From contig CAIOGM010000031.1 in assembly GCA_903857795.1 (NCBI GenBank), forward strand, positions 1 to 50,009: a DNA stretch of 50,009 nt, read 5' to 3'. Shown one piece after another: positions 1 to 50,009 of the stretch (positions are counted from its first letter, which is position 1; each line of letters starts with the position of its first letter). The notes beneath the pieces are model-generated. The model was not told the DNA's origin, made no database searches, and saw nothing but the letters and a program-made list of their open reading frames with translations. The stretch comes from an uncultured Geobacter sp. GTDB lineage: Bacteria; Desulfobacterota; Desulfuromonadia; Geobacterales; CAIOGM01. Made by a program: the position numbers and the translations under genes.

Positions 1-257
1 CCATCTGCATGAATCCGCCGCTGGAGCGGCGCGTTTTGGGTTCCCACGCTGGAGCGTGGGAACCATGGGGGTGGAGAGCGTTTATCGTTCCCATGCTCCA
101 GCGTGGGAACGCAGTCGGTGGCGCTCCAGCGTCAGGGGTCGAGATTGTCACGAGTTCCCATCTGCATGAATCCGCCGCTGGAGCGGCGCGTTTTGGGTTC
201 CCACGCTGGAGCGTGGGAACCATGGGGTGAGTTGCTGGAGCGTGGGAACATGGGGCT
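1..257. repeat. Direct repeat pair made of nested palindromes at the left edge
   Basis: A ~67-bp unit at 1-67 recurs at 159-225. Each unit holds two palindromes, a GCCGCT/AGCGGC stem and a longer one with arms GGTTCCCACGCT / AGCGTGGGAACC (39-64 in the first copy). Partial units lie at 88-112 and 232-256, and a related copy lies at 34345-34400. No gene is supported here. The unit looks like a dispersed REP-type repeat, not a mobile element with its own enzyme. Confidence 0.8.
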
Positions 258-274
258 GGCTGCATAGCAGGCCT

Positions 275-1006
275 TCACCCCATCTCCCGCAGGAAGCGGA
301 GCGACTTCAGCTCCTTGCCCGTATGGCGGGCGATGAGGTTGTCCAGGAAGAGCCCGGCGTCGGCCAGTTGGTCATCGGTGAAGCCGATGGCGCCGAACCT
401 CCCCGTTGAGAGGCAGCTGCGCAGCAGCGGAGCGATGGTCGGGGTCACGGGGCGGCCGCTGCCGGCGCAGCCGCGACAGGTGAGGAGATGGGCCGACGGG
501 TGAAAGGTGAGCGGCCTGGTCCCGTCGAAGGGGGCGGCGCAGACGCTGCAGCGCTCCAGTTCGGGGCGATAGCCGAGGATGTTGAGGAGGTTGATCTCGA
601 AGAAGCGGCGGTCCGCCGGGGAGTGGGGGGCGCCGTCCAGCCGCTCCAGCAGGGCGCAGAGAAGACGATAGTAGCGGAGATTGGGCATGCCGTCGGGGAG
701 GAGGATGTCGGTGAGTTCGCAGGCGTAGCCGGCCAGGGCGACCCTGGCCAGCTCTTCCCGGATGTGGTGCGAGAGGGTGACGATGGCCGCCTCCTGAATC
801 CCGGAGAGCCCGTCCCGCAGCCGGATGGTGAGGGTGAGCCGGGCGAAGAGGTCCAGGGAGCCGCCGAACCTTTTTCTGCTCTTCCGGGCGCCGGGGGCGA
901 TCCCCCGGAGCTTTCCCTGCTCCCGGGTGAAGAGGGTGGCGATGACGTCCGCCTCCCGGTAGTCGAGGAGCTTGAGCACCACCGCTTCAACCTGGATGCT
1001 TCGCAC
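275..1006 (-). CDS. recO: DNA repair protein RecO
   Basis: RecO works with RecR and RecF to load RecA onto SSB-coated gaps in recombinational repair. The 243-residue product has the N-terminal OB-fold region typical of the family (VEAVVLKLLDYREAD, then the TREQGKLRGIAPGARKSRKR stretch) and a C-terminal four-cysteine zinc site, CSVC followed by CRGC. Its length is normal for RecO. The start is GTG, placed directly after the TGA of the upstream regulator gene with a GGGAGGG ribosome-binding sequence inside that gene's end, so the two are translationally coupled. Minus strand; nothing in the sequence suggests damage. Confidence 0.95.
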   Translation of the reverse strand: MRSIQVEAVVLKLLDYREADVIATLFTREQGKLRGIAPGARKSRKRFGGSLDLFARLTLTIRLRDGLSGIQEAAIVTLSHHIREELARVALAGYACELTDILLPDGMPNLRYYRLLCALLERLDGAPHSPADRRFFEINLLNILGYRPELERCSVCAAPFDGTRPLTFHPSAHLLTCRGCAGSGRPVTPTIAPLLRSCLSTGRFGAIGFTDDQLADAGLFLDNLIARHTGKELKSLRFLREMG

Positions 1007-2428
<1,422 letters not shown>

Positions 2429-2991
2429 CGTGCTACCTCGTTCCCGCCGGATGCCGTGCCGTTAGTATTCGTGAGGAGCCGCTCCTCTGCATGGTTGAAC
2501 GCGGGGCATTCTATACCACTTTTTCGGTGATGGTAACTCCAAATTGTGGCGTGGCCGCGGCTGTATGGAAAAACAGCTACCCGCCCCGGGGGGAGAGGGT
2601 GGAAAAGGGAGCGATTCCGGACAGCCCAGCATGCTCATTACGGAAACATCCGGCAGGGGGGACAATGCGGACCACTTATTGCAAACGAAGAGACATCATG
2701 AAAACCACACGTCGCGGCAACAGTCATTTTTCTCATGGGGACGGTCTCGACGGTCTGGGGAGCGGTGGACGGCCTGTAAGAGCGAAGTTGGCTTTTTTGC
2801 TGTATTTTTCCCGGTTTCTGTGCGCTCATCGTCGTCGCTCGGCTGCTTCCCGCGGTCACGATGATGGTCGGCATGGTTAAAGGGGTTAAGGCGGACGCGG
2901 AAATGGCGGAGGGAAAAACCGCCAAATAGCTGGATGACGCCGCGGTCGGGGGATGGAAATTATATTGCAGGGTGCGCGGGGGAGGTAGAGA
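2429..2991. other. Intergenic leader with a possible degraded small membrane-protein gene
   Basis: This 563-bp gap separates the divergent regulator and cytochrome operon. An ATG at 2698 opens a short frame (MKTTRRGNSH). Reading then has to change frame to continue into a hydrophobic stretch around 2735-2776, meets a TAA at about 2776, and continues in the same frame as an LFCCIFPGFCALIVVARLLP-type membrane segment with a charged tail ending at TAG 2927-2929. That is what a frameshifted ~75-residue membrane protein would look like, but no homologue is recognised. Upstream lies a sigma-54-like GG-N10-GC element (GG 2669-2670, TTGCA 2679-2683). Confidence 0.25.
2666..2684 (+). promoter_or_regulatory. 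Candidate sigma-54 (-24/-12) promoter
   Basis: GG at 2669-2670 and GC at 2681-2682 are exactly 10 bases apart, and the downstream box reads TTGCA as in the consensus. The CAC that usually follows the -24 GG is not matched. It points toward the cytochrome operon, with a ~300-nt leader. This is a weak call from spacing alone. Confidence 0.25.
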
Positions 2992-4068
2992 GTGCGTCAT
3001 TCACGACGATTTTTTGTACCGATGGTGGTCGGCCTGTTGACCGTGACATCCGCTGGAACCGTTCCAGCGGATGTTGTCGCTCAGGACCGGTGTCTGGAGT
3101 GTCACGGCAGTCGGAGCGTTATCAGCAGCGGCAAGGGGTTTCTCTATATCGACGCCGTGAAATTCGGGGAGACCGCGCATTCGCGCATCGGCTGCTCCTC
3201 GTGCCACGATTCCGTCACCGCCGGGCATCCCCGGGACGGGGTGAGACCGTCCCGGGCCTCCTGCAAGGAGTGCCATGCCCCTGTGGTCAAGGAGTATCAG
3301 GCCGGTATCCATGCGGAGAAGGCGATCTGCTCCGACTGCCACAACCCCCACACCGCCCGGCCGGCGGAGGTGGTCTCCGGCACCGACATGAATATCCAGT
3401 GCGCCCGCTGCCACGAAAACGCCAGGACCATCAGGAGCCACTCCGGCTGGCTCCCCCAGGCGGAGCTTCATATCACCGCTCTCCCCTGCATCACCTGTCA
3501 CACCGGCTCGGAAAATTACGTCATCAACCTCTACATCCAGGCCCACCGGCGGGACAAACCGCACCACGGCTACACCCCCGCCACCTTTGACGAGCTGGCG
3601 CGGCTGGCCCCGGCCGGGGTTCCGGTGACCAGGGTGATCGACACCAACGGCGACGGCCGGGTCTCCCTGGAGGAGCTCAGGGCGTTCCACCGGGGGGCAG
3701 CCAATAAGGGGATGCGGCTCTGGGGGATGATGATGCCCGAGAAGATCACCCACACCTACCAGATCCTCAAGAACCGGTGGGACTGCACCTTCTGTCACGC
3801 TTCCGGGCCCAAGGCGCTTCAGACCAGTTATGTGGCGATTCCCGACAGGGAGGGGCGGTCGATCCGGCTGCCGGTGGATAAGGGGGCGGTCTTGGACCTC
3901 CTCTACGGAACGCCGGATTTCTACATGATGGGGAGTTCGCGGAGTTCGCTTCTGAGTATCATCGGCCTCGTCATCGTGGCCTGCGGGGCGATGGTGCCGC
4001 TGTTTCACGGCACGCTCCGGTTCCTGACCCGGAAGAACCGAAAGGAGACCCACCATGGCGCGGCATGA
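2992..4068 (+). CDS. Membrane-anchored seven-heme c-type cytochrome (CbcA-like)
   Basis: This is the first gene of an electron-transfer operon. The 358-residue product has an N-terminal signal peptide, seven CXXCH heme sites (CLECH, CSSCH, CKECH, CSDCH, CARCH, CITCH, CTFCH) and a C-terminal membrane helix (about 318-340), so it should be a periplasmic heme domain held in the inner membrane. Heme number, anchor and gene order match the cytochrome c subunit of the Geobacter Cbc5 menaquinol oxidoreductase; that link is by recall of the family. A canonical EF-hand loop ([12 protein letters not shown], encoded at 3640-3675) sits between hemes six and seven and may bind calcium. The start is GTG with GGAGGTAGAGA before it. 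The 3' end overlaps the cytochrome b gene by 14 bp. Confidence 0.9.
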
Positions 4069-4690
4069 GAAAATCTACCTCAACCCGACCCCCGTCCGGA
4101 TCTGGCACTGGCTCAACGCCCTGGGGATCATCACCCTGACCCTCACGGGGATCCAGATCCGCTGGCCCGAGTTCCTCAACTTCTTCGGCACCTACAAGGC
4201 GGCGGTCAGCCTCCACAACACCGCCGGGATCGTGGTCTCCATCTCCTATCTCCTCTGGATCGCCTACTACATCTTCGTCACCGGGAGCCTGCTGAAGATC
4301 TACGTCCCCACCGTGGATGAGCTGAAGTACGGCCTCTTCCGGCAGGCGATCTTCTACTTCTTCTTCTACTTCTTCGGCAAGCCCAACCCCCATTCGCCGA
4401 CCCCGGAGAACAAGTTCAACCCGCTGCAGAAGGTGACCTACCTGATGATCATGCTGCTGCTGCTCCCCCTGGTCATCGCCACCGGCCTCCTCATCATGAA
4501 CATCGGGCCGCTCCGTGAGGCGATCATCACCATGGGTGGACTCAAGCTCCTGGATGGCGCTCACTATCTGATCGCCTGCTGTTTTACCGCGTTCCTCTTC
4601 ATTCATGTCTACCTGGCGACCCTCGGCCATACCCCCTTCGCCCATACCAAGAGTATGTGGACCGGGTGGGAAGAAGGGGAGGAGAAGTGA
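4055..4690 (+). CDS. Cytochrome b561-family membrane subunit (CbcB-like)
   Basis: This 211-residue inner-membrane di-heme cytochrome b should take electrons from menaquinol and pass them to the periplasmic cytochromes encoded on either side. Four hydrophobic helices are evident. The likely heme-ligand histidines are His18 (IWHWLN), His54 (SLHNTAG), His170 (DGAHYLI) and His184 (LFIHVYL), the arrangement of the b561/Ni-hydrogenase/thiosulfate-reductase b-type family. The ATG lies inside the end of the upstream gene, and its own TGA overlaps the ATG of the next (TGATG), so the three subunits are probably made in fixed ratio. Gene order matches Geobacter cbcB; the symbol is not assigned because this rests on recall. 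Confidence 0.9.
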
Positions 4691-5664
4691 TGAAATTTGC
4701 GATGCTCCTCATTATTTTGGCGCTCTGGGGAGGGGCTGTGCTCCCGGTATCAGCCCTGGATCTCAGGGATGTGCTCTTCCATACGAAAGAGGTCGGCACG
4801 GTTCTCTTCAGCCACAAAGCCCATATCGCCACCGGGGCGCAGAAGAACAACTGCCGGGCCTGCCATGACAAGATCTTCGACATGAAGCATCCAGTCCGGC
4901 ATACCATGGCCGACATGGCTCAGGGAAAATCGTGTGGCGCCTGCCACAACGCCAGCGCCGCGTTTCCCCTGGCCCACTGTCTCAGGTGTCACCCGGTACG
5001 AAACCTGGCACTCCCGGTGAAAGAGACCGGGCCGGTGGAGTTCACCCATCAGGAGCATGCGGGGCGGACCCCCTGCAGTACCTGCCATCCGGCACTCTTC
5101 ATCGCAGGGAAGAACCGGCCGGTGGGGATGGCGGCAATGGCGAAGGGGACGTCGTGCGGCGTCTGCCACGACGGGGTGAAGGCGTTTGCCGTCGCATCCT
5201 GCGCCCGGTGCCATTCTGTTACGGATATCACCTTCAAGGTGAAGGAGACCGGCCCGGTGACCTTCACCCACAAGAACCACGCCGGCCGCCAGTCGTGCCA
5301 GGAGTGCCACCCGAAACTCTACAGCTATGTCAAGAACCGGCATGGAGGGATGGCCGCCATGGAGAAGGGGAAGTCGTGCGGCGCCTGCCATGACGGTAAA
5401 GCTGCCTTTAGCGTGAGCGACTGCAGCCGCTGCCACCCGGTGAAGGAGCTGACCTTCCCGGCGAAGGGGCTCTCCGCGGCCCGCTTCAGCCATAAGAGCC
5501 ACCTGGCCAAGAACCGCTGCGAGGCGTGTCACCCCGGGCTCTATCCGCTCAAGCGGGGGAAACCGGTGGGGATGTCCGCCATGGAGAAGGGGCGCTCTTG
5601 CGGCGCCTGCCATAACGGCGTCAAGGCGTTTCCGGTGACCGCCAGCTGCGGCTTCTGCCACTGA
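4690..5664 (+). CDS. Dodecaheme cytochrome built of four c7-type triheme domains
   Basis: This 324-residue periplasmic cytochrome has a signal peptide ([19 protein letters not shown]...) and four tandem ~70-residue units. Each unit carries three CXXCH sites, 12 in all, with the recurring pattern FSHK.H, C..CH, M..M.KG.SCG.CH, C..CH. This is the chain-of-c7 'nanowire' architecture known from Geobacter dodecaheme proteins such as GSU1996 and OmcQ, and the position after a cytochrome b gene fits OmcQ. It is expected to relay electrons across the periplasm. The start at 4690 is chosen over an upstream ATG at 4657 because it overlaps the previous stop and gives a clean signal peptide directly. Confidence 0.93.
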   Translation: MKFAMLLIILALWGGAVLPVSALDLRDVLFHTKEVGTVLFSHKAHIATGAQKNNCRACHDKIFDMKHPVRHTMADMAQGKSCGACHNASAAFPLAHCLRCHPVRNLALPVKETGPVEFTHQEHAGRTPCSTCHPALFIAGKNRPVGMAAMAKGTSCGVCHDGVKAFAVASCARCHSVTDITFKVKETGPVTFTHKNHAGRQSCQECHPKLYSYVKNRHGGMAAMEKGKSCGACHDGKAAFSVSDCSRCHPVKELTFPAKGLSAARFSHKSHLAKNRCEACHPGLYPLKRGKPVGMSAMEKGRSCGACHNGVKAFPVTASCGFCH

Positions 5665-5695
5665 TCACCATGCACCGGTTAAAAGGAGGAGTCAG

Positions 5696-6508
5696 ATGGG
5701 GATGTCGCTGAGTGTCAGGGCCATTGTTCCCGTGACCATCACGGTGACCGGCTTTGTGGTGGTCTGCTGCCTGCTGCTCTATCAGGCGATCAAGCAGGAT
5801 ATGATCCAGGACACGGTGAGCCATGAGACGGCCCTGGCCCAGACCGTGGTTCGCTCCGCCCGTTACGCCATGCTCAAGTCGGACCGGGAGACGGTGCAGA
5901 ATATCGTCGCCACCGTGGGGGCCCAGCACGATGTGGAGCAGGTCCGGATCTTCAACAAACGGGGGGTGATCATGTTCTCCTCCCACTCGGGAGAGATCAG
6001 CCGGCAGGTGGACCGCAACAGCGAAGGGTGTGTCGGCTGTCATGCGGGGGCGACCCCGCTGGCCGCCATGGGGAGCATGCAGCAGGCCCGCCGCTACAGG
6101 AACGAGCGGGGGGAGTCGGTCCTCGCCATCACCGCCCCCATCTACAACGAACCCGAATGTTTCACCGCCCCCTGCCATGTTCACCCCCCCACCCAGAAGG
6201 TGCTCGGCACCCTGGATATCGGTCTCTCCCAGAAGACCCTCCTGGCGACCCTCTCCTCCCTCCGGAGCAGGATGGCGCTCTTCAGCCTCATGATCCTCTT
6301 CCTTACGGTGGCCGGGGTCTCGGCTATCCTGCGGCGAAGCCTCTTCCTGCCGGTGGAGCGGTTGAACTCCTATGCACTGCAGCTTGCCGCCGGCCATGGG
6401 GAGACGGAACCGCCCGAGCTCAGCGATGAGCTGGAGAGTATCTGCCGAACGCTGCAGGAGCTGAGCGAAGCCGGGAAGGAGCACAACGGGAAGAGCCCCC
6501 GGTCATGA
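5696..6508 (+). CDS. Membrane sensor with periplasmic heme-binding motifs and HAMP-like tail
   Basis: The 270-residue protein has a membrane helix at about 8-30, a ~150-residue periplasmic domain, a second helix at about 195-215 and a HAMP-like cytoplasmic end, with no kinase or methyl-accepting domain. The periplasmic domain has CVGCH (112-116) and a second C-X4-CH site, CFTAPCH (155-161), followed by VH. The pattern 'PIYNE..C....CH.H......LGTLDIGLS' is familiar from Geobacter sensors with a covalently heme-bearing PAS/Cache-type domain. It may report redox state for the cytochrome operon it sits in, but the output partner is not evident. RBS AAAAGGAGG before the ATG. Its stop overlaps the next ATG (ATGA). 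Confidence 0.8.
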   Translation: MGMSLSVRAIVPVTITVTGFVVVCCLLLYQAIKQDMIQDTVSHETALAQTVVRSARYAMLKSDRETVQNIVATVGAQHDVEQVRIFNKRGVIMFSSHSGEISRQVDRNSEGCVGCHAGATPLAAMGSMQQARRYRNERGESVLAITAPIYNEPECFTAPCHVHPPTQKVLGTLDIGLSQKTLLATLSSLRSRMALFSLMILFLTVAGVSAILRRSLFLPVERLNSYALQLAAGHGETEPPELSDELESICRTLQELSEAGKEHNGKSPRS

Positions 6509-7074
6509 AAAGATTGACCGGAAACTCCACCCTGAAGCCGTCAGCGGAGGCGATTCACGACGCCCCCCTCCCCGAGACGCCGGAAGAGAACGAGCTGGCG
6601 CGCCGGGAGGCGGCAGTGCGGATCAAGCTGTTCCAGAGGCGCTCCCTGAGGGGGATCTGGCAGCTTACCCTCTTCCTCGGGGTGAGCCTTGCCGCCCAGC
6701 AGGGGGCCAGCCATCTCCCGTCGTTTCCCCCCTCCATGATGCAGCTCCTGGGGGCCCCTCCTTCGCCGAAGATGATCAGCGGCCTCCTGGTGCTCTACAG
6801 CTTCTCGGCCCTGATCCTGATCCTGGGGAAGATGACCACCGGGAGCGGCGGGTTCTCCGGCTTCTCTCACGTGGGGTATCTCACCGTCTTCTACGCCTTC
6901 TACCAGGTCAGTCACGCCCTGGAAGAGAACTTCTACGCGGTGCTGGCTGCGGGGATCACCATCCTCTCCCTTGAATCCTATCATGTCTGGATCTGGCACC
7001 AGGAGCGGATCCGGAAGGAGAAGCAGTACATCATTCGTCTGGACCGGATGCGGGAGTGGAAGAGGGGGGGGTGA
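6505..7074 (+). CDS. Predicted membrane protein closing the cytochrome operon
   Basis: The family is not recognised. The 189-residue product has a charged N-terminal ~50 residues, then hydrophobic segments at about 51-68, 92-108 and 120-158, and a basic C-terminal tail (RIRKEKQ...REWKRGG). It overlaps the sensor gene by 4 bp and is followed by a strong terminator, so it is the last gene of the operon. Position suggests an accessory role, such as assembly or anchoring of the cytochrome bc complex or signalling with the heme-motif sensor, but nothing in the sequence settles this. Confidence 0.75.
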   Translation: MKRLTGNSTLKPSAEAIHDAPLPETPEENELARREAAVRIKLFQRRSLRGIWQLTLFLGVSLAAQQGASHLPSFPPSMMQLLGAPPSPKMISGLLVLYSFSALILILGKMTTGSGGFSGFSHVGYLTVFYAFYQVSHALEENFYAVLAAGITILSLESYHVWIWHQERIRKEKQYIIRLDRMREWKRGG

Positions 7075-7102
7075 GGCGAGTGGGGAGCTCTTGTTGCGGA
7101 TG

Positions 7103-7157
7103 AAATACCGGCAGTCATCCGGATTCTACCGGATTGATCTGCCGGTATTTTTATTTT
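7103..7157 (+). terminator. Strong intrinsic terminator of the cytochrome operon
   Basis: A perfect 12-bp outer stem (AAATACCGGCAG at 7103-7114 with CTGCCGGTATTT at 7139-7150) encloses a second small stem ATCCGG/CCGGAT and runs into a T-rich tract TTTTTATTTT. It lies 28 bp after the last gene of the operon. Confidence 0.9.
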
Positions 7158-7175
7158 AAAACAGCAGTTCGAATA

Positions 7176-7388
7176 ACACGGAGCAACGGAGCGATCAAGA
7201 ACTTAGGTGATCGGCAACAAAGAGTATACCTCTTAGCGTGTCATCCTGAACGAAGTGAAGGATCTGTTTTTAAAGCAGAAGCAGATCCTTCGCGGTCGCT
7301 CAGGATGACAGTCATATTTGTCAGCATGGTATGTTTATTACGGCGAATCACCTTACATGCACTCAGATTCCGCTCAGTTGCTCCGTGT
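7176..7388. repeat. Nested inverted-repeat element without coding capacity
   Basis: The outer 12-bp inverted arms are ACACGGAGCAAC (7176-7187) and GTTGCTCCGTGT (7377-7388). Inside them a second inverted repeat pairs TCATCCTGAACGAAGTGAAG (near 7240) with CTTCGCGGTCGCTCAGGATG (near 7290-7308). No gene is supported in this 350-bp gap. The inner unit resembles a palindromic repeat scattered through many bacterial genomes. Confidence 0.65.
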
Positions 7389-7423
7389 TTCAGACGCTTT
7401 TTTCAGGCATAGATGTTTTTTGC

Positions 7424-7897
7424 CTATTTGCCGTAGATGCCGCAGCCGATTACCATGCCGTCATAGAGTTCCACAAAGGATGATTTGTCCATGATCTTGT
7501 TCTTGTCCGCGGGATTGAACTCCTTGTAGGAGATCCAGCCGCTGCCGCTCTTGTGAACCAGTTCGGTCCAGTCGCGGATCCAGTACTTGCCGTCGGGGTC
7601 CTTGTCGTTCCAGCGGTTCTTGCCGGTGAGTTCAAGTCTTACGCCGTGGGCCAGGACGACCCCTTTTTCGTCATAGACGAAGATGTAGAGCCCTTTCTTG
7701 GTCCCCTCCTGGAAGTGAAACTTGCCGTGGGGGGTTCTCACCTCGTTGAAAAACTTCTCGCGGCCGTTCTCCTTTGCATAGGCCACCGCCTGTTTCACCA
7801 GGGCCTTTGCGTCGTCCTTGGTGGGACTCTCCGCGGCGAACGCCGAGCAGAATGAGAGGAGAACGAAACTTGCGACCAGCATGAGGGTTTTCTTCAT
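7424..7897 (-). CDS. Secreted single-Cache-domain protein (copy 1)
   Basis: After a signal peptide (MKKTLMLVASFVLLSFCSAFA) the 157-residue product is essentially one single Cache domain, the small-molecule-binding fold usually found as the outer part of chemoreceptors and kinases. The line FHF..GT.KGLYIFVYDEKG and the ending GMVIGCGIYGK are typical of the sCache_2 type. There is no membrane anchor or output domain, so it should be a free periplasmic ligand-binding protein or the binding part of a split sensor. An ATG at 7951 gives an unlikely 18-residue extension; the ATG at 7897 has AAGGAGAT before it. It is a tandem paralogue of the gene at 7953-8423. Confidence 0.88.
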   Translation of the reverse strand: MKKTLMLVASFVLLSFCSAFAAESPTKDDAKALVKQAVAYAKENGREKFFNEVRTPHGKFHFQEGTKKGLYIFVYDEKGVVLAHGVRLELTGKNRWNDKDPDGKYWIRDWTELVHKSGSGWISYKEFNPADKNKIMDKSSFVELYDGMVIGCGIYGK

Positions 7898-7952
7898 TGA
7901 AATCTCCTTTGTTGTGGTTGTGGGGAGGGGGGCCTCACCCGTTGGTGACACA

Positions 7953-8423
7953 TTACTTTCCGTAGATCCCGCAGCCGATGATCATGCCGTTGAACAGCTC
8001 CACGTAGGAGCTCTTGTTCATCATGTTGTGCTTGTCCGCTGGATTGAACTGCTTGTAGGTGACCCAGCCGCTGCCGCTCTTCTGGGCGAGTTCGGTCCAT
8101 TCCCGCACCCAGTACTTCCCGTCAGGGTCCTTGTCGTTCCAGCGGTTCCTGCCGATGACGTCGATCCGGTCCCCGTGGGCCAGGACGACCCCTTTTTCGT
8201 CATAGACGAAGATGTAGAGCCCCTTCCTGGTCCCCGTCTTGAAATGGAACCTGCCGTTGGGGTTGGTCACCTCGGTGAAGAATTTTTCCCGGCTGTTCTG
8301 TTTTGCAAAGGCGACGGCCTGCTGCACCAGCGCCTTGGCGTCGACCTGGGTCGGGAGGTCGATTGCGGCGCCTGCCAGGGAGGTGACGAGGGCGAAGCAG
8401 AGCGTCAGCAGGATGGTCCTCAT
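7953..8423 (-). CDS. Secreted single-Cache-domain protein (copy 2)
   Basis: The 156-residue product has a signal peptide (MRTILLTLCFALVTSLAGA) and one sCache_2 domain. It shares long identical runs with its downstream neighbour (KGLYIFVYDEKGVVLAHG, NRWNDKDPDGKYW, IIGCGIYGK), so the pair arose by tandem duplication. AAGGAGAT precedes the ATG. It is transcribed toward copy 1 across a 55-bp gap, so the two are probably co-expressed. The residues that differ are mainly near the N-terminus and around the DRIDVIGRN segment, where ligand preference could have diverged. Confidence 0.88.
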   Translation of the reverse strand: MRTILLTLCFALVTSLAGAAIDLPTQVDAKALVQQAVAFAKQNSREKFFTEVTNPNGRFHFKTGTRKGLYIFVYDEKGVVLAHGDRIDVIGRNRWNDKDPDGKYWVREWTELAQKSGSGWVTYKQFNPADKHNMMNKSSYVELFNGMIIGCGIYGK

Positions 8424-8865
8424 GGCAATCTCCTTGAAGTGAAATTTGTGGTGCAGAGGTGGAATCTCCTCTCCGCAGGGAAGAGATTCAAACAGGAAGA
8501 GTAAGATGTATTCGGGATGATTTCAAGAGAAATCTAATAGCAGATCGTAAAAGTTGCATAAATTGTGGAAAGGGAGGCCATTTATCCTAAAAACGGCACT
8601 TGAACCACGGAGGCACGGCGACACGGAGGAAATCACTGAGAATGTTTGATTCTTGGTTTCAACCCAAAAGGTTTGACCTGTATCAGCACTCACGTTAGTG
8701 CAACAATACGAAACCATGAGAGATTATTCTCCGTGTCTCCGTGTCTCCGTGTCTCCGTGGTGGACTGCTTTTTCTAGGTTTATTCGGCTGACCGGACCGT
8801 CCGGCACTGTTTATATCGTCTGCTCCCGTCTGCCCGTTCCTCTGTGGCTGCTCAGCAGAAAACTG
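8424..8865. repeat. Intergenic region with an inverted CACGGAG-type repeat
   Basis: No gene is supported. At about 8597-8630 the sequence reads ACCACGGAGGCACGGCGACA..., and at about 8731-8763 the reverse complement type occurs as tandem TCTCCGTG units, making an imperfect inverted repeat around a ~100-bp loop. This class of 'chance-looking' CACGGAG palindrome is common in this kind of genome. The divergent Cache and thiamine genes flank it. Confidence 0.6.
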
Positions 8866-8893
8866 TTGACACCCTACCCTGTATCCTTATAAT
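8866..8893 (+). promoter_or_regulatory. Consensus sigma-70 promoter for thiSGE
   Basis: TTGACA (8866-8871) and TATAAT (8888-8893) are both perfect matches to the consensus, with a 16-bp spacer. Transcription would start near 8900, about 65 bases before the thiS start codon. No thi-box (TPP riboswitch) is seen between them. Confidence 0.85.
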
Positions 8894-8907
8894 CCGCGGA
8901 CGGTCAC

Positions 8908-8949
8908 GCGCCATAGTGAAGCCGCTTCTGCGGCTTTTTTTCGTGGCGC
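8908..8949 (+). promoter_or_regulatory. Terminator-like leader hairpin upstream of thiS
   Basis: The inner stem AAGCCGC (8919-8925) / GCGGCTT (8930-8936) has a TTCT loop and seven Ts at 8935-8941, the form of an intrinsic terminator. An outer stem, GCGCCA (8908-8913) with TGGCGC (8944-8949), could enclose it. It lies within ~20 nt of the predicted transcription start and before the RBS (GGGAGG), so it may attenuate thiSGE or end a very short transcript. A true terminator for upstream genes is unlikely, as the Cache genes point away. Confidence 0.6.
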
Positions 8950-8964
8950 AAACGGGAGGATGCC

Positions 8965-9162
8965 ATGGAGATTCAGATCAACGGGGAACGGCACAGTATC
9001 GAGCCGATGACGCTGCTCGACCTGCTGGGGAGCCTCGACATCAATCCGCTGCGGGTCGCGGTGGAGCGTAATCGCGACATCGTGCCGAAGCGGGAGTATG
9101 GTTCCATCCTGCTGGCGGATGGCGATCTGCTGGAGATCGTCCAGTTCGTGGGAGGGGGGTAG
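8965..9162 (+). CDS. thiS: Sulfur carrier protein ThiS
   Basis: ThiS carries sulfur as a C-terminal thiocarboxylate for building the thiazole ring of thiamine. The 65-residue ubiquitin-like product begins with a typical beta strand (MEIQINGERHSI) and ends in the diglycine needed for adenylation by ThiF/MoeB (VQFVGGG). GGGAGG precedes the ATG. It is the first gene of thiSGE. The adenylating and sulfur-donor enzymes are not encoded in this window. Confidence 0.95.
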   Translation: MEIQINGERHSIEPMTLLDLLGSLDINPLRVAVERNRDIVPKREYGSILLADGDLLEIVQFVGGG

Positions 9163-9194
9163 CGGAATAAATGACGAGTCAAAAGGAGATGAGC

Positions 9195-9974
9195 GTGAGC
9201 GGAACAGACAAACTGATAATCGGCGGGCGGGAGTTCGGTTCCCGGCTCATGGTGGGGACCGGCAAGTACGCGAGCTTCCAGCAGATGGTGCAGGCCATCG
9301 AACTCTCCGGAGCCGAGGTGATCACCGTGGCGGTCCGGCGGGTGAACATCTCCGACCGGAGCAAGGAGTCGCTTCTGGACCACCTGGATCTGACGAAGTA
9401 CACCCTCCTCCCCAATACCGCCGGCTGTTATACGGCGGACGACGCCGTCCGCACCTGCCGCCTGGCCCGGGAGGCGGGACTCTCCGACTTCGTGAAGCTG
9501 GAGGTGCTGGCCGACGAGAAGACCCTCTTCCCCGACAACGAGGAGCTGCTGAAGGCCGCCGCCATCCTGGTCAAGGAGGGGTTCACGGTGCTCCCCTACA
9601 CCACCGACGACCCGGTGGTCTGCCGCAAGCTGGAAGATATTGGCTGCGCCGCGGTGATGCCACTGGGCGCCCCCATCGGCAGCGGCCTCGGCATCCGGAA
9701 TCCTTATAATATGAGGATCATCCTGGAGACGGTGAAGGTGCCGGTCATCGTGGACGCCGGGGTGGGAACCGCCTCGGATGCGGCCATCGCCATGGAGCTG
9801 GGGTGCCACGGTGTTCTCATGAACACCGGCATTGCCGGCGCCCGTGACCCCCTGGCCATGGCCGAGGCGATGAACCTGGCTGTCCGGGCCGGCCGCCTGG
9901 CCTTTCGGGCCGGCCGGATTCCCCGCAAACTCTACGCCACGGCCTCAAGCCCCCTGGACGGGGTCATCCAGTGA
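9195..9974 (+). CDS. thiG: Thiazole synthase ThiG
   Basis: ThiG condenses 1-deoxyxylulose 5-phosphate, dehydroglycine and the ThiS thiocarboxylate to the thiazole phosphate. The TIM-barrel protein shows the family signatures LMVGTGKY, the Schiff-base lysine in [16 protein letters not shown] and VIVDAGVG, and is full length (259 residues). The start chosen is GTG at 9195 because AAGGAG lies six bases before it. In-frame ATGs at 9171 and 9189 are possible but lack a well-spaced ribosome site. Its end overlaps the GTG of thiE (GTGA). Confidence 0.93.
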
Positions 9975-10633
9975 TCCCTGTCGCCCCTGCGGCTCCTCTT
10001 GTTGATTTCAGCCTCTATCTCATCACCGACCAGGGGGCGACCAAGGGCCGGGAGCTCCTGACGGTGGTGGAGGAGGCGCTGGCCGGCGGGGTCCGGGGGG
10101 TGCAGCTCCGGGAGAAGGGGCTCTCTCCGCGCGACGCCTGTGAGTTGGCCCAAGAGCTGCGCCTCCTCACCTCCCGCTATGGCAGCCGACTGCTCATCAA
10201 CGACCGGGTGGACATCGCCCTGGCCGTGGGGGCCGACGGGGTTCACCTCCCCGAATCCGCTCTACCGGTGGTGGTGGCCCGGGAGCTCCTGGGCCCTTCA
10301 CGGCTCATCGGCGTCTCCTGCCACTCCCCGAAAGGGGCGCTGGAGGCTCAGCGGCAGGGGGCCGATTTCGTCACCCTGGGGCCGCTCTACGCCACCCCCT
10401 CCAAGGCCCGGTATGGCGCGCCGCTGGGGATTCCTCCCCTGGTCGAGGCGCTGGGCTCCCTCTCGATCCCGCTCTTCGCCCTGGGGGGGATAACCCTGGA
10501 GCGGCTGCCTGAGCTGCAGGCGGCAGGGCTCCACCGCATCGCCCTCATCTCCGCCATCCTCTCCGCCCGTGCGCCCAAGGCCGAGGCAGACACCTTCATC
10601 AGACTCCTCCAGAGGAGCGCCCCATCGTCGTGA
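9971..10633 (+). CDS. thiE: Thiamine-phosphate synthase ThiE
   Basis: ThiE joins HMP pyrophosphate to thiazole phosphate to give thiamine phosphate. The 220-residue TIM barrel has LYLITDQ near the start, the QLREK phosphate/substrate motif, [38 protein letters not shown] and FALGGIT. It begins with GTG overlapping the thiG stop and ends overlapping the GTG of the next gene, so thiG, thiE and the radical SAM gene are strung together by 4-bp GTGA overlaps. Confidence 0.95.
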
Positions 10634-11574
10634 CCAGAGTTCAGCCCACTCCGATGATCAACCCCGACCTCCGGTTCAACTCCTACGGGAGCTGGCTCCG
10701 GCGCCGTTTCGGCTGCCGGGTGAGCAAGGTGAACGTGGACGCCGGCTTCACCTGCCCCAACCGGGACGGGAGCCGGGGGGTCGGCGGCTGCATCTACTGC
10801 GACAACAGCAGCTTCTCCCCGCCGGGGACCCAGCCGGCGCTCACCATCGAGCAGCAGATGGCCGAAGGGATGAGCTACCACCGGCGCCGGCTCAACAGTG
10901 AACGGTTTATCGTCTACTTCCAGAAATACACCAACACCTACTCCTCGGAAGAGGCCCTGGCCGACCTCTACCGGCGGGCGCTGGACCACCCCGACGTGGT
11001 CGGGATCTCGGTGGGGACGCGGCCCGACGCCCTCTCCGACGGGGCCATCGACCTCCTGGCTGAACTGGCCCGTGACCGGTACGTCTGTGTGGAGCTGGGG
11101 CTCCAGTCCATGGACGACGAGATCCTCACCCGGATCAACCGGGGGCACACCCTGGCCGAATACCGTGAGGCGGTGGCTCGGCTCACCGGCCGGGGGATCG
11201 CTCTCTGTACCCACCTCATCTACGGTTTCCCCGGGGAGAGCCGGGAGAGCTTCCTGGAGACGGCGGAGCTGATGGCGTCGCTTCCCATGGAGTCGCTCAA
11301 GCTGCACCAGCTCCATGCCGTGGCCGGGACGCGGCTGGCCGACCTCTATCGGCAGGGGGAGTTCATTCCCCTGACCCATGGCGAGTATCTGGCGACGGTC
11401 TGTGATTTTCTGGAGCGGCTGCCGGCGCGGATCGCCATTCAGCGGCTCTACGGCTCCGCCCCTCTGGCCATCAGGGTGGCCCCTACCTGGGGGCTGAAGA
11501 ACAACCAGATGTGGTATTCGGTGGTCAACGAGCTGAAGCGGCGGGGGAGCTGGCAGGGGTGTCGGGTGGAGTAG
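10630..11574 (+). CDS. YhcC-type radical SAM protein (TIGR01212 family)
   Basis: The 314-residue protein has the family's unusual radical-SAM cluster motif, CPNRDGSRGVGGCIYC, near residue 40, in place of plain CX3CX2C, followed by QKYTNTYSS and GTRPDALSD. The family is conserved next to varied metabolic genes, but its reaction is not settled; E. coli YhcC is the reference member. The GTG start overlaps the thiE stop, so it belongs to the thiamine transcript here, although no direct role in thiamine synthesis is implied. Confidence 0.9.
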   Translation: MTRVQPTPMINPDLRFNSYGSWLRRRFGCRVSKVNVDAGFTCPNRDGSRGVGGCIYCDNSSFSPPGTQPALTIEQQMAEGMSYHRRRLNSERFIVYFQKYTNTYSSEEALADLYRRALDHPDVVGISVGTRPDALSDGAIDLLAELARDRYVCVELGLQSMDDEILTRINRGHTLAEYREAVARLTGRGIALCTHLIYGFPGESRESFLETAELMASLPMESLKLHQLHAVAGTRLADLYRQGEFIPLTHGEYLATVCDFLERLPARIAIQRLYGSAPLAIRVAPTWGLKNNQMWYSVVNELKRRGSWQGCRVE

Positions 11575-11634
11575 CTTCGGACAACCTGTTACAGGGATGA
11601 AGAGGATGGAAAGGATAACATCGGCAGACAGAAT

Positions 11635-11735
11635 CTCCCTCCCTTTCAAGGGGAGGGTCGGGGTGGGGATGGGGTAAAAACAGTCGCTCGACAACCCCAT
11701 CCCCCTCCTGACCTCCCCCTTGAAGGGGGAGGAAC
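11635..11735. repeat. MITE-like inverted repeat, copy 1
   Basis: Imperfect inverted repeat whose ends read CTCCCTTTCAAGGGGAGGG and CTCCCCCTTGAAGGGGGAGG, with GGGGTGGGGATGGGGT / ACCCCATCCCC inside and a short loop. A nearly identical copy, including the flank ACGATTAATGCC, is at 34995-35085, and an opposite-orientation copy is at 39761-39857. It has no coding capacity. Confidence 0.85.
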
Positions 11736-11801
11736 GATTAATGCCACAGATTGGTAGCATCCCTGTGGTATCTGAAAAATTTGGTTCTAGGAGGTTGGTT
11801 T

Positions 11802-12458
11802 ATGAAAACGGCGCGGATTACGGGGAGTGACACGCAGTATCCCATCGGCAAGATAATCTGCCTGGCACGCAACTATGTGGAGCATATCCGGGAGCTGGGA
11901 AACGATACCCCGGAACAGCCGGTGCTGTTCATGAAGCCGTCGACCTCGGTCATCGGCAGTGGTGACTGCATCGTGATCCCCTCCTACTCCACAGAGTGCC
12001 ACCACGAGGTGGAGCTGGCGCTGCTCATGGGGAGAGGGGGGAAGGCGATCCCGGAGGGAGAGGCGCTGGAGCATCTGGCCGGTTACGGGGTGGCCCTGGA
12101 CATGACCTTGCGGGACGTGCAGGGGGAGCTGAAGAAGAAGGGGCTGCCGTGGGAGATCGCCAAGGGGTTCGATACATCGTGCCCGCTCTCCGAATTTGTC
12201 CCGGCGGAAGCTGTGGCCGATCCCCAGGCGCTCCGGCTCAGGCTGGAGATCAACGGCCAACTCCGCCAGGACGGCACAACCGACCTGATGATCCACCCGG
12301 TCCGGCGGATCATCAGCCATGTGTCGTCCATCTTTACCCTGGAGCCGGGGGACGTGATCCTCACCGGGACCCCTGCCGGGGTGGGGGTGGTCCGCTCCGG
12401 CGACCGGCTTCAGGCGGAGTTGGTGGGGCTGGCGACGCTGGAGGTTACGGTGGGGTAA
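11802..12458 (+). CDS. Fumarylacetoacetate hydrolase family protein
   Basis: The 218-residue protein is a short, single-domain member of the FAH superfamily, metal-dependent enzymes that cleave or decarboxylate 3-oxoacids. It shows the family's IICLARNYVEH opening, the metal-binding acidic residues in HHEVELALLMG and ALDMTLRD, and DVILTGTPAGVG near the end. Small members of this type include fumarylpyruvate hydrolases and oxaloacetate decarboxylases; the substrate cannot be read from sequence. The ATG at 11802 follows AGGAGG and is preferred to one at 11751, which would add a non-conserved leader. Its end overlaps the convergent PHP gene by 49 bp. Confidence 0.9.
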   Translation: MKTARITGSDTQYPIGKIICLARNYVEHIRELGNDTPEQPVLFMKPSTSVIGSGDCIVIPSYSTECHHEVELALLMGRGGKAIPEGEALEHLAGYGVALDMTLRDVQGELKKKGLPWEIAKGFDTSCPLSEFVPAEAVADPQALRLRLEINGQLRQDGTTDLMIHPVRRIISHVSSIFTLEPGDVILTGTPAGVGVVRSGDRLQAELVGLATLEVTVG

Positions 12459-13339
12459 GAGGGGAGGCGGGCGGTAAGAGCCTCCTTGATCCCGTCCAGG
12501 CAGGCGCCGGGGACGACGAAGGAGCCGAAGCCGCTCCCCGGAACCGGCGTCGTCACCGGCATCCCGTGATAGTCCGACCCGCCGGTGACGATGAGCCCCC
12601 GCCGCCGGGCCTGCTCCCGGAAGAATTCGATGTCCGACTCGCCGGCGCTGGGGGTGTAGAGCTCGATGCCGTCCAACCCCAGGAGCGTGTAGCCGTCCAG
12701 GAGCCGCTCCCAGTGGGACCGGTCGTTGGATACCAGCAGCGGATGGGCCAGGACCGCCACCCCGCCGCAGCCATGGAGCAGCCTGATGGCCTGGTCCAGG
12801 GGGAAGAAGCGCTTGGGAATGTTGCAGGGGATGAGGTAGCGCTGGAAGGCGTCCTCGATGTTGCGGGCGTACCCTTTGGCCACCAGGGCCCGGGCCAGGT
12901 GGGGGCGTCCCACGGTGTCACCGGCGCTCTCCTGGATCTCGTGGAAGTCCAGGAGGAGCCTCCGTTCCCCCTTGAGCCGGTCGTTGATCCGCTCCAGGAT
13001 CCGCCGGTTTCGCTCCCGGCGAAAGGAGCGAAAGTCCGCCAGCTCCGTCTTGAGCAGCGGGTCGTGGTGATTCATGCCGTAGCCGAGGAGATGCAGGTCC
13101 TGGTGGCTGTTCCACATGGTGGAGAGCTCGATCCCCGGCATCACCTCTACTCCGCACCCCCTGCCGGCCGCCATGGCCCCATCGATCCCCGCAACGCTGT
13201 CATGATCACAGAGGGCGATGGCGCAGAGCCCCGCGTCACGGGCCATGGCAACCAGCTGCCCCGGGGTGCAGAGCCCGTCGGAGCAGCTGCTGTGCAGGTG
13301 GAGATCCACTCTGTAAGGTGCGTTTTCTGATGGTAACAT
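12410..13339 (-). CDS. PHP-domain phosphoesterase (RnaAM/YciV-like)
   Basis: The 309-residue protein has all the metal-binding motifs of the PHP superfamily: DLHLHSSCSDG near the N-terminus, ALCDHDSVAGID, MPGIELS, VLAHP and a final GSDYHG. Size and order match 3',5'-nucleoside-bisphosphate phosphatase / 5'-exonuclease RnaAM (YciV), which clears pAp and matures rRNA ends, so that is the likeliest role. The open frame extends upstream to 14398, but the extra part is antisense to mutS2; the ATG at 13339 directly precedes the PHP domain. The gene is divergent from the release-factor-like gene (78-bp gap) and overlaps the FAH gene tail to tail. Confidence 0.9.
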   Translation of the reverse strand: MLPSENAPYRVDLHLHSSCSDGLCTPGQLVAMARDAGLCAIALCDHDSVAGIDGAMAAGRGCGVEVMPGIELSTMWNSHQDLHLLGYGMNHHDPLLKTELADFRSFRRERNRRILERINDRLKGERRLLLDFHEIQESAGDTVGRPHLARALVAKGYARNIEDAFQRYLIPCNIPKRFFPLDQAIRLLHGCGGVAVLAHPLLVSNDRSHWERLLDGYTLLGLDGIELYTPSAGESDIEFFREQARRRGLIVTGGSDYHGMPVTTPVPGSGFGSFVVPGACLDGIKEALTARLPSYPTVTSSVASPTNSA

Positions 13340-13417
13340 GTCGGCTTCTCGGACTATTTTCAAGGTGGGAGCTGCGGCGCCACCATACCAGCCGGCGGTA
13401 CGGAGTGCAAACATAAA

Positions 13418-13801
13418 ATGCTGACCTTTGCGGTGAGTGAGGAGAAGAACCGGCAGCTCCGGGCGCGGATGGCGGAGCTGGCGGTGGCCGAGGCCGACCT
13501 GGAGGAGCGCTTCATCCGGTCGTCGGGGTGCGGTGGCCAGCATGTGAACAAGAGCTCCACCTGCGTCTACCTGAAGCATCGCCCCACGGGGATCGAGGTC
13601 AAGTGTATGGCAGAGCGGAGCCAGTCGCTCAACCGCTTCCTGGCGCGGCGGGAGCTGCTGGAGAAGATCGCCGTGGCCCGAGGGATGGTGACCCCCCGGG
13701 TCAGCCAACAGGAGCGGATCAGGAAACAGAAGAGCAGGCAACGGAGACGGACGGCGCAGAAGCAGGGGCCCTCCGGCGGAGAAGAGCATGATCAGCAGTG
13801 A
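13418..13801 (+). CDS. GGQ release-factor-domain protein (ribosome rescue type)
   Basis: The 127-residue protein consists of a release-factor catalytic domain only. It has the GGQ motif at 39-41 in the context RSSGCGGQHVNKSSTCVYL, the part that triggers peptidyl-tRNA hydrolysis in the ribosome, and then a very basic tail (RIRKQKSRQRRRTAQKQ). It lacks the codon-recognition and tRNA-mimic domains of RF1/RF2, as in ArfB (YaeJ) and the mitochondrial C12orf65 group, so it probably frees stalled ribosomes. It overlaps the mutS2 start by 14 bp. The RBS before the ATG is weak (GGAG about 12 bases away). Confidence 0.9.
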   Translation: MLTFAVSEEKNRQLRARMAELAVAEADLEERFIRSSGCGGQHVNKSSTCVYLKHRPTGIEVKCMAERSQSLNRFLARRELLEKIAVARGMVTPRVSQQERIRKQKSRQRRRTAQKQGPSGGEEHDQQ

Positions 13802-16136
13802 TACCCTCCGTATTCTGGAGTTCGATCGGGTCCTGGCGGCCATCGGCATCAACGCCCACAGTGAGGTCACCCTGGAGGCGATCCTTTCGCTCCAGCCGCT
13901 CGGCCAGCGCGCCGAGATCGAGCCCCGTTTCGGCCGGGTGGCCGAACTCCGGATGCTCACCCGGAGCCGGACTCCGCTGCGGTTCGACCCCTTCCCGGAG
14001 ATCGCGCCGCTCCTGGATGCGGTCCGGCCGGTGGGGGCCGCGCCCCCCCCCGTGCTGCTGGCATCGCTCATCCCGATCCTCTCTCTCCTCACCCGGATCG
14101 CCCGGCAGCTGGGATTTCGCAGCGACGTCCCCTTCCTGAAAGAGATGAGCGAAGAGCTCACCGGGTTCCCCGATCTCCTGGACGAGCTGCAGAGCTCCCT
14201 GGACGAGGAGGGGAAGATCCTGGACGGCGCCTCGCGGCTCCTGGCCGACCTCCGCTCCCGCAGCCGGGGGCTTTCGGTCCGGATCCGGCGGCGGCTGGAG
14301 GAGATCGTCCGGGAGAAGGAGAAGGCGCTCTTCCTCCAGGACGACTTCATCACCCAGCGGCGGGGGAGGTGGGTCATCCCGGTCCGGATGGACTCCAAGG
14401 GGATGGTCCCCGGGGTGGTTCACGACGTCTCCAACAGCGGCGAGACCGCCTTCATGGAGCCGCAGGAGATCATCCCGCTTTCCAATGAGTTGGAAAACCT
14501 GGCCGCCGAGGAGAAGGCCGAGGAGATCAGAATCGTCAAGGCCCTGGCCACCTGGGTCAGGGAGCAGGCGGCTTCCCTTTCCGTTGAATTCGCGCTCCTG
14601 GTGCGCCTGGACCTGCACAACGCCATCGCCCTCTACGCCGACACGGTGGAGGGGGAGAACCCGATCCTGGACGACGAGCCGTGCCTGGAGATCATCCGGG
14701 GGCGGCACCCGCTCCTCATCCTGGCCCGCCCGGGGGAGCAACGCCGCGAGGTGGTCCCCCTGGAGTGCCGGCTGGGTGGCGAGGCGCGGGTGATGGTGAT
14801 CACCGGCCCCAACGCGGGGGGGAAGACCATCGCCCTCAAGACCGCCGGACTCCTCCTCCTCTGCGCCCTCACCGGCATCCCGGTCCCGGCTGACCCCTCC
14901 TCCCGCTTCCCCCTCCTCTCCGGGCTCATGGCCGATATCGGCGACGAACAGTCCCTGGAGCAGAATCTCTCCACCTTCTCCGCCCATATCTCCACCGTGG
15001 CGAGGATCATCGGCCGGGTGGATGGCAGAAGCCTGGTCCTCCTGGATGAACTGGGGACCGGGACGGAGCCGGTGCAGGGGGCCGCCATCGGTTGCGGCGT
15101 CCTGAAGGAGCTTCATGAGCGAGGGGCGCTGGTTCTCGCCACCACCCATCTGACCCAGATCGTCGGCTTCGTCCACCAGACCCCCGGGATGGTCAACGCC
15201 TCCATGGAGTACGACGGGGAGCGGTTCCTCCCCCTCTACCGGCTTAAGAGCGGCGAACCGGGAGAGTCCCACGCCCTGGAGATCGCCCGGCGGTACGGCC
15301 TCCCCCAGCGGATCATCGACTTCGCCGCGGGGATGGCGGGGCGGATGGATTCGGAGTTCCATCAGCTCCTCCATGAACTCAAAGGGGAGCGCCATCGGTA
15401 CGAAGAGCTCACCGGGATCCTTCGACAGCGGGAGAGTGAGCTGGGTGTACGGGAGCGGCTGGCAGAGGAGCGGCTGGCCTCCCTGGAGCGGGAGTCCCTG
15501 GAACGGCGGGAGCGGGGGGTGAAGGAGAGCCGGGAGCTGGTGGAGAGGGCCCGGCGGGAGGTGAACGCCATCCTCGACCGGGCGCGGCGGGAGAAGCGGG
15601 TGGAGGCGCGTCAGGAGCTGGCGGCGGTGGCCCAAGAGGTGACGGCCCACTCCCGACTCCTCCTCCCGGAAGGGGAGCTGCCGCCGGACGAGATCGTCCC
15701 GGGCGCCACGCTTTTCGTCACCTCCCTGGGGTACGATGCCCAGGTTATTTCCGTGGACCGGAGGCAGGGGAGGGTGCGGGTCAGGGCCGGAAACCTGGAG
15801 TTCGAGGCGCCCCTCTCCGGTGTGACCCTCAAGTCGGGGAAGAAGGCGCTCACTCCACCGGGGAGGCGCCGGCCAACGGAGGAGGAGGTTGAGCCCACAA
15901 CCACGCTTACCCTCCTGGGGGAGCGGGTGGATGAGGCGTTGGCCCGCCTGGAGAGCTTTCTTGACCGGGCCTCACTGGGGGGGGTGGCCGAGGTGACCGT
16001 GGTCCACGGCATCGGTACCGGTGCGCTCCGGGCGGCGGTGCGGGAAGAGCTGGCCCGCCACCCCCTGGTTGCGGAGTTTCGGCGGGGGGAGCGGCACGAG
16101 GGGGGGGACGGGGTGACGGTGGTCCGGCTGGGGTAG
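13788..16136 (+). CDS. mutS2: MutS2 ATPase/endonuclease
   Basis: The 782-residue protein has the MutS-type clamp/lever region, an ABC-type ATPase with Walker A ITGPNAGGKT (near 338-347) and Walker B LVLLDELGTGTEP, a long charged coiled coil (about 520-620), a KOW-like segment near 640-690 and a C-terminal Smr nuclease domain (VTVVHGIGTGALRAAV). It lacks the mismatch-recognition domain of MutS1. Known roles in the family are suppression of recombination and, in Bacillus subtilis, recognition and splitting of collided ribosomes. Its start lies inside the GGQ-protein gene, which argues for shared expression. Full length, no disruption seen. Confidence 0.96.
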   Translation: MISSDTLRILEFDRVLAAIGINAHSEVTLEAILSLQPLGQRAEIEPRFGRVAELRMLTRSRTPLRFDPFPEIAPLLDAVRPVGAAPPPVLLASLIPILSLLTRIARQLGFRSDVPFLKEMSEELTGFPDLLDELQSSLDEEGKILDGASRLLADLRSRSRGLSVRIRRRLEEIVREKEKALFLQDDFITQRRGRWVIPVRMDSKGMVPGVVHDVSNSGETAFMEPQEIIPLSNELENLAAEEKAEEIRIVKALATWVREQAASLSVEFALLVRLDLHNAIALYADTVEGENPILDDEPCLEIIRGRHPLLILARPGEQRREVVPLECRLGGEARVMVITGPNAGGKTIALKTAGLLLLCALTGIPVPADPSSRFPLLSGLMADIGDEQSLEQNLSTFSAHISTVARIIGRVDGRSLVLLDELGTGTEPVQGAAIGCGVLKELHERGALVLATTHLTQIVGFVHQTPGMVNASMEYDGERFLPLYRLKSGEPGESHALEIARRYGLPQRIIDFAAGMAGRMDSEFHQLLHELKGERHRYEELTGILRQRESELGVRERLAEERLASLERESLERRERGVKESRELVERARREVNAILDRARREKRVEARQELAAVAQEVTAHSRLLLPEGELPPDEIVPGATLFVTSLGYDAQVISVDRRQGRVRVRAGNLEFEAPLSGVTLKSGKKALTPPGRRRPTEEEVEPTTTLTLLGERVDEALARLESFLDRASLGGVAEVTVVHGIGTGALRAAVREELARHPLVAEFRRGERHEGGDGVTVVRLG

Positions 16137-16276
16137 GGGAGTGCCAGCGTGACAGCTTCCTTTGGGGTTTCCTTGAGCTCCGGAGTGTGGTACGATCCAC
16201 CGTTTTCTGAAAAGGACGGCAAGACAGGGGTGCACGGTGGTGCCGGCGCTTTTCGTGACATCCTTCGTGAGCTCAT

Positions 16277-17554
16277 ATGATTCAGGACCAATCACCACCG
16301 CCGGTCTCCCTCCGGGAGTCCGGCCCACAAAGAGTTCCCGAACTCCTGGCCCCCGCCGGTAACCGGGAGAAACTGGCCCTGGCCATAGCGTACGGCGCTG
16401 ACGCCGTCTACCTGGGGGGGAGCTCCTTCGGCCTGCGCAACCAGGCGGACAACTTCACCGACGACGAGCTCGCCGGAGGGGTCGCCTATGCCCATGACCG
16501 GGGGGTAAAGGCGTACCTGACGGTGAACTGGTACGCGGGAGGCGCAGACCTCCCCGGGCTTGAGTCATTCCTCCAGCGGATCGCCCCGATCCCCTTTGAC
16601 GCCTACATCGTCGCCGATCCCGGCGTCATCGATCTGGTCCGGGAGATCTCGCCGGAACGGACGATCCATCTCTCCACCCAGGCAAACAGCACCAACTGGC
16701 GCAGCGCCTCCTTCTGGAGCCGCCAGGGGATCAGCCGGATCAACCTGGCCCGGGAGATGCCCCTGGAGGAGATCCGCGAGGTCAGGCGCCGGGCGCCGGT
16801 GGAGATCGAACTCTTTGTCCATGGGGCGCTCTGCATCTCCTATTCGGGGCGCTGCCTCCTCTCCAGCGCCATGACCGGCCGCAACGCCAACAAGGGGGAG
16901 TGCGCCCACCCCTGCCGGTGGAACTATTCGCTGGTGGAGGAGAGCCGGCCCGGTGAGTATTTCCCGGTGCTCCAGGACGATCACGGCACCTTCATCTTCA
17001 ACTCCCGGGATCTCTGCCTGCTGCCGTATCTTCCCGAGCTGGTGACGGCTGGGGTCGATTCCCTCAAGATCGAGGGGCGGATGAAGGGGGTCAACTACGT
17101 GGCTTCGGTGGTCCGGGTCTACCGGGAGGCGCTGGACCGGTATCGCGACGATCCCGGCCGCTACTCCTGCAGGCCCGAGTGGCTGGAGGAGCTGGCCAAG
17201 ATCAGCCACCGGGGGTACACGACGGGGTTCATCTTCGGGGCGCCCCGGGACGTGGCGGTGGAGTATGACTCCCGCTACATCCGTTCCCACGACTTTGTCG
17301 GTCTGGTGGAGGAGGTGGCGGAGGACGGCGTCGCCACCATCGGGGTCAGAAACCGGATCAGGGAAGGGGAGTTGCTGGAGATCATCGGCCCCAGGATGGC
17401 GGCTCACCACCACCCCCTGGAGGGGATGACCGACGAGGCGGGGAGTCCCATGAGCGTCGCCCACCCCAACAGCAGAGTGCTTCTTCCTCTCCCGTTTCCG
17501 GTGGCGCGGTACGATCTCGTCCGGCGGGAGTGTAAAAACGTTTCTCCGGCTTAA
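16277..17554 (+). CDS. Peptidase U32 family protein (TrhP/YegQ-like)
   Basis: The 425-residue protein has the U32 signature: PELLAPAGNREKL, YLGGSSFGLR, then the cysteine-bearing ELFVHGALCISYSGRC and NKGECAHPCRW segment that in this family binds an iron-sulfur cluster, and SLKIEGRMK. Despite the name, the studied YegQ-type members (TrhP) hydroxylate uridine-34 of tRNA using prephenate, which is the best guess here by length and motif order. The ATG at 16277 has only a weak upstream GTGAG. The gene ends 7 bp before arnT. Confidence 0.9.
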   Translation: MIQDQSPPPVSLRESGPQRVPELLAPAGNREKLALAIAYGADAVYLGGSSFGLRNQADNFTDDELAGGVAYAHDRGVKAYLTVNWYAGGADLPGLESFLQRIAPIPFDAYIVADPGVIDLVREISPERTIHLSTQANSTNWRSASFWSRQGISRINLAREMPLEEIREVRRRAPVEIELFVHGALCISYSGRCLLSSAMTGRNANKGECAHPCRWNYSLVEESRPGEYFPVLQDDHGTFIFNSRDLCLLPYLPELVTAGVDSLKIEGRMKGVNYVASVVRVYREALDRYRDDPGRYSCRPEWLEELAKISHRGYTTGFIFGAPRDVAVEYDSRYIRSHDFVGLVEEVAEDGVATIGVRNRIREGELLEIIGPRMAAHHHPLEGMTDEAGSPMSVAHPNSRVLLPLPFPVARYDLVRRECKNVSPA

Positions 17555-17561
17555 CAGGTTC

Positions 17562-19244
17562 ATGCAAATGTCAAAATTCATCTCAACACTGTCTGCGTTT
17601 CTCTTCTCCCGTGAAGGGGGGAGGCGTAAGGATCTGACCTTCCTGACCCTCCTCTTCGGGATCGTCTATCTCCAGTTTCTGGGGCGGCTCCCCTTCCTCG
17701 AACCCGACGAGGGGCGCTACGCCGAGATCCCCCGGGAGATGCTGGAGAGCGGCGATTTCATCACCCCTTTTCTGAATTACGTCAAGTACTTCGAGAAGCC
17801 CCCCCTCATCTACTGGCTCAACGCCCTCTCCATGAGGCTCTTCGGTCAGAACGAATTCGCCGCCCGGCTCCCCAGCGCCCTCTGCGGTCTGCTGACCATC
17901 CTCTTCGTCTACCATCTGGGGAGGAGCCTCTTTGGCCGGCGGCAGGGGCTCACGGCGGCGCTGATCCTGGGGAGCTGTGCCGGCTTCATGATCCAGAACC
18001 GGATGATCCTCACCGACATCCCGCTCACCTTCTGTCTCACCACGGCCCTGGGCTGTTTCATCCTGGCGTCCCGGGAGGGGGAACGGCGGGCCGGACTCTA
18101 CTACCACCTCTTCTATCTCTTCGCCGCCCTGGCGGTGCTGGCCAAGGGGCTCATCGGCATGTTCCTCCCCGGCGGGGTGCTCTTCTTTCATCTCCTCCTG
18201 ACCCGGCGCTGGCGGCTCCTCCGGGAGATGCGCCTCCCCACCGGGCTGCTCCTCTTCTTCCTGGTGGGCGCCCCCTGGTTTCTGCTGGTGTCGCTGAAGA
18301 ATCCCGAGTTCGCCCGATTCTTCTTCATTCATGAGCATTTCGAGCGGTTTCTCACCAAGGTCCATGGCCGGTACCAGCCGCTCTGGTTCTTCATCCCGAT
18401 CATCTTCGCGGGGATGCTCCCCTGGTCGGTGCTCATCCCCGCGTCGTTCCGCGGTATCTGGAAGGAGCGGCGCGACTCGGGAGGTGACTCCCGGCTCTAT
18501 CTGGCCATCTGGTTCATCCTGATCTTCCTCTTCTTCTCCAAGTCCAACTCCAAGCTGGTCCCCTACATCCTGCCGGTCTATCCGGCTGCGGCGCTCCTCA
18601 TTGGTGACATGATCATCCGGACCCTGGACGGGGAGCGCCGCCCCTTGTGGTTTTCCGCCCGGATCATGGCCGCAGTCATGATGATCATCGGCATCGCCGG
18701 TGCAGTTGCCCCCCCCTATGTCCCTGACGGGGTCCTTACCCCCACTGCCGGGGCGATCATCGGCGGTCTCTTCTTCGCTCAGGGGTTCATGGCGGCCGTG
18801 GCGGTCCGCCGGAAGGCGCCTGCGCTCCTGGTGACCGGCGTGACGGCTGTGGCCCTGCTGCTCATGCTCATCGGCCCTCCTCTGGTGCTGGAGCGTGTGG
18901 CGGAGTTCAAGGAGCTCAAGAGCTTCGGGGAGGAGATTCTCCGGAGCGCTCCCGGCGATGCGGTGGTGGTCAGCCAGGGGGTACTGCAGGGGCTCTCCTT
19001 CTATTCCCGGCGTCGGGTGGTGATCCTGGGAGGGGTTGGAGAGCTGGAGTTCGGGCGCGGGCAGGGGGATCACCCCGGCTGGTTCATGGAATATCCCGAA
19101 CTGCTCCGGCTCTGGAGCTCGGGGCGGCCGCTCTATCTGGTCATGAAGAAGAGCGATCTCCCGGAGCTCAGGTCGCGGCTCCAGGGAGGGACGGTCCGTC
19201 TGCTCCGGGAAAACCGGAAGCAGTTCCTGGTTACCAACCGGTAG
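17562..19244 (+). CDS. arnT: Undecaprenyl phosphate-L-Ara4N transferase-like glycosyltransferase (ArnT family)
   Basis: The 560-residue polytopic protein belongs to the GT-C/ArnT-PMT superfamily. The first periplasmic loop carries the catalytic acidic motif in FLEPDEGRYAEIPREM, followed by YFEKPPLIYWL and about twelve hydrophobic helices. ArnT moves 4-amino-4-deoxy-L-arabinose from undecaprenyl phosphate to lipid A, lowering the negative surface charge. The assignment is strengthened by arnB, arnC, arnA parts and arnD downstream. ATG at 17562 or 17568 could be used. It closely follows the U32 gene, so its promoter may be shared; the next gene starts 247 bp away. Confidence 0.88.
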   Translation: MQMSKFISTLSAFLFSREGGRRKDLTFLTLLFGIVYLQFLGRLPFLEPDEGRYAEIPREMLESGDFITPFLNYVKYFEKPPLIYWLNALSMRLFGQNEFAARLPSALCGLLTILFVYHLGRSLFGRRQGLTAALILGSCAGFMIQNRMILTDIPLTFCLTTALGCFILASREGERRAGLYYHLFYLFAALAVLAKGLIGMFLPGGVLFFHLLLTRRWRLLREMRLPTGLLLFFLVGAPWFLLVSLKNPEFARFFFIHEHFERFLTKVHGRYQPLWFFIPIIFAGMLPWSVLIPASFRGIWKERRDSGGDSRLYLAIWFILIFLFFSKSNSKLVPYILPVYPAAALLIGDMIIRTLDGERRPLWFSARIMAAVMMIIGIAGAVAPPYVPDGVLTPTAGAIIGGLFFAQGFMAAVAVRRKAPALLVTGVTAVALLLMLIGPPLVLERVAEFKELKSFGEEILRSAPGDAVVVSQGVLQGLSFYSRRRVVILGGVGELEFGRGQGDHPGWFMEYPELLRLWSSGRPLYLVMKKSDLPELRSRLQGGTVRLLRENRKQFLVTNR

Positions 19245-19491
19245 CAGTCGGATAACAGTACATCACCCTAAGCCGGACAAGCCGGAACCAAACAGGACGC
19301 GGATTAACGCGGATCGGTAAGGTCACCATTATGTTGACATTGCTGTCAACTGAGTGTTGTACCTCGAGTGGCCTCAGAGTGAATAAAGAGGTTGATCCGC
19401 GTCCATCCGCGTACAACGGTTTTGAATTTTCAAGTTTGCTCAGAAATTGAAAAGAGTTATGTTGTAAGAGACTATTAGCCGGAGGTCTGCC
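19245..19491. repeat. Intergenic region with inverted GCGGAT repeats before arnB
   Basis: ACGCGGATTAACGCGGAT near 19297-19315 faces its reverse type ATCCGCGTCCATCCGCGT near 19393-19411, giving a ~115-bp inverted repeat. A short palindrome TTGACA-TTGC-TGTCAA sits in the loop near 19333-19348. No gene is supported. The repeat separates arnT from the rest of the locus; GGAGG stands before the GTG of arnB. Confidence 0.65.
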
Positions 19492-20655
19492 GTGCGCGCC
19501 CAATTTCTCCCTTTTTCCGCCCCCACCATCGAAGACGCCGAGATCAATGAGGTCGTCGACTCCCTGAAGTCAGGCTGGATCACCACCGGTCCCAAGGTGA
19601 AACGTTTTGAAGAGGAGTTCAAGGCCTACGTGGGGGCCGACTTTGCGGTCCCCTTGAGCTCCGCCACCGCCGGTCAGCACCTGATCATGCTGGCGTTGAA
19701 GATCGGCAGTGGTGACGAGGTGATCACCACCCCCATGACCTTCGCCTCCACGGTGAGCACCATCGTGCTGGCCGGGGCCACCCCGCTCCTGGTGGATATC
19801 GAGCCGGGGACCCTCAATATGGATGTCACCAGGATCAGGGAGAAGATCACTCCCCGGACCAGGGCCATCGTCCCCGTCCACTTCGCCGGCCAGCCGTGCG
19901 ACCTGGACCCCATCTTCGCCCTGGCCCGGGAGTTCGGCCTCGCGGTCATCGAGGATGCGGCCCATGCCGTCGGCACCGAGTACAAGGGGAAGCGGATCGG
20001 CTCCTCTGCCGGGGTCTCCATCTTCTCGTTCCACCCCAACAAGAACATAACCACCGGCGAGGGGGGGATGCTCTGCACCCCCGACGAGGAGCTGGCCGAG
20101 CAGATCAGCCTCCTCAAGTTCCACGGCATGAACCGGGAGGCGTGGAAGCGGTTCGCCGCCAGCGGCACCCCCGGCTACGACATCATTCTCCCCGGCTTCA
20201 AGTACAACATGATGGATATCCAGGCGGCCCTGGGGATCCACCAGCTCCCCAGGCTGGACGGCTTCATCCGCCGTCGGACGGAGATCGCCGGGTTCTACAA
20301 CCGGGAGTTCTCCGATGTGGCGGAGCTGGCCCTCCCGGCCATGGCCCCCTATGAGCAGCGCCACGCCTGGCACCTCTACACCCCCCTGGTCCGGACAGAG
20401 CTGCTCACCATCGACCGTGATCAATTCATGGCGGAGCTGAAGGAGCTGAATATTGGCTCCGGCCTCCACTACAAGGCGATCCATCACCACGCCTGGTATC
20501 GCGAGCAGTTGCCGGTCCCGGCGGGGACGCTCCCCAACGCCGACTACGCCTCGGAGCGAATCCTGTCGTTGCCGCTCTTCCCCAAGATGACCGATGAGGA
20601 TGCGGCGGACGTGGTGGCGGCGGTGAAAGACGTGATCGCGCACAACAGGAAATAA
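19492..20655 (+). CDS. arnB: UDP-Ara4O aminotransferase ArnB (DegT/DnrJ/EryC1 family)
   Basis: ArnB uses glutamate and PLP to turn UDP-4-keto-pentose into UDP-4-amino-4-deoxy-L-arabinose. The 387-residue protein has the DegT-family opening (SGWITTGPKVKRFEEEF), IEDAAHAVGTEYKGK and the PLP-binding Lys184 in FSFHPNKNITTGEGG, closely matching the position in E. coli ArnB (Lys182). The HHHAWYRE segment near the end is also typical. The GTG start follows GGAGG. One base separates its stop from arnC. Confidence 0.93.
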   Translation: MRAQFLPFSAPTIEDAEINEVVDSLKSGWITTGPKVKRFEEEFKAYVGADFAVPLSSATAGQHLIMLALKIGSGDEVITTPMTFASTVSTIVLAGATPLLVDIEPGTLNMDVTRIREKITPRTRAIVPVHFAGQPCDLDPIFALAREFGLAVIEDAAHAVGTEYKGKRIGSSAGVSIFSFHPNKNITTGEGGMLCTPDEELAEQISLLKFHGMNREAWKRFAASGTPGYDIILPGFKYNMMDIQAALGIHQLPRLDGFIRRRTEIAGFYNREFSDVAELALPAMAPYEQRHAWHLYTPLVRTELLTIDRDQFMAELKELNIGSGLHYKAIHHHAWYREQLPVPAGTLPNADYASERILSLPLFPKMTDEDAADVVAAVKDVIAHNRK

Positions 20656-20656
20656 T

Positions 20657-21595
20657 ATGTTCGAGACACCCTACATCACCATCGTCATCCCGGTTTACAA
20701 CGAGCAGGGGAACCTGCCGCGGCTCTTTGAACGGCTCTACCCGGTCATGGAGGGGATGGCCAAACCGTTCGAGATCATCTTCACCGATGACGGGAGCCGA
20801 GACCGCTCCCTGGAACTCCTCAAGGGATTCGCCGCCGGCTTCCCCCAGGTGCGGGTCATCGAGTTCAACGGCAACTTCGGCCAGCATATGGCGATCCTGG
20901 CCGCCTTCGAGGTGAGCCGGGGGGAGATCGTCATCACCCTGGATGCGGACCTGCAGAATCCGCCGGAGGAGATCCCCAAGCTGGTGGCCGAGATGGAGAA
21001 GGGGCACGACGCCGTGGGGAGTGTCCGCCAGAAGCGGCAGGATACGATCTTCCGCCGGAGCGCCTCCCTCATCGTCAACATCATGACCCGGAAGATGACC
21101 GGCATGAAGATGACCGACTACGGCTGTATGCTCCGGGCCTATCACCGGAACGTGGTGGACAACATCAATCGCTGCCAGGAGGCGACCACCTTCATCCCGG
21201 CCCTGGGGCAGACCTTTGCCGCCAATCCCAGCGAGGTGGAGGTGGCCCATGCCGAGCGGGTGGAAGGGGAGAGCAAGTACTCTCTCTACCGCCTCATCCG
21301 GCTCAACTTCGACCTGATGACCGGCTTCTCCGTGGTGCCGCTCCAGCTCTTCGCCCTGCTGGGGGTCCTCATGTCCCTCTTCGCCGTCGGCTTCTCCCTC
21401 TTCCTCCTGGCCCGGCGCTTCCTGGTGGGGGCCGAGGTGGAAGGGGTCTTCACCCTCTTTGCCATCCTCTTCTTCTTCGTGGGGGCGATCATGTTCGGCA
21501 TCGGCATCCTGGGGGAGTATGTGGGGCGAATCTATCAGGAGGTGCGCCGTCGCCCCCGGTATGTGGTGCGAAAGATTCACCAGCAAGGGGGGTGA
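20657..21595 (+). CDS. arnC: Undecaprenyl-phosphate 4-deoxy-4-formamido-L-arabinose transferase ArnC
   Basis: ArnC attaches formylated Ara4N to undecaprenyl phosphate at the cytoplasmic face of the inner membrane. The 312-residue GT-2 protein has VIPVYNEQGNL, FTDDGSRD, the DADLQNPPEE nucleotide/metal motif and the ArnC-specific stretches TDYGCMLRAY and QEATTFIPALG. Two C-terminal membrane helices lie at about 230-258 and 268-292. It sits immediately after arnB and ends 3 bp before the mazE remnant. Confidence 0.92.
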   Translation: MFETPYITIVIPVYNEQGNLPRLFERLYPVMEGMAKPFEIIFTDDGSRDRSLELLKGFAAGFPQVRVIEFNGNFGQHMAILAAFEVSRGEIVITLDADLQNPPEEIPKLVAEMEKGHDAVGSVRQKRQDTIFRRSASLIVNIMTRKMTGMKMTDYGCMLRAYHRNVVDNINRCQEATTFIPALGQTFAANPSEVEVAHAERVEGESKYSLYRLIRLNFDLMTGFSVVPLQLFALLGVLMSLFAVGFSLFLLARRFLVGAEVEGVFTLFAILFFFVGAIMFGIGILGEYVGRIYQEVRRRPRYVVRKIHQQGG

Positions 21596-21598
21596 ACC

Positions 21599-21843
21599 AT
21601 GCTGACCAACGTCGTATCTATAGGTAATTCCAAGGGGATCCGGTTGCCGGCCGCTCTTCTGCGCCAGTGCAACATTCGCGATGAGGTGGACTCGTCGCCG
21701 GTGAGGATGAAATCATCATCCGGCCGGTCTTCAGACAGGCACGTTCAGGGTGGGATGAGGCCTTTGCCGCCATACATGCGCGGGGTGAAGATCTTCTGCT
21801 CATGGAGGAAGATCTCGACTCCCAGGAGTGGGAGTGGAGATAG
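21599..21843 (+). pseudogene. MazE-like antitoxin gene with a one-base frameshift
   Basis: The start reads as an AbrB-type antitoxin (MLTNVVSIGNSKGIRLPA, then CNIRDEVD). After GAGGTGGAC, near 21693, the frame is lost. Reading on in another frame restores a typical acidic MazE tail, VAGEDEIIIRP then SGWDEAFAAIHARGEDL, with the stop at 21841-21843. The total length is 245 bases, one short of 82 codons, so a single-base deletion explains it, unless it is a sequencing error. The neighbouring mazF is intact and overlaps the end, which is unusual since loss of antitoxin should unmask the toxin. Confidence 0.85.
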
Positions 21844-22157
21844 TTCAGTACCACCTCTATCTGGTTGACCTCGATCCCACCGTCGGCCACGAGATGAGGA
21901 AGACGCGTCCCTGTCTGGTCATTTCTCCCGATGAGATGAACCGGAACCTCAAAACGGTCATGATCGCTCCCCTGACGACCAGGTCCCATGCATATCCGAG
22001 CCGGCCGCCTCTCCGTTTTGCCGGAAAGAGTGGCTGGATAGTGCTGGATCGGATTCGTACCGTAGACCGGTTGCGATTGGTAAAGGAGCTGGGAAAGCTG
22101 GATGCACGGCACGTACGTGCGGTCAAGGAGCTGCTCCGGGAAATGCTGGTGGAGTAG
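21834..22157 (+). CDS. mazF: MazF/PemK-family mRNA interferase toxin
   Basis: MazF toxins cut single-stranded mRNA at short sequence motifs. The 107-residue product has the family's opening YLVDLDPTVGHEMRKTRPCL, the VISPDEMN turn, VMIAPLTT and GWIVLDRIRTVDR. The GTG at 21834 is preferred over one at 21828 because AGGAG lies five bases before it. It overlaps the antitoxin gene by 10 bp, the usual coupled arrangement. The toxin frame looks complete with conserved surface residues, in contrast to the frameshifted antitoxin. It lies inside the arn locus, same strand. Confidence 0.9.
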   Translation: MEIVQYHLYLVDLDPTVGHEMRKTRPCLVISPDEMNRNLKTVMIAPLTTRSHAYPSRPPLRFAGKSGWIVLDRIRTVDRLRLVKELGKLDARHVRAVKELLREMLVE

Positions 22158-22205
22158 CCGGGTGTCATGAACGAACGAAGAGATCTGCCGCTATCCGGAG
22201 GGAGT

Positions 22206-23108
22206 ATGAAACTGGTCGTCTGCGCCTATCACAATGTCGGTTACTGTTGTATCGAGGAGCTGCTCCGGCAGGGGGCCGATATCCGGTTGATTTTCACCCA
22301 CGAAGACTCTCCCACGGAGCAGATCTGGTTCCAATCGGTGCGGGCGCTGGCCGACAGTCACGGCATCCCCTGGCTGACCGGTGACATCAACGCTCCGGAG
22401 AGTGTGGCGCTGCTCCGGGAGCTTGCCCCCGATTTTATCTTTTCCTTTTATTACCGGAACATGATAAAACCCGAAGCACTGGCGATCCCCCGGCTGGGTG
22501 CTCTCAACCTCCACGGGTCGTACCTTCCCAAGTACCGGGGGAGGGTGCCGGTCAACTGGGCGGTCATCAACGGCGAGAAAGAAACCGGGGCGACCCTTCA
22601 CTATATGGTGGAGAAGCCCGACGCCGGCGACATCGTGGATCAGGAGCCGGTGGCCATCGAGTTCACCGACACGGCCCACGACGTCTTCACCAAGGTGACC
22701 GACGCTGCGGTGACGGTGATCGGGCGGGCCTGGCCGCTTCTGGCCGCCGGGAGCGCTCCCCGGATCCCCATGGATCTGAAGGACGGGAGCTACTGGGGGG
22801 GAAGAAAAGCGGCCGATGGCCTCATCGACTGGACGAAGCCGGCGGTTACGATCTACAACCTCATCCGCGGCGTCACCCACCCCTATCCCGGCGCCTTCAC
22901 CTATCTGGACGGGGAGAAGGTCGTCATCTGGTCCGCCTGGCCGGTTGCCGGGATTGGTGAACCGGGAACCATTGTGGCGACCGATCCCTTGACCGTCGCT
23001 ACCGGCGACGGTCTGCTGGAGCTCCGGTCGCTGCAGGTTGAGGGGGAAGACGAGGTGAATGCGGATAAGTTTACTTCACGTAACGGTGCGTTGTTTCTTG
23101 ACCGTTGA
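22206..23108 (+). CDS. arnA: UDP-L-Ara4N formyltransferase (free-standing ArnA N-terminal domain)
   Basis: This 300-residue protein matches the N-terminal half of enterobacterial ArnA, which formylates UDP-Ara4N with 10-formyl-tetrahydrofolate. The catalytic triad is in place: Asn101 and His103 in LNLHGSYLPKYRGR and Asp139 in EKPDAGDIV, within one residue of E. coli numbering. In most enterobacteria this domain is fused to the decarboxylase; here the partner is a separate gene at 23894, with a toxin-antitoxin pair between. The ATG at 22206 follows GGAGGGAGT; a start at 22167 would add a non-conserved leader. Confidence 0.92.
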   Translation: MKLVVCAYHNVGYCCIEELLRQGADIRLIFTHEDSPTEQIWFQSVRALADSHGIPWLTGDINAPESVALLRELAPDFIFSFYYRNMIKPEALAIPRLGALNLHGSYLPKYRGRVPVNWAVINGEKETGATLHYMVEKPDAGDIVDQEPVAIEFTDTAHDVFTKVTDAAVTVIGRAWPLLAAGSAPRIPMDLKDGSYWGGRKAADGLIDWTKPAVTIYNLIRGVTHPYPGAFTYLDGEKVVIWSAWPVAGIGEPGTIVATDPLTVATGDGLLELRSLQVEGEDEVNADKFTSRNGALFLDR

Positions 23109-23131
23109 ATCGTGTCCAAGAGGTTACTCTG

Positions 23132-23443
23132 ATGGCGACAATGTCACAGATAGATACCATTGTTCGTAAAATTGTAATTTCAAGCTGTCCGGAGAAGGTT
23201 ATTCTGTTCGGTTCACACGCCTATGGTCAGCCAACAGCAGATAGCGATATTGATCTGCTCGTCATAACCGAGAGTGAAATCCCCCGATACCAGCGGGTGC
23301 GGGAGCTGAAAAAATGTCTGCGTGGCTCCAAATCGGCGATTGATCTGCTGGTATACACGCCTCTTGAAATAGAGAAATGGAAGGATGTAAAAACAGCGTT
23401 TATTACGACGATAATGGAAAAGGGTGTTGTCCTCTATGGATAA
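23132..23443 (+). CDS. mntA: MNT-domain nucleotidyltransferase antitoxin
   Basis: The 103-residue protein is a minimal nucleotidyltransferase with the motif GSHAYGQPTADSDIDLLV, whose Gly-Ser and two aspartates bind metal and nucleotide. In MNT/HEPN modules such proteins silence the HEPN toxin, in studied cases by AMPylating it. A TTG at 23105 is open, but ATG at 23132 after AGAGG gives a standard N-terminus. It overlaps the HEPN gene by 8 bp. Base composition is visibly less GC-rich than the arn genes on either side, in line with later insertion. Confidence 0.9.
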   Translation: MATMSQIDTIVRKIVISSCPEKVILFGSHAYGQPTADSDIDLLVITESEIPRYQRVRELKKCLRGSKSAIDLLVYTPLEIEKWKDVKTAFITTIMEKGVVLYG

Positions 23444-23840
23444 AACCGCCGACTTGGTCAAGGAGTGGATGCACAAGGCAGATCATGATCTGGGGATGGC
23501 TCTGCTGGCTCTGGAAAACCGTCCTGACTTCGCTGATGCCATCTGTTTCCACTGTCAGCAGACGGCGGAGAAATACCTGAAGGCGTATCTGGTTTTTCTT
23601 GGTATCCGGTTTGATCGAAAACATGACCTCGACTATTTACTCGACCTGATCAGCGAAAAAGAGTCCGTCGGGGAAGAGTGGTATGAACATGCTGAACGGC
23701 TTGATGGCTTTGCAGTTGAAGTGCGTTACCCTGATGACTGGCAAGAGATCCCGCCGGATGAAGTCCAGAAGGCATACCAAGGGGCGCTTGCGCTCAAAGA
23801 ATTCGTTCTGGGCAGGATCTGCGGGACGTCAAATTGTTGA
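23436..23840 (+). CDS. hepT: HEPN-domain toxin
   Basis: The 134-residue all-helical product has the HEPN hallmarks: AICFHCQQTAEKYLKAYLV in the first helices and an R-X4-H motif (RFDRKH) followed by DLDYLLDL, the RNase-type active site of this superfamily. It is paired with the MNT gene just upstream in the usual order. The frame could begin at 23424, but ATG 23436 gives the normal N-terminus. The active-site motif is intact, so the toxin is probably functional. Confidence 0.9.
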   Translation: MDKTADLVKEWMHKADHDLGMALLALENRPDFADAICFHCQQTAEKYLKAYLVFLGIRFDRKHDLDYLLDLISEKESVGEEWYEHAERLDGFAVEVRYPDDWQEIPPDEVQKAYQGALALKEFVLGRICGTSNC

Positions 23841-23893
23841 ACACCAGACAACGGCATTCCCATCCAGTTGCCGTTATCACAGAGGAGTAATCT

Positions 23894-24934
23894 ATGAAAG
23901 TCCTTATTCTCGGCGTCAACGGCTTCATCGGCAACGCCCTGACCCACCGCATCCTCACCACCACCGATTGGGAGGTCTATGGCCTGGATATGGCCTGCGA
24001 CAAACTCGACCGCTCTCTGGGGGATCCCCGCTTTCACTTCTTGGAAGGGGACATCACCATCAACAAGGAGTGGATCGAGTACAACATCAAGAAGTGCGAT
24101 GCGGTCCTGCCGCTGGTGGCCATCGCCACCCCAGTGACCTATGTGAAGGATCCCTTAAGGGTCTTCGAGCTGGACTTCGAGGAGAACCTGAAGATCGTCC
24201 GCCTCTGCGCCAAGTACAAGAAGCGGGTCATCTTCCCCTCCACCTCCGAGGTCTACGGCATGAGCCCGGACCGGGAGTTTGACGAGGAGGACTCGCCTCT
24301 CATGCTGGGCCCCATCAACAAGGAGCGATGGATCTACTCCTGCGCCAAGCAGATGCTGGACCGGGTCATCTACGCCTACGGCGAGCACGAGGGGCTCAAC
24401 TACACCCTGTTTCGCCCCTTCAACTGGATCGGCCCCAAGCTGGACAGTATCAGCACCGCCAAGGAGGGGAGCTCCCGGGTCCTTACCCAGTTCCTCTACA
24501 ACATCCTGGCAGGCGAACCGATTCAGCTGGTGGATGGCGGCGCGCAGCGACGCTCCTTCACCTTTGTGGAGGACGGCATCGACTGTCTTATGAAGATCAT
24601 CGCCGATGAAAACGGCTGCGCCAACGGCAAGATCTTCAACATCGGCAACCCCGGCAACGACCTGTCGGTGCGGGAGCTGGCGGAGAAGCTCATCTCCCTG
24701 GTGAAGGAGTACCCGGCCTACCGGGAGAAGGCCGAACAGTGCCGGATCATCGAGGTCTCTTCAGGGGAGTTCTACGGCAAGGGGTATCAGGATATGCTGA
24801 CCCGGGTTCCGTCGGTGAAGAACGCCAAGCGGTGTCTCGGCTGGGAGCCGGTGACCAACATCGACGACGCCCTGCGCAAGACCCTTGAGTTCTACCTGGT
24901 GGAAGAGCGGCAAAAGATCGAACATCTGTTGTGA
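23894..24934 (+). CDS. arnA: UDP-glucuronate decarboxylase (free-standing ArnA C-terminal domain)
   Basis: This 346-residue extended SDR enzyme oxidises and decarboxylates UDP-glucuronic acid to UDP-4-keto-pentose, the substrate of ArnB. It has the NAD-binding GVNGFIGNAL, the active-site FPSTSEVYGM, YSCAK and the AQRRSFTFVEDG stretch containing the arginine essential in E. coli ArnA (Arg619). These details mark it as the ArnA type, not a general epimerase. It is separated from the formyltransferase gene by the MNT/HEPN pair. AGAGGAG precedes the ATG. A repeat tract begins just after the stop. Confidence 0.92.
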   Translation: MKVLILGVNGFIGNALTHRILTTTDWEVYGLDMACDKLDRSLGDPRFHFLEGDITINKEWIEYNIKKCDAVLPLVAIATPVTYVKDPLRVFELDFEENLKIVRLCAKYKKRVIFPSTSEVYGMSPDREFDEEDSPLMLGPINKERWIYSCAKQMLDRVIYAYGEHEGLNYTLFRPFNWIGPKLDSISTAKEGSSRVLTQFLYNILAGEPIQLVDGGAQRRSFTFVEDGIDCLMKIIADENGCANGKIFNIGNPGNDLSVRELAEKLISLVKEYPAYREKAEQCRIIEVSSGEFYGKGYQDMLTRVPSVKNAKRCLGWEPVTNIDDALRKTLEFYLVEERQKIEHLL

Positions 24935-24938
24935 AACA

Positions 24939-25145
24939 TGGTTCAAGGTTCAGGGTTCTAGGTTCTAGGTTCTAGGTTCAGGGTTCAAGGTTCAGGGTTT
25001 ATAAGCCCTGGACTCCGAACCTAGATCATCGAACCTAGAACATCGAACTTAGAACCTAGAACCTAGAACCTAGAACCTAGAACCTAGAACCTAGAACCTA
25101 GAACCTAGAACCTTAAACCCCGAACCTGGAACCTAGAACCCCTCA
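24939..25145. repeat. Heptanucleotide tandem repeats (GGTTCTA / TAGAACC), left tract
   Basis: A run of GGTTCTA/GGTTCAG-type 7-mers (24940-25000) is followed by a longer run of TAGAACC units in the opposite sense (about 25015-25145), with more than ten consecutive copies. The two halves can pair as a large hairpin. The tract ends in CCCCTCACCC units. A similar tract lies on the other side of the beta-helix gene (29840-29960). Not CRISPR: there are no spacers. Confidence 0.9.
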
Positions 25146-25211
25146 CCCCTCACCCGGCCTTTCGAGCCCCGCCACGGAGTATCCAGTGAACAACTGAAAA
25201 GGAGACGTGAC

Positions 25212-28200
25212 ATGAAAGACAACGTGCCCGAAGGTAATTATCATCACCGATGGTTAGTTTCCCTGCTGTTTTCTCTCATCATTTACGCTCTCCTGATCAC
25301 CGCCGCGTCGGCGGAAACGTATGTCAACAGAGTCTGGCACCCATACCCTCCCGGCTACGACCCCCCCGGTTATTACACCTACGACCCTGTAACCATCTCC
25401 AGTAACACCACCTGGACCGTGGCCGGCAGCCCGTACATCCTCCAGAATACGGTGACCGTGGCGGAGGGCTCTACGCTTACCATCGCACCTGGGGTCGAAG
25501 TTCGTGTGGGCGACAATCTGGCGATCTCTGTCTACGGAACCGTTGCGGCTAACCAGGTGACCTTCACCCGCTCGGGGGGTGGTTTCTGGGGAGGGCTCTA
25601 TTTTGCCCCCACCGCCGGGGGGTCGTCACTGATCAACTGCAACTTCAGCTACTCCGGCGCCTTTAACAGCGGTTTTGGTCAGCATGTCATGCCCCACGGC
25701 TACTGGGTGATGGCGACCCTCTATCTGGACAGCTGTAATCCGACTATCACCGGCTGCGGGATCACCAACAGCGAGACCCACGGCATCTCCCTCTGGAGCA
25801 GTCGCGCCACGATCACCGGGAACAGCTTCCAGAACATGGGGGACGGGAGGTACCCGCTCACCTTCGACACCACCGATACCTTCCCGGTGATGAGCGGTAA
25901 CAGCACCAGCGGCGCCGGTGAGAACGGCGTTGCCCTTCCCGGTGGCGCCATGTCGGTTTCCGGAACCTGGACCCGACCCGGCGTTGGCTTCCCGTATCTG
26001 CTGAACGGCTCGCCCGATGTGGCGGTGGGGAGCGCCCTGACCATCGATCCGGGCAACACCTTCAAGTCCGTGGGAGAAATTGGTTTCTACGTCAACGGCA
26101 CGCTGAACGCTCCCGGCAGCGCCGCCCTGCCTATACTCTTCACCTCGCGCAGCGTCACACCGGCCGCCGGGAACTGGCGGGGGATCTACCTGGCGCCCAC
26201 CGCCACCATCACCGCCATGAACTACGTCACCATCGACTATGCCGGCGGCTTCTTTGGCGGCTTTGGGCTCCATGTCCAAGCTCATGGTGACTGGGCCATC
26301 GCCGCCCTGTATCTGGACGGTATCAGTCCGACTCTGAGTCATCTCTCGATTCTCCATAGTGGAACCACCGGTCTGGAACTCTACGGCGCATCCCCGGTCA
26401 TCGGTAACGGTCTGCTTGAGAACTGCAGCTGGCATGGAGTGAAGGGGAGCAATAGCTCCCGCCCGGTCATTACCAGTACGAGTATCAACAGCAATGGCGG
26501 TGCCGACCCCGGGTACTATGCGGTCAGTCTCGACGCCTCGTCGGCGCCCAACCCCATTGGCGTCACGTTCGCGGGCAACAGTTACCAGGGGGTTCAGATC
26601 AGGGGCGGCAGCATCGGCAGCAGCGTCTTGTGGAAGAACTGGAGCAACAATGCGCCGTATGCCGTTACCGGTTTTGTGACAGTTGACGCCGGCCTTACCC
26701 TGACTATCGAACCGGCCACCACGGTGAAGCTCTCGGGGGTTGCTCTCCATGTTTACGGTACGCTGACCGCCAACAGCACCACTGGTCGGATTACCTTCAC
26801 CTCACTGGCCGACGACAGTATCGGCGGTGATACCAATGGCAATGGCGCTGCAACCCTTCCTGCCGCCGGGAACTGGCGAGGGATCTACCTGTCGCCCACT
26901 TCCGGAAGCTCAACGCTGGTCAATTGCACCATCAACTATGCCGGAGGCTCGTACGGCGGTTTTGGTCTCAATGTCATGCCCCACGGCTCTTGGGCCGTTG
27001 CGGCCATGTATCTGGACAGCTGCAATCCGACCATCACCGGCTGCCGGATCACCAACAGCGAGACCCAGGGGATAGATTTATGGTCGAGCAAGGCCACCAT
27101 CACCAACAACACCTTTAGCAACATGGGGAGCGGCGGGTATCCGCTCAAGTTCGAAACTACCGATACCTTCCCGGTGATGAGCGGTAACAGCACCAGCGGC
27201 ACCGGCGAAAACGGCATCGCCCTGCCTGGTGGCGTCATGTCTGTTTCCGGAACCTGGACCCGCCCCGGCGTCAACTTTCCGTATCTGCTGGACGGCTCGC
27301 CCGATGTCGCGGTTGGGACCACCCTGACCATCGATCCGGGCAACAGCCTCAAAATCGTCGGTGACATCGGTTTCTACGTCAACGGTACGCTGAACGCCCC
27401 CGGCAGCGGCGCCCTGCCGATCATCTTCACCTCGCGCAGCGCCACACCTGCGCCGGGGAACTGGCGTGGCGTCTACCTGGCGCCTACCGCCACCATCACC
27501 GCCATGAGCTATGTCACCATAGCGTATGCCGGCGGCTCTTTCGGTGGCTTCGGCCTTCATGTCATGCCCCGCGGGGTTTGGCTCATTGCCAGCCTTTACG
27601 TCGACGGCATCAGCCCGACCTTGAGCCACCTCTCCATACTCCAGAGCGAGACCAACGGGCTGGAGCTCTACGGCGCCTCCCCGATCATCGGCAACGGTCT
27701 GTTTACAGGGTGCGGCTGGAACGCCCTCCGGGGTACGAACAGCTCCCGACCGGTGATCACCGACACGGCCTTCAACGGCAACAGCATCAACGACGGCGGC
27801 TACTTCACGATCAGCCTCGACGCCTCCTCGGTGCCGAATCCCACCGGGGTGACCTTCTCCGGCAACAAGAAACAGGGGATCGAGGTACGGGGGGGGAGTC
27901 TCGTGAGCAGCGCCCTCTGGAAGAGGTGGAGTGCTAACGCCCCATACGCGGTGACCGGCGACACGACCATCGATGCCGGTCTGACCCTGACCATCGAACC
28001 GGCCAGTACGGTGAAATTCTGGGGGAGCGCATTTTTTGTGAACGGCATCCTCTCGGCCAACAGCAGCAGCGGCCGGATCACCTTCACCTCTCTGGCCGAC
28101 GACTATGACGGTGACACCAACGGCGATGGCGCCGCCTCCCTGCCGGCGGCGGGGAACTGGCGGGGGATCTACCTGTCGCCGGACTCCGGCGGGTCGTCAC

Positions 28201-29735
28201 TGGTCAACTGCAACCTCAGTTACTCCGGCGCCAGTAACGGCGGTTATGGGCAGCGTATCATGCCCCACGGCTACTGGGTTATGGCGACCATCTACGTTGA
28301 CGGCTGCAATCCGACCATCACCGGCTGCCGGCTTGCCGACAGCGAGACCCACGGCATCGTCCTCTGGAGCAGTCGCGCCACCATCACCGGGAACAGCTTC
28401 CAGAACATGGGGGTCGGGTGGTATCCGCTCAAGTTTGAAACTACCGATACCTTCCCGGTGATGAGCGGCAACAGCACCGGTGGCACCGGTGAGAACGGCG
28501 TCGCCTTCCCCGGCGGGGAGATCACCGTTTCCGGAACCTGGACCCGGCCCGGTGCGGAGTTTCCCTATCTGCTCAACGGCTCACCGACTGTCGCGGCAGG
28601 GGCCGCCCTGACCATCGCTCCGGGCAACAGCATCAAGATAGCCGGTGACATCGGCTTCTACGTCAACGGCACGCTGAACGCCCCCGGCACCAGTTCCCTG
28701 CCCATCGTCTTCACCTCGCGCAGCGCCACACCGGCGGCGGGGAACTGGCGTGGCGTCTACCTGGCGCCCACCGCCACCATCACCGCCATGAGCTATGTCA
28801 CCATAGCGTATGCCGGCGGCTCTTTCGGCGGCTACGGTCTCCGTGTCATGCCCCACGGCGGATGGGTTTTTGCCGGCCTCTACGTCGACGGCATCAGTCC
28901 TACCTTAAGCCACCTCCTGATTTTGAACAGCGAGACCAACGGGTTGAACCTGTATACGGCTAGCCCGGGCATTACTGCCGCCCGGTTTCAGAGCTGCGGC
29001 TGGAATGAGCTTCTTGCCGAGGCCGGTTCCCAGCCGGTGATCCGGCAGAGCAGCTTTATCGGTGGATCGTCAAACTGGGGAGTCAACAACAGCACGCCGG
29101 CAACGGTCATCGACGCCCGCAACAACTACTGGGGGGGCGCTACCGGGCCGTACCATGTGACAAGCAATCCTTCCGGCAGCGGGGTCCGCGTTTCCGATGG
29201 GGTCAACTATTCGAATTGGCGGGTTGAAGACGGTTTCCTCCTGACAGTTGCCATGGCTGGGAGTGGCGCCGGTATGGTCAACAGCAATTCGGTGATCCAC
29301 TGTCCCGGTGTCTGTTCGGCGATCTACCCGGATGGTGATCAGGTACTGCTCATGCCGACCGAGGGGGAGAGTCTCTTTAAAGGGTGGTCGGGAGGCGGTT
29401 GTTCGGGGACGGGGAATTGTCAGGTGACGCTCTCCGGTGATACTACGGTCACGGCAACGTTCAACCTGGCCCCGCAGGTCCGGATCGATGGGCCGACTCC
29501 CCGGTATTTCGAGACCATCCAGGCTGCCTGTACTGCCGTAACCGCCAACAACACGGTCATTCAGGCGCGGGAGTATGAATTTGTCGAGAGCGTGATCTAT
29601 GGCAAACCGTACAGCGTGACCCTTAAGGGGGGGTACGACAAGAGCTTCAGCACGCGGCCCGGCAAGAGCGGCATCAAGGGGAAACTGACGCTGGGGGCTG
29701 GGCAGCTGACGTTGGATGGCATAACGGTGAGATGA
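25212..29735 (+). CDS. Giant secreted right-handed beta-helix repeat protein
   Basis: The 1507-residue product has a signal peptide (membrane stretch near 15-35, cleavage after ASA) and then a chain of short beta-helix rungs rich in Gly, Asn, Ser and Thr, of the NTFSNMG / GNSFQNMG / NPTITGC type seen in parallel beta-helix (pectate-lyase-like) surface proteins. A ~428-residue block is repeated: SGTWTRPG recurs at codons encoded at about 25956, 27243 and 28527. Near the end come an InlB-like/'bacterial repeat' segment (LLMPTEGESLFKGWSGGGCS, then TVTATF) and a last beta-helix turn. No cell-wall or autotransporter domain is seen. It interrupts the arn locus. AAAAGGAGACGTGAC precedes the ATG. Function unknown; adhesin or polysaccharide-binding are options. 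Confidence 0.85.
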   Translation: MKDNVPEGNYHHRWLVSLLFSLIIYALLITAASAETYVNRVWHPYPPGYDPPGYYTYDPVTISSNTTWTVAGSPYILQNTVTVAEGSTLTIAPGVEVRVGDNLAISVYGTVAANQVTFTRSGGGFWGGLYFAPTAGGSSLINCNFSYSGAFNSGFGQHVMPHGYWVMATLYLDSCNPTITGCGITNSETHGISLWSSRATITGNSFQNMGDGRYPLTFDTTDTFPVMSGNSTSGAGENGVALPGGAMSVSGTWTRPGVGFPYLLNGSPDVAVGSALTIDPGNTFKSVGEIGFYVNGTLNAPGSAALPILFTSRSVTPAAGNWRGIYLAPTATITAMNYVTIDYAGGFFGGFGLHVQAHGDWAIAALYLDGISPTLSHLSILHSGTTGLELYGASPVIGNGLLENCSWHGVKGSNSSRPVITSTSINSNGGADPGYYAVSLDASSAPNPIGVTFAGNSYQGVQIRGGSIGSSVLWKNWSNNAPYAVTGFVTVDAGLTLTIEPATTVKLSGVALHVYGTLTANSTTGRITFTSLADDSIGGDTNGNGAATLPAAGNWRGIYLSPTSGSSTLVNCTINYAGGSYGGFGLNVMPHGSWAVAAMYLDSCNPTITGCRITNSETQGIDLWSSKATITNNTFSNMGSGGYPLKFETTDTFPVMSGNSTSGTGENGIALPGGVMSVSGTWTRPGVNFPYLLDGSPDVAVGTTLTIDPGNSLKIVGDIGFYVNGTLNAPGSGALPIIFTSRSATPAPGNWRGVYLAPTATITAMSYVTIAYAGGSFGGFGLHVMPRGVWLIASLYVDGISPTLSHLSILQSETNGLELYGASPIIGNGLFTGCGWNALRGTNSSRPVITDTAFNGNSINDGGYFTISLDASSVPNPTGVTFSGNKKQGIEVRGGSLVSSALWKRWSANAPYAVTGDTTIDAGLTLTIEPASTVKFWGSAFFVNGILSANSSSGRITFTSLADDYDGDTNGDGAASLPAAGNWRGIYLSPDSGGSSLVNCNLSYSGASNGGYGQRIMPHGYWVMATIYVDGCNPTITGCRLADSETHGIVLWSSRATITGNSFQNMGVGWYPLKFETTDTFPVMSGNSTGGTGENGVAFPGGEITVSGTWTRPGAEFPYLLNGSPTVAAGAALTIAPGNSIKIAGDIGFYVNGTLNAPGTSSLPIVFTSRSATPAAGNWRGVYLAPTATITAMSYVTIAYAGGSFGGYGLRVMPHGGWVFAGLYVDGISPTLSHLLILNSETNGLNLYTASPGITAARFQSCGWNELLAEAGSQPVIRQSSFIGGSSNWGVNNSTPATVIDARNNYWGGATGPYHVTSNPSGSGVRVSDGVNYSNWRVEDGFLLTVAMAGSGAGMVNSNSVIHCPGVCSAIYPDGDQVLLMPTEGESLFKGWSGGGCSGTGNCQVTLSGDTTVTATFNLAPQVRIDGPTPRYFETIQAACTAVTANNTVIQAREYEFVESVIYGKPYSVTLKGGYDKSFSTRPGKSGIKGKLTLGAGQLTLDGITVR
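25956..29000 (+). repeat. ~1.28-kb tandem DNA repeats inside the beta-helix gene
   Basis: The sequence GTTTCCGGAACCTGGACCCG occurs, with small changes, at 25956, 27243 and 28527, giving periods of 1287 and 1284 bases. Conservation extends through most of each unit; the third is incomplete. The part before 25956 matches the second half of the unit. Units differ by scattered substitutions, so they are not a fresh duplication, and both periods are whole codons. Confidence 0.9.
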
Positions 29736-29961
29736 TCTGCGTGGTGACCAGAAAACGGGTGAGGGGTATGAAAATTAAGTTCTGAAATTCCAGGAATCGC
29801 GGTATAGTCCGGGATCTGAGACCTGGGATCAGGACGGTCACCCCTCACCCCTCACCCCTCACCCAGAACATAGAACCTCGAACATAGAACCTTGAACCTT
29901 GAACCTTGAACCTTGAACATAGAACATAGAACCTATGAACCTCGAACCTCGATCCGAACCC
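29736..29961. repeat. Right repeat tract between the beta-helix gene and arnD
   Basis: CCCCTCACCC triplicate units (29839-29865) are followed by TAGAACC/TTGAACC heptamers (29865-29960) that run up to the arnD start. These are the same motifs and the same order class as at 24939-25145 on the other side. A GGGTGAGGGG near 29758 is the inverse of the CCCCTCACCC run. No separate gene is supported in this gap. Confidence 0.85.
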
Positions 29962-30870
29962 ATGCCAACCATTGCCCTGAAAGTTGACGTTGACACCTAT
30001 ATCGGCACCCGTGACGGGGTGCCTGCGCTGCTGGCCGCCTTCCAGCGGTTTGGCATCCGGGCGACGTTCTACTTCTCCCTGGGTCCCGATAACTCCGGCA
30101 AGGCGATCCGCCGGATCTTTACCCGCAAGGGGTTTCTCGCCAAGATGATCCGGACCCGAGCCCCCTCGGTCTATGGTCTCCGCACCCTCCTCTACGGCAC
30201 CCTCCTGCCGGCGCCGCTCATCGGGGCGCGCTGCGCCGAGGTGATCCGCCGGACGGAACGTGCCGGTCACGAGGTGGGGATCCACTGCTGGGACCATGTG
30301 AAGTGGCACGACTTCCTCCCCCGGATGCCCAAGCCGGCCGTGGCCCTGGAGTTGGGGCAGGCGGGCAGCGTCTATGAACAGATCCTGGGACACCGGAGCA
30401 GGACGGTGGCCGCGCCCGGCTGGACACTCTCCGCCGACTCGCTGGAGCTGCAGGACGCCCTGAAACTGGAGTACTCCAGCGACAGCCGGGGGACGGCCCC
30501 CTTCTATCCGGTCTGGGAGGGGCGGCGTTTCCGGACCCTGCAGATTCCCACCACTCTCCCCACCACCGACGAACTGCTGGGGGAGAAGGGGATCACCGCC
30601 ACTACCCTCAACGATCACTTCCTCTCCCTCATCCAACCGGGGCTCAACGTCCTCACCATCCATGCCGAGCTGGAGGGGAAGGCGACGGTCCCCCTCTTCA
30701 TCGATCTGCTGGAGCGGCTCACGAAACAGGGGGCCCGGTTCATCACCCTGGGGGAGGCGGCGGCTGAATTCGGCGGCTCAGCCCCCCACTGCGCCATCAG
30801 CATGGGTGAGATCGAGGGGCGGGCAGGAGTGGTGGCGCTGCAGGGGGGCGCTCTCCCTTCCGTTCCATGA
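29962..30870 (+). CDS. arnD: ArnD-type formamido-arabinose-phosphoundecaprenol deformylase
   Basis: ArnD is a metal-dependent polysaccharide-deacetylase-family enzyme that removes the formyl group from undecaprenyl-phosphate-Ara4FN. The 302-residue product follows ArnD closely: LKVDVDTYIGTRDGVP, FSLGPDNSGKAIRR, PSVYGLRTLLYGT, HEVGIHCWDHVKWHD with the metal-binding histidines, YSSDSRG, LQIPTTLPT and TIHAELEG. The ATG at 29962 matches the usual start; one at 29935 lies inside the repeat tract. No ribosome-binding sequence precedes either, because the repeats run right up to the gene. Its stop overlaps the kinase start by 4 bp. Confidence 0.92.
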   Translation: MPTIALKVDVDTYIGTRDGVPALLAAFQRFGIRATFYFSLGPDNSGKAIRRIFTRKGFLAKMIRTRAPSVYGLRTLLYGTLLPAPLIGARCAEVIRRTERAGHEVGIHCWDHVKWHDFLPRMPKPAVALELGQAGSVYEQILGHRSRTVAAPGWTLSADSLELQDALKLEYSSDSRGTAPFYPVWEGRRFRTLQIPTTLPTTDELLGEKGITATTLNDHFLSLIQPGLNVLTIHAELEGKATVPLFIDLLERLTKQGARFITLGEAAAEFGGSAPHCAISMGEIEGRAGVVALQGGALPSVP

Positions 30871-32729
30871 CTACCTACTCCATCACCATCGCCCTCCTCC
30901 TGCTCACCGTCCTCGGCTCCCTCCTCCTGGCGCTCTATGTCCGGCAGCAACGGGAGAGCCGCGAAGCCTCGCGCTATTTCACCGGTTTTCTGGTGGCGGT
31001 GGCTCTCTACCAGTTGGGTTACACCCTCAAGCTGGCCCTGCCGGAGCTCCCGGCCAAACTCTTGGCCGTCAAGCTCGAATATCTCGGCGTGGTCGGTATT
31101 GCGCCCTTGTGGCTGCTCGTGACCCTTTCGCTGGACTGTCCGGCGCCGGCGCGGTTGACACCGTTTCGGTGGGTCCTCCTCCTGGCGGTGCCGGTTACGA
31201 CCCTCATCCTCATCAACACCGATGGTTGGCACCACTTCATTTACCTCGATCCCCACCTGGAGCAGCGGGGGCCGTTCGTGCTCCTTCACTATGGCAAGGG
31301 GCCCTGGTACCTGGTGCAGATCATCTATAATTATCTCGCCACGCTCCTGGCCAACCTCGTCCTCTGGCGGATCTGGCTCCGGGGTGACCCGCCGTTTCAT
31401 CGGCAGGCGGCACTCCTGATGATCGGGATGGTCATCAGCTGGCTCGGCCTGGCGGCCCATCTGGCTGGTCTTCACCTCTTTGATATCAGCCCCAACGCCA
31501 TCAGCCTGCCGTGCAGCGCCGCCTGCTATACCTGGGCGCTCTATCGGTACCGGCTCTTCGATCTGGTGAAGGTGTCGCGGCACGCCCTGGTGGAGCGAAT
31601 GAGCGATGTCCTGCTTCTCTTCGATCACGGCGGGCGACTGGTGGACTGCAATCCTGCCGCCCATCAGCTGCTTGTGATCGACCCGGCCACGGAGCTCGGT
31701 CTCTCCTCGGAGGCGTTCTGCCGGCGCCATCCCGAACTGGCCGCGGCGTTCTCCGCGGGCGGAGGGTGTCTGGAGGTTGCCAAGGCGTCCGGAGCAGGCA
31801 GCGCCTGGGAGTTGAGTGCCATGGAGCTGGATGACGGCCGCGGAAGGGGGATCGGGCGACTGGTGATCCTTCACGACATCACCCGGTTGAAGCAGGCCGA
31901 GACCGAGTTGCGGCGCCTGAACAGCACGCTCCACCAGCAGGTGGAGCAGGAGACGGAAAAACGGCTGAACCATGAACGGGCCCTGGCGCAACAGTCCAAA
32001 CTCATGGCCATGGGGGAGATGCTCGGCGCCATCGCTCACCAGTGGCGGCAGCCGCTGGCCACTCTCGGCATGAATGTCCAGTGGTTCGCGGCGCTGAGGC
32101 AGAAGCGGGCCCCGGAGCCGGCGGATTGGGAAGAGTTCGAGGAGAGCTCCCTGCGTCAGATTCGGTATATGTCCGAGACCATCGACGAGTTTCGCAACTT
32201 TTATCATAGCGACAAATCCCGGAGCAGATTCTCCGTCCGCGGTCCGATCAACGAGGCGGTCCGGCTGGTAGCCGCCCAGTTTACCGGTCACGACATCAAT
32301 TTACACATCGACGATTCAGCTGCTTCGGCGCCGGATGTCTTCGGGGTGCCCGGGGAGCTGGCCCAAGTCGTCCTCAATCTTCTGGCCAACGCCCGGGACG
32401 CTATCCACGATCTCCGTCGAAGCTCCGGCCGGTGGGACCCGGGGGTCGTGTCGCTACAGGTGGCAGTGGCCGACGGCGACGTGGTGATCAGGGTGAGCGA
32501 CAGCGGGAAGGGGATTCCACCGGAACTGTCCCGACGGATTTATGAACCTAACTTCACCACCCGGGAGGCCACGGGGGGGAGCGGCCTCGGCCTCTACCTC
32601 TCCCGGATGATCATTCAGGACCGTTTCAACGGTCGGCTCACCCATGAGAGCGTCCCCGGGGTCACTACCTTTATCGTAACCATTCCCCCGCCTGAGGGAG
32701 AAGACGCGCAGGAACCGGGGCCGACATGA
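30867..32729 (+). CDS. Histidine kinase with 7TM sensor and PAS domains
   Basis: This 620-residue hybrid-free kinase has an N-terminal seven-helix membrane sensor (about 5-226, the histidine-kinase 7TM type), a PAS domain (about 245-345), a coiled linker, a HisKA-like domain with phospho-acceptor His391 in GAIAHQWRQPL, and an ATPase domain with ELAQVVLNLLANARDAI, DSGKGI and GGSGLGLYL. The HQWRQPL form is a known variant of the H-box. It overlaps arnD by 4 bp and the regulator gene by 4 bp, so all three are on one transcript. An envelope or lipid signal is plausible but inferred from position. Confidence 0.93.
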   Translation: MTTYSITIALLLLTVLGSLLLALYVRQQRESREASRYFTGFLVAVALYQLGYTLKLALPELPAKLLAVKLEYLGVVGIAPLWLLVTLSLDCPAPARLTPFRWVLLLAVPVTTLILINTDGWHHFIYLDPHLEQRGPFVLLHYGKGPWYLVQIIYNYLATLLANLVLWRIWLRGDPPFHRQAALLMIGMVISWLGLAAHLAGLHLFDISPNAISLPCSAACYTWALYRYRLFDLVKVSRHALVERMSDVLLLFDHGGRLVDCNPAAHQLLVIDPATELGLSSEAFCRRHPELAAAFSAGGGCLEVAKASGAGSAWELSAMELDDGRGRGIGRLVILHDITRLKQAETELRRLNSTLHQQVEQETEKRLNHERALAQQSKLMAMGEMLGAIAHQWRQPLATLGMNVQWFAALRQKRAPEPADWEEFEESSLRQIRYMSETIDEFRNFYHSDKSRSRFSVRGPINEAVRLVAAQFTGHDINLHIDDSAASAPDVFGVPGELAQVVLNLLANARDAIHDLRRSSGRWDPGVVSLQVAVADGDVVIRVSDSGKGIPPELSRRIYEPNFTTREATGGSGLGLYLSRMIIQDRFNGRLTHESVPGVTTFIVTIPPPEGEDAQEPGPT

Positions 32730-34117
32730 CAGATCTCACCGAATTGACCATCCTCCTCGTGGAGGACGAAGCCGAACTCCGGCGCAAGACCGCCGCCTTC
32801 CTGAAACTCTCCTGTAAGGAGGTGCTCACGGCGGCCAACGGCCTCGAAGCGTTGGAACTGGTGGCAGCCTGCCGTCCTGACCTGGTGCTCAGCGACATCC
32901 GGATGCCGGTCATGGATGGGCTGGCGCTGGCGGCCCGGCTTCTCCTGGAGGCCCCGTCGCTGCCGGTGGTTTTCTGCACCGCCTTTACCGATACCGGCTA
33001 CCTGCTCAAGGCCATCGAGCTGGGGGTGGCCGGGTTTGTCCGCAAGCCGGTGAACGGCGCCGAACTCCTGGCGACCCTGGCCCGGGCGGCCTTGCCGGTG
33101 CTCCAGCAGCGGCGGCTGGCCGGGCTGACCCAGGGGCTCGCCGACACCGTCGCGGCCCGACTCGGCGGCTCACCGGCCATGCAGCGGATCGCGGACCAGG
33201 CGGTGCAGGCGGCCGGGACCCCCTTTGCGGTCCTGCTCCAGGGGGAGACCGGCTCGGGCAAGTCTCACCTGGCGTTCATCCTTCATGACCTGAGCCCCCG
33301 GCGGAGCGCTCCTCTGGTGACGATCAACCTGGGGGCGCTTCCCGAGCCGCTGGCCGAGAGCGAACTGTTCGGCCACGTCAAGGGGGCCTTCACCGGCGCC
33401 GACCGGAGCACCGCCGGACTGGTGGCCGGCGCGGAAGGGGGAACGCTCTTCTTTGACGACATCGACGCCGCCTCACCGGCGCTCCAGGTAAAGCTGCTCC
33501 GCCTGGTCGAACAGAAGAGCTACCTTCCGGTGGGGGGTACCCTGCCGCGTACCGTGGAGTGCCGGATAATCGCCGCCACCAACCGCGACCTGAAGGAGCT
33601 GGCGGCCCGGAAGGAGTTCCGGGAAGACCTGTACTATCGCCTGGCCGACCTGGTCATCACCATCCCGCCGCTGCGGGAGCATCGGGAGTCCATCGAGCCG
33701 CTGCTGCGCAATTTCCTACGGCAGACGGGTGACGAGTTGGGGCGGCTGCTTCCCCCCCTGGAGCCGTCCGCGGTGGCGGCCCTGGAGGCGCTCCCCTGGC
33801 CGGGGAATATCAGGGAGCTGAAGAGCGTGGTCCGGCGTCTGGCCCTCACTGCCGGTCCGGCCATCGACGCCGCAGCCGTGGCTGCCGCAGTGGGCGCCGA
33901 CCCGGTTCCTCCCCCCGAACCCGTGGCCGCCAATCCCTTTGTCACGCCGCCGCCATCGTTCCCCTGCAGCATGGAGAGCCTGGAGAAGTGGCTCTACGCC
34001 GAGGCGCTGGGCTACTGCCAGGGGGGGAAGATGAAGAGCGCCCGGATGCTCGACCTCAACTACAACACCTTCCGTTCCGCCCTGCGGCGTCTCGGGCTCG
34101 AAAGCGCCAACGACTGA
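32726..34117 (+). CDS. Sigma-54-dependent response regulator paired with the 7TM kinase
   Basis: The 463-residue enhancer-binding protein has a receiver (Asp57; Lys107 in RKP), an AAA+ domain with Walker A GETGSGKS (173-180), the GAFTGA sigma-54 loop (220-225), arginine-finger region RKEFREDLYYRLAD, and a Fis-type helix-turn-helix at the end (GGKMKSARMLDLNYNTFRSAL). Walker B reads GGTLFFDD (238-245), with Asp where the catalytic Glu normally stands, so ATP hydrolysis may be slowed or altered. It is the cognate partner of the kinase by gene order. Targets could include the arn genes, but no sigma-54 promoter was identified there. Confidence 0.93.
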   Translation: MTDLTELTILLVEDEAELRRKTAAFLKLSCKEVLTAANGLEALELVAACRPDLVLSDIRMPVMDGLALAARLLLEAPSLPVVFCTAFTDTGYLLKAIELGVAGFVRKPVNGAELLATLARAALPVLQQRRLAGLTQGLADTVAARLGGSPAMQRIADQAVQAAGTPFAVLLQGETGSGKSHLAFILHDLSPRRSAPLVTINLGALPEPLAESELFGHVKGAFTGADRSTAGLVAGAEGGTLFFDDIDAASPALQVKLLRLVEQKSYLPVGGTLPRTVECRIIAATNRDLKELAARKEFREDLYYRLADLVITIPPLREHRESIEPLLRNFLRQTGDELGRLLPPLEPSAVAALEALPWPGNIRELKSVVRRLALTAGPAIDAAAVAAAVGADPVPPPEPVAANPFVTPPPSFPCSMESLEKWLYAEALGYCQGGKMKSARMLDLNYNTFRSALRRLGLESAND

Positions 34118-34135
34118 CCCGCTGCATTCCGGGGG

Positions 34136-34337
34136 ATTTGGGCGCGATGAATTTGGGCACGATGAATTTGGGCGCGATGAATCGCGCCCCTACGTACGAT
34201 AACAACAATATGTGTGGTGGGTGCGGGATGGGGTCATCGTAGGGGCGGCATTCATGACGCCCGCATTCATGCCGCCCGCATTCATGACGCCCGCATGTAT
34301 GCCGCCCGCATGTATGACGCCCGCATTCATGCCGCCC
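34136..34337. repeat. Two opposed 15-bp tandem arrays
   Basis: Array one: three units of ATTTGGGCGCGATGA-type (34136-34180). Array two: six units of GCATTCATGACGCCC-type (34248-34337). The reverse complement of the second unit, GGGCGTCATGAATGC, matches the first unit in phase at 11 of 15 positions, so they are inverted relatives. Between them lies ATCGCGCCCCTACG, the inverse of GGGCGCGAT. No gene is supported between 34118 and 34484. Confidence 0.85.
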
Positions 34338-34344
34338 GCATTTT

Positions 34345-34400
34345 ATGGTTCCCATGCTCCAGCGTGGGAACCGAAATCAGCGCCGCTCCAGCGGCGGATT
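34345..34400. repeat. Copy of the left-edge palindromic repeat
   Basis: GGTTCCCATGCTCCAGCGTGGGAACC followed by CGCCGCTCCAGCGGCGG is the same double palindrome as at 1-67 and 159-225, in opposite orientation. It is noncoding. Confidence 0.8.
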
Positions 34401-34432
34401 ATCAGGCGATCGAACTCTTCACGTGTTGGCAG

Positions 34433-34453
34433 ATATGCACAATATGTGCATAT
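34433..34453. promoter_or_regulatory. Palindromic operator before the vapB remnant
   Basis: A perfect 9-bp inverted repeat, ATATGCACA and TGTGCATAT, separated by ATA lies 32 bp before the vapB start codon. This is the position and form of the autoregulatory site bound by VapB/VapBC complexes. Confidence 0.6.
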
Positions 34454-34484
34454 TGATGCATGCATGTTACGGGAGGAGAATTCT

Positions 34485-34658
34485 ATGCGGACGACACTGA
34501 ACATTGAAGACGCCTTGATCGAAAAGGCTGCGCTCTTAACGGGAATTACTGAGAAAACATCATTGGTAAGACTTGGGTTGCAGGCGCTTATCGCCAGGGA
34601 AAGCTCGAAAAGACTTGCTCTGTTGGGTGGGTCGGAAAATTCTTTCGCTTCTCCATGA
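34485..34658 (+). pseudogene. VapB-family antitoxin, 3' end fused to a vapC remnant
   Basis: The 57-residue frame starts as a typical ribbon-helix-helix VapB (MRTTLNIEDALIEKAALLTG, then EKTSLVRLGLQALIARES and LALLGGSEN). It then switches abruptly into sequence that, in another frame, encodes the middle of a PIN toxin. GGGAGGAG before the ATG and the upstream palindrome are intact. The natural C-terminal end that would wrap the toxin has been lost, so it might still bind DNA but not neutralise a toxin. Confidence 0.75.
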
Positions 34659-34790
34659 TCTTCCCACGACATCTCGTGCAGGCGATGACGAGGTTCTGCA
34701 ATTTATCGAAAAAAACGGGCTTATGGGAAAAGGACTCGGTTACATTGACCTGCATCTTCTCATGTCCGCCCTTCTCAACCGAATATCCTC
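34640..34790 (+). pseudogene. VapC (PIN toxin) C-terminal fragment
   Basis: In one frame the sequence encodes ILSLLHDLPTTSRAGDDEVL and then MGKGLGYIDLHLLMSALL, the second half of a VapC PIN toxin including the conserved Gly-Tyr-Ile-Asp-x-His-Leu-Leu stretch. The N-terminal half with the first catalytic aspartate is missing, and the end runs into unrelated sequence. It probably arose by an internal deletion joining vapB to the middle of vapC. Confidence 0.7.
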
Positions 34791-34915
34791 AAACGCCACG
34801 CCATCTGCTTCATCTTGAATGCTACGTCCAGCGCCTTACGCTTTTCACCTTCTTCCCTGCCTTCAACTCTTCCTTCTTCTCTTCCTTCGACTTTTCCTTC
34901 CAGGCGACCAAGACC
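34787..34915 (-). pseudogene. Rpn/PD-(D/E)XK transposase-like C-terminal remnant
   Basis: On the minus strand, EGKVEGREEGRVEGREEGEK followed by ALDVAFKMKQM resembles the repetitive tail and last helices of the Rpn family of recombination-promoting nucleases. After that the frame is lost (a shifted reading gives GVAFEDIRL). No catalytic domain remains. This rests on the tail only and is a tentative call. Confidence 0.35.
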
Positions 34916-34919
34916 ATAG

Positions 34920-34949
34920 CACCATGAACCCGGTGCACACCCTACGACT
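34920..34949. repeat. Half copy of the 60-bp palindrome
   Basis: The right half (CACCATGAACCCGGTGCACA then CCCTACGACT) of the palindrome found complete at 35673, 38543 and 39429. The left half is missing here. Confidence 0.75.
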
Positions 34950-34994
34950 AAAAAAGGTCGAGACGATCTTCCTCCATTGTCGTGGGACGTTACA

Positions 34995-35085
34995 GGAGGG
35001 CCGGGGTGGGGATGGGGTAAAACAGTCGATCGACACCCCCATCCCCCTCCTGACCTCCCCCTTGAAGGGGGAGGAACGATTAATG
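34995..35085. repeat. MITE-like inverted repeat, copy 2
   Basis: Nearly identical to 11645-11746, including the right flank ACGATTAATGCC; the left arm is shortened. The loop reads AAAACAGTCGATCGACA against AAAAACAGTCGCTCGACAA in copy 1. Confidence 0.85.
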
Positions 35086-35672
35086 CCCGCATTTACGTGT
35101 GATGCCCGGCCCCCCTGCCGAATCACCCCCCGACCCCTCCCGTTGTCACCCCTCCCACAGCTCTCCCCGCGGCCCGTCTTCCCGGCAGGGGTGGCAAAAT
35201 TTAACACCTGTTTTTGATACGGTGGCAGAATTTACCACCTTTTTTTGTGGGCGAAAGACTGCTAACTAGCTGAAATATGCTGTTTGTGGCTTGGCATGCT
35301 TCCTGCTGTAGGAATATGGTCGCCATCGGCATCAGACCAAGCTCCGGTCAGCTCTTTGGACAGGAACAGACCACAACGAGGAGGGATGAAGCAGCAGAGG
35401 AGATGACGCAGGATGGTGGCATGGCTTATCGGGATCATGTCGGTCGGAGTGGGCGGGATGGTCACCTGAGGAGATTCGCAATAATAAATGCACCATCGTC
35501 AAACGTATCGACATCATCGTAGGGGTGCGGCGTGGCGCGCCCGATTTTGATGTTTAGATGTAGTGATTCGGTAGCATTGGACACGGCAACGGCGGGCGCG
35601 TCATGCCGCGCCCCTGCAAAACCATGACCATATCGATGGTAGATTTATTGTCGCGAATCACCTAGCAGTCGC
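35086..35672. other. Noncoding stretch with two 19-bp near-repeats
   Basis: No gene is supported. GGTGGCAAAATTTAACACC (35190-35208) and GGTGGCAGAATTTACCACC (35221-35239) are imperfect inverted repeats 31 bp apart; the second runs into seven Ts and could act as a weak terminator. They may be what remains of an insertion sequence end. GGGCGCG-type palindromic pieces occur near 35520-35625. Confidence 0.45.
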
Positions 35673-35733
35673 AGTCGTTGGGTGTGCACGGGTTTATGGT
35701 GCGCACCATGAACCCGGTGCAGACCCTGCGACT
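35673..35733. repeat. 60-bp palindrome, copy 1
   Basis: Left arm starts AGTCGTTGGGTGTGCACGGG; right arm is GCACCATGAACCCGGTGCAG then ACCCTGCGACT. The centre is GGTGC/GCACC at 35698-35707 with no loop. It lies 31 bp before the DUF1566 gene. Confidence 0.88.
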
Positions 35734-35763
35734 ATTCATGGAGACGCTACAGGAGGAGGAATC

Positions 35764-37182
35764 GTGCAGAAACAACTGCGTATCATCTGCTGTCTTGGAC
35801 TCGGAGCCCTGCTTGCCGCCTGCAGTTCCGGTGGCGGGGATGGTCCCGGCATCTCCGGGAAGGTTACCTTCAACGGGGTTCCCCAGGCCGGGGTAACGGT
35901 GAACATGAGCGGCGCAATGACCGCCTCGGCAACCACCGACAGCGGCGGTAACTACACCGTCTACGGGTTGAAGAGCGGCAGCTACTCGGTGAACCCGACC
36001 CAGGCCGGTTACCGCTTCACTCCGGCCGCCCGTCCGGCGGTGATGAACGGCGGCAGCCTCGCCGGCTACGATTTCACCGCCGCTGTCGCCCCGCCGGTCA
36101 CTGCCGTCCAACTTCCCCGGACCGGCCAGACCATCTCTTACAATGCCGGTGACGACGGCAGTATGAAGAAGGGGACGGCCTGGCCCTACCCGCGCTTTGT
36201 CGACAACGGCGCCGGCGCCGTGACCGACAAGCTGACCGGTCTGATCTGGCTCAGGGACGCCGCCTGCATCGGCAAAAAGAGCTGGCCTGACGCACTTACC
36301 GCTGCCAACGGTCTGGCAAGCGGTCTCTGCGGCCTGAACGACGGCTCCAAGGCAGGTGACTGGCGGCTCCCCAGCGTCTCCGAGCTGAACAGCCTGCTCA
36401 ATGCCGGTCTCTGGAGCCCGGCTGTGGGATCGCTGGCGAGTGAAGGGAACCCCGAGACCTTGCTGTTCAAGGGGGTGGCGGACTATTCCTACTGGTCATC
36501 AACTACCTCGGCCGCCCTCGGAACCCAGGCATGGGGAGTGCACTTCCTCCTGGGGTTGGTGACCCCCTCCTTCAAGAGCATCCCGTTCCTGGTCTGGCCG
36601 GTACGGGACGGTAACGCCACGGGCGCCGTCACTCTTGCCCGCACCGGACAGAGTTTCAGCTATGCCGCGGGGGACGACGGCTACCACCAGAAAGGGGCGG
36701 CCTGGCCGAATCCCCGCTTTAACGACAACGGCAACGGCACGGTGACCGATAATCTGACCCGGCTGGTCTGGATGAAGGATACAAACTGCCTTGACGCCGT
36801 GGGGGTGGTGAAAAGAAACCGGTCGACGGACTATTCCGTACTCAAGTTTACCGATACCCTGAAATGGGTCGGAGCTCTTTCGACGGGCGTCTGCGGGCTT
36901 GCCGACGGCTCCCGTGGCGGCGACTGGCGTCTGCCGAACCGGCAGGAGATGCAGAGTCTGCTGGATTACTCACGCTTCAAGCCGCCACTGCCGAGCGGCC
37001 ACCCTTTTGCCAACATCAGGCCGATGGGGAGCTGGACCTCGACGGCCCTGGACTGTGACAGCACCGGGGTCATCTGGTTCATTCATCTGGATGCCGGTAT
37101 TTCAAATGTGACGGAACACACTGCAAGTCCCCTGACGACTCCTCAATACTACCTCTGGGCGGTACGGGACGGCGCCCCATGA
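35764..37182 (+). CDS. Lipoprotein with regulatory-like and two DUF1566 domains
   Basis: The 472-residue protein begins with a lipoprotein signal (LLAACSS). A ~75-residue beta-sandwich of the carboxypeptidase-regulatory type follows (GKVTFNGVPQAGVTVNMSG, then GLKSGSYSVNPTQAGYRF). Two tandem DUF1566 (Lcl C-terminal-like) domains occupy about 115-280 and 290-470, each with a YNAGDDGS/YAAGDDGY start, NG.VTD.LT.L.W, GDWRLP and a W-V-R-D end. DUF1566 domains occur in surface and adhesin proteins; their ligands are mostly unknown. The GTG start follows AGGAGGAATC. A Tat-exported peptidase follows 43 bp later, so the two may act together at the cell surface. Confidence 0.88.
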   Translation: MQKQLRIICCLGLGALLAACSSGGGDGPGISGKVTFNGVPQAGVTVNMSGAMTASATTDSGGNYTVYGLKSGSYSVNPTQAGYRFTPAARPAVMNGGSLAGYDFTAAVAPPVTAVQLPRTGQTISYNAGDDGSMKKGTAWPYPRFVDNGAGAVTDKLTGLIWLRDAACIGKKSWPDALTAANGLASGLCGLNDGSKAGDWRLPSVSELNSLLNAGLWSPAVGSLASEGNPETLLFKGVADYSYWSSTTSAALGTQAWGVHFLLGLVTPSFKSIPFLVWPVRDGNATGAVTLARTGQSFSYAAGDDGYHQKGAAWPNPRFNDNGNGTVTDNLTRLVWMKDTNCLDAVGVVKRNRSTDYSVLKFTDTLKWVGALSTGVCGLADGSRGGDWRLPNRQEMQSLLDYSRFKPPLPSGHPFANIRPMGSWTSTALDCDSTGVIWFIHLDAGISNVTEHTASPLTTPQYYLWAVRDGAP

Positions 37183-37225
37183 GGCCCTTGGTTCGAGCGA
37201 TATTTCTGTTCAAGGAGGTACAGCC

Positions 37226-38524
37226 ATGAGACGCCGTGACTTTCTGATCGGTACCGGAGCGCTGGCGGTCACAGCCGCGGCAGGGCCGCTCCTGTCCGGC
37301 AGGGGGAGGGCCTTTGCCGAAACCTCACCCATTAACGGCCTGATTCCATTCAATTTCAATGACACACTGGAGAACATCCGGGCCATCATCAAGCATAACG
37401 ACTTCCGCTTTGAGGTCGGTCATACCTTCGACTATGACAACTATTCATATGCAGCGACTGACGCCGATATCGTGCCTAGAAAAATCAGTTCAATCATCAT
37501 CCCCCCCGCGCCGGCGCCCCCCGCACCGGACCTGCCGTCAAAGTTCGACCTGCGTGATATCAACGGCCGCTGCTATATCGGCCCGGCCCGAGACCAGGGG
37601 CGAACCAATATCTGCCAGTCCTTTAACGCCTGCGCGGCGGCCGAGGCGAGTTACAACCGCCAAAATAACCTGTATGACGGCAGCTGTATTACCCTGTCGC
37701 CCAACTACCTTGCCTATACGCAAGGGGTTTCAGACGCACAACTGGTTAATCTTTATAGCATGACCAGAACCGGTCAGCCCTGGACGGAACCGAACGGCCT
37801 GGAGGGGATCTGCCGGGAGGAGGATTTTCCCTTTTCGCTGAGAGCTCCACTGACCGTCCAGCGAGAGGCTTCCAAGGCCGCCCCCCGGATAACCTTCCGG
37901 CGCTGCGGCCAGATCTATCCTCACAACTACTGGGAGACCACCAACCGGATCAAGCGGGCTGTCTACAGATACGGCGCCGTAACCGCAGACTGGTTAAACA
38001 ACAGCGCCATGGCAGCCTACCAGTCCGGCGTCTACGAGGATACCTGGATCTATCCTGATAAATTGCCATACCATGCCAGTGAAGGGAATCATGCCGTCGC
38101 CATTATCGGCTGGGACGACAACCCGCCGGAGGGGGGCAACGGCGGCTGCTGGATCGTGCGCAACACCTTCGGTCCCGACTGGGGCGAGGGGGGGTACGTT
38201 CGTATGCGCTATTTCTCGGGCCATATCAACTGCTTTACCGCCTTTGTGGAGGCGGAGTCGCCCGATGACGGCACCCTCTCTATCTACGGGTCAGTCAACG
38301 TGGACGATAATACGGTCAAGTTTGGCGCCACCGTCACCCTGTCCGGGGATGATTCTTTCGAAACCGTGGCATATGGCAATTACGGCTTCCCCACGCTGAA
38401 ACCGGGCCGCTACCGGGTGACGCCGTACCAGCAGGGGGTTGTCTTCACCCCCCCATACCAGGATATTGAGCTGACCACCGGCTATGCGGCTGTCAATTTT
38501 TCAGGAACAACGGTTCCCGGCTAA
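37226..38524 (+). CDS. Tat-exported papain-like (C1A) cysteine peptidase
   Basis: The 432-residue product starts with a twin-arginine signal (MRRRDFLIGTGALAVTAA). After a propeptide-like region and a Pro-rich linker (91-104) comes a papain domain with oxyanion Gln124, nucleophile Cys130 (DQGRTNICQSFNACAAAE), His289 (GNHAVAIIGWDD) and Asn313 (WIVRNTFGPDWGEGGY). The usual first cysteine of QGxCGSCW is replaced, but the triad is complete. The last ~70 residues form a regulatory-like beta-sandwich resembling that of the upstream lipoprotein (LKPGRYRVTPYQQGVVFTPP). AAGGAGG precedes the ATG. Bacterial secreted papain-like peptidases of this kind are uncommon. Confidence 0.9.
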   Translation: MRRRDFLIGTGALAVTAAAGPLLSGRGRAFAETSPINGLIPFNFNDTLENIRAIIKHNDFRFEVGHTFDYDNYSYAATDADIVPRKISSIIIPPAPAPPAPDLPSKFDLRDINGRCYIGPARDQGRTNICQSFNACAAAEASYNRQNNLYDGSCITLSPNYLAYTQGVSDAQLVNLYSMTRTGQPWTEPNGLEGICREEDFPFSLRAPLTVQREASKAAPRITFRRCGQIYPHNYWETTNRIKRAVYRYGAVTADWLNNSAMAAYQSGVYEDTWIYPDKLPYHASEGNHAVAIIGWDDNPPEGGNGGCWIVRNTFGPDWGEGGYVRMRYFSGHINCFTAFVEAESPDDGTLSIYGSVNVDDNTVKFGATVTLSGDDSFETVAYGNYGFPTLKPGRYRVTPYQQGVVFTPPYQDIELTTGYAAVNFSGTTVPG

Positions 38525-38542
38525 GGTAAGGTGACACTACTC

Positions 38543-38603
38543 AGTCGTAGGGTGCGCACGGGTTTTTGGTGCGCACCATGAACCCGGTGCAGACCCTACG
38601 ACT
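38543..38603. repeat. 60-bp palindrome, copy 2
   Basis: Left arm starts AGTCGTAGGGTGCGCACGGG; right arm ends ACCCTACGACT; centre GGTGC/GCACC. It lies between the ends of the converging peptidase and vapC genes, where it could act as a bidirectional terminator or mRNA 3'-end hairpin. Confidence 0.88.
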
Positions 38604-38619
38604 CAGCTACGGGATCGGA

Positions 38620-39033
38620 TTATGCGAAGGGATTGACGATGCGGAGTTTTTTGTCAAGGACCATGTCGTGGCTCAAGTCCTCCGAATACAGAGTCGTACA
38701 GCCTGCCTGAAGGGCGGACGCGACAATAAGGCTGTCCCAATAGGAAAATTTGTACCGATGACGGACGTTCCACGCCATGTTGATGGTTTCAAGTGTTATT
38801 GTCGCGACGGTGCTGTCGGACGCAATGTTGTCGACTCTGCTCTTGATATCGTGGTCGGCTATTTTCTGTCGCAGCAGAACAGAGGAAAACTCGTTCAATA
38901 CCTGGGTACTGACCACAACGGAGCAAGGGCTGTTGAGAAGCTCAACCGCCAGCCGCCACTTTTCGAGATTATCCATGGACTTCAGCGCGGCATAGACAAA
39001 AATGTTCGTGTCGACAAAGGCCTTACCGTACAT
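38620..39033 (-). CDS. PIN-domain (VapC-type) toxin
   Basis: The 137-residue PIN protein has the acidic residues of the RNase active site: Asp in FVDTNIFVYA, Glu in VLNEFSSVLL, Asp in YWDSLIVASALQAGCTTL and Asp in YSEDLSH. VapC-type toxins cut tRNA or rRNA. It is complete and overlaps the upstream antitoxin gene by 11 bp. Confidence 0.92.
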   Translation of the reverse strand: MYGKAFVDTNIFVYAALKSMDNLEKWRLAVELLNSPCSVVVSTQVLNEFSSVLLRQKIADHDIKSRVDNIASDSTVATITLETINMAWNVRHRYKFSYWDSLIVASALQAGCTTLYSEDLSHDMVLDKKLRIVNPFA

Positions 39034-39229
39034 GCAAGGATTCCCGACTGGGGATATGGAGGCTGTCTACTGTCAGCGGTTCGTCGATCAGTTTTGCAAA
39101 ATGCTTGGCGACCGGCTTACGGGCCACCTCGCGCTTAGAACGCAAAAAGTCGACAAAATCCCGCACCTCACGGCGTTGCGCAGGGGGAAGTTCCGACAGG
39201 TCAAGCATGGTAGCTGCCACACGGGGCAT
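39023..39229 (-). CDS. DUF2281-like antitoxin partner of the PIN toxin
   Basis: The 68-residue product has the LDLSELPPAQRREVRDFVDFL helix of short DUF2281/VapB-like antitoxins, followed by a loose charged tail that would wrap the toxin. The ATG at 39229 is preceded by AAGGAGG; an open frame continues to 39268 but has no RBS. It precedes the PIN gene on the minus strand, the standard antitoxin-first order. Confidence 0.82.
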   Translation of the reverse strand: MPRVAATMLDLSELPPAQRREVRDFVDFLRSKREVARKPVAKHFAKLIDEPLTVDSLHIPSRESLHVR

Positions 39230-39273
39230 GAGCGGGCCTCCTTGGTTGAGATGTTGGAACGTTAGCACAGGCC

Positions 39274-39390
39274 ATGAATAATGACAAGAAGGTCATTCAG
39301 GGGCTGAAGGCAGAAAACGACGGGCTGAAGGGTGAGATCGAGGCCCTGAGGGCGCGGCCGGCGAAGATCGAGAAGGCGCTGGGTTTGTAG
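39274..39390 (+). other. Short coiled-coil open frame, probably a gene remnant
   Basis: The 38-residue frame (MNNDKKVIQGLKAENDGLKG, then EIEALRARPAKIEKALGL) is a clear heptad coiled coil. Such ends are seen on trimeric tail-fibre/S74-chaperone proteins and similar surface proteins, so this may be the 3' relic of one. No ribosome-binding site is evident, and it stands between the antitoxin promoter and a palindrome. Confidence 0.3.
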
Positions 39391-39428
39391 CTTCGACTCC
39401 GTTCAGCTACCGACTGTTAACGCATTGA

Positions 39429-39488
39429 AGTCGCAGGGTGCGCAGGGTTTATGGTGCGCACCATGAACCCGGTGCAGACCCTGCGATT
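39429..39488. repeat. 60-bp palindrome, copy 3
   Basis: AGTCGCAGGGTGCGCAGGGT on the left, ACCCTGCGATT on the right, centre GGTGC/GCACC. Same family as 35673 and 38543, with a one-base shorter left arm. Confidence 0.88.
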
Positions 39489-39760
39489 GGACTTCGATGA
39501 TGATTATTTCGCCGATACCGAGCCGTGTAAAAGTACGTCAAATGACGTGACCATGAGCCGTTTAAACAGCATATAGCTCATACTTGGTTTATTAGAACCG
39601 AACAGTCTTTTATTAGTCACAGATTCCAGTACGTTGGCGACTTCTTACGTTACCCGGCGCTTGGCACAGACATTGCTAAAGACTTTCAGAAAAAGATTTT
39701 TGCTCTGCAACTATCCAGCTCACGAAAATAGAACCTGTAGAGCCGATCATTCACACCTGC

Positions 39761-39857
39761 GTTCCTCCCCTTTCAAGGGGGAGGTCAGGAGGGGGATGGG
39801 GAACTCTTCGTACTAAACCCATCCCCACCCCAGCCCTCCCCTTGAAAGGGAGGGAGC
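39761..39857. repeat. MITE-like inverted repeat, copy 3 (reverse orientation)
   Basis: GTTCCTCCCCTTTCAAGGGG on the left and CCCTCCCCTTGAAAGGGAGG on the right; the reverse complement aligns with copies 1 and 2. The loop sequence differs. Confidence 0.8.
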
Positions 39858-40060
39858 TGTAACCAACATTAAGTAATTCTACCAAAAACAATATCTGAAA
39901 TACTATTAGTTAACTGTTTTGGATCGCCATAATATATTTGGTTTTTTGAAAATACATTCGTCTACGAACCACCCCTCGACCCCCTCCTTAGCCAAGGAGG
40001 AGGAGAGATTGAGGCTCATTTGAGCGGCAGAAGTTCATTACCCAACGGGAGGAGACAACC

Positions 40061-40804
40061 ATGATCACCAGTCACCGTTTTCCCCACAGAACCATCCGCT
40101 TCCGGTCCGCCATCACACTTGCCGGGCTCCTCGGCGGGGTGCTCCTCTGTTCCGGCTGCGCCACCAAACCCGAGATTGTCAGCATGGCCGAGCCGACCGG
40201 GCAGAGTCAGAATCTGACCATTCCCAAGAGCAGCTGGACCGGCGCCGCTTCCGGCGCTCAGGCCGACGTCCTGGCACAGGAGATCGTTGCCGCCAACAAC
40301 AACGACATGAAAAAATTCGATGAGGTGGATGGTCGTCTCGAGAAGCTGCAACTGACGGAGAGCGGCGAACTGCAGACCACCCGGCAGGCGCTGGCCAAGC
40401 TTGACGCGTTGTCGAACCAGCAGGGGAGCGGCCGGATCACGCTCTTCTTCAAGACCGGTTCTGCCGAGCTCGACCCGTTCCAGTATCAGCGGCTGGTGAC
40501 GTTCCTCGATTATCTCTCCCGCGAAAGCCGGGGCCGAACGGTGATCCTGCTCTCCATCGGCAGCGCGTCTGCCATCGGTCACCCCCAGAGCAACAAGAAG
40601 CTGAGCAGGGAGCGTTCGGAAGCACCGTTGTCGGTCATCGACCAGTACCTGGTGAACGTGCCGCATACCCTCTACAAGGTCACGGGAATCGGCGATATGT
40701 ATGCGCCCAAGAATGCGCCGCTGCAGGTGGAACACCGCTATCAGAGCGTGCAGGTCATCGCCGTGTATGACGACGCCTCGATTCCGGCCGTGCCGGGGAG
40801 TTAA
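40061..40804 (+). CDS. OmpA-like lipoprotein
   Basis: The 247-residue protein has a long basic leader and a lipoprotein signal with the lipobox LLCSGC (Cys33). A linker region with a short coiled coil follows (about 70-125), then a divergent OmpA-type peptidoglycan-binding domain: LFFKTGSAELDPFQYQRL, VILLSIGSASAIG and KKLSRERSEAPLSVIDQYLV, ending in a strand with QVIAVYD. It probably ties the outer membrane to peptidoglycan. It is the first of three lipoprotein genes in a row, 45 bp before the phospholipase-like gene. GGGAGGAG precedes the ATG. Confidence 0.85.
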   Translation: MITSHRFPHRTIRFRSAITLAGLLGGVLLCSGCATKPEIVSMAEPTGQSQNLTIPKSSWTGAASGAQADVLAQEIVAANNNDMKKFDEVDGRLEKLQLTESGELQTTRQALAKLDALSNQQGSGRITLFFKTGSAELDPFQYQRLVTFLDYLSRESRGRTVILLSIGSASAIGHPQSNKKLSRERSEAPLSVIDQYLVNVPHTLYKVTGIGDMYAPKNAPLQVEHRYQSVQVIAVYDDASIPAVPGS

Positions 40805-40849
40805 TCCTAACGGCGGCTGCTAACCACGCGGAGATCGTTGGAGGAAATC

Positions 40850-42511
40850 ATGAAACAGATCGGCATGATGCGGTTATGGATCGCAGTCGCTCTCCTGGGA
40901 GCTTTCCTGGCCGGCTGTTCGGGTGACAGCGCCTCGTCGAACCTGGTCAGGTACTCCCTGGATGCAACCGCCTCGGGGGTGATTGAGACCAGGAACAACG
41001 TGGTCAACCTCTCGGTGACATCCCGGGACGCCAATGACCTGAAAGCGGAGTACCGGGCAGGGTTCGTCCAGGGGAAGCTTCAGGGGAAAACCATTCTTTC
41101 GGCCCGGGACAATAGTTGGGACAACGCCTACCTGACCGACCCTTCTCACTCTTTCCCCCGCCAGCACGGCCCCACCCGGACGGAGTTGGACAAGTCGGCT
41201 GCGCTGCTCGTGGAGAACTACGGTTCGTTCCTGGCGTACGTCACTAACCCCGGCACGGATCCGGAGGTGGCCTACCGGTTTAAACGGCTCCTCTTCCGGA
41301 TGCTCGGTATCTACCACGGTGTCATGCTTGAGCGGCCGGCGGCGCTGGATTTTTCAGGTTCCTGGCTCCCCGACAGCGGCTATCTGACCCCCGGGGAGCT
41401 GACCCTGGGATACGAGACGGCCGGTCTCACATTCATGGATGTCTATTACATCAACGCCTTCAATGACCTGATGGATGTGGTCTCCTTCTCTCCGGAGCTG
41501 GCGCCCGGCGGCGTGAACCCGAACGATCTGCCCGACAAATGTTCGGCGTTCCTGAAGCGGATCAACGGCGGGCTGCTCCTTACCCACAACGCCTGGCAGG
41601 GTTTTCTCGCCCAGACCATGACCCAGACCCTGGCGATCAACAGCGACCTGCAGACCGTGAACGCCTCCACCCCGGGGCTGATCGGTTCCGGCACCGATTT
41701 CGGCTATAACAACAAGGGGATCATGTTCAATGAGACCACCCATCGGATGTCAAAGAGCCAGGTCACGACACAGGGGCTCTGGATCTTCTGGAGGGCCGCC
41801 CTGGCGGAGCAGTTTTCCTCGTCAGTCAGCGACTTTTTCCGCTATATCTCCCTGGACAATACCGGCACATACCTCAACGGTTACATGGTGGCGGACGCCA
41901 AGAACAACGAGAGCGGCCTCGTGGAGATGTCCTACCGCTGCTTCGTCTACTATCGCTCCACCGGTGGCCCCTACAGTGTGACCGCCAAGGCGCTGGACGG
42001 AGGGAGCTGCTCCACGGAGTACGACCCCGAAATGGTCACCCCGGAGTACCTCATGGGGATCAACTATCCGGCGTCACTGCAGGTGCGAAACGATCTGCAA
42101 TCAACCGATAACCGGCCCGCCCGACGGCGGCAGTTCCGGGAGCTGCTCCCCGGCGTCTTGGATCTGGAGAGCGCCAAGGCCGTCATAACCTACACCGAAC
42201 CGTCCAATCCGCTGTCGCTCTTCGGTCGCTGGGATCTGGGCTACGGCGAAACCTCCTACCCCAAACAGATTCCGGACGGCTCCATCGACGCCAAGGCTGC
42301 CTCCACCGCCATGGTGCAGGATTTCATGAAACTTTCCGGGGTCCTGGACCCGTCGGCAGGGAGCAGCGGTTTCTGGATGCTTTTTGGCACCCCTTATATC
42401 AACGGATCGCCGTTCATCTGGAGTAAATCGTCCTGGAGTTGGCAGAAACTGCGTGATGTGCCGGATCGGCTGGACGGAACGTTCACACTCATGCCGTTGT
42501 ATCTGAGGTAG
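40850..42511 (+). CDS. Phospholipase B-like (PLBD/Ntn-hydrolase) lipoprotein
   Basis: The 553-residue product has a lipoprotein signal (GAFLAGCSG) and shows the layout of the phospholipase-B-like/lamina-ancestor family. DKCSAFLKRINGGLLLTHNAWQGF contains the candidate nucleophile Cys near 231, FGYNNKGIMFNETTHRM follows, then a W-x-R-A segment and GTYLNGYMVADAKNN (compare GTYNNQWMVVD in the eukaryotic proteins). The animal PLBD proteins mature by self-cleavage to expose the Cys; whether this one does is unknown. Amidase or phospholipase activity on lipids is the family expectation. ATG 40850 after GGAGG is preferred over a TTG at 40838. Confidence 0.78.
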   Translation: MKQIGMMRLWIAVALLGAFLAGCSGDSASSNLVRYSLDATASGVIETRNNVVNLSVTSRDANDLKAEYRAGFVQGKLQGKTILSARDNSWDNAYLTDPSHSFPRQHGPTRTELDKSAALLVENYGSFLAYVTNPGTDPEVAYRFKRLLFRMLGIYHGVMLERPAALDFSGSWLPDSGYLTPGELTLGYETAGLTFMDVYYINAFNDLMDVVSFSPELAPGGVNPNDLPDKCSAFLKRINGGLLLTHNAWQGFLAQTMTQTLAINSDLQTVNASTPGLIGSGTDFGYNNKGIMFNETTHRMSKSQVTTQGLWIFWRAALAEQFSSSVSDFFRYISLDNTGTYLNGYMVADAKNNESGLVEMSYRCFVYYRSTGGPYSVTAKALDGGSCSTEYDPEMVTPEYLMGINYPASLQVRNDLQSTDNRPARRRQFRELLPGVLDLESAKAVITYTEPSNPLSLFGRWDLGYGETSYPKQIPDGSIDAKAASTAMVQDFMKLSGVLDPSAGSSGFWMLFGTPYINGSPFIWSKSSWSWQKLRDVPDRLDGTFTLMPLYLR

Positions 42512-42562
42512 CGTCACCGGATCATGCCGCGACGCATTTCCCACACAAAAAGGAGCCATGTC

Positions 42563-43999
42563 ATGAAATACCAACGCCGACTTGTGTTACCACTGCTTGC
42601 CGTGATGCTTGTACTATTGACATCATGCGGATCAAGCGACACCCCCAGCGCCACCGATACAAGTTCTCTGGTTTCAGCAATCAAGGGCCCTAATTTTAAC
42701 GGAATAGAGTCGGTGGATAAAGCATTACTTGCCGCAGGCGCGGATCAACTAACCGTAAGCAGTTCGCTGGGAGGATATGATACAATATCCAATGCGGTTA
42801 GCCTAGGAGCAGTCACCGTATTGCCGTCATATACTATTTGGGGATTAATAAAAACCGCGTGGAACAGTTCCGGTCTCATGTTACACCTGTTTTCCGTAGA
42901 CATTGATGAATACAAAATAACATATAAAGCTGACGATTCAGCGGAAGCTAAAAATCTTACCGGCGCACTGTTTTATCCTAATAATTTATTTTACTATCCA
43001 AAAGGAATACTGTTATTCACCCATCCGACAGAAACAGAAAGAAGATACTCACCATCGGTATTTGATCCTTGGTATGATGGAACCTTTACCAAGCCATTTG
43101 CCTGGCTATTCGCGGCGCTGGGATATGCGGTTGTAGTGCCGGATTATCCGGGATTAGGAGATAATTACGAAACACATCCCTACTGCCTTACGTCCTTGGG
43201 TAAAACTTCCGCGGCCATGGTAAAAGCTGTCAAAAAAATCAATAGCCTTGGTTTGTCGGATAAGAAAGTCAGTATCATAGGCTTTTCCGAGGGAGGATAT
43301 GCCGCGCTTGCATCCGCATATTACATGAGACATTATCCCGGTGATTACACGATCGATAAAGTAATGGCGCTTTCCGGTCCATACGATCTGAAAGGCGCCA
43401 TGAAAACATTAATGGTTACTGCGGATGCCGCATTTCCAGCCCCTTATTTTCTTCCTTATGTTATTAACGGCTACCATGTGGCGTATCCAGGTATAGATTA
43501 TCTCGCTTTCAATAAAGCAGTGGTCGCCACTCCGGTTGTCGATGGTCGTGATTTCAACACAAGACTGCAGGAGCTGCTGTATGGAGCATACAGCGGATCG
43601 GCTATATCATCACTTATGACAACGGTGGTCCCGGCTGGTCAACAGAAAATATATAATGGTCCGATCTCAATTACATCTCTCAATTTTCAGAATGAACTGA
43701 AAAATAATCCGGATAGCGCTATAAATACGGCCTTAAAAGAAAACACCTTGGCCAGAGACGATTGGTTTCCCGACCAGAATGTGAAATTCTTTTTCGCCCA
43801 CTACGAAGGTGATGATTGCGTACCATACGGGAACACAGAGGCGATCACTACCTATTGGGGTAAGTACACGAACGTTAAAATCATGAAGCTGACAGATACC
43901 AAACCTCTGACGAAAGAAGATACCGGGACCACACACGCCGCTTCAATAGTCAAAGAATATATTGAAGGCATGAAATTCCTGGTTGGAATAACCAATTGA
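42563..43999 (+). CDS. Secretory-lipase-like alpha/beta hydrolase lipoprotein
   Basis: The 478-residue protein has a lipoprotein signal (LVLLTSCGSS), a lid-like N-terminal region and an alpha/beta hydrolase core. The catalytic triad is readable: Ser242 in IGFSEGGYAAL, Asp417/418 in YEGDDCVPYG and His458 in TGTTHAAS, as in secretory (LIP-type) lipases. DYPGLGDNYETHPY is the matching oxyanion/lid part. Codon and base use are much more AT-rich than in its neighbours, so recent transfer is likely. ATG 42563 follows AAGGAGCC. It follows the phospholipase-like gene by 51 bp. A perfect hairpin sits just after its stop. Confidence 0.87.
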   Translation: MKYQRRLVLPLLAVMLVLLTSCGSSDTPSATDTSSLVSAIKGPNFNGIESVDKALLAAGADQLTVSSSLGGYDTISNAVSLGAVTVLPSYTIWGLIKTAWNSSGLMLHLFSVDIDEYKITYKADDSAEAKNLTGALFYPNNLFYYPKGILLFTHPTETERRYSPSVFDPWYDGTFTKPFAWLFAALGYAVVVPDYPGLGDNYETHPYCLTSLGKTSAAMVKAVKKINSLGLSDKKVSIIGFSEGGYAALASAYYMRHYPGDYTIDKVMALSGPYDLKGAMKTLMVTADAAFPAPYFLPYVINGYHVAYPGIDYLAFNKAVVATPVVDGRDFNTRLQELLYGAYSGSAISSLMTTVVPAGQQKIYNGPISITSLNFQNELKNNPDSAINTALKENTLARDDWFPDQNVKFFFAHYEGDDCVPYGNTEAITTYWGKYTNVKIMKLTDTKPLTKEDTGTTHAASIVKEYIEGMKFLVGITN

Positions 44000-44349
44000 A
44001 ACTTTGCGGCTCTGACGGAAAAAGTGTAGAGAATAACAAGGGACACTCCCCCACTATTAAACGGGGGAGTGTCCCTGATTGCCATGGGGAGACCACGATC
44101 CGGACGTTCCGGGTCAACCGGAAGGATATCTGGTACCTGCACTTCATCTTCGAGGCGTACGACGGGGTGGCCACGGTGAGTACCATCGACTCCCGGGAAG
44201 GGATCGTCATCCTCCGGATTCCTTCCAGCCGCGTCGAGGAGGCGCAGCAGCTGCTGGGGGCGCTCTGTCAGGAGATTTCCCTGGAAGAGCTGGCCTCCGC
44301 CTCCCCGCCGGAGTTTCCTGCCGGGGGAAGAGGGCGAGAGCCAGGGTGA
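43996..44349 (+). CDS. DUF4911-type small protein with displaced 5' end
   Basis: From about 44092 the frame encodes TIRTFRVNRKDIWYLHFIFE, AYDGVATVSTIDSREGIVIL and a helix ending LGALCQEISLEEL, the short alpha/beta fold of DUF4911 proteins. The start is doubtful: upstream of 44092 the frame is open back to a TTG at 43996 that overlaps the lipase stop, but it runs through a palindromic repeat (44040-44075), and no ATG/GTG in frame lies near the domain. The original start was probably lost or overwritten by the repeat. Function of the family is unknown. Confidence 0.6.
   Translation: MKLCGSDGKSVENNKGHSPTIKRGSVPDCHGETTIRTFRVNRKDIWYLHFIFEAYDGVATVSTIDSREGIVILRIPSSRVEEAQQLLGALCQEISLEELASASPPEFPAGGRGREPG
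44040..44075. repeat. Perfect 13-bp-arm palindrome (GGGACACTCCCCC)
   Basis: Arms GGGACACTCCCCC (44040-44052) and GGGGGAGTGTCCC (44063-44075) with a 10-base AT-rich loop. This is the form of a REP sequence of the kind mobilised by TnpA-REP/Y1 transposases. It lies right after the lipase stop and inside the frame of the DUF4911 protein, and may also work as the lipase 3'-end hairpin. Confidence 0.88.
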
Positions 44350-44380
44350 GGAGGCTATGCCGGAATTTCTTGGTGTAGTT

Positions 44381-44516
44381 CCCCCCTCATCCGGCCTTCG
44401 GCCACCATCTCCCTCAGGGAGAAGGAATCAAACAAATCCCTTTTGACACCTGAAAGCTGCGATCAACGTCCCTTCTCCCCGGGGGAGAAGGTGCGCGGCA
44501 GGGCGGATGAGGGGGT
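44381..44516. repeat. Inverted repeat of the CCCCTCATCCGGCC / GGATGAGGGG type
   Basis: CCCCCCTCATCCGGCCTTCG on the left with CTCCCTCAGGGAG, and CTTCTCCCCGGGGGAGAAGG followed by GGCGGATGAGGGGG on the right, around a ~40-bp centre. Noncoding; it fills most of the gap before the rubrerythrin gene. Confidence 0.8.
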
Positions 44517-44576
44517 TAATTTGCTCCGTGCAAAAAACCTGGCCGGACAACGTTACTTTTTTCGAGCTAAAGATGC

Positions 44577-44621
44577 TTGCACGAAGCCGCGGCTTCTGTT
44601 AGCCTGCACAAAATTTTGCAC
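44577..44621 (+). promoter_or_regulatory. Candidate promoter/operator before the rubrerythrin gene
   Basis: A perfect 14-bp palindrome, GAAGCCGCGGCTTC (44583-44596), lies between weak -35-like TTGCAC (44577) and -10-like TAGCCT (44600) boxes 17 bp apart. A TGCACAAAATTTTGCACA near-palindrome follows at 44604-44621. A redox-responsive repressor site is possible; no family-specific box was recognised. Confidence 0.35.
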
Positions 44622-44636
44622 AGGGAGGACTCATTC

Positions 44637-45209
44637 ATGGCTTTGAAAGGGACACGGACGGAAATCAATCTTCTGACGGCTTTTGCCGGTGAGAGTCAGG
44701 CGCGTAACCGTTATACCTACTACGCCTCCAAGGCCAAGACCGAGGGGATGGTGCAGATTTCGCTCATCTTTGAGGAGACGGCCAATCAGGAGCGGGAACA
44801 CGCCAAGCGGCTCTACAAATTTCTCGAAGGGGGGGAAGCGGAGGTGACGGCGACCTTTCCGGCCGGTGTCATCGGCTCCACCGCCGAAAACCTGAAGCGG
44901 GCCGCCGCCGGTGAGCAGTACGAACATACGGAGATGTACCCCGGTTTCGCCGTCATTGCCCGGGAAGAGGGATTCGACCGGGTAGCCGATGTCTTCACCG
45001 CCATTGCGGTGGCGGAGAAGCAGCACGAGAAGCGATATCTGGATCTTCTGGCCAATATCGAGAACGGGAAGGTCTTCAAGCGGGATGAGCCGGTGACCTG
45101 GCGCTGCCTCAACTGCGGCTATCTGCATGAGGGGACCGACGCCCCGGAGCTCTGTCCGGCCTGCCACCATCCCAAGGCCCATTTCGAGATCCTGGGAGAG
45201 AACTGGTAA
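44637..45209 (+). CDS. rbr: Rubrerythrin
   Basis: Rubrerythrin reduces hydrogen peroxide in the cytoplasm of anaerobes. The 190-residue protein has a four-helix diiron domain with the paired glutamate motifs ([36 protein letters not shown], and [15 protein letters not shown]) and a C-terminal rubredoxin FeCys4 domain ([20 protein letters not shown]). Full length. AGGGAGG precedes the ATG at 44637. The superoxide reductase gene follows 32 bp later, giving a two-step path from superoxide through peroxide to water. Confidence 0.96.
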
Positions 45210-45241
45210 CACATCACACCACAAAAAGGAGACGAACAAAG

Positions 45242-45622
45242 ATGGCTCAACAACTGGAAGTCTACAAATGCGAACTCTGCGGGAACATCGTTGAAACCCT
45301 CCATGGCGGCGGCGGAGCGCTCTTCTGCTGCGGTCAGGAGATGAAGCTGATGGCCGAGAACACCGTTGACGCGGCCAAGGAGAAGCACCTGCCGGTCATT
45401 GAGAAGTGTGAGGCCGGTATCCTGGTGAAGGTCGGCAGCGTGGCCCATCCCATGGTGGAGACGCACTATATCGAGTGGATCGAGCTGCTGGTGGACGGCA
45501 AGGCGTACCGCCAGTTCCTCGCCCCGGGCGAAGCCCCCGAGGCGTTCTTCCCCATCACCGGCGCCACGGTCACGGCCCGCGAGTACTGCAACCTCCACGG
45601 TCAGTGGAAGGCGGAAGCCTGA
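45242..45622 (+). CDS. dfx: Desulfoferrodoxin / superoxide reductase
   Basis: This 126-residue two-iron superoxide reductase has an N-terminal desulforedoxin-type FeCys4 site (Cys10, Cys13, Cys29, Cys30) and the catalytic SOR domain, with Glu47-Lys48 near the active site and iron ligands His49, His69, His75, Cys116 and His119. It reduces superoxide to peroxide without making oxygen, as suits an anaerobe. AAAGGAGACG precedes the ATG. It sits between rubrerythrin and the cyclophilin gene. Confidence 0.96.
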
Positions 45623-45639
45623 CTTCAAGGAGAACGAAC

Positions 45640-46155
45640 ATGAGTGAAGAGACCAGCCCCGTCGTGGTTCTGGAGAGCTCCATGGGGACCATCACCATCA
45701 CCCTCAACAAGGAGAAGGCGCCCATCTCCGTCCGCAACTTTCTCAACTACGTGAAGGAAGGGTACTATGACGGGCTCATCTTCCACCGGGTCATCAGCAA
45801 TTTCATGATCCAGGGGGGGGGGATGGATATCGACCTGCAGCCGAAGAAGACCAAGTTCGCCATCAAGAACGAGGCGACCAACGGCCTGCTGAACAAGCGG
45901 GGAACCGTGGCAATGGCCCGGACCGCCGTGGTGGACAGCGCCACCTCCCAGTTCTTCATCAACACCGTGGATAACGATTTTCTCAACAACAGCGGCAAGA
46001 GCCCGGACCGCTTCGGCTATGCCGTGTTCGGCGAGGTGACCGGCGGGATGGAGGTGGTGGACGCCATCCGGGCGGTGAAGACCGGCACCAAGGCCGGCCA
46101 GTCCGATGTGCCGGTGGAGCCGGTGACCATCATCTCGGTGAAGGTCGTGGAGTAG
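45640..46155 (+). CDS. Cyclophilin-type peptidyl-prolyl isomerase
   Basis: The 171-residue protein is a compact cyclophilin: [20 protein letters not shown] at the start, the active-site [29 protein letters not shown] and FGYAVFGEV. It lacks a signal peptide, so it should be cytoplasmic. The ATG at 45640 follows AAGGAGAACG; a longer open frame from 45475 overlaps the superoxide reductase and is not supported. It is followed by an intrinsic terminator. Confidence 0.93.
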
Positions 46156-46179
46156 AGACGGCGTCGCCGCTGTCCCGGC

Positions 46180-46230
46180 TTCGACTCCGCTCAGCCGACG
46201 GTTGTTCCCTGAGCGAAGTCGAAGGGAAAG
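46180..46230. repeat. Short inverted repeat CTTCGACTCCGCTCAG / CTGAGCGAAGTCGAAG
   Basis: GGCTTCGACTCCGCTCAGCC is mirrored by CCCTGAGCGAAGTCGAAGGG about 20 bp later. The CCCTGAGCGAAGTCG half also occurs in the right-edge repeats (49720, 49907). Confidence 0.75.
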
Positions 46231-46234
46231 GGAG

Positions 46235-46269
46235 GGGATGGGCCGCCATGGCGGTTCATCCCTTTTTTA
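46235..46269 (+). terminator. Intrinsic terminator between the cyclophilin and secA genes
   Basis: GGGATG (46235-46240) pairs with CATCCC (46257-46262) around an inner CCGCC/GGCGG stem, followed by six Ts. It ends the rubrerythrin-SOR-cyclophilin transcript. Confidence 0.88.
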
Positions 46270-46349
46270 TTGAGAGGCCGGGGGGTTTGTGGTACCTTTA
46301 AGCGTTTTTTCGCAGACCATCCCGGAACTGTTATTCAGGAGAAGAGATA

Positions 46350-49055
<2,706 letters not shown>

Positions 49056-49148
49056 GGGGAGGGCGCCGGCTGTCTCAGAAATCGAGAACCTTTTTTCTCA
49101 AGTTCTCTTGCCACCTGTCGATACTTAAACGCAAGGGAGGAATGGACA

Positions 49149-49559
49149 GTGCGTGTACCGGTAAGGCTCAAGATGCCGAGAGGGTCGATCCTGCGAGGCG
49201 AAGGTGAACATAACCCCTTTACGGGGGAGGTCGTATTCTGCGCCAAGACTGCCGCCGATGTGGAGCTGAGACTGAACCGGAGCATTTCCGAGTTGAGGCA
49301 TATCATCGAAGCCATTGCCCTGATCAACGGCAAGGAGCAGCCTCTGAAATATATGGATGACCGCTGGATGGTCGCCGACCAGGTTGTCAAGAAAAAGCAG
49401 CCGGAGAAGCAGTGGGAGGTCCCCCCTCCGGCGCCCCGCTGGGAGATCCCCCTGCACCGGGCTAAATCAAACGCGCCTGCCGAGCAGGAGAAGACGTCCG
49501 GCAAGAAGAAAGCGAAAGAGATCAAGTTTACCGGCATACTCAAGCTGTGGGATTCCTGA
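49149..49559 (+). CDS. Unknown small protein with lysine-rich C-terminal half
   Basis: No family is recognised. The 136-residue protein begins with a basic stretch (MRVPVRLKMPRGSILRGEGE), contains a likely helix (AADVELRLNRSISELRHIIE) and then a proline- and lysine-rich, probably loose region (QPEKQWEVPPPAPRWEIPLH, then KKKAKEIKFTG). No signal peptide or membrane segment. The GTG at 49149 has GGGAGGA about nine bases before it. It lies 93 bp after secA; a short GAGAAC/GTTCTC stem stands in the gap. Confidence 0.6.
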   Translation: MRVPVRLKMPRGSILRGEGEHNPFTGEVVFCAKTAADVELRLNRSISELRHIIEAIALINGKEQPLKYMDDRWMVADQVVKKKQPEKQWEVPPPAPRWEIPLHRAKSNAPAEQEKTSGKKKAKEIKFTGILKLWDS

Positions 49560-49667
49560 CCCGGCCTGACTGCCAGCGCATGCCTCACCGCGGGTTATAA
49601 TCCCGCTCCCCCCCCCTGACCTCCGCTTGACGTCTGTCTTTACATATCTCCTTGTCGGTAATTCGTA

Positions 49668-49689
49668 GGGGCGACGCATGCGTCGCCCC
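49668..49689. repeat. 22-bp perfect palindrome
   Basis: GGGGCGACGCA followed by its exact reverse complement TGCGTCGCCCC, flanked by GTA and TGC. It belongs to the GTAGGGGCG...CGCCCCTAC class of dispersed palindromes also seen in pieces near 34180 and 35600. Confidence 0.85.
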
Positions 49690-49699
49690 TGCTTCGTGA

Positions 49700-50009
49700 T
49701 TGTATCGATGGTGGTCCCTTCCCTGAGCGAAGTCGTAGGCCGGTTCAAGCGAAGCGGAACCGGCGATTCTTTGCGGAGTTGCAGCCAACCCGCCGGATCC
49801 GCTGCGCTTGATCCGGCCTACAAAATACTTGTTGAGATAGCTCCGGTCCGAAGCGGGCGTCATAAATGCCGCCCCAACGTTCGCGCTTGTATCGATGGTG
49901 GTCCCTTCCCTGAGCGAAGTCGTAGGCCGGTTCAAGCGAAGCGGAACCGGCGATTCTTTGCGGAGTTGCAGCCAACCCGCCGGATCCGCTGCGCTTGATC
50001 CGGCCTACA
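49700..50009. repeat. 123-bp exact direct repeat at the right edge
   Basis: The segment at 49700-49822 recurs base for base at 49887-50009, where the window ends, so the second copy may go on. Each copy holds CCTGAGCGAAGTCGTAGGCC and a CGGATCCGCTGCGCTTGATC stretch with short inverted repeats. The 64 bp between differ. No gene is supported from 49560 to the end. Confidence 0.9.

Follow-up and report, generated by a model that had tools for sequence, protein, structure and literature searches.

In the ribosome-associated quality control (RQC) of Bacillus subtilis, stalled ribosomes are split by MutS2, and the blocked 50S subunit then passes to RqcH (PMC10897456; this and the other articles cited by accession are quoted from excerpts of their texts), and Pth is also named among the RQC factors of this species (PMC11317155). 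The mitochondrial factor mtRF-R (MTRFR, C12orf65) is thought to hydrolyse peptidyl-tRNA on the split mitochondrial large subunit together with MTRES1 and was inactive in tests on 70S or 55S ribosomes with an empty A site; according to the same 2021 review, as excerpted, no release factor mediates RQC in bacteria (PMC8786322). A survey published in mBio counted mutS2 in 5,133 genomes and rqcH in 3,727 (PMC11633108). Many bacteria have MutS2 without RqcH, and the gene pair described here is a testable candidate for clearing the blocked 50S subunit.

The pair was identified in a stretch of 50,009 nucleotides from an uncultured Geobacter sp. (contig CAIOGM010000031.1, hereafter the window) and consists of a gene for a small GGQ protein that overlaps mutS2. 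The domain set of the splitter MutS2 is shared with B. subtilis RQC, in which RqcH and RqcP act next (the MSSS part scores below its cut-off here), but no RqcH was found in the host or, over cut-off, in its relatives, and the peptide would be set free by hydrolysis without prior alanine tailing. The GGQ protein has a lone GGQ domain, no codon reader, no alpha-i helix and a basic C-terminal helix in common with mtRF-R (PDB 7a5h), which is its best match by sequence, by profile and, among the matches listed, by the TM score of the model; the difference is that the gene described here is bacterial and overlaps mutS2, whereas the splitter of human mitochondrial RQC (mtRQC) is called unknown in the excerpted review (PMC8786322). 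ArfB (YaeJ, ICT1) shares the small GGQ hydrolase layout and the basic tail but differs in the short extent of its alignment and in the alpha-i helix, which is missing here, and the GGQ protein scores under the ArfB cut-off. PrfH, known together with RtcB, has an RF-1 domain without the RF3-binding part in common with the GGQ protein but retains a remnant of the codon domain (PMC6514570), and the GGQ protein reaches 56 bits on the PrfH model against a cut-off of 166.65.

We propose, with a probability of about one half, that the GGQ gene and mutS2 encode consecutive steps of an RQC route that ends in a release factor and not in RqcH. Gene content, conservation, the relation of the GGQ protein to MTRFR and its mutual exclusion with RqcH were established directly, and the substrate, the order of the steps and the coupling are the proposed parts. 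As was shown for B. subtilis, MutS2 would bind collided ribosomes via its KOW and Smr parts and split the stalled one with its ATPase, and the resulting 50S subunit would still carry an obstructing peptidyl-tRNA. The MTRFR-like protein, which carries no stop-codon-reading domain, would then occupy the vacant A site of this subunit and place its GGQ loop in the peptidyl-transferase centre, where the peptidyl-tRNA would be hydrolysed and the subunit freed without alanine tailing. The overlap of the genes would coordinate splitter and releaser in the order to which the host belongs, and Pth could be a competitor for the same 50S-release role. The protein fold and MutS2 are of known kinds, and an MTRFR-type family acting as partner of MutS2 and substitute for RqcH would be a new form of RQC; no literature joining an MTRFR/C12orf65-type factor with MutS2 was found among open-licence papers. 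The pair, found in Geobacter-type bacteria, is a candidate for a bacterial release-factor RQC with the splitter encoded alongside, and it offers a simple setting in which to study MTRFR, a human disease protein.

A broader reading, which we regard as tentative and on balance doubtful, is that the pair forms a complete bacterial counterpart of mtRQC: MutS2 would split collided ribosomes, a genetically coupled MTRFR-type factor would clear the 50S subunit and replace tailing by RqcH in whole orders, and mitochondrial MTRFR would descend from the bacterial family. If this were true, "tail" and "release" would be ancient, interchangeable options that follow one constant splitter.

Organization of the locus

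A preliminary description made from the sequence alone had noted a lone GGQ release-factor domain with a basic tail, overlapping mutS2 by 14 bp, and this stands: the open reading frame contains a PF00472 domain and runs into an intact mutS2, and the tail is predicted to be helical (table 1). MutS2 was assigned to the TIGR01069 equivalog (708.8 bits, cut-off 400), with the MutS_V and Smr domains over cut-off, an intact Walker A motif and an MSSS/KOW-like SH3 part that was matched only below cut-off. The overlap and the GGAG in front of the mutS2 start fit a possible translational coupling of the two genes. No Rfam features were found in the window and no sigma-70-like promoter in a scan around the pair.

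Table 1. Features of the GGQ gene and mutS2 in the window.
Feature	Position	Strand	Basis
MTRFR/C12orf65-like lone GGQ release-factor-domain protein, 127 aa	13418..13801	+	ORF; sequence, profile and tree comparison
RF-1 domain, residues 20-115	13475..13762	+	Pfam PF00472, E 7.4e-23
GGQ catalytic motif, residues 39-41	13532..13540	+	invariant in 27/27 aligned orthologs
Basic C-terminal helix, residues 93-115 (predicted)	13694..13762	+	AlphaFold2 model; basic tail conserved in orthologs
GGAG, Shine-Dalgarno-like, six bases 5' of mutS2 ATG, within GGQ gene	13778..13781	+	by eye
14-bp overlap of GGQ and mutS2 frames	13788..13801	+	ORF coordinates
mutS2, 782 aa	13788..16136	+	ORF and TIGR01069; MutS_V ATPase (Walker A GPNAGGKT), MSSS/KOW-like, Smr
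MutS domain V (ATPase), residues 336-517	14793..15338	+	Pfam match
MSSS (MutS2- and Smr-associated SH3, KOW-like part), residues 638-677	15699..15818	+	22.5 bits, below curated cut-off 26.8
Smr domain, residues 709-781	15912..16130	+	Pfam match, over cut-off

Further translation-related genes lie near the pair. A gene of the U32 peptidase family (16277-17554), with the tRNA hydroxylase TrhP as nearest equivalog (below cut-off), follows 140 bp past mutS2, and the other is a tRNA-modification radical SAM gene of the MnmL/YtqA type (10630-11574). Elsewhere in the window, positions 25212-29735 encode a probably secreted protein of 1507 amino acids with long internal repeats that appear beta-helix-like by eye. 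The host assembly contains a second GGQ-mutS2 pair (G000:C52:14429-17141) that is 78-79% identical to the pair in the window; its scores (205.9 and 1287.6 bits) equal those of a genome of the same genus (G003), and it represents a genuine duplication or, alternatively, a contig from a sister strain within the assembly. Open frames of 925, 495 and 309 amino acids suggested a GGQ-MutS2 fusion, which was rejected: in one locus (L013) the protein ends before mutS2, and the remaining two are stop-poor frames in GC-rich sequence.

Identity of the small GGQ protein

The RF-1 domain with its GGQ motif was the only domain found in a Pfam search, and a stop-codon-recognition domain was absent. None of the curated equivalog cut-offs for RF1, RF2, PrfH and ArfB was reached; on the ArfB model NF006718 the protein scored 50.2 bits over residues 19-53 (cut-off 100). 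In a phmmer search against solved chains the best match was human mtRF-R (7a5h, E 1.3e-17), followed by mouse C12orf65 (2.6e-15), RF1 (~3e-10) and ArfB (~7e-7), and a profile of 27 orthologs returned the same ranking (9.4e-25, 1.7e-20, 1.2e-16 and 2.7e-10, respectively). In both searches the ArfB alignment was confined to query residues ~20-56 or fewer, and its end near residue 54 fits the alpha-i insertion of ArfB class 1 (ICT1), a helix between the last two sheet strands (PMC6514570).

An AlphaFold2 model of the protein (mean pLDDT 82, nine sequences) joins the corresponding strands (49-54 and 60-63) by a short turn without an alpha-i helix, as expected of the MTRFR/C12orf65 family (PMC6514570); taken on its own the absence of alpha-i is compatible with classical ArfB, which also lacks it. 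Foldseek placed RF1/RF2 chains first by E-value and, among the matches listed, mtRF-R highest by query TM (0.55, compared with 0.37 for ArfB). VIA-align ranked RF1 on top (Z 9.2) with mtRF-R at Z 7.8, and only mtRF-R aligned across 105 residues with the tail included, covering residues 17-125 of the GGQ protein. A tree of RF domains (~100 columns, long branches) united the bacterial family with mammalian MTRFR with a support of 98/97; the alternative that groups MTRFR with the ArfB-like paralog described below was not rejected (p-AU 0.287). As judged by profile, tree and predicted structure, the GGQ protein appears to be MTRFR/C12orf65-like. The ArfB-type identity assumed in the preliminary description was therefore not borne out, and plain ArfB was discarded as first choice on the score below the NF006718 cut-off, the order of the phmmer and profile matches, and the finding that none of the 58 relatives contains a canonical ArfB over the NCBIfam cut-off.

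Another GGQ open frame (108-148 amino acids) was found in 11 of the 58 relatives at E 1e-12 (L343-L353). The encoded protein lacks alpha-i, aligns with the latter half of the ArfB model and ends in an ArfB-type tail, and its profile finds RF2 first, then ArfB (1e-17), with MTRFR at the bottom (3e-12). The presence of this separate ArfB-like paralog in some relatives means that at least some genomes carry two kinds of small GGQ proteins. The paralog falls below the cut-off of the ArfB model and would escape any survey relying on ArfB models at this threshold.

These results bear on the possibility that the GGQ protein is an ArfB-like non-stop rescue factor that acts on intact 70S ribosomes, its tail entering the empty mRNA channel and its GGQ loop releasing the peptide, and that has no direct link to MutS2. 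The combination of GGQ domain and basic tail is the layout of ArfB, and in relatives without canonical ArfB a non-stop factor could be wanted. We nevertheless consider this unlikely: profile, tree and model favour mtRF-R over ArfB, an ArfB-type tail is found on a separate paralog, mtRF-R itself failed on 70S and 55S ribosomes with an empty A site (PMC8786322), and a non-stop function offers no reason for the exclusion of RqcH.

Linkage to mutS2 and mutual exclusion with RqcH

The GGQ gene was found in 57 of the 58 relatives (it is absent from G046) and MutS2 in all 58. In 35 of the 57 genomes (36 out of 58 if counted per gene match, with the second copy in the host included) the GGQ gene immediately precedes mutS2 in the same orientation, with match-to-match gaps of -11 to 258 bp. 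Sixteen of the 19 genera show the adjacency, which is represented in each of the order's four families; genera g4, g8 and g13 lack it. It is thus not limited to the host genome, and the recurrence of the same gene order and strand across these genera and families argues that the pair is not a product of chance. The pair is also present in the MAG of Geobacter sp. UBA6802 (L084), the sole named locus with it among the matches listed. In that locus mutS2 matches as two adjoining pieces (3003-5377; residues 1-473 and 475-781), possibly through a frameshift, an insertion or an assembly error.

A single profile scan of contigs from named genomes found at least nine family members among the 80 loci listed; among these matches were members in Omnitrophota, a Nitrospirae MAG, Deltaproteobacteria and an unplaced MAG. 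None of the eight family loci outside Geobacter among the matches listed, some of them on short contigs, has the GGQ gene next to mutS2, so that the adjacency sought in other phyla was not recovered. Within a sample of 197 genomes from the phylum of the host, all three carriers in a family outside the order (f20) have the adjacent pair. Their MutS2 nests within the MutS2 clade of the host order (support 96-100) and their GGQ proteins group beside those of the order (support 92/80); in the simplest reading of these trees, the family probably acquired the pair by transfer and kept the genes together. In G130 the two genes are 1.35 kb apart, and in family f82 and most of the phylum they are apart. 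Adjacency as a general rule was ruled out; it is limited to the host order, f20 and, at 1.35 kb, G130. Inspection by eye of 12 loci without an adjoining mutS2 showed no other recurrent direct neighbour of the GGQ gene, the sole recurring exception being a rho-like gene near it in g8 and g13.

If an MTRFR-like factor does the job of RqcH, it should replace RqcH in genomes. A search for RqcH (NFACT-N, PF05833), in which the positive controls were recovered, found none in the host and none over cut-off in the 58 relatives. The phylum sample of 197 genomes contained 44 with the factor, 40 with RqcH over cut-off and none with both, and enlargement of this sample to 394 genomes gave 85, 81 and none, respectively. 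All 127 genomes of a class sample contained MutS2, of which 64 carried the factor, 49 RqcH, none both and 14 neither. The three samples overlap; the union of the 394- and 127-genome samples comprises 138 genomes with the factor and 121 with RqcH, and none with both. The cleanest case is family f82, where the two genomes of genus g160 carry the factor and no RqcH, and seven from other genera carry RqcH and no factor; MutS2 is present in every one of them.

Within the 197-genome sample the factor only weakly predicted MutS2 (38/44 vs. 111/153, p 0.07), six of the 44 carriers being without it, and the presence of either the factor or RqcH went with MutS2 (74/84 vs. 75/113 with neither, p 0.0004). 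Neither was found in 75 of the 149 genomes with MutS2; some RqcH proteins have diverged and give weak scores, so that part of this group may be missed RqcH, and a factor carrier may likewise hold an RqcH that was missed.

Fisher tests of the exclusion gave p values of 2e-5 (197 genomes), 4e-10 (394) and 9e-23 (127) that are uncorrected for kinship between genomes, which are not independent. Kinship was approached with a MutS2 tree, a proxy only for species history, with 161 tips: 38 factor-bearing (one of them that of the window), 36 RqcH-bearing and 46 of the 75 with neither from the MutS2-containing genomes of the 197 sample, G005 from the relatives and 40 chosen class genomes, a set enriched for both states. 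The factor needs 15 changes on this tree and RqcH 18. Simulation of independent traits gave a probability of no overlap of at most 0.0003 on all 161 state-enriched tips. Eight even thinnings of the phylum sample, which correct the state imbalance of the phylum part and leave out the 40 class additions, gave a mean of 0.028 (range 0.006-0.059), and the class part gave 0.064 and 0.019. A sign test on ~14 independent pairs, with ~2 opposite, none the same and ~12 undecided, had too few pairs for significance.

The exclusion could also be real with the GGQ protein acting as a general releaser for obstructed 50S subunits of any origin (HflX, HrpA, heat shock or MutS2), MutS2 being one of several suppliers. 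The carriers without MutS2 and the separation of the two genes in many lineages fit such a role, and MutS2 is neither strictly required for RQC in B. subtilis nor the only splitter (PMC11633108). This appears rather improbable to us, as no gene other than mutS2 recurred directly beside the GGQ gene in the loci inspected and the pair stayed together in the foreign family f20. Anti-recombination has been claimed for other MutS2 proteins, and a chance operon of a DNA-acting MutS2 and an unrelated translation factor, with the RqcH exclusion due to shared ancestry, would agree with the adjacency broken in three of 19 genera and with the scarcity of independent sister pairs but is very unlikely in view of the overlap or short gaps kept in the other 16 genera, the split between factor and RqcH within f82, and the lack of any genome with both.

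The distribution agrees best with the proposed release-factor route and hints, at the level of gene content, at a ribosome-rescue route independent of RqcH in bacteria. The rescue pair suggested in the preliminary description is upheld in part: the conserved adjacency in the order, the pair in f20 and the replacement of RqcH where MutS2 is kept speak for it, and it has to be amended in that the partner of MutS2 is MTRFR-like and not ArfB-like and that the adjacency is missing in three genera. The state of the factor also varies within a single genus of family f110 (g264; G442, G466 and G480), where the MTRFR-like gene occurs without RqcH in one genome and both are missing from the other two, a pattern that represents a recent gain or loss.
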